Assembly: GCA_017992605.1 (NCBI GenBank)
Contig: JAGOOG010000016.1
Span: 1-45,122 of the forward strand
Source of the DNA: Deltaproteobacteria bacterium
GTDB lineage: Bacteria > Desulfobacterota > Desulfomonilia > UBA1062
Direction: 5' to 3'
DNA length: 45,122 nt
Shown: in pieces, positions 1-45,122 of the stretch
How positions within the stretch are numbered: position 1 is the first letter of the stretch
How the letters are laid out: each line of letters begins with the position of its first letter
Notes under the pieces: generated by a model
Databases searched by the model: none
What the model was told of the DNA's origin: nothing
Seen by the model: the letters and a program-made list of their open reading frames with translations, nothing else
Made by a program: the position numbers and the translations under genes

Positions 1-123
1 CTCACGCCCTCCATCGTCGCCCAGTCTCTGTCCTTCTCGCTGATCATGGGTCTGGTGGGCGGCTTCCTGCCCGCGGTGCGGGCCTCGCGCATGAACATCG
101 TGGAGGCGCTGCGCGCGAGCTGA
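1..123 (+). CDS. ABC transporter permease, C-terminal fragment (FtsX/MacB type)
   Basis: Partial gene entering from the left edge; 40 residues are visible before the TGA at 121-123. They form one hydrophobic segment (last transmembrane helix, about residues 8-26), followed by an Arg-Ala-Ser-Arg element and a final Glu-Ala-Leu-Arg. This helix-then-basic-tail ending is typical of MacB/LolC/FtsX permeases, which couple a cytoplasmic ATPase to work on lipoproteins, peptides or the cell wall. The substrate cannot be told from this fragment. Its ATPase and the rest of the permease should lie just outside the window. Confidence 0.8.
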   Translation, partial: LTPSIVAQSLSFSLIMGLVGGFLPAVRASRMNIVEALRAS

Positions 124-149
124 GAAGAGCCGAGGGTGTTCTCTTCTCA
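121..149 (+). terminator. Hairpin beginning at the permease stop codon
   Basis: A perfect 9-base inverted repeat (TGAGAAGAG at 121-129, CTCTTCTCA at 141-149) starts on the stop codon itself. No T-run follows, so it may be an mRNA 3' end structure rather than an intrinsic terminator. Confidence 0.4.
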
Positions 150-239
150 AATGGTGGTGCGGGCTGATTCAACGAGATCGAGGGCTCATGGGTCTTTGAG
201 TCTGTAATATGAATCTACCGGATGAATCGGAACGCTCCA

Positions 240-267
240 TTGATATTACGCAGAGCGCAATTATTAT
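240..267 (+). promoter_or_regulatory. Candidate sigma-70 promoter for the lipoprotein gene
   Basis: TTGATA (240-245), a 16-base spacer and TATTAT (262-267) lie about 100 bases before the lipoprotein start. This is a consensus match by eye only. The resulting leader would be long, and I see no recognised riboswitch in it. Confidence 0.35.
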
Positions 268-369
268 GGTGCTTGCAGGGGAGATGTGCTCTCAGCGGCC
301 CGTTCGACACAAACGACCCCATCACCATGACAGACCACCCTGTACTACGATTCCAGGAGGTGGAAAGGT

Positions 370-1422
370 ATGAAAAATCGCTTCAGTCTCTTCAGTTCCT
401 CATGTGTCTTCTTATCAATGGTGCTGCTCCTTGTCAGTCTCTCCTGCAGCAGTAGCGGCGGTGGAGATGATGGTGGCGACGACGGCGGGGGAGATGTGCT
501 GAGTGAGTACAACTTTAACATGAGGACCGGAATGGGTGATACTGATGCTCCTTCAGCTCTCCAGATCGATGCCAGCCTGGATGATGAAGACGTTCGGGCA
601 ACCTTCTCCGGGGAGGTCACGGGGGTCTTCAATCTGGATGAAAATTCCATAACCCTCAACGAAGGGTGCTGGATTCGGGTCACTACCGACGGTCTCTGGC
701 CCGGAGAGCTCGGGATACTGAACATCTACCTGAATTCGCCCATAACTTCTGTAGATGGCGACGAACCTGACCAGGGAATCCTGGTGGTGGGTATCGGAAA
801 TGGCCCTCTGTACTCCATTACCATAACGGCAGCCAGTGGGGGTGTGAGCCTGCAGTACAACGACGGCACTCCAGTCACGTACGACGACTGGGATGACTTC
901 GAGGACCTCTTCGGCTCGACTGCACCTGAATGGCAGCAGCAGGCAAGCTTTGCATACTCCATGATGGAATTCATTCTCTTCCATGTGGAATTCTTTCTGG
1001 AAACCCTTACCGCCATCGAGGAGAATGCATTCGGTACAACCACCAGCGGCACGTTGCCCGCAGGGGTTCTGCCCGTTGGGTTCACCAATCCAGGGAAGAT
1101 GATTCTGACGGATAACAATGGTGGAGAACCACTGCCGGGTGAAGCGTTCACCCTGGAATTCCAACACTTCTGGGATGACGACGATCTCGACGACATAGAC
1201 CAGCTCTACGACGGCACCGTGCGGTTCGTCAATTTCTGGAGGATAACGAACGACGACATCCTCACCGGTATTGGATTCGCACCCTACAACGGGAGCGGCG
1301 GGGTCTTTTTCGACGATCTTGCCAACTATGAGATCGAAGAGACCCCTCCTGGCTCATACAGCCTGGATGAAGTGTTTACTACAATCTCCGGAGGGTACAC
1401 GATCCTGTTCTCAGAACCGTAA
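370..1422 (+). CDS. Secreted acidic lipoprotein of unknown function
   Basis: 350 residues. The N-terminus is a lipoprotein-type signal: Lys/Arg at 3-4, a hydrophobic stretch at about 12-24 and Cys26 as probable acylation site. A Ser/Gly/Asp low-complexity linker (about 27-42) follows. The body is very acidic, with many Asp-Asp pairs, aromatic residues and beta-strand-like alternation, and it has no second membrane segment. The start is chosen because AGGAGG and GGAAAGG lie just before the ATG. I do not recognise the family. Asp-rich linkers and Asp pairs could bind calcium, but no EF-hand or other metal motif is evident. It appears to be a single-gene unit between the ABC permease and mrfA. 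Confidence 0.75.
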   Translation: MKNRFSLFSSSCVFLSMVLLLVSLSCSSSGGGDDGGDDGGGDVLSEYNFNMRTGMGDTDAPSALQIDASLDDEDVRATFSGEVTGVFNLDENSITLNEGCWIRVTTDGLWPGELGILNIYLNSPITSVDGDEPDQGILVVGIGNGPLYSITITAASGGVSLQYNDGTPVTYDDWDDFEDLFGSTAPEWQQQASFAYSMMEFILFHVEFFLETLTAIEENAFGTTTSGTLPAGVLPVGFTNPGKMILTDNNGGEPLPGEAFTLEFQHFWDDDDLDDIDQLYDGTVRFVNFWRITNDDILTGIGFAPYNGSGGVFFDDLANYEIEETPPGSYSLDEVFTTISGGYTILFSEP

Positions 1423-1576
1423 AGGGAGATGAAGCCCGGGCTTCTCTTCCGCCGAGACGATGGCGTGCTGCATGCCGCCGGCTCTTTCTCCCGGGAATGG
1501 CCGGCGGCAGGGCTTCCAAGGGCTTCTGAACCGTATAACGATCACCGGCACCCTGCACCTCCATTCCAGATCCGGG

Positions 1577-1605
1577 TTGACACACAACAACCCCGTTTCT
1601 ATAGT
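1577..1605 (+). promoter_or_regulatory. Sigma-70-type promoter for mrfAB
   Basis: TTGACA (1577-1582), a 17-base spacer and TATAGT (1600-1605) lie 45 bases before the mrfA ATG. This is one of the closest consensus matches in the window. No SOS (LexA) box was recognised by eye around it. Confidence 0.55.
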
Positions 1606-1649
1606 CAACGTCATAGCGGTTTTCATAAACGTTTCATCAGGGAAGGACC

Positions 1650-4006
<2,357 letters not shown>

Positions 4007-4010
<4 letters not shown>

Positions 4011-5302
4011 GCCTGAAGGACCGCCTGGGACGCCTCACCGGGGACGCCCGGACACCGGCTTTACCCAGTCCCCGGCAGGACACCATCGGCGAGCTCCGCA
4101 GAAGAATCGAGGAGGTGATGAACCGGCGGGACCGCCTGGCGCGGCCCGATTCTCCTTCATCCATGCGTTCCGGTCCACCCCTGGAAAACCTGATAACGGG
4201 AGAGGAGGTGGAAACAGGGCACGGCAGGTTCTTCTCTTCTTGCAGCCGCATGGAAGGGTCCGACCGTCACGGCCACGCCCTGATCCGCGAGCTGTCCCGG
4301 TTCGACATGAAGGGTGTGGCGCTTCTGGGCGGGTCGGAAGCCTTTGCCGGCTGTTCGCCCGAGGACGCCCTGTTCGTAGATACCGAAACCACCGGGCTTG
4401 CCGGCGGCACCGGGACCTTCCCCTTCCTCATCGGCCTGGGCTGGTTCGAGGGTGGAACGTTCGTGACGTGCCAGCTCTTCGCCCGGGACTTCTCGGAAGA
4501 GCCATCCATGCTCGCATACCTGCAGGAGCTCGCGAGGAACAGGAGATTCCTGGTATCCTTCAACGGCAGGGCCTACGACATGAACCTGCTCACGGCCAGG
4601 TTCATCCTCAACCGGCAGCAGGACGTCCTCTCCGGCATGCCCCACCTGGACCTGCTCCACCCGGGGAGGAGGCTCCTGCGGCACCGCATGGAAAACGCCA
4701 GGCTCCTCACCTTCGAGACCAGCGTGCTCGGGATCGAGAGGGAGGGCGACGTCCCCGGGTGTGAGATACCCCGGCGGTACTTCGACTGGCTGCGGCGCCG
4801 CGACGGCCGCCTCATGGAGGACGTGTTCCGGCACAACCGCCTGGACATCGTGTCCATGGCCGCGCTCCTGAAGCACCTTACCGACCTTGTCGGCGGAGGC
4901 CTCGAGCCGGAGAGGACGCACCACGGCGACATACTGGCGGCAGCACGGTTCCTCCACGAGCGCGGGCATACCCAGGCTGCCCGGCGACTGTACGAAGGCG
5001 TCAGCTCATCTTTCGACCGGGAGGTCTCCCTTGCTGCCAGGAGGTCGCTGTCCCTGATCCACAGGAGGGCAGGGGCCTGGGAGGAGGCGGTCCCGCTGTG
5101 GGAGGCCATGCTCGCGGAGGACCCCCGTGACGTTTTCGCAGCCGAGGAGCTCGCCAAGTACCTCGAACACCGCAGGCAAGACTATGCGCGGGCCAAGCTG
5201 ATCGTGCGGATGGCGCTGGACGGCTGCAGGTCGTTGTGCGATGAGGACCGGCACGCCCTGGAGCATCGCCTGCACCGACTCCTTGCCAAGTCCTCGCCTT
5301 GA
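4007..5302 (+). CDS. mrfB: MrfB-like DEDDh exonuclease with C-terminal TPR-like region
   Basis: 431 residues from a GTG whose last two bases overlap the mrfA stop (GTGA), a sign of translational coupling. The RNase H-fold exonuclease core shows all five expected residues: D125 and E127 in a Phe-Val-Asp-Thr-Glu-Thr-Thr-Gly motif, D191 in a Phe-Asn-Gly-Arg-Ala-Tyr-Asp motif, and H276/D280 in His-Asn-Arg-Leu-Asp. After about residue 305 come helical repeats resembling tetratricopeptide units (about 305-420), as in YprB/MrfB proteins. The predicted job is trimming DNA after MrfA has bound or opened a lesion. The first 110 residues are poorly conserved in appearance and probably flexible. An alternative start would be the Met near residue 38, but the coupled GTG is preferred. 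Confidence 0.85.
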
Positions 5303-5411
5303 GGTGCCCATGGGATGACCTGCAGAGGCGACGTCCCCTTCATGCCCATTGCCTGGAGGTACCTCGTCATGATAGGTATTGATGTTTCAGAGAATTCGAG
5401 GTGGGGGCTCC

Positions 5412-6761
5412 ATGGAACACATAATAAAGAAGATCAACGACCTGGCACGATACCACGACGAGGTTTCGCCCGAGCTCATCAAGGCCAAGGACATCAAGCT
5501 GGGCCTGCGGAATGCGGACGGCACCGGCGTCGTGGTCGGAATCACCTCCAAGGGGACTGTTTTCGGATTCAAGCGCATACCGGCGGAAGACGGCAGGGGA
5601 ACCATTGTCCAGCCGGCAGCCGGCAGGCTGCTCTACTGCGGGTACGATGCCATAGAACTGGCCAGGAGGATCCACGGGGAGTACCGGTACGGATACGATG
5701 AGGTCTGTTACCTCCTCCTGACCGGGGAGCTCCCCACAGAGGTCGACCTGAACAACTTCTCGAGCCTGGTCGCCAGAAACAGGGCGCTCAACAAGTCCGA
5801 GCGGAGCATCATCATGCAGGAGGCTCAGAACGAGAACCAGATGTTCGCCCTGCACTCGGTCATGTCCCACCTGAGCAGGTGCGATCCCAGGCCGGTGTCC
5901 ACGGACCTCAGGGACGTCACCGAGACCTGCATCCGCCTCCTGGCCAAGGCGCCGACCATCGTGGCCTACAATTACAACGTGTCCCGCTACCGCCAGGGAT
6001 CGGGCCTGCGGATCATCACCCCGGACCCCGAACTATCCACGGCCGAGAACTTCCTCTACATGCTCAGGGGAACCAGGCCCCACAAGAGAGAGTCCATGCT
6101 CTTCGACCTCTCCCTCATGCTCCATGCCGAGCACGGAGGCGGCAACAACTCGACCTTCACCGTGCGCGCCGTCTCTTCCAGCGGTGCCAACACCTACATG
6201 GCCATCTGCTCGGGCATAGCGTCGCTTTCCGGCCACCTCCACGGAGGGGCCAACGAGGCGGTCATGCGCATGATGCGGGAGATCAGGAAGAACGTGAAAG
6301 ACTGGGAGGACCGCAGGCAGGTCCGACGATACCTGGAGAAGATCCTCGACGGCAAGGCCCACGACCGGGCCGGCAAGATCTACGGCATCGGCCACGCGGT
6401 CTACACCATAAGCGATCCCAGGGCCGAGATCCTCCTGGAAAAGGCCGAAGAGCTCGCCACGGAAAAGGAACTCATGGACGAACTGAACCTCATGAAGCTT
6501 GTGGCAGAGCTCGGCAGTGAGCTTGTCTACGAACGCAAAGGCCAGGTGGTGGCACCGAACGTGGACTTCTATTCGGGATTCGTCTACAAGATGCTCCGCA
6601 TCCCGATAGACCTGTTCACTCCCATCTTCGCCATGGCCCGGATCGCGGGATGGTCGGCCCACCGCATCGAGCAGATCATCCAGGCCAAGCTCATACGCCC
6701 GGCCTATGTGAGCTCGCTGCTCCAGGATTTGGAATACGTGCCGCTCGACGAGCGGGGGTGA
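5412..6761 (+). CDS. gltA: Citrate synthase
   Basis: 449 residues. Condenses acetyl-CoA with oxaloacetate to give citrate; cytoplasmic. The citrate synthase catalytic set is present: H241 in His-Ala-Glu-His, H277 in Leu-His-Gly-Gly-Ala-Asn-Glu-Ala, H328 in Gly-Ile-Gly-His-Ala-Val-Tyr and D385 in Asn-Val-Asp-Phe-Tyr-Ser-Gly. It is therefore Si-type citrate synthase (or a methylcitrate synthase of the same fold), not the unrelated Re-type enzyme found in some anaerobes. The ATG at 5412 is chosen because GAGGTGGGGG lies directly upstream; an in-frame ATG at 5379 has no such site. Aconitase lies elsewhere in the window on the other strand, so the two are not in one operon. Substrate preference (acetyl- versus propionyl-CoA) cannot be read from the sequence. 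Confidence 0.9.
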   Translation: MEHIIKKINDLARYHDEVSPELIKAKDIKLGLRNADGTGVVVGITSKGTVFGFKRIPAEDGRGTIVQPAAGRLLYCGYDAIELARRIHGEYRYGYDEVCYLLLTGELPTEVDLNNFSSLVARNRALNKSERSIIMQEAQNENQMFALHSVMSHLSRCDPRPVSTDLRDVTETCIRLLAKAPTIVAYNYNVSRYRQGSGLRIITPDPELSTAENFLYMLRGTRPHKRESMLFDLSLMLHAEHGGGNNSTFTVRAVSSSGANTYMAICSGIASLSGHLHGGANEAVMRMMREIRKNVKDWEDRRQVRRYLEKILDGKAHDRAGKIYGIGHAVYTISDPRAEILLEKAEELATEKELMDELNLMKLVAELGSELVYERKGQVVAPNVDFYSGFVYKMLRIPIDLFTPIFAMARIAGWSAHRIEQIIQAKLIRPAYVSSLLQDLEYVPLDERG

Positions 6762-6849
6762 ATGCTGGGAGTGCCGTGGTGATGGCCCCGGATGTTCCCT
6801 GTACTTCCGGAATGGGGCTCAACACCGTCACGCCGGAGGAGGCGCTGCC

Positions 6850-7731
6850 GTGAAGCGGATCGATTCGGATTTCACCAGCAGGGGGCAAAGGTGCTCGGCC
6901 TGGCTGTTTCTCCCTGACGGAAGGGAGAGACCCCCGGTCGTGGTCATGGCCCACGGCCTGGCCGGCCAGAAGGATTTCGGGCTCCAGGCCTATGCCGAAT
7001 ATTTTGCAGGCAGGGGCATGGCCTGCCTGGTCTTCGATTACCGGAACTACGGCGGCAGCGAGGGCGAACCGAGGAACCTGGTGAATCCCTGGATGCAGCT
7101 CGACGACTGGAAGGCGGCCATAAGCCATGCCCGCTACCTCCCCGAGGTGGACGGCTCGAGGCTCGCCCTGTGGGGGACGTCCTTCTCCGGCGGGCACGTC
7201 GTGGTGACCGCCGCGCAGGTGAGCGGCATCAGGGCCGTGGCGGCCCAGGTGCCGTTCGTGGATGGCGTCTCGTCGATTATGCAGTTTCCCGTATCCTACC
7301 AGCTCGAAGGCCTGTACCACGGACTCAAGGATCTGTACCGCATGATCACGGGCGGAACGCCCCACACGGTCCCTGCCGTCGGCGAGCCCGGGGCCTTCGC
7401 GCTCATGAACACCACCGAGTGCATGCCCGGGTACTTCGCCCTCGTGCCGCGGGACACCACGTGGAGGAACGAGGTCCCGGCCCGTTTCAACCTCATGGTC
7501 TCCGCCTACCGGCCCACCATGTATGCCCGGAAGGTCCCGTGCCCGGTGCTCCTCATGTACGCGAAGAACGACTCGCTGATCCCGTTCAAGGCCGTGGAGC
7601 GCATGGGCAGGAAGCTCAGGAACGCAGAGGTGATAGGCCTGCCCGTGGGACACTTCGACGTGTACACCGGCGAGCTGTTCAAGGAGGTTGTCGAGAAACA
7701 GGCCGGATTCCTGAAGGGCCATCTGCAATAA
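6850..7731 (+). CDS. Alpha/beta hydrolase (dienelactone hydrolase/esterase-like)
   Basis: 293 residues from a GTG preceded by GGAGGAGG. Single-domain alpha/beta hydrolase without a signal peptide. The oxyanion region is His-Gly-Leu-Ala near 35-38 and the nucleophile is probably S111 in Trp-Gly-Thr-Ser-Phe-Ser-Gly-Gly, where the usual second Gly of GxSxG is Ser. The acid is the Asp in Lys-Asn-Asp-Ser-Leu-Ile-Pro and the base the His in Gly-His-Phe-Asp near the C-terminus. The family hydrolyses esters, lactones or acyl groups; the substrate is unknown. It ends 26 bases before the dehydrogenase fusion and may be co-transcribed with it, which would suggest that it releases the alcohol or acid handled there. 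That last point is inference. Confidence 0.8.
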   Translation: MKRIDSDFTSRGQRCSAWLFLPDGRERPPVVVMAHGLAGQKDFGLQAYAEYFAGRGMACLVFDYRNYGGSEGEPRNLVNPWMQLDDWKAAISHARYLPEVDGSRLALWGTSFSGGHVVVTAAQVSGIRAVAAQVPFVDGVSSIMQFPVSYQLEGLYHGLKDLYRMITGGTPHTVPAVGEPGAFALMNTTECMPGYFALVPRDTTWRNEVPARFNLMVSAYRPTMYARKVPCPVLLMYAKNDSLIPFKAVERMGRKLRNAEVIGLPVGHFDVYTGELFKEVVEKQAGFLKGHLQ

Positions 7732-7757
7732 CATCTCTATTCGACGGGGAGGGTTGT

Positions 7758-10418
7758 GTGGAACATTTCAAGATGTTCATCGGGGGCGAATTCGTTGAAT
7801 CTCTGAGCGGCAGGACAAGGGAGGCCATCGACCCGGGCACGGGGCTGCCCTTTGCCACGTATGCCTACGGGGGCTCCGCCGATGCCGAGGCGGCCATCGA
7901 TGTGGCCCGGAAGACCTTCGACTCGGGCGTGTGGAGCGCGCTCAGCCAGGACGAGCGCTCCCGGGTCATCATGGACTTTTCGGACAGGCTGACCAAGTAC
8001 ATCGTGAGGATCGCATCCTACGAGTCCATGGATTCGGGCGGCATCATCAACCGCACCGGGGCCGAGGTGGTGGGGGCCTCCATGACCGCAAGGAACATGG
8101 CATGGTACGCGGCCCGCGAGTTCAAGTGGCACGAGGAGGTCCGCGTGCCGGCGTCGCTCGCAAGCCCAGGCAGGAACTACATCCGCAGGGAGCCGCTGGG
8201 CGTGTGCGTGGGCATCATCCCCTGGAACTTCCCCTTCGGCATGGCCATGTGGAAGATCCTCCACGCAGCGATCATGGGCAACTCCATAGTCCTGAAACCC
8301 GCTTCCGACACTACCCTGAGCGCGCTGATCCTGGCCGAGGTCATCGCAGAGAGCGCCATCCCCAGGGGAGTGGTGAACATCGTCACCGGCCCTGGCGGCG
8401 AGATCGGCGAAGCCCTGTGTCTGAGCCCCAAGGTGGACAAGATCGCGTTCACCGGCTCCACCGAGGTGGGCAGGCAGATCAAGAAGATGGGCTCGGAGAC
8501 CATCAAGAAGGTGACGCTGGAGCTGGGCGGGAAGTCAGCAAACATCATCTGCGACGACGCCAAGATGGACCTGGCCGTGGACGGCGGTCTGTTCGGCACC
8601 TTCTTCCACAGCGGCCAGATCTGCGAGTCGGGCACGAGGATCCTCGTGCAGAGGAAGATCTACGACGAGTACGTGGCACGCTTCATCGACAAGGCTTCCC
8701 GCATCAGGATCGGCTACCAGCTCGACCCGGCCACCCAGATGGGCCCCCTGGTGAGCGAGATCCAGCGGGCCACCACCGAGAAGTACGTGAAGATCGGCCT
8801 CGACGAGGGGGCCCGCCTCGCCTACGGCGGGAAGCGGCCCGACGGAGACCTGGGGGCCATGGGATACTACTACCTGCCCACCGTGTTCGTGGACGTGGAC
8901 AACTCCATGCGGATCGCTCAGGAGGAGATCTTCGGCCCGGTGGTGTGCATCATGCCCTTCGACGACGACGACGAGGCCGTGGCCATCGCAAACGACTCCA
9001 TCTACGGGCTCGGGGGAGGGGTGTTCTCCAACGACATCGGCCGGGCCGAGCGGATCGCGGCCAGGGTCAAGACCGGCACCGTATGGATCAACGACTACCA
9101 CGCCTTTGCCGACCTCATGCCCTTCGGCGGGTACAAGCAGTCGGGCGTCGGCCGGGAACTCGGCGGGTACGGCCTGTCCGAGTACACCCAGATAAAGCGG
9201 GTCCACGTGTGCCCCCACACGGACGGGACCCAGAAGTACACCTTCCCCATCATGTTCGACTACCCCCAGCCCGCCAAGTCCTTCCTCTTCGAAGGGCCCA
9301 CCAGGATCGTGGCCGGGCCGGACAGCATCATCGCGCTGCAGTTCGAGGTGACCAGGCTCGACCGCAGCAGGGCCGTGGTCATCACGGACAAGGGCATCAG
9401 GGACGCCGGTCTCCTCGACAGGGTGGTCAAGGCCCTGGGCTCGCTGTGCGTCGGGGCCTTCGACGGGGTGGTGGAGGACTCGGGGTACACGGTGGTGGAC
9501 AAGGCCGTCGACTACTGCCGGGGCGTGGGTGCCGACATCCTCGTGAGCCTGGGCGGAGGCAGCTCCATGGACACGGCCAAGGCCGTGGCCCTGACGCTCA
9601 CCAACGGCGGCAAGGCCATCGACAACATCACGCTCTACAAGCTCTGTGACCCGGTGATGCCGCACATCGCCATCCCCACCACGGCCGGCACGGGCAGCGA
9701 GGTCAGCACCATCGCGGTGATCAAGAACGAGGAGATCGGCCGCAAGTTCAACATCGCCGAATTCGTCATCGCACCGAACGTGGCCATCCTGGACCCGCAC
9801 ATGACGCTCAGCCTGCCCAGGATGCTCACCGCGGCCACGGGCATGGACGCCCTGACCCATGCGATCGACGGCATGTGCTCCATCATGCGCAATGCCGTCT
9901 GCACGGGCCATGGTCTCAACGCCATCCGCCTCATCGCCGAGCACCTTCCCAGGGTGGTGGAGAACCCGAACGACGTGGATGCACGAATGCAGATGCAGAT
10001 CGCGGCAGCCATGGCGGGCTGGGCCTTCTCCATCCCGTCGACCATCCTCACGCACTCCCTGGCCCACTGCATCGGCGCCAAGTACAAGATCCACCATGGC
10101 ACGCTCTGCGGGCTCTTCCTGCCGCACGTCATGAGATTCAACCAGGAGCAGTGCGCCGAGGAACTGTCGCTCGTGGCCGAGGCCATGGGCGTCGACGTGA
10201 GCGGCAAGACCAAGGCCCAGGCGGCAGCGGCTGCTGAGGATGCCGTGGAGGACCTCATGAAGAGGATCGGGATGCCGTTGAAGCTGCGGGATCTGGGCAT
10301 AGCCGAGGCGGAGATCCCCATGATCGCCCTGGACGCCATGACCGAGATCCCCACGCTCGCCAATCCCCGCAAGTGCACGGTGGAGCTCATCGACGGCGTG
10401 ATCAGGCAGGCGTTTTGA
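7758..10418 (+). CDS. Fused non-acylating aldehyde dehydrogenase / iron-type alcohol dehydrogenase
   Basis: 886 residues from a GTG preceded by GGGGAGGG. Residues 1 to about 490 are a classical ALDH: Pro-Trp-Asn-Phe-Pro substrate/NAD motif, Phe-Thr-Gly-Ser-Thr-Glu-Val-Gly, general base E255 in Leu-Glu-Leu-Gly-Gly-Lys, nucleophile C289 in Gly-Gln-Ile-Cys (34 apart, as in E268/C302 of the family), Glu-Glu-Ile-Phe-Gly-Pro and Pro-Phe-Gly-Gly-Tyr-Lys. From about residue 500 an iron-containing ADH follows, with Gly-Gly-Gly-Ser for NAD and the four metal ligands D697, H701, H766 and H780 all in place. The layout imitates AdhE, but AdhE has a CoA-acylating ALDH. Here the base Glu implies oxidation to a free acid. 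Expected reaction: alcohol to aldehyde to carboxylate, NAD(P)-linked, in the cytoplasm. Genes for a UxaA-type enzyme follow at once. Substrate unknown. Confidence 0.85.
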   Translation: MEHFKMFIGGEFVESLSGRTREAIDPGTGLPFATYAYGGSADAEAAIDVARKTFDSGVWSALSQDERSRVIMDFSDRLTKYIVRIASYESMDSGGIINRTGAEVVGASMTARNMAWYAAREFKWHEEVRVPASLASPGRNYIRREPLGVCVGIIPWNFPFGMAMWKILHAAIMGNSIVLKPASDTTLSALILAEVIAESAIPRGVVNIVTGPGGEIGEALCLSPKVDKIAFTGSTEVGRQIKKMGSETIKKVTLELGGKSANIICDDAKMDLAVDGGLFGTFFHSGQICESGTRILVQRKIYDEYVARFIDKASRIRIGYQLDPATQMGPLVSEIQRATTEKYVKIGLDEGARLAYGGKRPDGDLGAMGYYYLPTVFVDVDNSMRIAQEEIFGPVVCIMPFDDDDEAVAIANDSIYGLGGGVFSNDIGRAERIAARVKTGTVWINDYHAFADLMPFGGYKQSGVGRELGGYGLSEYTQIKRVHVCPHTDGTQKYTFPIMFDYPQPAKSFLFEGPTRIVAGPDSIIALQFEVTRLDRSRAVVITDKGIRDAGLLDRVVKALGSLCVGAFDGVVEDSGYTVVDKAVDYCRGVGADILVSLGGGSSMDTAKAVALTLTNGGKAIDNITLYKLCDPVMPHIAIPTTAGTGSEVSTIAVIKNEEIGRKFNIAEFVIAPNVAILDPHMTLSLPRMLTAATGMDALTHAIDGMCSIMRNAVCTGHGLNAIRLIAEHLPRVVENPNDVDARMQMQIAAAMAGWAFSIPSTILTHSLAHCIGAKYKIHHGTLCGLFLPHVMRFNQEQCAEELSLVAEAMGVDVSGKTKAQAAAAAEDAVEDLMKRIGMPLKLRDLGIAEAEIPMIALDAMTEIPTLANPRKCTVELIDGVIRQAF

Positions 10419-10438
10419 GGGAAAGGGAGGCCGGCCGG

Positions 10439-10711
10439 GTGAAGGCGAACGTCATCGTGATCAATCCAAAGGACAATGTGGCCGTTGCCCTGGAGGATAT
10501 CACCGAGGGGGCAGAGGTGAGACCACCGGGTATGGGTCCTTTCGCGGCCCAGGAGAAGATCCCTTACAGCCACAAGGTGGCGCTCACGGACATCAGTGCG
10601 GGCGGGACCGTTTTCAAATACGGCGAGTCCATAGGGAAAGCCTTGCATCACATCAGGCAGGGCACCTGGGTGCACACGCACAACCTCGCCATCGAGGAGG
10701 CCGGGTCGTGA
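10439..10711 (+). CDS. UxaA-family small subunit (SAF domain; altronate dehydratase/sulfolactate lyase type)
   Basis: 90 residues from a GTG with AAAGGGAGG upstream, 20 bases after the dehydrogenase fusion. It is a single SAF-type beta domain with the family ending Lys-Tyr-Gly-Glu-Ser-Ile-Gly and a His-Thr-His-Asn motif. In E. coli UxaA this domain is fused to the catalytic part. In SuyAB sulfolactate sulfo-lyase and many anaerobes it is a separate small subunit, as here. The stop overlaps the GTG of the large subunit (GTGA), so equal production of the two subunits is likely. Which hydroxy acid is bound cannot be decided from this subunit. Confidence 0.8.
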   Translation: MKANVIVINPKDNVAVALEDITEGAEVRPPGMGPFAAQEKIPYSHKVALTDISAGGTVFKYGESIGKALHHIRQGTWVHTHNLAIEEAGS

Positions 10712-11871
10712 CACGGACGACATTCAAGGGGTTTGTCCGCCCGGACGGGTCCGTCGGGATCAGGAACCACGTGGTGGTCATCCCGACCGTGGCCTGCGCG
10801 AACGGGGTGGCCGGTCTCGTCGAGAAGAACGTTCCCGGGGTGGTCGCCATCAGGCACGGCCACGGCTGCGGGCGGGCCCTCGAGATAGCCATGCACCAGG
10901 CCGCCCTGGCCGGGCTCGGGAAGAACCCCAATGTCGCAGGTGCAGTGGTCATCGGTCTCGGATGCGAGACCGTCAACGCCTCGGTGGTCGCATCCGAGAT
11001 CGGCGCCACAGGCAGGCCGGTCGAATTCTTCATGATCCAGAACGAAGGCGGCTCGAGGAAAACGGCCGAGAAGGCCAGTGCCGCAGCACAGAAGATGCTT
11101 GCGGATGCTTCCCGGATGCATCGTGAAGAATGCCCGCTCTCTCAGCTCATGCTCGGCCTGGAGTGCGGCGGGTCGGACGCCTTCTCCGGGGTCACTGCAA
11201 ACCCGGCCGTGGGCCTGGTGTCCGACTGGCTCGTTGACCGAGGCGGCACCGTGGTCCTCACCGAAAGCACCGAGATGATCGGCACGGCCCATATCCTGTT
11301 ACACAGAGCCCAAACCCCTGAAACGGCACAGCGGATCGTGCAGATCATCGACCAGGCGGAACGGCGAACAAAGGACATCCTCGGTCCCCTCGCCTCCCTC
11401 GTGATAGCCCCGGGCAACATGGACGGCGGCATGAGCTCCATCCAGGAGAAGTCCCTGGGCTGCATCTGCAAGGCAGGCAGCCGAGCCATCGCCGGCGTGG
11501 TGGACTACGGGCAGAGACCCGCCGGCCACGGGCTTATGATCATGGACGGGCCCGGCTATGACATGGAGTCCATGGCCGGCCTCGCCGCTGCCGGGTGCCA
11601 GCTCATGATCTTCACCACGGGCAGGGGCAATCCTACGGGGTTTCCCATCGTGCCGGTACTCAAGGTGGCGAGCACGAGCAGGCTCTACCAAGCCATGGAA
11701 GACGACATGGACGTGAATGCAGGCGCAGTGTTCGAGGGGAAGGGCCTTCAGGATGTGGCGGACGAGATCAAAGCCCTTGCCATTGAGGTCATGGCCGGCG
11801 CCCAGACCAGGGCCGAGAAGAACGAGCAGGGTGGCATCCTGTGCCTGTACGCCCTGACGCCGGCGTTCTGA
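10708..11871 (+). CDS. UxaA-family large subunit (hydroxy-acid dehydratase or sulfolactate-type lyase)
   Basis: 387 residues. Shows the family's Arg-Pro-Asp-Gly-Ser-Val-Gly-Ile-Arg-Asn start (about 10-19), His-Gly-His-Gly-Cys-Gly, Gly-Leu-Glu-Cys-Gly-Gly-Ser-Asp-Ala-Phe-Ser-Gly and a late Met-Asp-Gly-Pro-Gly-Tyr-Asp. Conserved Cys/His residues bind the catalytic metal. Members remove water from altronate, galactarate or related acids, or sulfite from 3-sulfolactate (SuyB). The length and separate small subunit fit SuyB-like as well as altronate-dehydratase-like members. No uronate isomerase, mannonate or altronate oxidoreductase gene lies nearby, which weakens a plain hexuronate role. The neighbouring alcohol/aldehyde oxidising fusion would supply a hydroxy acid. 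Family certain; reaction unresolved. Confidence 0.8.
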   Translation: MTRTTFKGFVRPDGSVGIRNHVVVIPTVACANGVAGLVEKNVPGVVAIRHGHGCGRALEIAMHQAALAGLGKNPNVAGAVVIGLGCETVNASVVASEIGATGRPVEFFMIQNEGGSRKTAEKASAAAQKMLADASRMHREECPLSQLMLGLECGGSDAFSGVTANPAVGLVSDWLVDRGGTVVLTESTEMIGTAHILLHRAQTPETAQRIVQIIDQAERRTKDILGPLASLVIAPGNMDGGMSSIQEKSLGCICKAGSRAIAGVVDYGQRPAGHGLMIMDGPGYDMESMAGLAAAGCQLMIFTTGRGNPTGFPIVPVLKVASTSRLYQAMEDDMDVNAGAVFEGKGLQDVADEIKALAIEVMAGAQTRAEKNEQGGILCLYALTPAF

Positions 11872-11893
11872 GCCATGGGAAGGCTGAAGGGAG

Positions 11894-11923
11894 AAAAAAG
11901 GGGAAGAGCTTACCGCTCTCCCC
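11894..11923 (-). terminator. Hairpin with T-run oriented on the minus strand
   Basis: GGGGAAGAGC and GCTCTCCCC pair with one bulge around a five-base loop. On the minus strand the stem is followed by six T. No minus-strand gene ends here, so it may be chance or may block antisense transcription into the UxaA genes. Confidence 0.3.
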
Positions 11924-11995
11924 ACACGATCCGGAGGCTCCATACCAATCTGTCTTGCAGCTGGAGGGATTATATACTCAGGCGATGTCTGGGTG

Positions 11996-12026
11996 CAATA
12001 TAAATATTAAAACAGTTATTATATTG
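11996..12026. repeat. AT-rich inverted repeat upstream of the first RHH gene
   Basis: CAATATAA (11996-12003) and TTATATTG (12019-12026) are perfect inverted arms separated by 15 bases, in the AT-rich 243-base gap before the RHH gene. Spacing of about two helical turns suits a dimeric regulator. A single CAATATA half-site recurs at 15919-15925 before the second RHH gene. Confidence 0.4.
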
Positions 12027-12064
12027 AATGTCATATCCGATACCCTCATGAATCAGGCAGATTA

Positions 12065-12093
12065 TTGAAATATATTCGGTTCACCTATATCAT
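12065..12093 (+). promoter_or_regulatory. Candidate promoter for the RHH-PAS operon
   Basis: TTGAAA (12065-12070), a 17-base spacer and TATCAT (12088-12093). The predicted start lies just before the AGGAGGTG ribosome site at 12104-12111, giving a very short leader. Confidence 0.4.
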
Positions 12094-12114
12094 GAGAGGG
12101 TACAGGAGGTGAGC

Positions 12115-12363
12115 ATGGGTACCAGGGGAAGGAAACCGCTCGGCCTGAGAAGCGACGGCAAGAAAATCAGCCTCGTCAAGAGAAACTACTACATCGAGGA
12201 GCGCTATGCGAAGGCCCTTACCGTGCTCTCGGCATTGACAGGCAAGGAGCTTTCACTCCTGGTGAACGAGGCGATCGGGGACCTCATCATGAAGTACCAG
12301 CCCATGACCGATATCGACCTGCTCAGGATGAAGACCATGAAGAAGAAGGCTCTCACCTCGTGA
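12115..12363 (+). CDS. Small ribbon-helix-helix-like DNA-binding protein (copy 1)
   Basis: 82 residues. A basic N-terminal arm is followed by a short strand (Asn-Tyr-Tyr-Ile-Glu-Glu) and two helices ending in Asn-Glu-Ala-Ile-Gly-Asp-Leu-Ile, the pattern of CopG/Arc-type ribbon-helix-helix proteins that bind operators as dimers. The ATG at 12115 is preferred over the GTG two codons earlier because AGGAGGTG is well spaced from it. The gene ends 12 bases before the large PAS-LuxR gene and is almost certainly co-transcribed with it. A close paralogue (16035-16268) lies just after that gene; the core helices of the two match at most positions. No toxin gene is adjacent, so a plain regulator is more likely than an antitoxin. 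Confidence 0.7.
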   Translation: MGTRGRKPLGLRSDGKKISLVKRNYYIEERYAKALTVLSALTGKELSLLVNEAIGDLIMKYQPMTDIDLLRMKTMKKKALTS

Positions 12364-12375
12364 TACGTGCCGTGT

Positions 12376-15300
12376 ATGAGTGATTCCAGGGAACGTATCG
12401 ACCACCTCACCGCGGAACTGGACAGGGCCCGGGGGCGCATTGCGGAGCTGGAATCGGAGGCCGCAAGCCTCAGGCGGTGCGAGGATGACCTCCGCGAGAG
12501 CGTCGAGAAGTACAGCCTGTACTTCTCCATCGTCAACGATGTCATCTATTCGTACGACCCTGACTTCACACTCCTGAGTGTCTCGCCCAATGTCGAGAGG
12601 CTTCTCGGGTACAGCGCGGAAGAACTCGTCGGAAAACCATTTCATGAGCTCGGGGTGCTCGACGAGGGGGATCTGGACAGGGCGTTGAAGGATGCCCTGC
12701 ACGTCCTGAATGGGGGAACGATACATGCAACCGTCTACCGGTTCGTCACCAGGGACGGGAGGATGGTGTTCGGGGAGGTAAGCGGGACACCCCTCCTGCG
12801 CAAGGGGAAGATAGAAGGGGTCATCTCTGTCGCGCGTGACATAACCCGGCGCATCGATCTCGAGAAGTCCTTCAGGGAGGAGGCGGAGAAATACCTTGCC
12901 CATTTTTCCCTCACCAGCGACGTGCTGTACGCCGTAGATGCCCAGCTCGTGCTCAAGACCGTGTCTCCCAGTGTCAAGCATGTCCTCAACTACAGCCCTG
13001 AAGAGCTGATCGGCAGGAGCCTGCGCGATCTCGACATGATCCACCCCGAAGATGTCGACAGGGCCGCCTCCGATACGCTTCGCATGCTGTCCGGAGACAA
13101 GATGGAGCCGTCCGTCTACAGGTTCATCACCAGTGCCGGCGAGGTGCGTTACGGCGAGGTGAAGGGCATACCGCTCATGGAGAACGGAAGTGTCGCAGGT
13201 GTCGTCGCGGTGGCCAGGGATGTCACCGGCCGCGTCATGGCCCAGGAGAAGATCCGGACGTACCAGGATCGCCTTGAAGAGTTGGTCCGGGAACGCACCG
13301 CAGAACTCATCAGGGCGAATGAATCCCTTGAAAAGGAGATAGGAGAGCGGGCCCGCACAGAGGACGCGCTCCGGGTATCGGAAGCCAGGTACCGCCTCCT
13401 CTACGAAGGGATGGAGGATGCCTTCGTCCAGGTCGGCATGGACGGCAGTATACAGGAGTTCAACCCTGCCTACCCCAGGATGCTCGGGTATGACCCCGAA
13501 GACCTCCATACCTTGACCTACCTGGACATCACGCCTTCCAGGTGGCACGCATACGAGGCCGATATCCTGAGAAGCCAGACCATGGTGAGGGGATATTCAG
13601 AACTTTATGAGAAGGAATACGCCCGGAAGGACGGCACGATTGTACCGATCGAGCTGCGCACATATCTTGTCAGAGACGCTCAGGGGCAGCCATCGGCCAT
13701 GTGGGCCATCGTGCGGGACATCACGGGGCGCAAGAAGGTTGAGATGGCCCTCCGCGAGAGCGAGCGTCGGTTCCGCGACCTGGCCGAGAACACGAGCGAC
13801 CTGATCTGGGAGACCGACGAACAGCTCCGCTTCACCTACATGAGCCAGAAGATCGTGGACCATCTGGGGTATGGTCCTGAAGACCGGGTGGGCAGGACCC
13901 TTCTCGATGTCATACCACGCGAAGATTCTCTCCGCCTGGGGCCGTTCATACTGAGTCTCATGGAACAACCACGGCCCTTCCAGAATCTCGAATACACGGC
14001 CCTTCATCAGGATGGGTCCGTGCGGATACGTGAGGCGAGCGGAGTACCCATCTACGACAGTGAAGGCAGGCACGTGGGCTACCGTGGTGTCACCCGGGAC
14101 ATCACGGAGCGCAGGAAGGCCGAGGACAGGCTCAGGGATAGCGAGGCCAAATACCGGTTTGTAGCGGAGAAGATGAGCGACATCGTCTGGACCATGGATC
14201 TCAACCTGCGCACTACCTATGTCAGTCCTTCGGTCACCACGGTCCTCGGTTACACCCCCGAAGAGAGGATGCAGCAGGAACCCCGGGACCAGCTGACCGA
14301 AGCGTCCTATGAACATGCAACCGGGCTCTTGGCCGGAGAGATGGAGAGGGAAGGCCAGGAGGGCGTGGATCCTGAAAGAATGATTTCCATGGAGGTCGAA
14401 TACATCCACAAGGACGGATCCACGGTCTGGATGGAGAATGTGATCAGCGGCATCAGGGATGAACATGGAACCCTCATTGGGCTGCACGGGGTCTCCCGGG
14501 ATATCACCGATCGCAAGAGGGCCGAGGAGCAGCTCCTGGCATCGGAAAAGAAATTCGCGGCAGCCTTCCACTCGAGCCCGGCCCCCATGGTGATAACCTC
14601 CCCCGAGGACGGCACGATCATAGACGCAAATCAGGCCTGCCAGGAGTGGTCAGGATACACCCTGGCAGAGGCTGCCGGACGGACCACGACCGAGATGGGA
14701 TTCTGGCAGGGCCCTGGCAAGCGGACGGCATTCATCCATGAAATGATGGAAAAGGGAGCGGTTGACGGCCTGGAGATGGAATACACCAACAGGGGCGGTG
14801 AGGCCAGGGATGTCCTGCACTCGGCCAGACTCATCGAGATCAATGGCAGGCAATGTCTGCTCTCACACATTCAGGACATTACGGAAAAGAACAGGGCAGA
14901 GAAGGCCCTGAGGCAGAGCGAGGAGCGTCTGCGCGGCATGGCGAACAACTTCCCTGGTGTTGTGTTCCAGTTCTATGCCCGCGACAACAAGGAGATGGGA
15001 TTCTATTATCTCAGCGAGCGGACCATTAACGTCATGGGACTTGAGAACGATACCGGCGATTTTCTCGATCGGTCCCTGGCCTGCATCTCACCCGAGGACC
15101 TGGAGCGTTTCCGTGCTGCCGTCAGGGAGTCAATACGTGCCGAGAGCGCCTGGGATTTTGCCTGCAGGTTCACCAAACCCGGCGGGAAGGAGGTCTTTCT
15201 CCGGGGGATATCGCAGCCTGTCCGACACGCGCATGAGCTGGTCTTCAGCGGGGTGCTGTTCGACGTAACCCAGCAGAAACTCCTGGATGAAGAGCTCAGG

Positions 15301-15870
15301 CGGCACAAGGACCAGCTCGAAGAGATGGTCCTGTCGCGGACCTCAGAGCTTACCCGCACCCTGCAGATGCTCACGGATGAGATCGAGATTCGAAAAAAGA
15401 CGGAGAAGACTTTGCGGTATCGAGAGATGGAACTGAAGAATCGGAGTATCGAGCTCGAGGAGATGAATGCAGCGCTGAAGGTACTGCTCAAGCAGCGGGA
15501 CGAGGACAGGTCAACGATGGAGATGAACGTCCTGACGAACATGAAGACGTTTATTCTGCCTCACATCGAAAGGCTCGAGAAAGCGGGGCTCGAAGAAGGT
15601 CAGATAAAGTCCCTGTCGATGCTCAGGGGCCATCTCGAAGAGATCACCTCGCCGTTCACCAGGAGGATATCCTCTGAGTTCCTGGGCCTGACGCCTGCAG
15701 AGATACAGGTGGCTTCACTCATTCGCGATGGCAAGAGTTCCAAGGAAATCGCAAGGATACTAAATATATCGATCAACACGGTCCACACCTACCGGTTCAA
15801 CATCAGGAAAAAGACAGGAGTGAAGAACAACAAGGTCAACCTGAGATCATTCCTGAAGACCCTTGAGTGA
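12376..15870 (+). CDS. Seven-PAS sensor protein with C-terminal LuxR-type HTH
   Basis: 1164 residues, no membrane segment, so cytoplasmic. After a short coiled coil (about 5-40) seven PAS/PAC repeats begin near residues 45, 168, 336, 461, 588, 722 and 847, most closing with an Arg-Asp-Ile-Thr motif. A second coiled coil runs about 974-1050, and a LuxR/GerE helix-turn-helix (about 1100-1160) contains Leu-Thr-Pro-Ala-Glu-Ile-Gln-Val-Ala and Ser-Lys-Glu-Ile-Ala. There is no histidine kinase, receiver, GGDEF or EAL domain, so signals seem to pass directly to DNA binding. Ligands (haem, flavin, small molecules) cannot be predicted. The GTG at 12367 is an alternative start; neither has a strong ribosome site, suggesting coupling to the RHH gene just upstream. 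Confidence 0.85.
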   Translation: MSDSRERIDHLTAELDRARGRIAELESEAASLRRCEDDLRESVEKYSLYFSIVNDVIYSYDPDFTLLSVSPNVERLLGYSAEELVGKPFHELGVLDEGDLDRALKDALHVLNGGTIHATVYRFVTRDGRMVFGEVSGTPLLRKGKIEGVISVARDITRRIDLEKSFREEAEKYLAHFSLTSDVLYAVDAQLVLKTVSPSVKHVLNYSPEELIGRSLRDLDMIHPEDVDRAASDTLRMLSGDKMEPSVYRFITSAGEVRYGEVKGIPLMENGSVAGVVAVARDVTGRVMAQEKIRTYQDRLEELVRERTAELIRANESLEKEIGERARTEDALRVSEARYRLLYEGMEDAFVQVGMDGSIQEFNPAYPRMLGYDPEDLHTLTYLDITPSRWHAYEADILRSQTMVRGYSELYEKEYARKDGTIVPIELRTYLVRDAQGQPSAMWAIVRDITGRKKVEMALRESERRFRDLAENTSDLIWETDEQLRFTYMSQKIVDHLGYGPEDRVGRTLLDVIPREDSLRLGPFILSLMEQPRPFQNLEYTALHQDGSVRIREASGVPIYDSEGRHVGYRGVTRDITERRKAEDRLRDSEAKYRFVAEKMSDIVWTMDLNLRTTYVSPSVTTVLGYTPEERMQQEPRDQLTEASYEHATGLLAGEMEREGQEGVDPERMISMEVEYIHKDGSTVWMENVISGIRDEHGTLIGLHGVSRDITDRKRAEEQLLASEKKFAAAFHSSPAPMVITSPEDGTIIDANQACQEWSGYTLAEAAGRTTTEMGFWQGPGKRTAFIHEMMEKGAVDGLEMEYTNRGGEARDVLHSARLIEINGRQCLLSHIQDITEKNRAEKALRQSEERLRGMANNFPGVVFQFYARDNKEMGFYYLSERTINVMGLENDTGDFLDRSLACISPEDLERFRAAVRESIRAESAWDFACRFTKPGGKEVFLRGISQPVRHAHELVFSGVLFDVTQQKLLDEELRRHKDQLEEMVLSRTSELTRTLQMLTDEIEIRKKTEKTLRYREMELKNRSIELEEMNAALKVLLKQRDEDRSTMEMNVLTNMKTFILPHIERLEKAGLEEGQIKSLSMLRGHLEEITSPFTRRISSEFLGLTPAEIQVASLIRDGKSSKEIARILNISINTVHTYRFNIRKKTGVKNNKVNLRSFLKTLE

Positions 15871-16034
15871 ACATCATTAAATTAGTGATATAAAACCATC
15901 AATAAATCATCTTTCTTTCAATATAGACAATACAGATGCCGTGTGCCAATACAAAGGGCATGACCACACCGTGTCACTCCAGAAAGACACGCTGGTTCTG
16001 AAAGGACGATTCACCTGAACAGTGAGGGGCGACC

Positions 16035-16268
16035 ATGGGCAGAACGAGACAGAGAAACCTGATCCTGGCAGCGAGCAACCGGCACGAGAGGTACGTCAGC
16101 ACAGACTACTTCATAGAAGAACACGACGATGTCCTCATCTCGCAACTCTCCGCAATGATGGGAAAAGATCCCTCCCGCATCATGAACGAGGCGATAGGTG
16201 AACTCATCAGGAGATATCGCCCCCCTTCCAGGAACCGTACCACAAGACTGAAGCTGATCAAGAGCTGA
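16035..16268 (+). CDS. Small ribbon-helix-helix-like DNA-binding protein (copy 2)
   Basis: 77 residues, paralogue of the protein at 12115-12363. Shared features are a basic first 20 residues, Tyr-Phe-Ile-Glu-Glu at the strand, Leu-Ser-Ala-Met-Met-Gly-Lys in helix one and Met-Asn-Glu-Ala-Ile-Gly-Glu-Leu-Ile in helix two. It also ends with a basic tail after Arg-Tyr-Arg-Pro. GAGGGGCGACC precedes the ATG. An AT-rich gap of 164 bases separates it from the PAS-LuxR gene, so it probably has its own promoter. The two copies may form homo- or heterodimers; this is inference. Confidence 0.65.
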   Translation: MGRTRQRNLILAASNRHERYVSTDYFIEEHDDVLISQLSAMMGKDPSRIMNEAIGELIRRYRPPSRNRTTRLKLIKS

Positions 16269-16376
16269 TCCCCGGCCTTTCTCCGAGATTTTCGAGCAAC
16301 CCGGTTGACGGTTCACCCGTATGAATAATCCAGTTGATTTTTCCTGAAGGTTCGAGCATATATCCGCTGAAAATAT

Positions 16377-16898
16377 ATGCCGAACAGCACCGTGCCCGAG
16401 AAGACATCAGGGATAGAGCACCCTTGCCTCAGGTGCGGGGCCTGCTGCGCCTTTTTCCGTGCTTCTTTCTACTGGGCCGAAGCGGATGACGTGTCACCCG
16501 GAGGGGTTCCTGTCGGGATGACCCGCAAACTCAACGACTTCCGTCGTTCCATGCTCGGCATGGACGGCGGCAATCCGCGATGTATCGCCTTGCAGGGCGA
16601 GATAGGCAAGCGGGTCTTCTGTTCCATCTACGACAGCAGGGCCTCGGTATGCAGGGACTTCGAGCCTTCCTGGGAGAACAACCGGCCCAACGAGAGGTGC
16701 GACAGGGCAAGGGCGGCGTGGGGGCTCGAACCCCTGAAGCCCGGGGACTGGGAAGAATGGTCTCGATGGTCCTCTTCCCGGCAATCTTCTTCAGGGAACG
16801 TTCATCCTGCCGCGCCTCTTCATGCGGGGGTAGTACCGGACACCATGGACGTTCTGGTACGTCCACACCAGCCTGAACAGGATCGGCAGCCTGGGTAG
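16377..16898 (+). CDS. YkgJ-family cysteine-cluster protein
   Basis: 173 residues. The N-terminal Cys-Leu-Arg-Cys-Gly-Ala-Cys-Cys (about 18-25) and two later cysteines (in Phe-Cys-Ser-Ile-Tyr and Val-Cys-Arg-Asp-Phe) are the signature of the YkgJ/UPF0153 group, thought to bind zinc or an iron-sulfur cluster. Function unknown. The recognisable domain ends near residue 130 (Trp-Gly-Leu-Glu-Pro-Leu). The last 36 codons are read across the 3' end of the convergent nitrilase gene and look like a non-conserved tail rich in Ser, Pro and His. The ribosome site is weak. An unrelated role as a simple metal-binding accessory protein cannot be excluded. Confidence 0.75.
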   Translation: MPNSTVPEKTSGIEHPCLRCGACCAFFRASFYWAEADDVSPGGVPVGMTRKLNDFRRSMLGMDGGNPRCIALQGEIGKRVFCSIYDSRASVCRDFEPSWENNRPNERCDRARAAWGLEPLKPGDWEEWSRWSSSRQSSSGNVHPAAPLHAGVVPDTMDVLVRPHQPEQDRQPG

Positions 16899-17738
16899 CC
16901 AGAATGAGGTCGTAAGCCCCATGCTCGGGGCTTTCCTTCCCAGGGTGATCTCTGCTGAGGCCACCCCTTCGCCATCCTCTCTGGTCATCCGGGTCAGGAT
17001 CACGCCCGACGCGTCAATGATCTGGGTTTCACCCAGGTAGAACGAGTCGTACGGGGCTCCGGGCATCCACGGCATGCCCCCGCGGAAATTCCCGGCATGG
17101 GCGGCATGAACCACCGGGACGCCGAGCAGGCGTGCCAGGGTGGACGGGGTAGAGGTCATGACCTTGAGGTTCTTCCGGTGGTGCCAGTCCCAGAAGCGCC
17201 CCAGCGGCCATTCCCTAGGCACGGTCCACCAGCAGGAGCCTCCCACCACGAGGTCCACCCTTCCGAGGAGTCGTCGGGCCGTGCGGCTCCGCACGAACTC
17301 CCAGCAGAGCACCGCACCGATGGGTCCGAGAGGGGTCGGAAGGATACCGTCGTCATGGCCGCCCAAGTAGTAGCAGTTCTCCCACATGGTGGGCTGGTCC
17401 TTGTCGTGGTATGCAGTCGATCCGTCCGGCATGGCAAGGACAAAGGTGTTGTAGCGCTCGCCGCCCCGTGATGAGATGAAGGACCCGCCCACATAGGCCT
17501 GGTGTCTCTTTGCCTTGTCGAGGAGGAACTCGGTGGCCTGCCCCCTTATGGGCAGTGCCGCCTGCAGCAGGCTCTCGTGGAATGCCGCGGCGCTGGTGAA
17601 GAACTCGGGAAGGATGATGATCTCTGCACCCCTCGATGCAGCTTCCTCCACAAGCCGATCTGCTTTTTCGAGGTTTTTCGGAATATCACCCAGTTCTGCA
17701 GTCATCTGGACCGCAGCTGCTTTTATCGACCTGGACAT
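16791..17738 (-). CDS. Carbon-nitrogen hydrolase (nitrilase superfamily)
   Basis: 315 residues. The catalytic triad is visible: E45 in Leu-Pro-Glu-Phe-Phe, K113 in His-Asp-Lys-Asp-Gln-Pro and C145 in Val-Leu-Cys-Trp-Glu-Phe. Members hydrolyse nitriles, amides or carbamoyl groups through a cysteine thioester; the substrate here is unknown. Trp-rich stretches (residues about 175-195) differ from the common omega-amidase and beta-ureidopropionase types. The gene appears to stand alone. Its last 108 bases overlap the 3' end of the convergent cysteine-cluster gene. Confidence 0.85.
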   Translation of the reverse strand: MSRSIKAAAVQMTAELGDIPKNLEKADRLVEEAASRGAEIIILPEFFTSAAAFHESLLQAALPIRGQATEFLLDKAKRHQAYVGGSFISSRGGERYNTFVLAMPDGSTAYHDKDQPTMWENCYYLGGHDDGILPTPLGPIGAVLCWEFVRSRTARRLLGRVDLVVGGSCWWTVPREWPLGRFWDWHHRKNLKVMTSTPSTLARLLGVPVVHAAHAGNFRGGMPWMPGAPYDSFYLGETQIIDASGVILTRMTREDGEGVASAEITLGRKAPSMGLTTSFWLPRLPILFRLVWTYQNVHGVRYYPRMKRRGRMNVP

Positions 17739-17818
17739 TGGTCCCTCCCCAGGATCTGCAGGAGATGAAAGAAACAGAGACCGCGCTGTGATGACCCCGG
17801 CAGGTCATGCCCGTCTTG

Positions 17819-17845
17819 GGTCATGACCGAAGAACCCTGCAGGGT
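17819..17845. repeat. Two adjacent perfect palindromes
   Basis: GGTCATGACC (17819-17828) and ACCCTGCAGGGT (17834-17845) lie in the gap between the Rho-N-like gene and the nitrilase gene, with a further GGTCATG at 17803. On the minus strand they follow the Rho-N-like stop and could fold as hairpins, but no T-run follows. Confidence 0.35.
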
Positions 17846-17853
17846 GACATGGT

Positions 17854-18222
17854 TCAGGCGGTCTTCCTGCTCAGCTTCTTCAACCGGCTGATGCGGCGAC
17901 GCAGGATCGCGGCGCTCTTCCTGTCGCTGCCCCCGGAAGCTGCCAGCTTCTCTTTCTTGAGGTCCCTGATCTTCGCCTTGATGTCCTGTTTGGTGAGGAT
18001 CACCTTAGCTCCACCTTTTTTCTTCTTCTTTTCTCGGTGTGCCGGCCCCTCGTCCACGATGCCCCGGGACTCTTTGATGAAGGCGAGCAGCTGTTCCTTG
18101 TTCATGTCCCGCACGGCCACCTCGGTATGCTCGTGGGGGATCTCGAGGGCGACCTCTCTCAGTTCCTTGACGGTCATCTTGTCTATGGGTTTTTCTTCCT
18201 TGTGATGCTTCTTCTCGGTCAT
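17854..18222 (-). CDS. Small basic protein with Rho-N/SAP-like helical domain
   Basis: 122 residues. Residues 15-52 (Met-Thr-Val-Lys-Glu-Leu-Arg ... Met-Asn-Lys-Glu-Gln-Leu-Leu) resemble the short helix-extended-helix module at the N-terminus of Rho and in SAP proteins, which binds nucleic acid. A Lys run (about 64-69) and a second highly basic helical half follow, with many Lys/Arg in the last 50 residues. Together this points to an RNA- or DNA-binding accessory protein. I do not recognise a named family. AGGGAGGAAG lies just before the ATG, and a promoter overlapped by a perfect palindrome (18339-18376) sits upstream. No neighbour suggests a partner. Confidence 0.6.
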   Translation of the reverse strand: MTEKKHHKEEKPIDKMTVKELREVALEIPHEHTEVAVRDMNKEQLLAFIKESRGIVDEGPAHREKKKKKGGAKVILTKQDIKAKIRDLKKEKLAASGGSDRKSAAILRRRISRLKKLSRKTA

Positions 18223-18338
18223 GGTCTTCCTCCCTTTGTTGAGATCTCATGAACGAAAGCCCTGACGATGGAATACACGCAGGTATACCGGGGAAGAGCG
18301 GATCCACCGGGTGCCGGAGCATTCCTCTTCAGTGCGTC

Positions 18339-18376
18339 ACAATGATCATTGTAACCGACTGCACGTCTTCGAACAA
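18339..18376 (-). promoter_or_regulatory. Promoter with overlapping 14-base palindromic operator
   Basis: On the minus strand TTGTTC (18376-18371), a 17-base spacer and TACAAT (18353-18348) form a good promoter for the Rho-N-like gene. The perfect palindrome ACAATGATCATTGT (18339-18352) covers the -10 box and continues toward the start site, the usual place for a repressor. Confidence 0.5.
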
Positions 18377-18380
18377 CAGC

Positions 18381-18419
18381 AAAAAACCCCTGGCTCCAAG
18401 CGCTTCAGACCACGGCCAG
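18381..18419 (-). terminator. Probable terminator of the glycerate kinase gene
   Basis: On the minus strand CTGGC and GCCAG pair across a loop that contains the gene's stop codon, followed by GGGG and six T (18386-18381). The stem is short. Confidence 0.35.
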
Positions 18420-19748
18420 AAGCTGGATGTCGCAGACGTTGGTGCCGGTGGGGCCTGTTTTGAGGAGTGCACCGGTTCTCTCGAAGAAATGGTAGGCATC
18501 GTTGTCTGCGAGATACTCGGCCGGGTTGAGCCCTTCAGCCTTCACTCTTTTCATGAGTGCGATGTCGACGACAGCACCGGCTGCATCGGTGGGGCCGTCA
18601 TTGCCGTCCGTACCCGCCGAGAGGAACGCGATGTCATGCTGTAAACGGTCGTTGTCCATGAAATCCGTCAGGAAGGCGAGGGCCATTTCCTGGTTCCTCC
18701 CGCCCTTGCCGGAACCCCTGATGGTAACGGTTGTCTCTCCTCCAGTGATGAGCAGGGCAGGCCTGGTGAAGTCCGAGACGCCCCGGTCGAGGTCCCGTGC
18801 CATGGACGCGAAGAACCTTGCTATCTCCCGGGCTTCTCCGGTGAGTGTACTGGTCAGGATATGGGGTCTGTACCCGAGCTTTTCACCGGCTGATCTGGCA
18901 GCCCTGCATGCCGCGAGATTGTTTCCCAGCAGCACGTTTGTCACGTTGGCGAAAACCGGATCACCCTCCTTCGGTGTGTCCGGGATCCTGCCCTCGATGC
19001 CGGACTGAATGATGCGAGCTATGGACTGCGGGATCCTGTCCTGGATCCTGTACTTGTCCAGGATGTCCCGGGCCTGGGCATAGGTGGTGTTGTCCGCCAC
19101 GGAAATTCCCGATGCAATGGTGTCGAGCCTGTCTCCCACGACATCCGAGAGGATGAGGCTGATCGTCCTGGCGGGAAAGGAAGCACGTGCGAAGTGCCCG
19201 CCCTTGACCTGGGACAGGTGTTTTCTCAGGCAGTTGATCTCCGTGATGTCCGCGCCGCTTTCCAGGAGGAGGCGGGTCATTTCCTGGATATCGTGGAGGG
19301 ACACGCCGTCCAGGGGAAGGGTGAGGAGGGCTGAGCCGCCGCCCGATACGAGATTGATGATCAGGGTCCTCCCGTCGGCCTCGCTGGCGATCCTGTGGAG
19401 CACGCGCGCGCCATCGACACTGCTCTGGTCGGGGATGGGATGACCCGCCTCAAGCACTTCGATCCTCGAGAGCCTCTCGGCGTGCCCGTATTTCGTGATG
19501 AGGGTTCCCCTCGCAAGCCGTCCCCCGAGGATCTCCTCCATGGCCCTTCCCATCCTGGCGGAAGCCTTGCCGATCCCGAGCACCACGATCTCTCGGTAGG
19601 CGGACAGCTCCTCCCTGACGGTCCGTCCCTCGTGCCTGATGACGAGGTATCCCCCTTCCACGGAGACGTTGCCGGTTATCATCAGGTAAGGGTCCACACT
19701 CTCCACGGCCGCAAGAAAGATCGAACGGAGGTCTCCGGGGGGGTTCAT
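18405..19748 (-). CDS. Glycerate 2-kinase (DUF4147/MOFRL family)
   Basis: 447 residues. ATP-dependent phosphorylation of D-glycerate, normally giving 2-phosphoglycerate for entry into glycolysis. The N-terminal DUF4147 half shows Gly-Ile-Gly-Lys-Ala-Ser and the phosphate-binding Ser-Gly-Gly-Gly-Ser-Ala-Leu. The C-terminal MOFRL half shows Gly-Gly-Glu-Thr-Thr-Val, Gly-Gly-Arg-Asn-Gln-Glu and Gly-Thr-Asp-Gly-Asn-Asp-Gly-Pro-Thr-Asp-Ala. The ATG at 19748 is chosen because AAAGGAG lies just before it; an ATG nine codons earlier lacks one. It stands alone, divergent from an alpha/beta hydrolase gene. It could take up glycerate from serine, glyoxylate or C3 polyol breakdown. Confidence 0.85.
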   Translation of the reverse strand: MNPPGDLRSIFLAAVESVDPYLMITGNVSVEGGYLVIRHEGRTVREELSAYREIVVLGIGKASARMGRAMEEILGGRLARGTLITKYGHAERLSRIEVLEAGHPIPDQSSVDGARVLHRIASEADGRTLIINLVSGGGSALLTLPLDGVSLHDIQEMTRLLLESGADITEINCLRKHLSQVKGGHFARASFPARTISLILSDVVGDRLDTIASGISVADNTTYAQARDILDKYRIQDRIPQSIARIIQSGIEGRIPDTPKEGDPVFANVTNVLLGNNLAACRAARSAGEKLGYRPHILTSTLTGEAREIARFFASMARDLDRGVSDFTRPALLITGGETTVTIRGSGKGGRNQEMALAFLTDFMDNDRLQHDIAFLSAGTDGNDGPTDAAGAVVDIALMKRVKAEGLNPAEYLADNDAYHFFERTGALLKTGPTGTNVCDIQLLAVV

Positions 19749-19846
19749 GTCCACTCCTTTCAACACTGGGATCAAGTTTCTTTTGACAACACGTGGACAG
19801 TTGAGTCAAGGATAAGCTGGTCACCCAACCGAGAGGGCGGGGACGC

Positions 19847-20743
19847 ATGACGATGAGTATGGATCATCACACAGTACGATACGTCTCAACCAACGGGATA
19901 ACTCTCGCGTACGAAACCTTCGGAAGGATATCCGACCCTCCTGTTCTGCTCATCATGGGGCTCAGCTCCCAGATGATCATGTGGGAGGACGAGTTCTGCG
20001 CCTCTCTCGCGGGGAGGGGGCTGCGGGTCATCAGGTTCGACAACCGTGACGTGGGCCTGTCCACGAGGTTCACCGAAGCCGGCATGCCGCACATCCATGC
20101 CCTCCTGACGGGAAGGATGAAAGGGCCGTCGGCGGCCCCCTATACGCTCGCCGACATGGCGAAGGATGCCCTGGGACTGCTCGATGGGCTCGGTATCGCC
20201 AAGGCCCGTATTGTCGGGGCCTCCATGGGAGGCATGATCGGGCAGGAAATGGCCATAAGATACCCTGATCGGGTGATGACCCTGACGTCCATCATGTCAA
20301 CAACCGGTGATCCACTGCTTCCGGGTCCGAGGCAGGAGGCATTGGAGATGCTCTTCTGGCCCATTCCCATGGATCGAGAGGGTTATATTTCATACTTCGC
20401 CAGGGTGTGGAAACTCCTGAGCGGGCCCCGATACCCCATGGATCACGAAACGGCGCAGCGTCTCGGTGACCTGGCCTTCACGCGAGGAATCGACCCTGCG
20501 GCGAGCGCCCGTCAGTTTGCTGCGATCATTACGTCGGGAAGCAGGAAGGGGAGGCTCGCATCGATCACGGTTCCCACGCTTGTGATTCACGGCAGTGACG
20601 ACCCGCTGGTTCCCGTGGAAGGCGGGGTCGATACGGCCAGATCCATACCCGGGTCGCGCCTCATGATCATGGATGGTATGGGGCATTACGTGCCGAGACA
20701 GCTGTGGGCCGGGATCATCGATGCCATTGTTGAAAACGCTTAG
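19847..20743 (+). CDS. Alpha/beta hydrolase
   Basis: 298 residues, soluble. Has the lipase/esterase box Gly-Ala-Ser-Met-Gly-Gly (Ser near residue 126), acid Asp in His-Gly-Ser-Asp-Asp-Pro-Leu-Val-Pro and base His in Gly-Met-Gly-His-Tyr-Val. Early Phe-Asp-Asn-Arg-Asp-Val-Gly-Leu-Ser matches the family that includes aclacinomycin-methylesterase-like (RdmC) and haloperoxidase-like hydrolases. Substrate unknown. Two downstream Met codons (3 and 5) are alternative starts. It is followed 63 bases later by a small co-directional gene of unknown function. Confidence 0.8.
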   Translation: MTMSMDHHTVRYVSTNGITLAYETFGRISDPPVLLIMGLSSQMIMWEDEFCASLAGRGLRVIRFDNRDVGLSTRFTEAGMPHIHALLTGRMKGPSAAPYTLADMAKDALGLLDGLGIAKARIVGASMGGMIGQEMAIRYPDRVMTLTSIMSTTGDPLLPGPRQEALEMLFWPIPMDREGYISYFARVWKLLSGPRYPMDHETAQRLGDLAFTRGIDPAASARQFAAIITSGSRKGRLASITVPTLVIHGSDDPLVPVEGGVDTARSIPGSRLMIMDGMGHYVPRQLWAGIIDAIVENA

Positions 20744-20806
20744 GAAGGCTTGATAGTCCGGGCAAAGGGGACTATTGGAATATCAGAATGTGACAGGAAG
20801 GCTCGC

Positions 20807-21307
20807 ATGGCAAAGATAAAGAGCACCCTCGACATCGTCATGGAGAGGACCAGGAACCTCACCATAACCCAGGAAGAAAAGGATGCCCTGAGACGAAAAG
20901 AGCTTCTCGACAGGGTCAGGGGCTGGGTGCAGTCGCTTGTCGACGGCAAGTCTTCGGTCAGTGACCTGAGGTCGGCCTATGCCGAAGAGGCGGCCCAGGC
21001 CCCGGAGGCGAGGGACATCCTGCGTAGCGAGCTGCTCGGTCATATCGACCCCGACACGGATATCGACAGGGTGCTCGATGCATATACCGATATCCTGGGG
21101 CTCGATGGGGGACACATTGTCGAGGCGGTGGCATCGTACCGGAGCAGTGTGGACACGTGCAGGGGTGAGCAGAGGGAGCGCCTCCGCGGGGTGCTGGCCG
21201 CGTCAGGCGTCGCGGGCTCTGCCGTCCTTCCCAATGTGCAGGCAGACCCCGAATGGGAGGCTCTGTCCATCCGGCTCAAGGAGCGGTTCAGGAAGTCTCT
21301 GCGGTGA
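20807..21307 (+). CDS. Conserved-looking helical protein of unknown function
   Basis: 166 residues from an ATG with AGGAAGG upstream. Almost entirely helical and charged, no signal or membrane segment, no cysteines apart from one. The opening (Leu-Asp-Ile-Val-Met-Glu-Arg-Thr) and Glu-Glu-Lys-Asp-Ala-Leu-Arg-Arg-Lys-Glu-Leu recall small Deltaproteobacterial hypothetical proteins, but I cannot name a family. It reads more like a scaffold or binding protein than an enzyme. It ends two bases before the stop of the convergent MBL-fold gene. Confidence 0.6.
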   Translation: MAKIKSTLDIVMERTRNLTITQEEKDALRRKELLDRVRGWVQSLVDGKSSVSDLRSAYAEEAAQAPEARDILRSELLGHIDPDTDIDRVLDAYTDILGLDGGHIVEAVASYRSSVDTCRGEQRERLRGVLAASGVAGSAVLPNVQADPEWEALSIRLKERFRKSLR

Positions 21308-21309
21308 GG

Positions 21310-21969
21310 TCAGAGATAGTTGAACCAGTAGTCCCTGACCTGCTTGAAATTGTCCTTGACCGCCCCGGCTCCGCTCACCACGCGGCCGTGTCCCGGAAGG
21401 ACATACTGGGCCTGCAGCGCCTCGACCTTGAGGATACTCTCCTTGAGCTGTTTGCCGCTGCCCCCTGGGAGGTCGGTGCGGCCAATGCCCTGTTCGAAGA
21501 CAAGATCTCCGGTGAAGAGGGCCCCTTTCTTCGGCCAGTACAGGCAGATGGAGCCCGGGGTGTGTCCCGGGGTGGAGATGACCTCGAACTGGAGGCTCCC
21601 CACCTCCAGGTCGCCCTCCCTGAGAAAGAAATCCGGTACGGGTAGTTTGTAGAAGTCCCCGGCGAGTTCCCTCAGGTACGCGAAATCCGTCTCGGACATG
21701 GTGAGCATGGTGGGTTTCTTGAAGAGCAGCGAGGCCTCCATGTGGTCGGGATGCGCATGGGTGATGAGGACCAGGTCTATGGAGAGCGGGTCGATCCTCA
21801 GGGACAGGAGGCCCTGCTCCACGTGACTGAACAAATGGCTGTGGCCGGGATCGATGAGGATGCGTTTGTCGGCATCGATGAGATAGCTGTTGCAGTTGTT
21901 CTGCCGGTAGTCCTGCCAGATGAATCCGTAGAGCCCGTCAAAGATCTTCGTCACCATGATGGAGGGCAT
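21310..21969 (-). CDS. MBL-fold metallo-hydrolase (glyoxalase II-like)
   Basis: 219 residues. Zinc motifs: Thr-His-Ala-His-Pro-Asp-His near 70-76, His in Thr-Pro-Gly-His-Thr-Pro-Gly-Ser, Asp in Phe-Thr-Gly-Asp-Leu-Val and His in Pro-Gly-His-Gly. The family includes hydroxyacylglutathione hydrolases, persulfide dioxygenases and general thioesterases; without partner genes the substrate is open. AAGGGAG abuts the first ATG and sits 12 bases from the in-frame ATG four codons later, so the start could be either. Probably transcribed after the HD hydrolase gene, 46 bases upstream. Confidence 0.8.
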   Translation of the reverse strand: MPSIMVTKIFDGLYGFIWQDYRQNNCNSYLIDADKRILIDPGHSHLFSHVEQGLLSLRIDPLSIDLVLITHAHPDHMEASLLFKKPTMLTMSETDFAYLRELAGDFYKLPVPDFFLREGDLEVGSLQFEVISTPGHTPGSICLYWPKKGALFTGDLVFEQGIGRTDLPGGSGKQLKESILKVEALQAQYVLPGHGRVVSGAGAVKDNFKQVRDYWFNYL

Positions 21970-22015
21970 CTCCCTTCAGCGGTTTTCCCTAAAGTAGTAC
22001 GGGGGTGCTTGGTTT

Positions 22016-22609
22016 TCAAGATGGAGGTCCCGCGGGGGTTCCTCTCAGGCCGATGGTGTCCGCAACCTCGCGCATGCCCATGATGGTGTCCTCGATGAGC
22101 TGCTCCACGGTGACGCCGAGCATCTCCGCGCCCCTGGTAATGACCGACCGGTCCACCCCTGCGGCGAAGGCCGGGGATTTCCACTTCTTTCTGACCGAGC
22201 TCACCGTGAGGTCCAGCACGCTCTTCGACGGCCGCACCAGGGCGCTGGCCGCCACCAAGCCGGTGAGTTCGTCGACTGCATAGAGGGTCTTCTCCAGATC
22301 GCTCAGAGGCTGGACATCCGAACAGAGGCCCCAGCCGTGAGAAACCACTGCCCTGACGTACTCCTCCGGCCAGCCGTGTTCCTGGAGAATTTCCCTGGTC
22401 TTGGTGCAGTGCTGCTCGGGGAACTTCTCGTAATCGAGGTCATGGACGAGGCCTATGACGCCCCACTTCTCCTCGTCCTGCCCCAGTTTGCGGGCCATGA
22501 AGCGCATGACCGCCTCCACCGCGTATGCGTGGTTGCGCAGGCTCTCGCCGGCATTGAAGGAGTGGAGGAGTTCGAGGGCCTCGTCTCGAGTGGGGACATG
22601 GTCCTGCAT
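22016..22609 (-). CDS. HD-domain metal-dependent hydrolase
   Basis: 197 residues. A small stand-alone HD domain: His in Leu-Arg-Asn-His-Ala-Tyr-Ala, His-Asp in Val-His-Asp-Leu-Asp-Tyr, a later His in Val-Ser-His-Gly-Trp and Asp in Ala-Val-Asp-Glu-Leu. These are the H...HD...D metal ligands of the superfamily, which cleaves phosphate monoesters or diesters, often nucleotides. The specific substrate is unknown. The ATG at 22609 has GGGAGG in the right place; an ATG 12 codons earlier does not. A promoter candidate lies at 22636-22664. Confidence 0.8.
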   Translation of the reverse strand: MQDHVPTRDEALELLHSFNAGESLRNHAYAVEAVMRFMARKLGQDEEKWGVIGLVHDLDYEKFPEQHCTKTREILQEHGWPEEYVRAVVSHGWGLCSDVQPLSDLEKTLYAVDELTGLVAASALVRPSKSVLDLTVSSVRKKWKSPAFAAGVDRSVITRGAEMLGVTVEQLIEDTIMGMREVADTIGLRGTPAGPPS

Positions 22610-22635
22610 GGTTGGCCTCCCGTACTTTTTTCCCG

Positions 22636-22664
22636 AGTATCCCAAGTTTATACCGTTGAGGCAA
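22636..22664 (-). promoter_or_regulatory. Candidate promoter for the HD hydrolase gene
   Basis: On the minus strand TTGCCT (22664-22659), a 17-base spacer and GATACT (22641-22636), 27 bases before the ATG. Confidence 0.4.
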
Positions 22665-22876
22665 CACCTGTGTGATATGGGTGGGGAGAGGGGAACAGCT
22701 GATGAAATTACAGGTTAGGCAGGGCTGTCCTGATCCCTCATGTTACCTCGATTTCCCACTCTGCGGGAAAAAGTAAGTAAAATATTTCACAAACATGGTA
22801 TGTCCACGGGGTGCCCGAATCCCCATGGTGGTACATAATATACTGAAATTAAGAGTAAAACACAAATACTGTACTT

Positions 22877-22891
22877 TGGCACATCTCTTGT
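22877..22891 (+). promoter_or_regulatory. Sigma-54-like -24/-12 promoter
   Basis: TGGCAC (22877-22882), five bases and TTGT (22888-22891): a near match to TGGCAC-N5-TTGC, in an AT-rich gap with no plus-strand protein gene after it. If active, the transcript would begin near 22902 and run into the hairpin at 22999-23030. The 450-base gap from 22610 to 23062 otherwise holds only the HD promoter and the elements listed next. Confidence 0.4.
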
Positions 22892-22933
22892 ATGCACATC
22901 ATACGTGCGGTTGAATGAAACGGATCCACTGCA

Positions 22934-22984
22934 TCAGGGCGGTTGCACGAGAAGCTGTTGAGAAAAGACCCTTAGGATACTCAT
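22934..22984 (-). CDS. Possible 16-codon mini-ORF with strong ribosome site
   Basis: On the minus strand AGGAGG is followed after eight bases by ATG and 16 codons to a TGA (product starts Met-Ser-Ile-Leu-Arg-Val-Phe). It lies about 80 bases downstream of the M24 gene stop and just after the 12-bp hairpin; the ATG falls within the loop region of the 7-bp hairpin. Too short to judge by composition. It may be a leader peptide or chance. Confidence 0.25.
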   Translation of the reverse strand: MSILRVFSQQLLVQPP

Positions 22985-22998
22985 ATCCTATTCCTCCT

Positions 22999-23030
22999 CA
23001 GGCCGCATCCGACTTGTTGGATGCGGCCTG
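22999..23030. repeat. Perfect 12-bp hairpin with 8-base loop
   Basis: CAGGCCGCATCC (22999-23010) pairs exactly with GGATGCGGCCTG (23019-23030). On the minus strand it lies 33 bases after the M24 gene stop. Neither strand shows a following T-run, so it may act as a 3' end stabiliser or Rho-linked stop rather than an intrinsic terminator. Confidence 0.6.
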
Positions 23031-23062
23031 CTCCCTCAGATCCTCGAGCGAGGTGTTGACGG

Positions 23063-24289
23063 TCATTCAATCACTTCGACACGCAGGCCGAACTTCGACA
23101 TGGCCTCGCATTTGTCCTTGAGGATGAGGATGGGATTTTCATAGCGGAACCCGATCTTCTCGTCAGGGCAGGCATACTGCATGGCACAGATGAGCACCTC
23201 GTTTTCCCTGTAGGCGTGATCGGGGTTGGTCCAGTAGGGGAAGGGGCCGTCATTCATCCCGATGCGCCATTCATCCCCCATCATCCCGATACCGTGCTCG
23301 AATCCGGGCACCATGTATTCGGCAAACCCCCTCGTCTCGGCGAAGTCCATCATCTCTTCAGCGATGCTCAGGGGGCTGGCCCCGGCCCTGTACGCCCGCA
23401 GGGTCCTGGACACGATATCCACGAAGTTCCTGGCATGCCAGAGCTGACGTTTCGTGGCGCCGCCAATGAAATAATTGTGGGCGTGGTCACCCAGCGCCAG
23501 CTTGAACATGGCGTGGATGTCCACCATGAGTGGTTCGCCCCGTTTCAGCCTCCTGGTGGTGGCGGGGGTGCAGGCACATCCCGCCATACCGGTGCGGTAG
23601 CCGCTGGCGATCTCGTTGCCCCCGGTGAAAGACCACTCCCATACGCTGCCGGCCCTGCGCATGGCCAGTGCCGCTATGCCGGCGATCTCGGTCTCGGTCA
23701 TGCCCTTCCATCCGCCGTTGGCAAGGGCCTCCCTGACTGCCTTGTGCCCCTCGTCCACGATCCTGGATGCCTTCCTGAAGCGGTTGATGGTACCTTCATC
23801 CTTTATTAGTGAAAGCCGGTCGACGATGTGGTGGGCATTCACGAACTCGCAGCCGCCCAGTTCCTGACGGTACCTGTCGTATTCGAATTGGGTCAGGTTG
23901 CCTTCCGGGAGGTAGTTGGACAGACCGGTCTCGAACCCGATCCTGCCCTTCTTTCCTTTCAGTATGCCCGTGATGAAGTCGGCGATGATGGAGATCTGGT
24001 CCATGCCTCCCATGGGCGCGTAGCCGAGCACGTGATCCTCGTCGAGCCATGATTCGTCAACGATCCTGGCTGCATCGATGACGAAGGTGAACACGGTGGG
24101 CATGCCCTCGGGCGGGATCACCACGTAGCTCCTCCAGGGGCAGAATGCGTCGGATATCCAGGAGAGCGTGCGGAGCCGCGAACCCAGGTAGACGTCGATC
24201 CTTTCCTTGGCCATCTCTTTCTGAACCTGGGACACCCTGCGCGGGAAATCTATGAAGAACGGGTCTTTCTTGGCTGGCTTTGTGGGCAT
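23063..24289 (-). CDS. M24-family peptidase-like protein (Xaa-Pro peptidase/creatinase fold)
   Basis: 408 residues with the two-domain creatinase/prolidase layout: an N-terminal domain (about 15-155) and a pita-bread catalytic domain (about 165-400). Family metal ligands found are D257 and D268 (11 apart, as expected), H332 in Glu-His-Gly-Ile-Gly and E384 in Arg-Tyr-Glu-Asn. The Glu of the usual Glu-Pro-Gly motif is not seen; by alignment A369 occupies its place, so metal binding or chemistry may differ. AGGAGG precedes the ATG. It is last in a run with an SCP2 protein and a lipoprotein hydrolase (11 and 30 base gaps). It may be a C-N or C-C hydrolase rather than a peptidase. Confidence 0.8.
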   Translation of the reverse strand: MPTKPAKKDPFFIDFPRRVSQVQKEMAKERIDVYLGSRLRTLSWISDAFCPWRSYVVIPPEGMPTVFTFVIDAARIVDESWLDEDHVLGYAPMGGMDQISIIADFITGILKGKKGRIGFETGLSNYLPEGNLTQFEYDRYRQELGGCEFVNAHHIVDRLSLIKDEGTINRFRKASRIVDEGHKAVREALANGGWKGMTETEIAGIAALAMRRAGSVWEWSFTGGNEIASGYRTGMAGCACTPATTRRLKRGEPLMVDIHAMFKLALGDHAHNYFIGGATKRQLWHARNFVDIVSRTLRAYRAGASPLSIAEEMMDFAETRGFAEYMVPGFEHGIGMMGDEWRIGMNDGPFPYWTNPDHAYRENEVLICAMQYACPDEKIGFRYENPILILKDKCEAMSKFGLRVEVIE

Positions 24290-24300
24290 GGAGGCACCTC

Positions 24301-24702
24301 CTAGTATCGTGCGGGGATCTTTTCGAGGACTTTGTTGATGCGGTCGGCTAAGGATGCGAGTTTGAGGGCCTTGACCATGTTGCCCTTGAGTCTCAGCTTC
24401 CCGCTCATGAGGGCTCGCTGGGACTTGATCTTCCCCTGTGTGAGGCCGGCAAAGATGTCGTAGGGACCGGTGACCCTGAAATCGCTCTGAGGGGGATCGC
24501 CTTCACCCACGAGGATCTGCTCGAACCTGCCGTCGGTGGTCTTGAAATAGAGATACCTGTCGCGGCCGTCCGGACAGCCCACATACACATAGGCCACCGA
24601 CGAGGTGAGGTGTTTCATCTTCTCCGGGGAGATCTCCCCCTTGAGCCGTTTTTCCGCTTCGTCGCGCCATTGCTGGCTCAGGTATGTAACGGTCTGTTCC
24701 AT
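24301..24702 (-). CDS. SCP2 sterol-carrier-domain protein
   Basis: 133 residues covering one SCP2 domain: an N-terminal helix, a mixed strand region (Arg-Tyr-Leu-Tyr-Phe-Lys), then Gly-Lys-Ile-Lys ... Ser-Gly-Lys-Leu-Arg-Leu-Lys-Gly-Asn and a C-terminal helix. SCP2 domains form a hydrophobic tunnel for lipids or acyl-CoA. In anaerobes such stand-alone proteins are often linked to lipid or aromatic acid metabolism. AAAGGAGG precedes the ATG. The neighbours in the same run, a lipoprotein hydrolase and an M24 protein, do not fix a substrate. Confidence 0.8.
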   Translation of the reverse strand: MEQTVTYLSQQWRDEAEKRLKGEISPEKMKHLTSSVAYVYVGCPDGRDRYLYFKTTDGRFEQILVGEGDPPQSDFRVTGPYDIFAGLTQGKIKSQRALMSGKLRLKGNMVKALKLASLADRINKVLEKIPARY

Positions 24703-24732
24703 GTCAATCCTCCTTTCCCTTCACGTCTATGC

Positions 24733-25701
24733 TCATTGACCCGAACCACCGGGCAGCGCCTTGAGCCGGTGCCTGTCAACAAAGGCCAGGTAGTGTGCCG
24801 CACTCTCCTCGGGCTTTTCCGTCATGGGCATGTGCCCGCAGTGTTCCATGATGACCGTCTCGGGCCGGGGCAGGTACTGCTCGAAGACCCTGACCGAGGA
24901 AACATGGGTGATCCGGTCGTCGGCACCCCAGAGGACGAGTACCGGGAGATTCAGGTCGGGCAGCACAGGGACGACGTCTTTCCGGTCGAGGTTGAGGTCG
25001 TTCCACATCTTCAGCCTGAATGGCGCGTCCCTCACCGCCCTGCGCGCGAGGACAGGCTTGACGGGCCAGGGAATGAAGGGCTCCCGGGAGAATGCGTAGT
25101 CCAGCAGGGTGAGGAATGATTCCTCGCTGGCAGGCACGAGGATGTTCTGGCCCTGCGCCAGGGCCCTGTGCAGATCGCTGGGATCCGGGGATGAGACGCC
25201 GGCGGAGTCGAAGAGGCTCAGGGTCGTCACCCGGCCGGGATTCCGTACGGTGTAGAGCATGCCTACCCACCCGCCCATGGAGTTCCCGACCAGGTGGAAG
25301 CGGTTGAGCCCGAGGGCGTCCGCCGCCTCGGCGAATCCCGCGGTGATGTAGTCGATGGTGTAGGTCTTCCCCTCGTCCCTCACGCTGTCGCCATGGCCCG
25401 GGAGGTCGAAGGCGATGACCCGATATTCCTCGGGCAGGTGCCTGACGAAGCGGACCCAGTTGTCCTTGTCGGCCCCGAAACCGTGGAGGAGCACGATGGT
25501 CTCCCCGTTCCCCGGACGTTCGAGGTAGGCTGTCTTCCTGCCCTGGACCGTTATGGACGCCTCATGGAGGCCCGATATCATGCGCTCGGTCGAGATGGCG
25601 GCATCGTATGCCGAATCCTGAACGGAGGCGCAGCCGCCTGCGAGGACCGCCAGGAAAAACAGGAAAACGACACGGACAGGGCACAGGGAACGTATCCGCA
25701 T
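24733..25701 (-). CDS. Alpha/beta hydrolase lipoprotein
   Basis: 322 residues. The signal Met-Arg-Ile-Arg-Ser followed by a hydrophobic stretch ends in the lipobox Leu-Ala-Gly-Gly-Cys (Cys near residue 20), so the enzyme should be anchored in the envelope. Catalytic residues: Ser in Gly-Asn-Ser-Met-Gly-Gly, Asp in Gly-Ala-Asp-Asp-Arg-Ile and His in Cys-Gly-His-Met-Pro. The oxyanion motif is His-Gly-Phe-Gly. The cap region and Trp/Pro-rich segment resemble meta-cleavage-product hydrolases and lipases. GAGGAGGT before the ATG at 25701 fixes the start. A good promoter lies at 25741-25769. First gene of a likely operon with SCP2 and M24 genes, which suggests handling of a hydrophobic ester. Confidence 0.85.
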   Translation of the reverse strand: MRIRSLCPVRVVFLFFLAVLAGGCASVQDSAYDAAISTERMISGLHEASITVQGRKTAYLERPGNGETIVLLHGFGADKDNWVRFVRHLPEEYRVIAFDLPGHGDSVRDEGKTYTIDYITAGFAEAADALGLNRFHLVGNSMGGWVGMLYTVRNPGRVTTLSLFDSAGVSSPDPSDLHRALAQGQNILVPASEESFLTLLDYAFSREPFIPWPVKPVLARRAVRDAPFRLKMWNDLNLDRKDVVPVLPDLNLPVLVLWGADDRITHVSSVRVFEQYLPRPETVIMEHCGHMPMTEKPEESAAHYLAFVDRHRLKALPGGSGQ

Positions 25702-25740
25702 GGTACCTCCTCGAAAGGATATCATCAGTCCATGCGCACC

Positions 25741-25769
25741 ACGATATCTCCGGGGGGATGTCCTGTCAA
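25741..25769 (-). promoter_or_regulatory. Sigma-70-type promoter for the hydrolase-SCP2-M24 run
   Basis: On the minus strand TTGACA (25769-25764), a 17-base spacer and TATCGT (25746-25741), 40 bases before the lipoprotein hydrolase ATG. Confidence 0.5.
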
Positions 25770-25833
25770 TCTCCCCGATCGATGGACCATGGATATGCTG
25801 CCCGAGGAGATGCAGCACCACGGCAAGGATGGA

Positions 25834-26460
25834 TCAGAGATTTTCCACGACCCCGCGAAGAAACGGGCGGATATCGCCGAGGGCCGCACGATACCTGCCG
25901 CCATAGGAGTGACCGGGCCAGATGATCGTACCATCAGGAAGGGCCATGATGCGGGTAATGCTCTCCTTCATGCGCGGCATGCTTCCTCCCGGGATATCAG
26001 TCCTGCCGATGCCCTCGGCAAAGACCGTGTCGCCGGTCAGGAGGTTCCCCTCCCAGGACAGGCATATCGATCCCGGAGAATGCCCCGGGGTGTGCATGAC
26101 AGAGAGTGCATGCCCTCCCAGGTGAATCAGCGAACCCTCGCTGAGGGTGAAGCTGATGGAAGGCTGGAGCCTGAAGGTGATGAGAAGCCCGAACACGGCG
26201 TTGAAGAGCCTCAGCGCCGGTGAGTTCTCCTGCCTGTGTGCCAGCAGGGGGGCCCTGTCCCTGAAGAGACGGTTACCCATGGTGTGGTCCGGGTGGGTGT
26301 GGGTGTTGATGACGGCCTTGAGAGTCTGACCGTCCAGATCGGTCCTCCGGAGCATATCCGCAGGGGGGTCGATAACGACACACTCCCCGCTCTGACCGTC
26401 CCTCACCACATAGCTCAGGAGACTGAAGCTCTCCGTCGCGATCTGCTCGATGGTGAGCAT
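25834..26460 (-). CDS. MBL-fold metallo-hydrolase (glyoxalase II-like, copy 2)
   Basis: 208 residues. Zinc motifs Thr-His-Thr-His-Pro-Asp-His (about 53-59), His in Thr-Pro-Gly-His-Ser-Pro-Gly-Ser, Asp in Leu-Thr-Gly-Asp-Thr-Val and His in Pro-Gly-His-Ser-Tyr-Gly-Gly. It resembles the protein at 21310-21969 (both carry Gly-Ile-Gly-Arg-Thr-Asp after the Asp ligand) but has a different middle region. It may hydrolyse a thioester. It starts 11 bases after the ECF S-component stop and so probably ends the aconitase-gltX transcript. Confidence 0.8.
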   Translation of the reverse strand: MLTIEQIATESFSLLSYVVRDGQSGECVVIDPPADMLRRTDLDGQTLKAVINTHTHPDHTMGNRLFRDRAPLLAHRQENSPALRLFNAVFGLLITFRLQPSISFTLSEGSLIHLGGHALSVMHTPGHSPGSICLSWEGNLLTGDTVFAEGIGRTDIPGGSMPRMKESITRIMALPDGTIIWPGHSYGGRYRAALGDIRPFLRGVVENL

Positions 26461-26471
26461 GGGTGCACGTC

Positions 26472-26987
26472 TCAGGTGCCTTCCGGCCGGGTCGACTGGA
26501 TTATCCTCGAGAAGAGCGGGAGCAGGAGCGCCGCCAGAACCACGCTACCGCAGGCCTGGATGAGGTTTGCGGGAAGTTCTGCCAGGGCTGCCTTCTGGTC
26601 GTACATGAAGACCTCCGTGACATAGTACCCGAAGACCATCCAACCGGCACAGACGACAAAGCACAGGATGACCGGCAGCGTTATCCTGCGGACGTTCAGC
26701 TTCAGATAACGGACAGCCAGGCCTGCCAGCATGGCCTCGATACCCTTGATGCCCAGGGTCCACGGTGCCCACTGGGGGTACCCCCCGAAGATGTCGGCCA
26801 GTGCCGAGCCGATCCCGCCGGCCATGAAGCCCAGGGCGGGGCCGAAGAAGATCCCCGCGAGCAGGACGATGCTGTCCCCCAGGTTCATGTATCCCGTCGT
26901 CTGCGGGATGGGGACTCTCACGATCATGGTGGCCACCGCCACCAGCGCCATGAAGAGTGCCAGCAGGGCGATCTGTCTCACATTCAT
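26472..26987 (-). CDS. ECF transporter S component
   Basis: 171 residues, five to six hydrophobic helices. The Met-Asn-Leu-Gly-Asp-Ser segment followed by a Gly/Ala-rich helix and Gly-Ser-Ala-Leu-Ala-Asp-Ile matches substrate-binding membrane subunits of energy-coupling-factor vitamin transporters. It opens with the typical short Met-Asn-Val-Arg-Gln N-terminus before the first helix. The vitamin or metabolite cannot be assigned, and no EcfA/EcfT energising genes are in the window. TGGAGGCGG precedes the ATG at 26987; a much longer upstream reading overlaps gltX in another frame and is rejected. It begins 29 bases after the gltX stop. Confidence 0.75.
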   Translation of the reverse strand: MNVRQIALLALFMALVAVATMIVRVPIPQTTGYMNLGDSIVLLAGIFFGPALGFMAGGIGSALADIFGGYPQWAPWTLGIKGIEAMLAGLAVRYLKLNVRRITLPVILCFVVCAGWMVFGYYVTEVFMYDQKAALAELPANLIQACGSVVLAALLLPLFSRIIQSTRPEGT

Positions 26988-27016
26988 CGCCGCCTCCAGA
27001 GATGATACATGGAAAG

Positions 27017-28420
27017 TCAGTTCCCCGGACCCATAGCGAGCAGGGCCTTTCCCAGCCTGGCCAGAACGCGGTCTTTGCCGAGGGTCGCGATGATCTCGAA
27101 AATACCGGGAGAGACGGTCTTGCCGGTCAGGGCGAGACGCATGGGCTGGGCAATGGCCTTGAACTTGAGGCTGAAGCGATCGAGCAGGCCCTTCACGCAT
27201 TCCTCTGCGCCGGCCTTGTCCAGTGGCTCCATCCGCGAGAAGCCCTCGACGAGCGCCCGGAAAACCGGTTCGAGGTCCGGGGTGAAGAACTGCCTTTTGA
27301 GGTCTTCAGGCGGGTCGATCTCGCGGAAGTAGAAGTCGCCGAATTCCGTCATCTCGACGAGGGTTTTGGTGCGCTCACGCACATCGACGACCACGTTCTT
27401 GAGGTAGTCGTCGTCGGACTGCTCGTACCCTTTGCGGGACAAGAAGCCACGGAGAAGCCCTGCCAGGCGTGCGGGGTTTCCGTTCTTGATGTAGTGGTGG
27501 TTGAGCCACAGGAGCTTGTCCGGGTTGAAGACCGCGGCCGCCCTGCCCACGTCATGGATGTCGAAGTACGTGATGAGTTCCTCCTTGCTGAAGATCTCCT
27601 GGTCGCCGTGCGACCACGAGAGCCTCACGAGGTAGTTCACCAGGGCCTCGGGCAGGTACCCCATCTCCTGGTATGCCATGACCGAGGTGGCGCCGTGCCG
27701 CTTGGACAGCTTGGTCTTGTCCGGGCCGAGGATCATGGGGACATGGGCGAAAAGCGGCGTGGCGAATCCCAGGGCCTCGTAGATCTTGACCTGCCGCGGG
27801 GTGTTGTTGACGTGATCGTCTCCGCGGATGATATGCGTCATGTTCATGGTGGCGTCGTCGATCACCACGGTGAAGTTGTACGTAGGCATGCCGTCCGAGC
27901 GCAGCAGGATGAGGTCGTCGAGTTCGGCGTTTTCCATGCTGATCCTTCCCTTGATCAAGTCCTCGAAGGAGGTGACCCCGGTCTCGGGCATGAGGAACCT
28001 GACCACGCGGCCGGGGCCCGGACCGAGGCCCTTGTACCTGCACGTGCCGTCGTATTTCGGCTTCTTGCCATCCTTGAGGGCCCTGCTGCGTTTCTTCTCG
28101 AGGTCTTCCGGGGTGCAGCCGCACCAGTAGGCCTTTCCCTCGGCGAGGAGCCTGTCTATGTAGGAACGGTAGAGGTCGAGCCTCTGGGCCTGGAAGAAAG
28201 GCCCCTCATCCCAGTCCAGCCCGAGCCATTCCATGGACTCCAGGATCTGCCGGGTATTCTCTTCCGTGGAGCGCTCGGCGTCGGTGTCCTCAATGCGGAG
28301 GATGAACTTGCCGCCGGCGTGCCTGGCCTGGAGCCACGAGAAGAGGGCGGTCCTCACGCCTCCTATGTGGAGTGCGCCGGTGGGCGACGGGGCGAAACGG
28401 GTTCTGGTCTCTTCGTACAT
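27017..28420 (-). CDS. gltX: Glutamyl-tRNA synthetase
   Basis: 467 residues, normal length. Charges tRNA-Glu with glutamate. Class I signatures: His-Ile-Gly-Gly at 18-21 in Pro-Ser-Pro-Thr-Gly-Ala-Leu-His-Ile-Gly and Lys-Leu-Ser-Lys-Arg at 237-241. C100, C102 and C127 match three positions of the zinc-binding knuckle known in E. coli GluRS. The anticodon-binding helical C-terminal half is complete. It starts one base after the aconitase stop and is followed by the ECF S gene. Whether it also charges tRNA-Gln (non-discriminating) cannot be told without checking for glnS and gatCAB elsewhere. Confidence 0.95.
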   Translation of the reverse strand: MYEETRTRFAPSPTGALHIGGVRTALFSWLQARHAGGKFILRIEDTDAERSTEENTRQILESMEWLGLDWDEGPFFQAQRLDLYRSYIDRLLAEGKAYWCGCTPEDLEKKRSRALKDGKKPKYDGTCRYKGLGPGPGRVVRFLMPETGVTSFEDLIKGRISMENAELDDLILLRSDGMPTYNFTVVIDDATMNMTHIIRGDDHVNNTPRQVKIYEALGFATPLFAHVPMILGPDKTKLSKRHGATSVMAYQEMGYLPEALVNYLVRLSWSHGDQEIFSKEELITYFDIHDVGRAAAVFNPDKLLWLNHHYIKNGNPARLAGLLRGFLSRKGYEQSDDDYLKNVVVDVRERTKTLVEMTEFGDFYFREIDPPEDLKRQFFTPDLEPVFRALVEGFSRMEPLDKAGAEECVKGLLDRFSLKFKAIAQPMRLALTGKTVSPGIFEIIATLGKDRVLARLGKALLAMGPGN

Positions 28421-28421
28421 G

Positions 28422-30341
28422 TCAGCCTCGCACTTTTTTTGAGATGTAGTTGAGCAGGCCGCCTTCCATCAGCAGATCTGCCTCGCGGTTCGAGAGGGTG
28501 AGCGTACAGTTCAGGTGGGTGCTCCCCCCGGAGGTGGATGCATCCAAGGGAGAACTCCCGGCGAGGGCGGCGTGGATGTTCTTCACGGTGACCGTTGCCC
28601 CCTGCTCGAGGAGGGCATACCCATCCTCGTCAATGACAACGGGCAGGATCCCGAAGTTGATGAGGTTTGACCGGTGGATGCGAGCAAATGATCTGGCGAA
28701 CACGGCCTTGACCCCCAGGTACATGGGCGCCAGGGCCGCATGTTCACGGGATGACCCCTGGCCGTAGTTGTCTCCGGCCAGCACGCATCCCGGCCCCGCA
28801 TCCCTGGCGTGTTCCGAGAAAGCCTCGTCGATCCCGGAAAAGACATAGCGGGACATGGCCTCTATGTTCGACCGTAAGGGCAGGATCTTGGAACCCGCGG
28901 GCATGATGTCGTCGGTGGTGACGTTGTCCTTGAGCTTCAGGAGGACCCTCAGGGTGAGCGCGTCCTCCATGGCACCGCGCTTGGGGAGGGCCTTGATGTT
29001 GGGCCCCCTGCGGATCTTACGGGGCCTGACGTTCCCTTCGGGCCTCACGATCATGGAGTCGTCCGTGCGGAACGATGCGGGCAGTGATATGTCGGGATAA
29101 ACACCCAGGTCCCGGGGGTCGGTCATGGCTCCGGTCAGTGCGCATGCCACGGCCGTCTCGGGGGATGCGAGATAGACCTGTGCGTCTGCCGTACCGGAGC
29201 GCCCCTTGAAGTTGCGGTTGAAGGTGCGCACCGATACGCCTCCCGAGGGTGGCGCCTGGCCCATGCCGATGCAGGGGCCGCAGGCGGCTTCGAGGATGCG
29301 CGCTCCCGAGGCTATGATGTCCTTCAGCGCCCCGCTTGCGGAGAGCATCTCGAGGACCTGCCGCGATCCCGGTGCGATGGCGAGGCTGACATCCAGGTGG
29401 ACCTTCCTGCCCTTGAGCACTGCGGCGACGGCCAGGAGGTCCTTCAACGAGGAGTTCGTGCACGAGCCGATGAGCACCTGGTCCACCTTCAGTCCCTTGA
29501 GCATCCGTACCGGTTTCACCGCATCAGGGCTGTGGGGGCAGGCTGCCAGCGGCTCGAGGGCGGCGAGATCGATCTCGATCAGTTCGTCGTAGACGGCCCC
29601 CCGGTCTGCTTCCAGGGGGATCCACACATCCCCGCGGCCCTGGGCCCTGAGAAAGTCGCGGGTCACCTCGTCGCTGGGGAAGAGGGAGGTCGTGGCCCCG
29701 AGCTCGGCACCCATGTTCGTTATGGTGGCGCGTTCCGGCACGCTCAATGTCTTCACGCCGGGACCGAAATACTCGAAGATCTTTCCGACCCCGCCCTTGA
29801 CGGTGAGCCTGCGCAGGAGCTCCAGGATGACATCCTTGGCGCTGACCCAGGGCGGAAGGCTCGATTCCAGATTGACGCCGACGACCTTCTGCCGGGGGAT
29901 GCTGAAGGGCATGCCTGCCATGGCCGCAGCCACGTCCAGCCCTCCGGCGCCGATGGCGATCATCCCGAGGCCGCCCCCCGTGGGGGTATGGCTGTCGGAC
30001 CCGAGCAGGGTCTTCCCGGGTACACCGAACCTTTCCAGGTGCACCTGGTGGCAGATGCCGTTACCGGGCCGTGAAAAGCAGACCCCGAATGTCGCCGCCG
30101 CATCCTGGAGAAAGCGGTGGTCATCCGCATTCTCGAACCCTGTCTGCAGCGTGTTGTGGTCGACATAGCTGACGGACAGCTCGGTCCTGACCCGATCCAG
30201 CCCGATGGCCTCGAATTCGAGGTATGCCATGGTGCCGGTGGCGTCCTGGGTGAGTGTCTGGTCTATCCTGAGGGAGTATTCATCCTCAGAGACATGCGCG
30301 AGGTGGTCTTCAAGGATCTTCGCGGCCATGGTCCGTGCCAT
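28422..30341 (-). CDS. acnA: Aconitate hydratase
   Basis: 639 residues, the compact mitochondrial/archaeal-like form rather than the 890-residue AcnA of E. coli. Isomerises citrate to isocitrate with a [4Fe-4S] cluster; ligands C294 (Gly-Ser-Cys-Thr-Asn-Ser), C354 and C357 (Cys-Gly-Pro-Cys-Ile-Gly) are visible. The Ser-Arg-Glu-His active-site loop is present near the C-terminus (Gln-Gly-Ser-Ser-Arg-Glu-His), as is the substrate-binding Gly-Ser-Asp-Ser-His-Thr. It leads a tight minus-strand transcript into gltX. With the citrate synthase at 5412-6761 it supports oxidative TCA entry or glutamate synthesis. A related homoaconitase or isopropylmalate role is unlikely because no leucine genes are nearby and domain order fits aconitase. 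Confidence 0.9.
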   Translation of the reverse strand: MARTMAAKILEDHLAHVSEDEYSLRIDQTLTQDATGTMAYLEFEAIGLDRVRTELSVSYVDHNTLQTGFENADDHRFLQDAAATFGVCFSRPGNGICHQVHLERFGVPGKTLLGSDSHTPTGGGLGMIAIGAGGLDVAAAMAGMPFSIPRQKVVGVNLESSLPPWVSAKDVILELLRRLTVKGGVGKIFEYFGPGVKTLSVPERATITNMGAELGATTSLFPSDEVTRDFLRAQGRGDVWIPLEADRGAVYDELIEIDLAALEPLAACPHSPDAVKPVRMLKGLKVDQVLIGSCTNSSLKDLLAVAAVLKGRKVHLDVSLAIAPGSRQVLEMLSASGALKDIIASGARILEAACGPCIGMGQAPPSGGVSVRTFNRNFKGRSGTADAQVYLASPETAVACALTGAMTDPRDLGVYPDISLPASFRTDDSMIVRPEGNVRPRKIRRGPNIKALPKRGAMEDALTLRVLLKLKDNVTTDDIMPAGSKILPLRSNIEAMSRYVFSGIDEAFSEHARDAGPGCVLAGDNYGQGSSREHAALAPMYLGVKAVFARSFARIHRSNLINFGILPVVIDEDGYALLEQGATVTVKNIHAALAGSSPLDASTSGGSTHLNCTLTLSNREADLLMEGGLLNYISKKVRG

Positions 30342-30370
30342 CGCTGTACCTCTTCCTGAAATGTCACCTA

Positions 30371-30399
30371 TCTCTAATGGATGTGGTGCTGCTCGTCAA
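30371..30399 (-). promoter_or_regulatory. Sigma-70-type promoter for acnA-gltX
   Basis: On the minus strand TTGACG (30399-30394), a 17-base spacer and TAGAGA (30376-30371), 30 bases before the aconitase ATG. The inverted repeat at 30421-30438 lies just upstream of the -35 box. Confidence 0.45.
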
Positions 30400-30420
30400 G
30401 GGGTGCCTGGATGATCGATC

Positions 30421-30454
30421 TTCCCGATCGGTCGGGAACGGGACGTTGATCAAC
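30421..30454. repeat. Two operator-like inverted repeats between acnA and atpE
   Basis: TTCCCGA-TCGG-TCGGGAA (30421-30438, perfect 7-bp arms) and the perfect palindrome GTTGATCAAC (30445-30454). They lie between the divergent acnA and atpE promoters and could bind regulators of either. Confidence 0.45.
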
Positions 30455-30548
30455 CGGGAGACCTTGAAGGTCCATCTGGAGCGGTGATACGGAAATACTT
30501 CCCCGTCGATTTTTCATGAACGAGGAGTCATTCAGTGCAACTTTTCGC

Positions 30549-30592
30549 TTGCATAGCACCACCCAATGGTGTATTTAATGAATCATGATTCA
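30549..30592 (+). promoter_or_regulatory. atpE promoter with palindrome at the start site
   Basis: TTGCAT (30549-30554), a 17-base spacer and TATTTA (30572-30577). The perfect 14-base palindrome TGAATCATGATTCA (30579-30592) covers the predicted start. A second, shorter palindrome ATTCATGAAT follows at 30608-30617, before AAGGAG and the ATG. Confidence 0.5.
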
Positions 30593-30639
30593 GAATAATC
30601 GTCTGAATTCATGAATAAAAAACCTCTAAGGAGTGTGCG

Positions 30640-30999
30640 ATGAGCAGAATTATGACCTTTGTATTCGTTGCTATGATGCTTGCTGTTTCCAGTCATGCAT
30701 TTGCCGCCGATGCTGCACAGGCAGTGTATGTTGATTGGGCAAAGATTATCTTTGTCGCTGCGTCGATCATTGCGGCAGGGCTCTGCATGGGTATCGGCGC
30801 GACAGGTGCTGGTTCCGGCATGGGCCAGGCGCTTTCAGGGGCCACGGAGGCAGTGGGTCGTAATCCAGATGCTCAGGGCAAGATCATGCTCACCCTCATG
30901 GTCGGTCTCGCCATGATCGAGTCCATCGCAATCTACGCCCTGGTTATTTCGCTCATCATCCTGTACGCCAACCCCTTCAAGGCCGTCATTCTCGGATAG
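30640..30999 (+). CDS. atpE: ATP synthase F0 subunit c with cleavable leader
   Basis: 119 residues. A signal-like N-terminus (about 1-22, ending Ala-Phe-Ala) is followed by the two c-subunit helices joined by Gly-Arg-Asn-Pro-Asp. Helix one has Gly-rich packing (about 49-62); helix two carries the ion-binding E94 in Met-Ile-Glu-Ser. S95 after the Glu occurs in sodium-binding rings, but the position of their helix-one Gln is Met (M61), so proton coupling seems more likely. Such leaders are seen in Desulfovibrio-type c subunits. No atpB, atpF or F1 genes are next to it: the gene sits alone between aconitase and a sensor gene, with its own promoter. AAGGAG precedes the ATG. Confidence 0.9.
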   Translation: MSRIMTFVFVAMMLAVSSHAFAADAAQAVYVDWAKIIFVAASIIAAGLCMGIGATGAGSGMGQALSGATEAVGRNPDAQGKIMLTLMVGLAMIESIAIYALVISLIILYANPFKAVILG

Positions 31000-31185
31000 C
31001 CTGCGTTAGGATTGCATGATCCCGGGTTCGATTCAGGTTTCAGGTGCCATGCCGCGTATGACCTCGCGGAAAGAGGACATTCCTGCATCATTCTTCCCGG
31101 ATCTGGCGATACTTGATTTGTGAACCGTGAGGTTGCAGTGTTGTCGAAACGTGAGCGATTCGCATAACACGGTCAGGAGATTGAT

Positions 31186-32481
31186 ATGGAGAAGGAAGCG
31201 AAAACGAATTTCAGTTTTGCCAGTATCGCACTGAGCTTCTTCATCCTCATAGTGCTTCCCCTCACCATTACCGGTGTCATTATCAGCAAAGGGGTCATAA
31301 AGGTAGGTGAGGAGGCGACACAGGCGAACTTGAGAATTCTCGACGACAATCAGAAGCAGTCCATCGCGGGCAGGGCGCAGAACGTAGCCGATGCGGTGGC
31401 CCAGTTTCTATCAGACAGAGAGAAGGACATCAGGATAGCCTCGATCCTCCCCAGAGACGAGCAGTCCTATACCACCTTCCTCAAATCAAACACCAGGGGC
31501 GTGATCCAGTCCTCCAATGTCGGTATCGTGAAGATCCCTCTGCCTGTCTACCGGGAGATCGCTTTCCTGGACAAGACCGGTAAGGAAGCGCTGAAGGTCA
31601 CCGTCGACGGGGTTGCTTCCCAGGAGCAGCTCAGGGATATGTCGAATCCGGCCAATGGCGAGTATGGCGAGGAAGACTATTTTCTCAGGGCCAAGGAGCT
31701 TGCCCCGGGCGAGTTCTACATGGGAAACCTCGTGGGCATGCACGTCACCAAGCAGGAGTTCGAGGCGGGGAAACAGTTCAGCGGCATAATCCGTATGGCC
31801 GCGCCGGTCTTCGACTCCAGCGGCTTTGCCGGCGTCGTGGCAATGTCCCTGGATTACAGGCATGTCATGGAGTTCACCGACCATCTGGTCCCCACGGAGC
31901 CCGGAATGGTCTTTGCCAAGGTCAATCCTGAAGACATGAATTACACCTTCCTCGTCGGCCGTGACGGATCCATGCTGACCCATCCCGCCCAGTACTTCAT
32001 AGGAGGTTTGGGTGCAGACAAGAACCCGGTGCCAGTCATGGACGACAAGAACTTCAACGATCTGGTGAAGTCGGGTGAAGGGTCCATGAACGTGCTGAAC
32101 ATGGGATTCATGGACGAGAACCTCCCAAAGATCCATGCCCTCGCAGCCTCCGGCAAGTCGGGGTCCTTTACCTATACCATCGACAACAAGAGGATCTTCA
32201 TCGCCTATGCCCACATCCCCTTCTACGGGTCGGTCTACAGCAAACCCGAGGGATACGGGTGGGTCGGCATGATGGTGGATATCGACAAGTACCACAAACT
32301 GAGCGAGGACAAGGTGAAGGATATCCAGCTCAAGGTCGAACGGTGGCAGAAGTCGAGCATCGTGGTGGTGTTCGTGTCGCTCATCCTCCTGTTTGTCATC
32401 GCCCTGATCCTTGCACGCGGTCTGTATCGTTCGATACAGAAACGGGAAGGGAAAGCGCCCCTTGGAGACTATGAGGACTAG
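31186..32481 (+). CDS. Membrane-anchored double-Cache sensor without output domain
   Basis: 431 residues. A first transmembrane helix (about 13-38), a large periplasmic region of about 340 residues with two Cache-like modules (a Lys/Glu-rich long helix at 45-90, then strand-rich lobes with Ala-Pro-Val-Phe-Asp and Val-Gly-Met-Met-Val-Asp motifs), and a second helix (about 386-410) followed by only 20 charged residues. This is the input half of a dCache chemoreceptor or kinase, but HAMP, methyl-accepting, kinase and GGDEF domains are all absent. The TAG is followed by a strong terminator, so it is not a simple 5' fragment of a longer gene. CAGGAGA precedes the ATG. Ligand and partner unknown. 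Confidence 0.75.
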   Translation: MEKEAKTNFSFASIALSFFILIVLPLTITGVIISKGVIKVGEEATQANLRILDDNQKQSIAGRAQNVADAVAQFLSDREKDIRIASILPRDEQSYTTFLKSNTRGVIQSSNVGIVKIPLPVYREIAFLDKTGKEALKVTVDGVASQEQLRDMSNPANGEYGEEDYFLRAKELAPGEFYMGNLVGMHVTKQEFEAGKQFSGIIRMAAPVFDSSGFAGVVAMSLDYRHVMEFTDHLVPTEPGMVFAKVNPEDMNYTFLVGRDGSMLTHPAQYFIGGLGADKNPVPVMDDKNFNDLVKSGEGSMNVLNMGFMDENLPKIHALAASGKSGSFTYTIDNKRIFIAYAHIPFYGSVYSKPEGYGWVGMMVDIDKYHKLSEDKVKDIQLKVERWQKSSIVVVFVSLILLFVIALILARGLYRSIQKREGKAPLGDYED

Positions 32482-32514
32482 GCGCGCGAAGTAATACGAA
32501 TGTTCAAACGAACA

Positions 32515-32562
32515 GTTGCGGGAGGCGATGGACGATCATCAGTCTCCTGCAACTTTTTTTTC
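32515..32562 (+). terminator. Strong intrinsic terminator after the dCache gene
   Basis: GTTGCGGGAG (32515-32524) pairs with CTCCTGCAAC (32544-32553; one G-U) across a 19-base loop and is followed by nine T (32554-32562). Confidence 0.8.
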
Positions 32563-32606
32563 AGGAAAAAAGGCTAGCTCATAGAGTTAGGGACAATGGA
32601 GGATAT

Positions 32607-33458
32607 ATGTCAGCCAAGATACTTGAGAAGCAGCAGTTATCCGAGAACGTGTACAAGATGGTGCTCGATGGCCCGAAGATCGCCAGAAAGCGCAAGGCCG
32701 GGCAGTTCATCGTACTGAGGATCCACGAAGAGGGCGAACGGATCCCGCTGACCATTGCCGATGCCGATGCGGACAAGGGAACGGTCACCATCATCTTCCA
32801 GGTAGTGGGGAAATCCACCGGCCACCTGGCAGACCTCAATGTCGGCGATGTCCTGCTCGACCTTGTGGGCCCGCTGGGGAAACCGACCCATATCGAGAAG
32901 GTCGGAACCGTCGCCTGCATCGGCGGGGGTGTGGGCATCGCACCGGTCTACCCCATCACCCAGGCGCTGAAGAATGCCGGGAACCATGTCATCTCCATCA
33001 TCGGTGCCCGGAGCAAGGACCTCATCATCATGGAAGACGATATGAAGGCGGTCTCCGATGAGTTCATCGTCGCCACGGACGATGGATCGTACGGATTCAA
33101 GGGTTTTGTCAGCCAGGCCCTCGAAAACAAGTACCTCCTCCCCGGCAAGAAGATCGATTTAGTCGTCGCCATCGGGCCGGTCCCCATGATGAGGGCTGTC
33201 TGCGACACCACCAAGAAATACAACGTCCCCACGGTCGTCTCGCTGAACTCCATCATGGTAGACGCAACCGGCATGTGCGGTGCGTGCCGGGTGAGCGTCG
33301 GCGGCAAGACCCAGTTCGTCTGTGTCGACGGCCCCGAGTTCGACGGGCACCAGGTCAACTTCAAGGAGCTCATCGACAGGCAGCGCATCTACCTGAACGA
33401 GGAGAAGGAATGCTACGACCACTACTGCTCATGCAGACTGGGGAAGGGAGGCAACTAG
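32607..33458 (+). CDS. nfnA: NfnA: NADH-dependent ferredoxin:NADP oxidoreductase, small subunit
   Basis: 283 residues. FAD- and NAD-binding ferredoxin-reductase fold (Arg-Ile-Pro-Leu-Thr-Ile at 45-50; Gly-Gly-Gly-Val-Gly-Ile-Ala-Pro at 106-113) with a C-terminal [2Fe-2S] site. D219, C224, C227 and C239 match the unusual Asp plus three Cys ligation known from Thermotoga NfnA. With NfnB it carries out flavin-based electron bifurcation, linking NADPH to NADH and ferredoxin. The same fold occurs in sulfide dehydrogenase SudB and in PyrK, but the adjacent nfnB-type gene (one base after this stop) and the Asp ligand favour Nfn. It opens a three-gene unit after a strong terminator. Confidence 0.9.
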   Translation: MSAKILEKQQLSENVYKMVLDGPKIARKRKAGQFIVLRIHEEGERIPLTIADADADKGTVTIIFQVVGKSTGHLADLNVGDVLLDLVGPLGKPTHIEKVGTVACIGGGVGIAPVYPITQALKNAGNHVISIIGARSKDLIIMEDDMKAVSDEFIVATDDGSYGFKGFVSQALENKYLLPGKKIDLVVAIGPVPMMRAVCDTTKKYNVPTVVSLNSIMVDATGMCGACRVSVGGKTQFVCVDGPEFDGHQVNFKELIDRQRIYLNEEKECYDHYCSCRLGKGGN

Positions 33459-33459
33459 C

Positions 33460-34866
33460 ATGGAAATGAAAGACAGACTCAAGATCCCGCGCCAGCCGAT
33501 GCCGGAGCAGGATCCCAAGGTGAGGGCGCGGAACTTCGACGAGGTTCCGCTGGGGTACACCCCCGAGATGGCCAAGACCGAAGCACTGCGGTGCATCCAG
33601 TGCAAGAACCCTACATGCGTCGAGGGTTGCCCTGTGCAGGTGGATATCCCCGGCTTCATCGCCAAGGTGGCCGAGGGGGACTTCATCGGTGCGGCGCGGC
33701 ACATCAAGCAGACCAACGCACTGCCTGCCGTCTGCGGGAGGGTCTGCCCCCAGGAGGTGCAGTGCGAGCAGCGCTGTGTCCGTGGCAAGAAGGGCGACCC
33801 CGTTGCCATTGGTCGGCTCGAGCGGTTCGTTGCGGACTTCGAGCGGGCCACCGGTGATGTTGCGATCCCGGCACCGGCAACCCCCACGGGCAAGAAGGTG
33901 GCCATTGTCGGTTCTGGTCCTTCGGGGCTCACCGTGGCGGGCGACCTGGTGCAGCTCGGCCACGACGTCACCATCTTCGAGGCGCTGCACAAGCCTGGAG
34001 GCGTCCTCGTCTACGGCATCCCCGAGTTCAGGCTGCCCAAGGCCATCGTTGCCGCCGAGGTGGATTACCTCCAGAAGCTCGGCGTGAAGATCAACACCTC
34101 CTTCGTGGTGGGCAAGACCTCCACCGTGGACGAGCTCTTCGAGGAAGGGTATGACGCCGTCTACCTCGGAACCGGTGCGGGCCTTCCCACGTTCATGAAC
34201 ATCCCGGGAGAGAACCTCAACGGGGTCTACTCGGCCAACGAGTATCTGACCCGGTCCAACCTCATGAAGGCGTACAAGTTCCCCGAGTACGACACCCCCA
34301 TCGTGAAGGGCAAGAACGTGGCGGTCGTCGGCGGCGGGAATGTGGCCATGGACTCGGTTCGCACGGCCATGAGGCTCGGCGCGGACCACGTGTACCTCAT
34401 CTATCGCCGTTCCCGGGCCGAGATGCCTGCAAGGATCGAGGAGATTCACCATGCCGAGCAAGAGGGGATCGAACTCCATCTCCTGACAAACCCCATCCGC
34501 TATATTGGCAATGACAAGGGGTGGGTTGTTGGTGTAGAATGCCTCAAGATGGAACTTGGCGAACCCGATGAATCCGGACGTCGCAGGCCGGTGCCCATGA
34601 AGGGAAGCGAGTTCGTCATCGATGTGGACACCGTGGTGGTGGCCATCGGCGCAGGGGCGAATCCTCTGGTGCAGAGTACGACCCCAGGATTGAACACGAA
34701 CAAGTGGAACTACATCGTAGCCGACGAAGAGACTGGACAAACCTCACGGGAAGGTGTATTTGCAGGCGGCGACATCGTGACCGGTGCCGCCACGGTGATT
34801 CTGGCTATGGGAGCCGGCAGGAAGGCGGCCAGGGCCATGCACCAGTACCTTGTGTCGAAGAAGTGA
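33460..34866 (+). CDS. nfnB: NfnB: NADPH-dependent bifurcating subunit (GltD-like)
   Basis: 468 residues. The N-terminal domain holds two [4Fe-4S] clusters: Cys-Ile-Gln-Cys ... Cys-Val-Glu-Gly-Cys-Pro (about 45-58) and Cys-Gly-Arg-Val-Cys-Pro ... Cys ... Cys (about 92-106). Rossmann motifs follow: Gly-Ser-Gly-Pro-Ser-Gly for FAD near 151 and Gly-Gly-Gly-Asn-Val-Ala-Met-Asp for NADPH near 290, then the flavin-contact Gly-Gly-Asp at about 430. Same architecture as glutamate synthase beta (GltD), but no gltB is present and nfnA is adjacent. The FAD here is the expected bifurcation site. SudA (sulfide dehydrogenase/polysulfide reductase) is the main alternative for the pair. Confidence 0.9.
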   Translation: MEMKDRLKIPRQPMPEQDPKVRARNFDEVPLGYTPEMAKTEALRCIQCKNPTCVEGCPVQVDIPGFIAKVAEGDFIGAARHIKQTNALPAVCGRVCPQEVQCEQRCVRGKKGDPVAIGRLERFVADFERATGDVAIPAPATPTGKKVAIVGSGPSGLTVAGDLVQLGHDVTIFEALHKPGGVLVYGIPEFRLPKAIVAAEVDYLQKLGVKINTSFVVGKTSTVDELFEEGYDAVYLGTGAGLPTFMNIPGENLNGVYSANEYLTRSNLMKAYKFPEYDTPIVKGKNVAVVGGGNVAMDSVRTAMRLGADHVYLIYRRSRAEMPARIEEIHHAEQEGIELHLLTNPIRYIGNDKGWVVGVECLKMELGEPDESGRRRPVPMKGSEFVIDVDTVVVAIGAGANPLVQSTTPGLNTNKWNYIVADEETGQTSREGVFAGGDIVTGAATVILAMGAGRKAARAMHQYLVSKK

Positions 34867-34888
34867 TGGTGTGAGAGAGGAGAGGGGT

Positions 34889-35257
34889 ATGACCCTTGCT
34901 GAGGTTAAGAAGATCCTCGATGCAGAAGTGATAGTGGGTGAAGACATGTTGAACATGCAGGTCGAACGGGGTTTTGCGGCAGACCTCATGAGCGACGTGC
35001 TCGCCTTTGCAAAAGAGGGATCGATGCTCCTCACCGGACTCACGAATCCCCTTGTGGTCCGCACGGCAGACACGCTGGACCTCAAGGTCATCATCTTCGT
35101 GCGGGGCAAACGCCCCGCTCCTGATGCCATAAAACTGGCCCAGGAAAAGAACATACCCCTGCTCGCCACCCGCTACATCCTGTTCGAATCGTGTGGGAGG
35201 CTCTTCGAGGCGGGCATGCGCGGATCGGTACAGAAGGTGGGAGAGCCGCAGGAATAG
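34889..35257 (+). CDS. DRTGG-domain protein
   Basis: 122 residues. Matches the small DRTGG-type proteins (a fold also found before the kinase in HPr kinase-like and phosphotransacetylase-like proteins): Met-Thr-Leu-Ala-Glu-Val at the start, Thr-Gly-Leu-Thr-Asn-Pro near 49-54 and a late Ala-Thr-Arg-Tyr-Ile-Leu-Phe-Glu. In anaerobes such proteins often sit in hydrogenase and Nfn-type redox gene sets; a sensing or regulatory role is suspected but unproven. GAGGAGAGGGG precedes the ATG, 22 bases after nfnB. Its stop codon lies in the loop of the downstream terminator. Confidence 0.75.
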   Translation: MTLAEVKKILDAEVIVGEDMLNMQVERGFAADLMSDVLAFAKEGSMLLTGLTNPLVVRTADTLDLKVIIFVRGKRPAPDAIKLAQEKNIPLLATRYILFESCGRLFEAGMRGSVQKVGEPQE

Positions 35258-35274
35258 CGGCTCTCCCTCTTTAT
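35239..35274 (+). terminator. Intrinsic terminator of the nfn operon
   Basis: GGGAGAGCCGC-type 11-bp perfect stem (35239-35249 with 35257-35267) around a seven-base loop holding most of the TAG stop of the DRTGG gene, followed by TCTTTATT. Confidence 0.75.
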
Positions 35275-35345
35275 TCATCTGCAGTATCCTCCCTGGAACA
35301 CGAATACATCGAGGTATTCAGCTGAGTTGTTTGCAAATGCAAGTT

Positions 35346-35372
35346 TAAGTTGGTACACTGCCAGACCGATAG
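35346..35372 (+). promoter_or_regulatory. Sigma-28-like flagellar promoter (overlapping a sigma-70-like one)
   Basis: TAAG (35346-35349), 15 bases and ACCGATAG (35365-35372) resemble TAAA-N15-GCCGATAA of flagellar sigma-28 promoters, just upstream of the flagellar-type operon. The same stretch also holds TTGCAA (35331-35336)-N17-TACACT (35354-35359), so either sigma factor could act. Confidence 0.45.
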
Positions 35373-35392
35373 GGTAGGTGAGAGGAAAGACC

Positions 35393-35710
35393 ATGGCAGG
35401 GCCGTCTGATATCTCAACCATACTTTCCCAGGCGGGTAGAATCGAGAAGATCACCCAGAACCCCTTTGTCCAGTCAGAGGTTGCCAAGCAGATCCTCACT
35501 GAAGAGGAGGCACGGGCCAGGATGCAGCGGAACCGCGAGGTGGCGGAATCCAAGAAGGCCCAGGAGATCAGCATCAGTGAGGAGGCCAAGCAGGAAAGCA
35601 GAAAGCGGGCCAAGGATTCGTCCGACCGGTCAGACTCACAAGACAAGGACGATCCCTCTCAGGAAGACTCGGCAAAGGGCACGAAGCATATCATCGACGT
35701 GGTGGTGTAG
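35393..35710 (+). CDS. Small charged protein, first gene of the flagellar-type operon
   Basis: 105 residues from an ATG with AGAGGAAAG upstream. The first 35 residues have mixed hydrophobic pattern (Ile-Ser-Thr-Ile-Leu, Pro-Phe-Val); the rest is dominated by Glu, Lys, Arg, Ser and Asp and is likely a coiled coil (about 38-70) then disordered. No signal or membrane segment. I do not recognise a family. The last codons run to two bases before the next gene. Its place ahead of a FliK-like and an FlhB-like gene suggests an accessory role in flagellar assembly, by context only. Confidence 0.6.
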   Translation: MAGPSDISTILSQAGRIEKITQNPFVQSEVAKQILTEEEARARMQRNREVAESKKAQEISISEEAKQESRKRAKDSSDRSDSQDKDDPSQEDSAKGTKHIIDVVV

Positions 35711-35712
35711 CC

Positions 35713-36153
35713 TTGCTTCCATCCGTTTCCGATCCCACGCGCCTTCTGCTCCTGGCCCAGCTCGTCATCCAGGTCATCCTCATCGCATTTGTCGTGTTTC
35801 TCCTGGTCCTGGAGAGGCGCCGCCGTCTCAAGCCCGACTTTCTCGACGAGCTCAAGGCCGTTGTGAACCAGACGCAGGACCTCTCGAAGTCGTTCCAGGA
35901 CCATGTCCAGGAGCGGGTCACCATCCTCGGCAAGATCATGGCGGACCTGGACGCCAAGATCCGCTCAGCCGAGGTGCTCATGAAGGCCCTGGAGGAGACG
36001 TCTGTCAAGGTGAAGAAGACCAGGCAGTTCAGCCAGGTGGACGTCCAGAAGCTTCACCAGGGCGGGTTCGATGCCGTCGAGATCTCCCGGATCACCGGTA
36101 TACCCGTGGGCGAGATCCAGCTCATGATCAAGGTGGGCAGCCCCCAGCCCTGA
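35713..36153 (+). CDS. DUF2802-like membrane-anchored coiled-coil protein
   Basis: 146 residues from a TTG two bases after the previous stop. One transmembrane helix (about 10-32) is followed by Glu-Arg-Arg-Arg-Arg, a long helix (about 40-100) and a C-terminal helix-turn-helix-like motif (Gly-Phe-Asp-Ala-Val-Glu-Ile-Ser-Arg-Ile-Thr-Gly-Ile-Pro) ending Gly-Glu-Ile-Gln-Leu. That ending is shared by DUF2802-type proteins commonly found with flagellar genes in Deltaproteobacteria. A start at TTG is required by the frame; there is no better ATG before the membrane helix. Function unknown. Confidence 0.65.
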   Translation: MLPSVSDPTRLLLLAQLVIQVILIAFVVFLLVLERRRRLKPDFLDELKAVVNQTQDLSKSFQDHVQERVTILGKIMADLDAKIRSAEVLMKALEETSVKVKKTRQFSQVDVQKLHQGGFDAVEISRITGIPVGEIQLMIKVGSPQP

Positions 36154-36166
36154 GGGGTGAAGACGG

Positions 36167-36934
36167 ATGCGGATTAGCCCGGCCCAGATCCTCTCAGGCG
36201 ACATCATCGTCCAGGGCAAGGTCTCTTCACTCGCAGTGGGGAGACAGGTCGTCGCCACGGTGCTCTCGACCCCGAAAGACGGGCTCGTCATGGTCTCCAT
36301 GTTCGGCAGGCGTTTCCTCGTGGAGACCACCCTCGATCTGTTCAAGGACCAGGTGCTCAACCTGAGAGTGCATGCGACGACCCCCAGGGTGATTCTCAAG
36401 CCGGTCGCGACGAACAGCGAGGCGAAGGCGGCCGTGAAGATTCTCGACGGGCTGGTCGAACAGCTCGTGGGAAAGTTCGGTGAGACGCCTGTGGCTTCCT
36501 TCGATCTCAAGGAGATCGTCCGTATGCTCCTCAGAGAGTCAGCCAACGACCCTTCGGCGATGCAGTACGTGGCCAGACTCGTGGAGGATTATTCCCAGCT
36601 CCCCCAGGGAACCCTCGCATATCTCCTGATCCCGTTCGTCGATGACGAAGGCCGCGGCAGCGCCAGGGTCACCATAGCCCGGGAGGGCGAGGACTACCGC
36701 CTCCACTTCGATGTGATGACCGATGCCCTCGGCGTCGTGGAGAGCACGGTACTCAGAACTGCAGCTGGAGTGTCCGTCGAGATGTTTACGGCGTCCGAGG
36801 ATGTGGTGGCGTTTCTCAGGGAACGGGTACATGAGCTTGCCCTGTCCCTCGAGCGCATGGGAGTCACAACCATTGATGTGGCATACAGGAAACCCAGGTC
36901 ACCACAGCGCATGAACGTGGATGTGCTCGTATGA
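36167..36934 (+). CDS. FliK-like (YlqG-like) protein
   Basis: 255 residues. The N-terminal part is a small beta-barrel-like region (about 15-85). The C-terminal part (about 140-255) has the strand pattern of the FliK hook-length control C-terminal domain: a Leu-Pro-Gln-Gly segment, alternating strands (Arg-Leu-His-Phe-Asp-Val) and a final Leu-Glu-Arg-Met-Gly helix. FliK measures hook length and switches the export gate through FlhB. The next gene is an FlhB C-terminal-domain protein with its ATG overlapping this stop (ATGA), the same pair arrangement as ylqG-ylqH in Bacillus. It lacks the long Pro/Gln-rich ruler, so it may be a FliK relative rather than FliK itself. Confidence 0.65.
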   Translation: MRISPAQILSGDIIVQGKVSSLAVGRQVVATVLSTPKDGLVMVSMFGRRFLVETTLDLFKDQVLNLRVHATTPRVILKPVATNSEAKAAVKILDGLVEQLVGKFGETPVASFDLKEIVRMLLRESANDPSAMQYVARLVEDYSQLPQGTLAYLLIPFVDDEGRGSARVTIAREGEDYRLHFDVMTDALGVVESTVLRTAAGVSVEMFTASEDVVAFLRERVHELALSLERMGVTTIDVAYRKPRSPQRMNVDVLV

Positions 36935-37206
36935 AGGACAAGGACAGGAAGGCAGTAGCTCTGAAATATGAGCGCGGCAGGGATGCGGCACCCAAGATCA
37001 CGGCCAAGGGAAGGGGAGCGGTGGCGGACAAGATCCTGGCCCTGGCAAGGGAGCACGGCATACCCATCGAGAAGGACACCACCCTCATGGAGGCCCTGTA
37101 CCGCCTGGACCTCAACGAGCAGATCCCGGAGGAGCTCTACCAGATCGTGGCAGAGATCCTTGCATTCATCTACCGAATGAACGCACTGAAGAAGGGAAGA
37201 GGCTGA
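36931..37206 (+). CDS. FlhB C-terminal-domain-like protein (YlqH/FhlB type)
   Basis: 91 residues, start overlapping the previous stop. It corresponds to the cytoplasmic FlhB/YscU domain after the autocleavage point: Ala-Val-Ala-Leu-Lys-Tyr at 8-13, Ala-Pro-Lys-Ile near 20, Lys-Gly-Arg-Gly and Glu-His-Gly-Ile-Pro-Ile near 46. The Asn-Pro-Thr-His cleavage motif and the four membrane helices of FlhB are absent. In full FlhB this domain is the export-specificity switch contacted by FliK, so this protein may bind the FliK-like neighbour or replace the cleaved fragment. A complete flhB is expected elsewhere. Confidence 0.8.
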   Translation: MKDKDRKAVALKYERGRDAAPKITAKGRGAVADKILALAREHGIPIEKDTTLMEALYRLDLNEQIPEELYQIVAEILAFIYRMNALKKGRG

Positions 37207-37256
37207 TCACCGGCTCCAATCCTCTTATCCTGTCCCGAGCATTATGTACAACCACC

Positions 37257-37285
37257 TTGACCAGTGCATGCTCTCCTTTTATATA
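37257..37285 (+). promoter_or_regulatory. Candidate promoter for the DUF3015 gene
   Basis: TTGACC (37257-37262), a 17-base spacer and TATATA (37280-37285), about 80 bases before the ATG. Confidence 0.45.
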
Positions 37286-37366
37286 GAGAGTGTCCGTGCA
37301 GTTTCCGTCATGCGTGAGAGATGATGGGATTTCCCGCTGACAAAAAAATATGAGGGAGGAATAGTT

Positions 37367-37825
37367 ATGAGGAGAATCACAGGAGCGTTGGTGGTGGTCT
37401 GCTTCATCATGGCGTCCGCAAGTGTGTGTCTGGCAGGCCAGACGAATACGGGCTGCGGGCTCGGATCAATCATTTTCAAGGGTCAGGATGCGTTGCTCTT
37501 CCAGGTCTTGGCCGTAACGACCAACGGCACATTCGGGAACCAGACATTCGGCATATCATCGGGCACGCTTAACTGCACCCAGCCGAGCAAGATCGTGAGC
37601 AACGAGAGGATCAACACGTACGTCGCCGACAACATGGACAATCTCGCCAACGACATTGCACGGGGCCAGGGTGAGTACCTGAATACACTGGCCGTGCTCA
37701 TGGACGTCCCCGAGGTGAGCAGAACCGACTTCTATGCAAGGCTGCAGAACAACTTCTCTCTTATCTACACATCGCCGGAGATCAAGAGCGGCGATGTGCT
37801 CAGGAACATCGAAGCGCTGATGTAG
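37367..37825 (+). CDS. DUF3015 family secreted protein
   Basis: 152 residues. A clear signal peptide (about 1-23, cleavage after Cys-Leu-Ala) and the family pattern Gly-Cys-Gly-Leu-Gly-Ser-Ile-Ile-Phe near 31-39, Thr-Thr-Asn-Gly-Thr near 51, Gly-Asn-Gln-Thr-Phe-Gly-Ile and a second Cys in Thr-Leu-Asn-Cys, which may form a disulfide with the first. DUF3015 proteins are periplasmic or outer-membrane-associated and of unknown role; in gamma- and deltaproteobacteria they occur next to DUF4105 genes, as here. GGGAGGAAT precedes the ATG. Confidence 0.85.
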   Translation: MRRITGALVVVCFIMASASVCLAGQTNTGCGLGSIIFKGQDALLFQVLAVTTNGTFGNQTFGISSGTLNCTQPSKIVSNERINTYVADNMDNLANDIARGQGEYLNTLAVLMDVPEVSRTDFYARLQNNFSLIYTSPEIKSGDVLRNIEALM

Positions 37826-37834
37826 CATTGCTTG

Positions 37835-39766
37835 ATGCGTACGGGTTCGGGGAAGAGATGCTGCTTGGGGAACGCCTGCATCTCTTCCCTCTGTTTTATA
37901 CTGTGTTTCATGCTCGTCCGGTACACTCCCGCTCATGGCGAGGAGTGCCGCTCCCTTGAGCAGGCGCTTTCGACGGCCCGCCAGCTGAAACTCCACGAAG
38001 ATCCCTACTGGCATGTTCTCCTGCACTACAGGAAAGGATTCCTCGGTATCGAGAGCCTCGTGGATGATCCGGACTTCTTTCTTGCCCCTGACGGCAAGAC
38101 AAGCCCTGAGGCCGAGCTTGACGCCACGATCCGCGCGTTCTTCGATCCGGCGGCGGAGGAGAAGAGCTCTGCTGTCTGCCGGTTTGCAGCCAGGTACGAG
38201 TGGATCAGTGAAAGGCTGAACCTCGATCCCGGAGCGCTGCCGGTTCCCGAGTGCAGAAGTATAAAGGATTTCCTGGAAAGGGCCCGACCTGAGGCGGTCA
38301 CCCTTGTCTTCCCCATGGCCCATCTGAACAGCCCGGCTTCCATGTACGGGCACACCCTCCTGACCATAGAGACCGCGAACAAGAGCAGTCTGCTTGCCTA
38401 CTCGGTCAGTTATTCTGCAACGACCAGGGAGACCTTTGGGCCGTCATTCGCCGTCAAGAGCATCGTGGGGCTCTACCCCGGGTACTTCTCGGTCCTCCCC
38501 TATTACGCCAAGCTGCAGGAATACAGCGATGTCGACCACCGGGACATATGGGAGTATCCTCTCAATCTGACGGAACCCGAAATAAGAAGTATGATGCTGC
38601 ATATTCACGAACTCGACTCCATTGCCTCGGACTACTACTTCTTTGACGAGAACTGCTCATACATGCTCTTCTTTCTTCTCGAGGCGGCACGACCCGGCGT
38701 GATGCTTTCCGAACGGGTTCATCGCTGGCTGATACCCTTGGATTCCATACGTATGATCCACGACCAGGGCATGATAGCAGGGGTCACCTATCGTCCCTCA
38801 CGAACGACAAAGATCAGGCACCTCTCCTCCCGTCTGTCGGTTCAGGAACAGGAAAGTGCCCTGGCCCTGGCGGGCCGTGGCACACGTGGTGGTTCCCCAA
38901 AGGTTCCGGAAGGATCCCAGCAGGGCCAGAGGCAGCTCTATGACCTGTCCGGCGAGTACCTGCAGTACCTCTACTCGAGGGGCGAGGTCTCCGAGGACAT
39001 CTACCAGGGTCGTCTGCTCGATATCCTGCAAGGACGGAGCAGGCTGGGCCTTTCCCAAGACGATCCCGATGATCAGATCCCCGTGCCGGTGCAACCGTTG
39101 AACGGCCATCATTCGAATCGATTCGCCCTGGGGGCCGGGTTCAAACGGAGCGAAGTCTTCCAGGAAGTGAGGATCAGGCCGGCATACCATCATCTCATGG
39201 ACAACGATGACGGATACATCCGGGGGGCACAGCTCATCTTCGCCGATATCGCCGTGAGATTCTATTCGTCCGACAGGAAAGGTGTCCTGGAATCGCTGGA
39301 TGTCATTGATATCACCTCACTGACACCCAGGGACCGGTTCTTCCACCCGGTCTCGTGGAAGGTGAAGACAGGGTTCATCAGGAAGCCGGGAGAGAAGGAC
39401 GAGGACCGTCTCGTATACCAGATCAACCCTGGGGGAGGCCTGGCCTTTCAGAGTGAACACGCGGGGCTGGTGTATGTGATGGCCGAAACGGATCTTTCCA
39501 TCGGCGGGGTATACGAGAACGATTACACCATCGGAGCAGGAGGGTCTGCAGGGGTGATACGGGCCGTGGGGGATTTCTGGAAGGCCCATGGATATGTTCG
39601 GGATCTCTGCTACGGCCCATGGAACGGATTCAATGCCTTCGAGGCGGTCTTGCAGAACAACCTGACCCTGGGCCCTGACCAGAGCATATCGCTGGATGTC
39701 GCTCGGCGCAAGGTGTACAGCTTCTATCATACAGAGGTGAAGTTCCTGTGGAACCTGTTCTTCTGA
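37835..39766 (+). CDS. DUF4105 (Lnb N-terminal periplasmic domain) protein
   Basis: About 643 residues. A Cys-rich hydrophobic signal (to about residue 35, Ala-His-Gly) is followed by an all-alpha lead-in, and then the DUF4105 domain (about 150-330). That domain has His-Leu-Asn-Ser-Pro-Ala-Ser-Met-Tyr-Gly-His and Phe-Asp-Glu-Asn-Cys-Ser-Tyr, whose His, Asn and Cys may form a papain-like catalytic set as proposed for the NlpC-related folds. The C-terminal third (about 420-643) is strand-rich with aromatic ends and looks like a beta-barrel. It ends in Phe, the outer-membrane-protein pattern. A TTG one codon earlier is the other possible start. It probably acts at the outer membrane; function unknown. 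Confidence 0.75.
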   Translation: MRTGSGKRCCLGNACISSLCFILCFMLVRYTPAHGEECRSLEQALSTARQLKLHEDPYWHVLLHYRKGFLGIESLVDDPDFFLAPDGKTSPEAELDATIRAFFDPAAEEKSSAVCRFAARYEWISERLNLDPGALPVPECRSIKDFLERARPEAVTLVFPMAHLNSPASMYGHTLLTIETANKSSLLAYSVSYSATTRETFGPSFAVKSIVGLYPGYFSVLPYYAKLQEYSDVDHRDIWEYPLNLTEPEIRSMMLHIHELDSIASDYYFFDENCSYMLFFLLEAARPGVMLSERVHRWLIPLDSIRMIHDQGMIAGVTYRPSRTTKIRHLSSRLSVQEQESALALAGRGTRGGSPKVPEGSQQGQRQLYDLSGEYLQYLYSRGEVSEDIYQGRLLDILQGRSRLGLSQDDPDDQIPVPVQPLNGHHSNRFALGAGFKRSEVFQEVRIRPAYHHLMDNDDGYIRGAQLIFADIAVRFYSSDRKGVLESLDVIDITSLTPRDRFFHPVSWKVKTGFIRKPGEKDEDRLVYQINPGGGLAFQSEHAGLVYVMAETDLSIGGVYENDYTIGAGGSAGVIRAVGDFWKAHGYVRDLCYGPWNGFNAFEAVLQNNLTLGPDQSISLDVARRKVYSFYHTEVKFLWNLFF

Positions 39767-40602
39767 GATCTCGCCTGCGACGGCAGGGCAGGACGGGATG
39801 CCTTGTCTGCGCATGCCTCGGGGTTCTCGTATCAGGGTGCCCCCTCAGCGTCGTCTACTATCCGGAACGCCCCATACGTGCCACCCCCGCGGAGGTTGGG
39901 CTGGCCTATGAAGACACCAGATTCGAGACCTCTGACGGCATGACGATCGCGGGCTGGTGGGTCCCTGCTGTACGGTCGCGGGGAACGGTCCTTTACTGTC
40001 ACGGCAACGGCGGGAACATCTCTTCCTGCCTGGATTCAATCAGGACAGCCAGCAGGCTGGGGCTCGACATGTTCCTGTTCGACTACCGGGGATACGGCAA
40101 CAGCACGGGTTCGCCCACGGAGCAGGGGACCTATCGTGATGCGGAGGCGGCATGGGATTACCTGGTCGGTGTGAGGGGAATCGATCCCGGGCGGATAATC
40201 GTATGGGGACGGTCTCTCGGAGGCCCCGTTGCCGCCCGTGTCGCCGCGGACCATCAGCCCGGGGTCCTCATCATCGAGTCCACCTTCATATCGGTCCCCG
40301 AGATTCTCCGGGAGCGGTACAGCTGGGTGCCTCGATGGGTCGTGGGGGACTACGCGTACGACACCCGTGGCTCTCTGGGGAGGGTGCGTGCACCCGTGCT
40401 CGTCATCCATAGCCCGGACGATGAGATCGTGCCCTTCCGGCATGGCAGGGTCCTGTACGAGTCCATCCAGGGATCCAGGGCTTTCGTTGAGATCAGGGGG
40501 TCCCATAATCGGGGTCACATCGAATCGGGTGACGCGTATGCATCAAGCATCGATGCTTTCGTCAGCCGTTTTCTGGGAAGAAAGGAGCAGAGCGGCCAAT
40601 GA
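39748..40602 (+). CDS. Alpha/beta hydrolase lipoprotein (BEM46/YfhR-like)
   Basis: 284 residues from a GTG overlapping the DUF4105 stop by 19 bases. A basic N-terminus, hydrophobic stretch and Leu-Val-Ser-Gly-Cys lipobox (Cys near residue 31) suggest an envelope lipoprotein. Fold motifs: Cys-His-Gly-Asn-Gly-Gly-Asn near the oxyanion hole, Asp-Tyr-Arg-Gly-Tyr-Gly, nucleophile Ser in Trp-Gly-Arg-Ser-Leu-Gly-Gly, Asp in Ser-Pro-Asp-Asp-Glu-Ile-Val-Pro and His in Gly-Ser-His-Asn-Arg-Gly-His. This matches the BEM46/abhydrolase-13 type, whose substrates are mostly unknown. Tight overlap on both sides places it in one operon with the DUF4105 gene and the secreted protein that follows. Confidence 0.8.
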   Translation: MEPVLLRSRLRRQGRTGCLVCACLGVLVSGCPLSVVYYPERPIRATPAEVGLAYEDTRFETSDGMTIAGWWVPAVRSRGTVLYCHGNGGNISSCLDSIRTASRLGLDMFLFDYRGYGNSTGSPTEQGTYRDAEAAWDYLVGVRGIDPGRIIVWGRSLGGPVAARVAADHQPGVLIIESTFISVPEILRERYSWVPRWVVGDYAYDTRGSLGRVRAPVLVIHSPDDEIVPFRHGRVLYESIQGSRAFVEIRGSHNRGHIESGDAYASSIDAFVSRFLGRKEQSGQ

Positions 40603-41165
40603 GAAACACCCTCGTTGCCTTCATCCTGTCGTTCGTATGCATGTTTGCCGTGAACCCGAAACAGGCCCGTGCCCTTGATCTGCCCGAGGATGCCCTCCGC
40701 ATGATCGCCGAGACAACGACGGATCCTTGCCCCATCTGTGTCCAGCGGAAACTGGAGGAGGCCTTCGCCGTTCTGGCGGCCAAGTTTCAGCCCGGCCTCG
40801 TCCTGGAGACCGACGGCGCCTGCAGGCTGATGAAGACCGGTCCGGAAGACGTCTTCAGGCTCTCCCTGACGTGTCATCCGTCTGCAGGGCTGCTGCAGGC
40901 CCTGGCCGAAGGGCAGAAGCCACCAGATGTCGCATTCGTGTTCTACACGTCGGAGAAGCGCCTCGTGGGCATCTCAGAGGGGGATCATACCGAAGGCCGG
41001 ATCATGGACGTATTTCGTGGTTCTCCACCCGGGACGGTTTTCGAGGGACAGCTGAAGCTCATATCGTACAGATACGGCGACGGTCCGTCCTTCAATTACC
41101 TTCCGACGAGCAACGGGCTGCTGATCCACTGCACCATACTGAGACTCACGCCGTTGAAGCACTAA
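40599..41165 (+). CDS. Secreted protein of unknown function
   Basis: 188 residues, start overlapping the previous stop (ATGA). A signal peptide (about 1-25, Ala-Arg-Ala cleavage) precedes a mature part with a Cys-Pro-Ile-Cys pair (near 44-47), Cys at about 76, 88 and near the C-terminus. The pairs could form disulfides or bind a metal. No domain recognised. Last gene of the DUF4105 operon; the next gene is convergent. Confidence 0.65.
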   Translation: MRNTLVAFILSFVCMFAVNPKQARALDLPEDALRMIAETTTDPCPICVQRKLEEAFAVLAAKFQPGLVLETDGACRLMKTGPEDVFRLSLTCHPSAGLLQALAEGQKPPDVAFVFYTSEKRLVGISEGDHTEGRIMDVFRGSPPGTVFEGQLKLISYRYGDGPSFNYLPTSNGLLIHCTILRLTPLKH

Positions 41166-41196
41166 TGCTCACGGGTGTCGTGCCCGGTCGGGATCT

Positions 41197-42432
41197 CTAC
41201 CCCCCGAACCGCTCCTCCACGATGCCGAAGCACTCGTCCGCCACGTCGAGCGACTGCGCGATGTCACGCTCCGTGTGCGCCGCAGAGAGGAACCAGTTGT
41301 GGTGCGGGTGGAAGAACACCCCGCGCCGCGCGCACTCGCCGCAGAAGAGCTGCGACCGGAGGAAGTTCGTCTCGTTGGCGAACTTCATGAACGGGATGGC
41401 CGGCGGGCCGGTGATGGACAGCTGCAGGCCGTGGGCCCCTGCACGCTCGGCGAGGCCCTTCATGAGCTTCTCGCCGAGGTCCCTGACCACCTTGGGTGCG
41501 TCCATGGCCTTCATCTCCCCGATGCAGGCCATGGCGGCCGCCATCTCGGGTGCGTTGCACCAGAAGGATCCCGCGAAGTAGGCCTTGGACGCGGTAATGC
41601 GCATCCTCTCGGTTCCCACGAGGGCCGATATGGCGTACCCGTTGGCCATGGCCTTGCTGTAGCAGGCCAGGTCGGGCCTGATGCCGAAGAAGTGGCCTGA
41701 GCCCTTGAGGTCGAGCCTCCAGCCAGCCCGCACATCGTCGATGATGAGCACGATGCCGTGCTCGTCGCAGATCCTTCTCATCTCGGGCCAGAATGAAGGC
41801 GCGGGGAGCTTCTGGTCCGCAAAGACCGGGTGGTGGTAGGGGGTGAACATGACCCCGGCGACCTGTCCCTTGTGACGGGCGATCGCGGCCTGGAAGGCAT
41901 CGAGGTCTCCCCACGGCACCATGACGATGTCGGCCCGGTCCCTCTGCGTGATCCCCACGGAGTTCGTCCCTGCCCAGGGCTGGGTTCCGTGGTACCCTTC
42001 CTCTGCCAGCACGATCTTGTCACGGCGGGTATATCCCCGTGCCAGCGTGACGGCCATGGACGTCGCATCCGCGCCGTTCTTGGCGAACATGACCCAGTCG
42101 GCACAGTCGATGGTCTTCGTGACCGTCTCGGCGAGCTCCACGGACAGGTCCGTGGCGATGGTGGTGCAGGCACCCGATTCCGCCTGACGGCGATAGGCCT
42201 CGTCGACCTTCTCGTTGGCATAGCCGAGGATCATGGGCCCATACGCGCACATGTAGTCGATGAACTCGTTGCCGTCCACATCCCAGAAGCGTGGACCCTT
42301 GGCCCTGGCTACGAAGTACGGATACGATCCCGGCACGGTGATCACCGGGGTGAGGTGGCCCGGTATTCCCTGCGGGATCACACGTGCGGCACGCTCAAAC
42401 AATTCCAAGGATTTTTCAAAGGTATATGACAC
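41197..42432 (-). CDS. Class III PLP aminotransferase (glutamate-1-semialdehyde aminomutase-like)
   Basis: 411 residues. PLP-binding K260 in Cys-Tyr-Ser-Lys-Ala-Met-Ala-Asn-Gly and D232 in Leu-Ile-Ile-Asp-Asp are the cofactor residues; Asp-Val-Asp-Gly-Asn-Glu at 51-56 and Ala-Lys-Asn-Gly-Ala-Asp at 117-122 match the HemL-like branch. It differs from true HemL, which has Asp-Glu-Val in place of Asp-Asp-Val and lies in haem gene clusters, so it may be an aminotransferase or aminomutase for another amino acid. Only a weak ribosome site is visible before the ATG (GGAGGCC, nine bases upstream). It lies 11 bases after the SCP2-like gene and is probably co-transcribed with it. Confidence 0.8.
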   Translation of the reverse strand: MSYTFEKSLELFERAARVIPQGIPGHLTPVITVPGSYPYFVARAKGPRFWDVDGNEFIDYMCAYGPMILGYANEKVDEAYRRQAESGACTTIATDLSVELAETVTKTIDCADWVMFAKNGADATSMAVTLARGYTRRDKIVLAEEGYHGTQPWAGTNSVGITQRDRADIVMVPWGDLDAFQAAIARHKGQVAGVMFTPYHHPVFADQKLPAPSFWPEMRRICDEHGIVLIIDDVRAGWRLDLKGSGHFFGIRPDLACYSKAMANGYAISALVGTERMRITASKAYFAGSFWCNAPEMAAAMACIGEMKAMDAPKVVRDLGEKLMKGLAERAGAHGLQLSITGPPAIPFMKFANETNFLRSQLFCGECARRGVFFHPHHNWFLSAAHTERDIAQSLDVADECFGIVEERFGG

Positions 42433-42443
42433 GAGCTGGCCTC

Positions 42444-43190
42444 CTAGAGAAGGTATTCGCCGATCTTGTCCAGGGCGATATTGACGATCTGACCCATGTG
42501 GAGGTCGCCCTTGAGCGATATCTGGCCGAGGCAGGCCTTGGCGAGGACATCCACCTTGTCATCGGCCACATCGAGGAACAGGGGGCTGTCGGCAAATTCC
42601 AGCATGAAGTCGGGCGACGGGGCCTTGCCGGCAGATGCCCTGGCAGTACCTCCGGAAAAAGCGACATGCGAAGCAAGGCCGTTTCTGATCCTGAACTCCG
42701 TTATGCCGTGGAGGTGGGAGGCCTTCACCTTGTACTCGGGGTCGTGCTGTGCCAGAACGGCAATGGCCCTTGACATGAGCCCGAGCATGAGTTCCGCCCT
42801 CAGCTCGAGGGCCTCGCTGTCCTTGCTCTCAAGAATCTCCTGCATACGCGCCGCGAGCTTCGAAAAGGTCAGGAGGCCTTTTATCCTGGTGAGTCCTTTC
42901 CAGGGCAGTGCTATCTGGAGCCCCTTGCCCCGGAAGAGATTGTTGAGCATGGTCTCGTGGGGAAAGAACAGGGCCACGTCGGGACCCGGGAGAGGGGAGG
43001 GGCTTACTCTGGCCCTTGCGTTTCTGAGCTCCACCGTGCTGCGGGGTCCTGATATGCCGACACTGAACCGGATGCTCCCGTTCCATCGTGCAGCGATCTG
43101 TGACGCCTGGTCATCCCGGTGCGTGAGGACTTCGAGGCAGGGCAGGACAGCCTCCAGATAGACCCTTGACAATACCTTCTCGTTCACCAT
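42444..43190 (-). CDS. Divergent SCP2-like protein of unknown function
   Basis: 248 residues; the ATG at 43190 has GGGGAGGCG upstream. The C-terminal 80 residues (Phe-Met-Leu-Glu-Phe-Ala-Asp-Ser-Pro, Gly-Gln-Ile-Ser-Leu-Lys-Gly-Asp) resemble the strand-and-helix ending of SCP2 lipid-carrier domains, and there is a Lys-rich hydrophobic central stretch. No enzyme motif or membrane helix. The promoter at 43236-43264 serves it and the aminotransferase gene after it. The SCP2 assignment is by pattern only. Confidence 0.55.
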   Translation of the reverse strand: MVNEKVLSRVYLEAVLPCLEVLTHRDDQASQIAARWNGSIRFSVGISGPRSTVELRNARARVSPSPLPGPDVALFFPHETMLNNLFRGKGLQIALPWKGLTRIKGLLTFSKLAARMQEILESKDSEALELRAELMLGLMSRAIAVLAQHDPEYKVKASHLHGITEFRIRNGLASHVAFSGGTARASAGKAPSPDFMLEFADSPLFLDVADDKVDVLAKACLGQISLKGDLHMGQIVNIALDKIGEYLL

Positions 43191-43235
43191 GAAACGCCTC
43201 CCCATGGACAGTACAGTATTGATCCGTATCAGTAT

Positions 43236-43264
43236 ACTATACCGGTGCAGGATACGGGAATCAA
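43236..43264 (-). promoter_or_regulatory. Sigma-70-type promoter for the SCP2-like and aminotransferase genes
   Basis: On the minus strand TTGATT (43264-43259), a 17-base spacer and TATAGT (43241-43236), 45 bases before the ATG. Confidence 0.45.
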
Positions 43265-43276
43265 GAGACGGGAGTT

Positions 43277-44368
43277 CTACCTGAAGTGGATCACGAGGAC
43301 ATCCCTGTCCCGCAGCACGAATTCCCTGCCCTCGGTGAGGATGAGGCCGGCATCCCTGGCGCCGTGGAGGCCGCCCTTCGAGAGGAAGTCGTCCAGCGCA
43401 ATGACGTCGGCCTTGATGAAGCCGTTCTGGATGTCCGAATGGATGAGCCCCGCCGCCTCGTAGGTCGTGCCGCCCTTCCTGAGCGTCCAGGCCCGCAGTG
43501 TCTCCCCGACCGGGGTATAGAAGGTGATGAGGTCGAGGAGTTCGTAGCAGGTCGCGATGAGCGTATCCGTGCCGGACCTTTCGATGCCGATGGAATCGAG
43601 GAACTCCCTCCGCTCGTCCTCCTCGAGCTCCGCGGCCTCCAGCTCGAACCGGGAACAGATCGGCACCACCTTCTTTCCCCTGGCCTCCGCCCAGGCCCTG
43701 AGGTTGTCGAGGTGGACCGAGCCACCGGTGAAGTCCTCTTCACCGACGTTGGCAACGATGACAGAGGGCTTTGCCGTCAGGATACCCCATGCCTTCATCT
43801 GTACCTGGTCGAACTCGATGCCGGAGTCGATGATGCACTGCCCTTTCGAGAGGACCTCGCTCAGGGTCTCGAGGAGCTCGGGTTCGCCCGCGGGGATGTC
43901 CTTCCTGCCGAGCCTCATGCCCTTTTTCAGGGCATCGAGACGTCTCTGGACGAGGTCGAGGTCTGCCATGACGAGCTCGGTGAGGATGATCTCCATGTCG
44001 CGGACCGGGTCGATATCGGTATAGACGTGGCTGACGTTCACGTCCTTGAAGCATCTGACCACGTGGACGATGGCGTCCACCCCCCTGATCTGCCCCAGGA
44101 ACTGGTTGCCGAGACCCTCGCCCTTGTATGCCCCCTTCACGAGCCCCGCAATGTCGAAGAGCTTCAGCGTGGTGGGGATGACCTTGTCCGGCTTGACGAT
44201 GCGTGCGATGGCCTCGAGGTTCTCGTCGGGCACGTTCATGATCCCTATGTTGGGGTCGATGGTGCAGAACGGGTAGTTCTCCGCCGGTGCTGCCGCCCTC
44301 GTGATGAGGTTGAAGAGCGTGGACTTGCCCGCGTTGGGAAGCCCAACAATCCCGCAGGTGAAGCTCAT
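43277..44368 (-). CDS. ychF: Redox-regulated ATPase/GTPase YchF
   Basis: 363 residues, the usual length for the universal OLA1/YchF family of ribosome-associated P-loop NTPases. G1 Gly-Leu-Pro-Asn-Ala-Gly-Lys-Ser-Thr at 9-17, G3 Asp-Ile-Ala-Gly near 72-75, and Asn-Val-Gly-Glu in place of the GTPase Asn-Lys-Xaa-Asp, the change that lets YchF prefer ATP. The C-terminal TGS domain (Thr-Phe-Tyr-Thr-Pro-Val-Gly) is complete. It starts 12 bases after the GAF gene stop, so both are probably on one transcript. Confidence 0.95.
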   Translation of the reverse strand: MSFTCGIVGLPNAGKSTLFNLITRAAAPAENYPFCTIDPNIGIMNVPDENLEAIARIVKPDKVIPTTLKLFDIAGLVKGAYKGEGLGNQFLGQIRGVDAIVHVVRCFKDVNVSHVYTDIDPVRDMEIILTELVMADLDLVQRRLDALKKGMRLGRKDIPAGEPELLETLSEVLSKGQCIIDSGIEFDQVQMKAWGILTAKPSVIVANVGEEDFTGGSVHLDNLRAWAEARGKKVVPICSRFELEAAELEEDERREFLDSIGIERSGTDTLIATCYELLDLITFYTPVGETLRAWTLRKGGTTYEAAGLIHSDIQNGFIKADVIALDDFLSKGGLHGARDAGLILTEGREFVLRDRDVLVIHFR

Positions 44369-44380
44369 GAAGGTACCGCC

Positions 44381-44875
44381 TTAGAGTGCAGTGTAATCGA
44401 TACGGCTCAGGAACGCGCCAAGGAGTTCGCAGATGATGGATGCGATCAGCATGTCGTCCTTGGAGAAGTCGCCCGATGTCTTGTCCGCGAGGTTCAGGAC
44501 GCCGAGCGCCTTCTCGTTCTGCTTGATGAGGATGCACATGAAGGACTTGGTCGAGTATTTATCCTTGTTCGGGAACCCGATCTCCTCCTCGATGTCCCTT
44601 ATGATGAGCGAGCTGCCCCTGGTCAGGGTCAGGTTCATGATGCTCTCGCGCTGGTTGCCTATGGAAATGAAAGGGTCCTGCCCGATGTCCTGGTGGTTGT
44701 GGGCCTTGATCTCGAGATCGCCCGACGAGGGGTTCCTGACGAACAGTGAGCAGTATTTCGCGTCCAGCACCTTGGGGAGGTGGTTCACCACGGTGTCGAG
44801 GATGGCCGGGAGATTGTGGGCCGTGTTGAGCTGTCTGGCCATTTCATAGAGTGTTTCGAGATAGGGCCTGTCCAT
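44381..44875 (-). CDS. Stand-alone GAF-domain protein
   Basis: 164 residues, one GAF domain (about 20-160): helix Leu-Asn-Thr-Ala-His-Asn-Leu, strand Tyr-Cys-Ser-Leu-Phe-Val-Arg, Ile-Arg-Asp-Ile-Glu near the middle and Leu-Gly-Val-Leu-Asn-Leu-Ala-Asp-Lys in the last strands. No catalytic or DNA-binding domain is attached. GAF domains bind cyclic nucleotides, small metabolites or haem; this one probably senses a signal and contacts another protein. CGGAGGTGAG precedes the ATG. ATTCACA (44895-44901) and TGTGAAT (44929-44935) form an inverted repeat in its upstream region. Confidence 0.8.
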   Translation of the reverse strand: MDRPYLETLYEMARQLNTAHNLPAILDTVVNHLPKVLDAKYCSLFVRNPSSGDLEIKAHNHQDIGQDPFISIGNQRESIMNLTLTRGSSLIIRDIEEEIGFPNKDKYSTKSFMCILIKQNEKALGVLNLADKTSGDFSKDDMLIASIICELLGAFLSRIDYTAL

Positions 44876-45007
44876 TGCTCACCTCCGTATATGCATTCAC
44901 ATATCATATCGGCCGGGCGTGCGTCATGTGTGAATATTTTTACCTTCATTCGGCCGGCAGGCCAGGTTTCTCTCCACATCATAATCATAAAGAGGTACAT
45001 TCAATCC

Positions 45008-45038
45008 TTGACTTTCATGGCATTGATGGATGTATAAT
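45008..45038 (+). promoter_or_regulatory. Candidate promoter for the gene at the right edge
   Basis: TTGACT (45008-45013), a 19-base spacer and TATAAT (45033-45038), just before the last gene. The spacer is two bases longer than ideal. Confidence 0.45.
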
Positions 45039-45050
45039 TCTTGACGGATA

Positions 45051-45122
45051 ATGGAAGGAGACTATCTCTTGGAGATACTTGAAATCCTTGAACAAAAGAT
45101 CTACGAATTAGTAGAGACCGTG
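45051..45122 (+). CDS. 5' end of a small coiled-coil protein, possibly ZapB-like
   Basis: The reading frame runs off the right edge after 24 codons (18 if the TTG at 45069 is used). The TTG has GGAAGGAG at a good distance and is the likelier start. The visible part is a Leu/Ile/Glu heptad pattern (Leu-Glu-Ile-Leu-Glu-Gln-Lys-Ile) like the cell-division coiled-coil protein ZapB of Deltaproteobacteria. The fragment is too short to be certain. Confidence 0.4.
   Translation, partial: MEGDYLLEILEILEQKIYELVETV

Follow-up and report, generated by a model that had tools for sequence, protein, structure and literature searches.

What reaction is catalyzed by a protein that has the domain order of AdhE, but an aldehyde dehydrogenase (ALDH) half of another kind, and that is encoded in a lyase operon of an anaerobe-type member of the Desulfobacterota? 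The question is raised by a gene in a 45,122-nucleotide stretch of DNA, here called the window, from a Deltaproteobacteria bacterium (contig JAGOOG010000016.1). The 886-amino-acid product joins an N-terminal ALDH to a C-terminal iron-dependent alcohol dehydrogenase (Fe-ADH), as had originally been predicted from the DNA sequence. The open frame spans 7170-10418 (+), and a GTG start at 7758 is supported because homologues open with the same M-E/D-H-F/Y-K residues. The gene and its parts are as follows.

7758-10418, plus strand: bdhE-type gene with GTG start (open reading frame, Pfam, trees of both halves, residue alignment)
7746-7753, plus strand: ribosome-binding-site-like GGGGAGGG (direct reading of the sequence)
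7794-9203, plus strand: ALDH domain, residues 13-482, predicted hydrolytic NAD type, with E255, C289, N157 and E390 (Pfam PF00171, motif columns, tree)
9297-10412, plus strand: Fe-ADH domain, residues 514-885, predicted ligands D697, H701, H766 and H780 (PF00465 and PF25137, FucO alignment, tree, AU test)

The domain search proposed with the original prediction returned Aldedh (PF00171) at residues 13-482 (3e-156), followed by Fe-ADH at 514-680 and ADH_Fe_C at 691-885. The original prediction knew of no well-studied enzyme with this combination. Such an enzyme, BdhE (bifunctional dehydrogenase E) of Halomonas eurihalina, was reported in 2025 together with its cryo-EM structure, 9LDL (Konno et al. 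2025; PMC12454647). According to the main text of that report, BdhE is an ALDH-ADH fusion with an origin independent from that of AdhE, it forms ring-like tetramers, and a tunnel between the ALDH and ADH sites is proposed; its physiological role is not established there, and redundancy with AdhE is inferred by the authors.

On sequence comparison, the window protein is a member of BdhE, and the fusion is thus not a novel one. Among solved structures, 9ldl, also 886 amino acids long, matched both halves best, with 51% identity over all aligned residues and more than 40% in each half. The ALDH half alone matched with E = 2e-184, well past what chance would give; the match covered all but the linker, and the HMMER alignments ran without gaps through residues 1-487 and through the ADH stretch. 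Given this gap-free alignment, the window protein probably has the elongated interface loops specific to BdhE, the coordinates of which are absent from the published main text. A monomer model (pLDDT 82, pTM 0.82) also retrieved 9ldl on top in a structure search, with an rmsd of 31 to 9ldl, and the relative placement of the domains in the model is not reliable.

In order to place each half, trees of 51 ALDH domains and 54 ADH domains, a limited taxon sample, were examined. All BdhE sequences, including 9ldl and the window protein, formed a single clade in the ALDH tree (100/100) and in the ADH tree (100/98). The ALDH half did not fall within the AdhE family; AdhE and EutE were far off, separated from BdhE by very long, supported branches, and a joint clade of the ADH halves of BdhE and AdhE was rejected (AU test, p-AU 0.0002). 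The two domains are always joined within the sampled BdhE clade because sampled single-domain proteins never fall inside it. Like AdhE, the window protein is a single chain longer than 700 residues in ALDH-ADH order, with a similar length and the same iron ligands. However, it shares ∼20% identity with AdhE in the fold match and scored 287 against a cutoff of 951 with the AdhE equivalog NF010378. Membership in AdhE was rejected on the residues, both domain trees and the AU test; the two fusions appear to be independent.

The full fusion was found in 9 of 395 genomes sampled evenly from the phylum, and the window protein shares a subclade with further genomes of its family. Two genomes each carry two divergent copies (G018, loci L006/L033 and L047; G325, loci L078 and L079). 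A peptide-pattern search for fusions in viral contigs gave no match. On plasmids, the annotated near-full-length matches among the matches listed were adjacent, separate gene pairs. The gbsA-gbsB or betB-type pairs of an ALDH gene with an Fe-ADH neighbor (Priestia and Geobacillus plasmids) combine the same two enzyme classes as BdhE, but they are unfused and lie outside the BdhE clade.

The residue alignment of 22 BdhE sequences, including 9ldl and a few truncated rows, shows an ALDH half of the predicted hydrolytic NAD type with intact catalytic residues. In all BdhE rows that extend over them, E255, C289, N157 and E390 were invariant, as were D697, H701, H766 and H780. The nucleophilic Cys, general-base Glu, oxyanion Asn and EEIFGP motif of non-acylating NAD-dependent ALDHs (PF00171) are all present, and E255 stands 34 residues before C289, exactly as first reported. 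In contrast, the column of E255 is occupied by G/A and that of N157 by T in AdhE and EutE of Escherichia coli; the ALDH half of AdhE is of the acylating EutE type. The four iron-ligand columns, an Asp and three His, match those of E. coli FucO (4/4), placing the ADH half among group III iron-dependent ADHs. The original prediction of an ALDH half outside the CoA-acylating kind agrees with the residues and the ALDH tree, and both halves look active, as had been expected.

In domain order, length, identity, catalytic residues and position in both trees, the window protein resembles Halomonas BdhE. It differs in its host and in its genomic setting, a UxaA-type lyase operon in which sister species carry other genes. 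The text of the published study analyzes the neighbors of single-domain sister genes and not those of bdhE itself (PMC12454647), and the genomic context of BdhE, that is, the locus of exchange, is what is new here. The neighbors of the window gene are as follows.

5409-6761, plus strand: citrate synthase family protein, left synteny anchor (Pfam/profile search, synteny)
6850-7731, plus strand: alpha/beta hydrolase directly upstream of bdhE, left border of the exchanged block (Pfam, synteny, DNA comparison)
10439-10711, plus strand: SAF-domain protein, putative small subunit of a UxaA-type lyase, ∼20 bp after bdhE (PF08666, kept with UxaC in sister species)
10708-11871, plus strand: putative large subunit of a UxaA/GarD-type lyase ("UxaC"), with a 4-bp overlap with the SAF gene (PF04295, PF20629)
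12109-12363, plus strand: small conserved protein of 84 amino acids, right synteny anchor (synteny)
12367-15870, plus strand: multi-PAS protein, right synteny anchor, syntenic in sister species (open reading frame, synteny)

Most genomes in the window's family carry UxaC, and that of the nearest sister is 84% identical. Judging from these comparisons, the SAF/UxaC pair is native to the window genome and UxaC is vertically inherited. The pair (window 10439-11871; L102-L116) is single copy in most genomes of the family and is often near the same citrate synthase.

In four sister species of the same genus (G001-G004; loci L102-L105), a 422-amino-acid Fe-ADH and an aldehyde:ferredoxin oxidoreductase (AOR) of ∼610 amino acids directly precede SAF-UxaC (in L102 the two genes span 3983-7096), and in the window genome BdhE occupies the place of this pair. 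Pfam found AFOR_N and AFOR_C in the one sister AOR tested, to which the other three are 77 to 82% identical, and the nearest solved structure is the aldehyde ferredoxin oxidoreductase 1aor. Enzymes of this type convert aldehydes to free acids. The displaced Fe-ADH (L102:3983-5251; L103-L105) has AdhE ADH domains as its nearest solved relatives and groups with the ADH half of E. coli AdhE, not with BdhE, yet it stands alone next to the AOR.

The flanks are largely common to the window and the sister species: citrate synthase, alpha/beta hydrolase, small protein and PAS protein. Two sisters have an intact hydrolase and G003 has a remnant of it; in G001 it was not detected. Downstream of the operon, the small protein and the multi-PAS protein that follows it (window 12109-15870) are syntenic in three sister species; in the fourth, G001, a PAS protein lies at this spot, where the small protein was not detected. 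DNA similarity to G003 (L102) ends within the hydrolase tail and restarts at window position 10434, just past the stop codon of the sister AOR. Targeted searches of the window genome, which is 98.5% complete, found no orthologue of either displaced gene: the best match to the AOR was 41% identical, versus 77 to 100% among the sisters, and the best match to the ADH was BdhE itself at 39%, versus 79 to 100% among the sisters. Gene order and DNA similarity show an exact syntenic exchange of the predicted Fe-ADH and AOR for BdhE. General loss of AOR is not supported as the reason, given that five AOR-family genes remain in the window genome, including an AOR-SCP2-ADH cassette.

A parallel is offered by cassettes with SCP2-domain genes. 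The sampled single-domain ADHs nearest to the ADH half of BdhE (43 to 46% identity; sister group, 93/90) lie in AOR-SCP2-ADH cassettes of the window's family; the cassette order is ADH-SCP2-AOR for a more distant relative. An SCP2-domain gene directly follows bdhE in seven loci, mostly in Desulfarculus-like genomes (our own HMM), and Pfam confirmed all three of these genes that were tested. An SCP2-like gene beside L075 was dropped for want of Pfam confirmation. By gene order, the ALDH domain stands where an AOR would stand in the BdhE-SCP2 loci and the exchange locus alike. The complete BdhE genome G056 has no AOR-family gene; most BdhE genomes do have one. The AOR-SCP2-Fe-ADH cassette recurs in the window's family (L048 = G000:C49, L117-L130 and L132, including the distant ADH-SCP2-AOR form), and a literature search found no paper that describes it. 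A weak SCP2-like protein (our own HMM, E 1e-9) is also encoded in the window at 24304-24720 (-).

The best explanation of the whole, to which we assign a probability of about 70%, is that the window protein is a BdhE member that oxidizes an alcohol to a free carboxylate with NAD, replacing an Fe-ADH and an AOR in a lyase operon. With NAD+, the Fe-ADH half would convert a primary alcohol to its aldehyde, which would then be passed to the ALDH half (a tunnel is published for the Halomonas protein only). There, C289 would form a thiohemiacetal from which hydride is transferred to NAD+, and E255 would activate water so that the thioester is hydrolyzed and free carboxylate released. The UxaA-type (de)hydratase/lyase would act on this acid, in series with BdhE. 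That BdhE does the job of the ADH and the AOR is suggested by the exchange at the locus and by the parallel with the SCP2/AOR cassettes, and a free-acid product fits because the general base is conserved. The two-step alcohol-to-carboxylate oxidation first proposed from the sequence fits this gene context. Hydrolytic ALDHs are effectively irreversible, which suggests that the operon would run in the oxidative direction. Like the sister pair, BdhE would carry out the presumed conversion of alcohol to aldehyde to acid from the same place in the operon; the sisters, in contrast, use two polypeptides with a ferredoxin-linked, tungsten-type second step. The SCP2 neighbors elsewhere may hint at lipophilic alcohols, and the UxaA-type lyase at the window locus at a hydroxylated acid.

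If so, an NAD-linked fusion enzyme can replace a tungsten-dependent, ferredoxin-linked step in the operon of an anaerobe. A more general proposal, for and against which we consider the evidence evenly balanced, is that BdhE in these anaerobes is a channeled, tungsten-free alcohol-to-carboxylate oxidase that can replace separate Fe-ADH and AOR enzymes in place, with the electrons of the aldehyde step going to NADH instead of ferredoxin and the published acetyl-CoA activity being a side reaction. Several observations weigh against free-acid formation as the role of BdhE. Taking the place of other genes at a locus is suggestive, but not proof, of a common reaction, and AOR together with ADH can also run toward acid reduction. 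The exchange was seen in one species, and a single assembly shows its right-hand junction; the window genome retains its five AOR-family genes, and neighbors differ at other BdhE loci.

The published work also points elsewhere. Halomonas BdhE was reported to consume NADH in an acetyl-CoA-dependent manner, that is, to reduce acetyl-CoA, and to oxidize ethanol, in an assay that contained CoA, and choline; no species of the published set has both AdhE and BdhE, and Konno et al. argue for a redundant, AdhE-like function (PMC12454647). BdhE would then substitute functionally for AdhE, as a CoA-dependent enzyme that works reversibly between acetyl-CoA and ethanol but uses a different ALDH. This seems unlikely for the window protein. 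The general base and oxyanion Asn of hydrolytic ALDHs are invariant in BdhE and missing in AdhE and EutE, from which the ALDH half is far removed in the tree, and the window gene holds the place of an AOR, a maker of free acids. Furthermore, the published rates are below those of AdhE, and a CoA-free control was not found when the main text was searched by term (PMC12454647). The residues and the gene exchange favor free-acid chemistry over the published acetyl-CoA role, although they cannot settle the matter. The exchange offers the hypothesis opposite to the published one, namely, that BdhE makes free acids and replaces ADH and AOR, and makes the role of BdhE testable.

Oxidation of choline to betaine for osmoprotection, with an ALDH half that resembles betaine aldehyde dehydrogenase, would account for the choline activity of the Halomonas enzyme, and BetB proteins were the best single-domain solved matches. 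We regard it as quite improbable: the betaine aldehyde dehydrogenase profile scored 512 against a cutoff of 669, no bet-type gene was present among the annotated neighbors, and the displaced and downstream genes encode an AOR and a UxaA-type lyase.

Nor is it at all probable that the exchange is an artefact of assembly or binning in which a bdhE contig was wrongly joined to the SAF-UxaC operon, even though the right-hand junction is known from one genome. A 3.6-kb contig (L007; JAKPQL010000136.1 = G004:C112) from the G004 metagenome-assembled genome (MAG) is 99.8% identical to window 6014-9587 and, coming from another MAG and not being identical to the window, confirms the junction on the left, as it runs from citrate synthase into bdhE. 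This contig is itself probably a misbinned piece of the window's species, because its MAG contains a citrate synthase of its own as well as a diverged version of the operon. At the right junction lie a ribosome site and a short gap, DNA similarity restarts exactly at the SAF gene, and the displaced genes are absent elsewhere in the nearly complete window genome.

UxaC is 42 to 44% identical to UxaA-family proteins in sugar-acid-type plasmid loci and 33 to 34% identical to SuyB of canonical suyAB loci; it forms its own clade with syntrophic relatives, apart from SuyB, and the pair was rejected as a SuyAB sulfolactate sulfo-lyase. Oxidation of 2,3-dihydroxypropanesulfonate to sulfolactate by BdhE, with SuyAB-like cleavage to pyruvate and sulfite by SAF/UxaC, is thus very improbable, although small and large UxaA-type subunits follow immediately after bdhE, in the manner of suyAB; neither a sulfonate transporter nor a sulfite exporter was identified next to UxaC.

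UxaC was absent from beside bdhE at every other BdhE locus examined for it, and BdhE-UxaA was rejected as a conserved pair; these loci have different neighbor genes. The bdhE gene of a different genus (L044) adjoins an aconitase/LeuCD-like pair, a metallo-beta-lactamase-fold protein, an Asp/Glu racemase-like protein and a PrpF-like isomerase. A second locus from that genus (L045) shares some of these neighbors, in a pathway context unlike that of the window.
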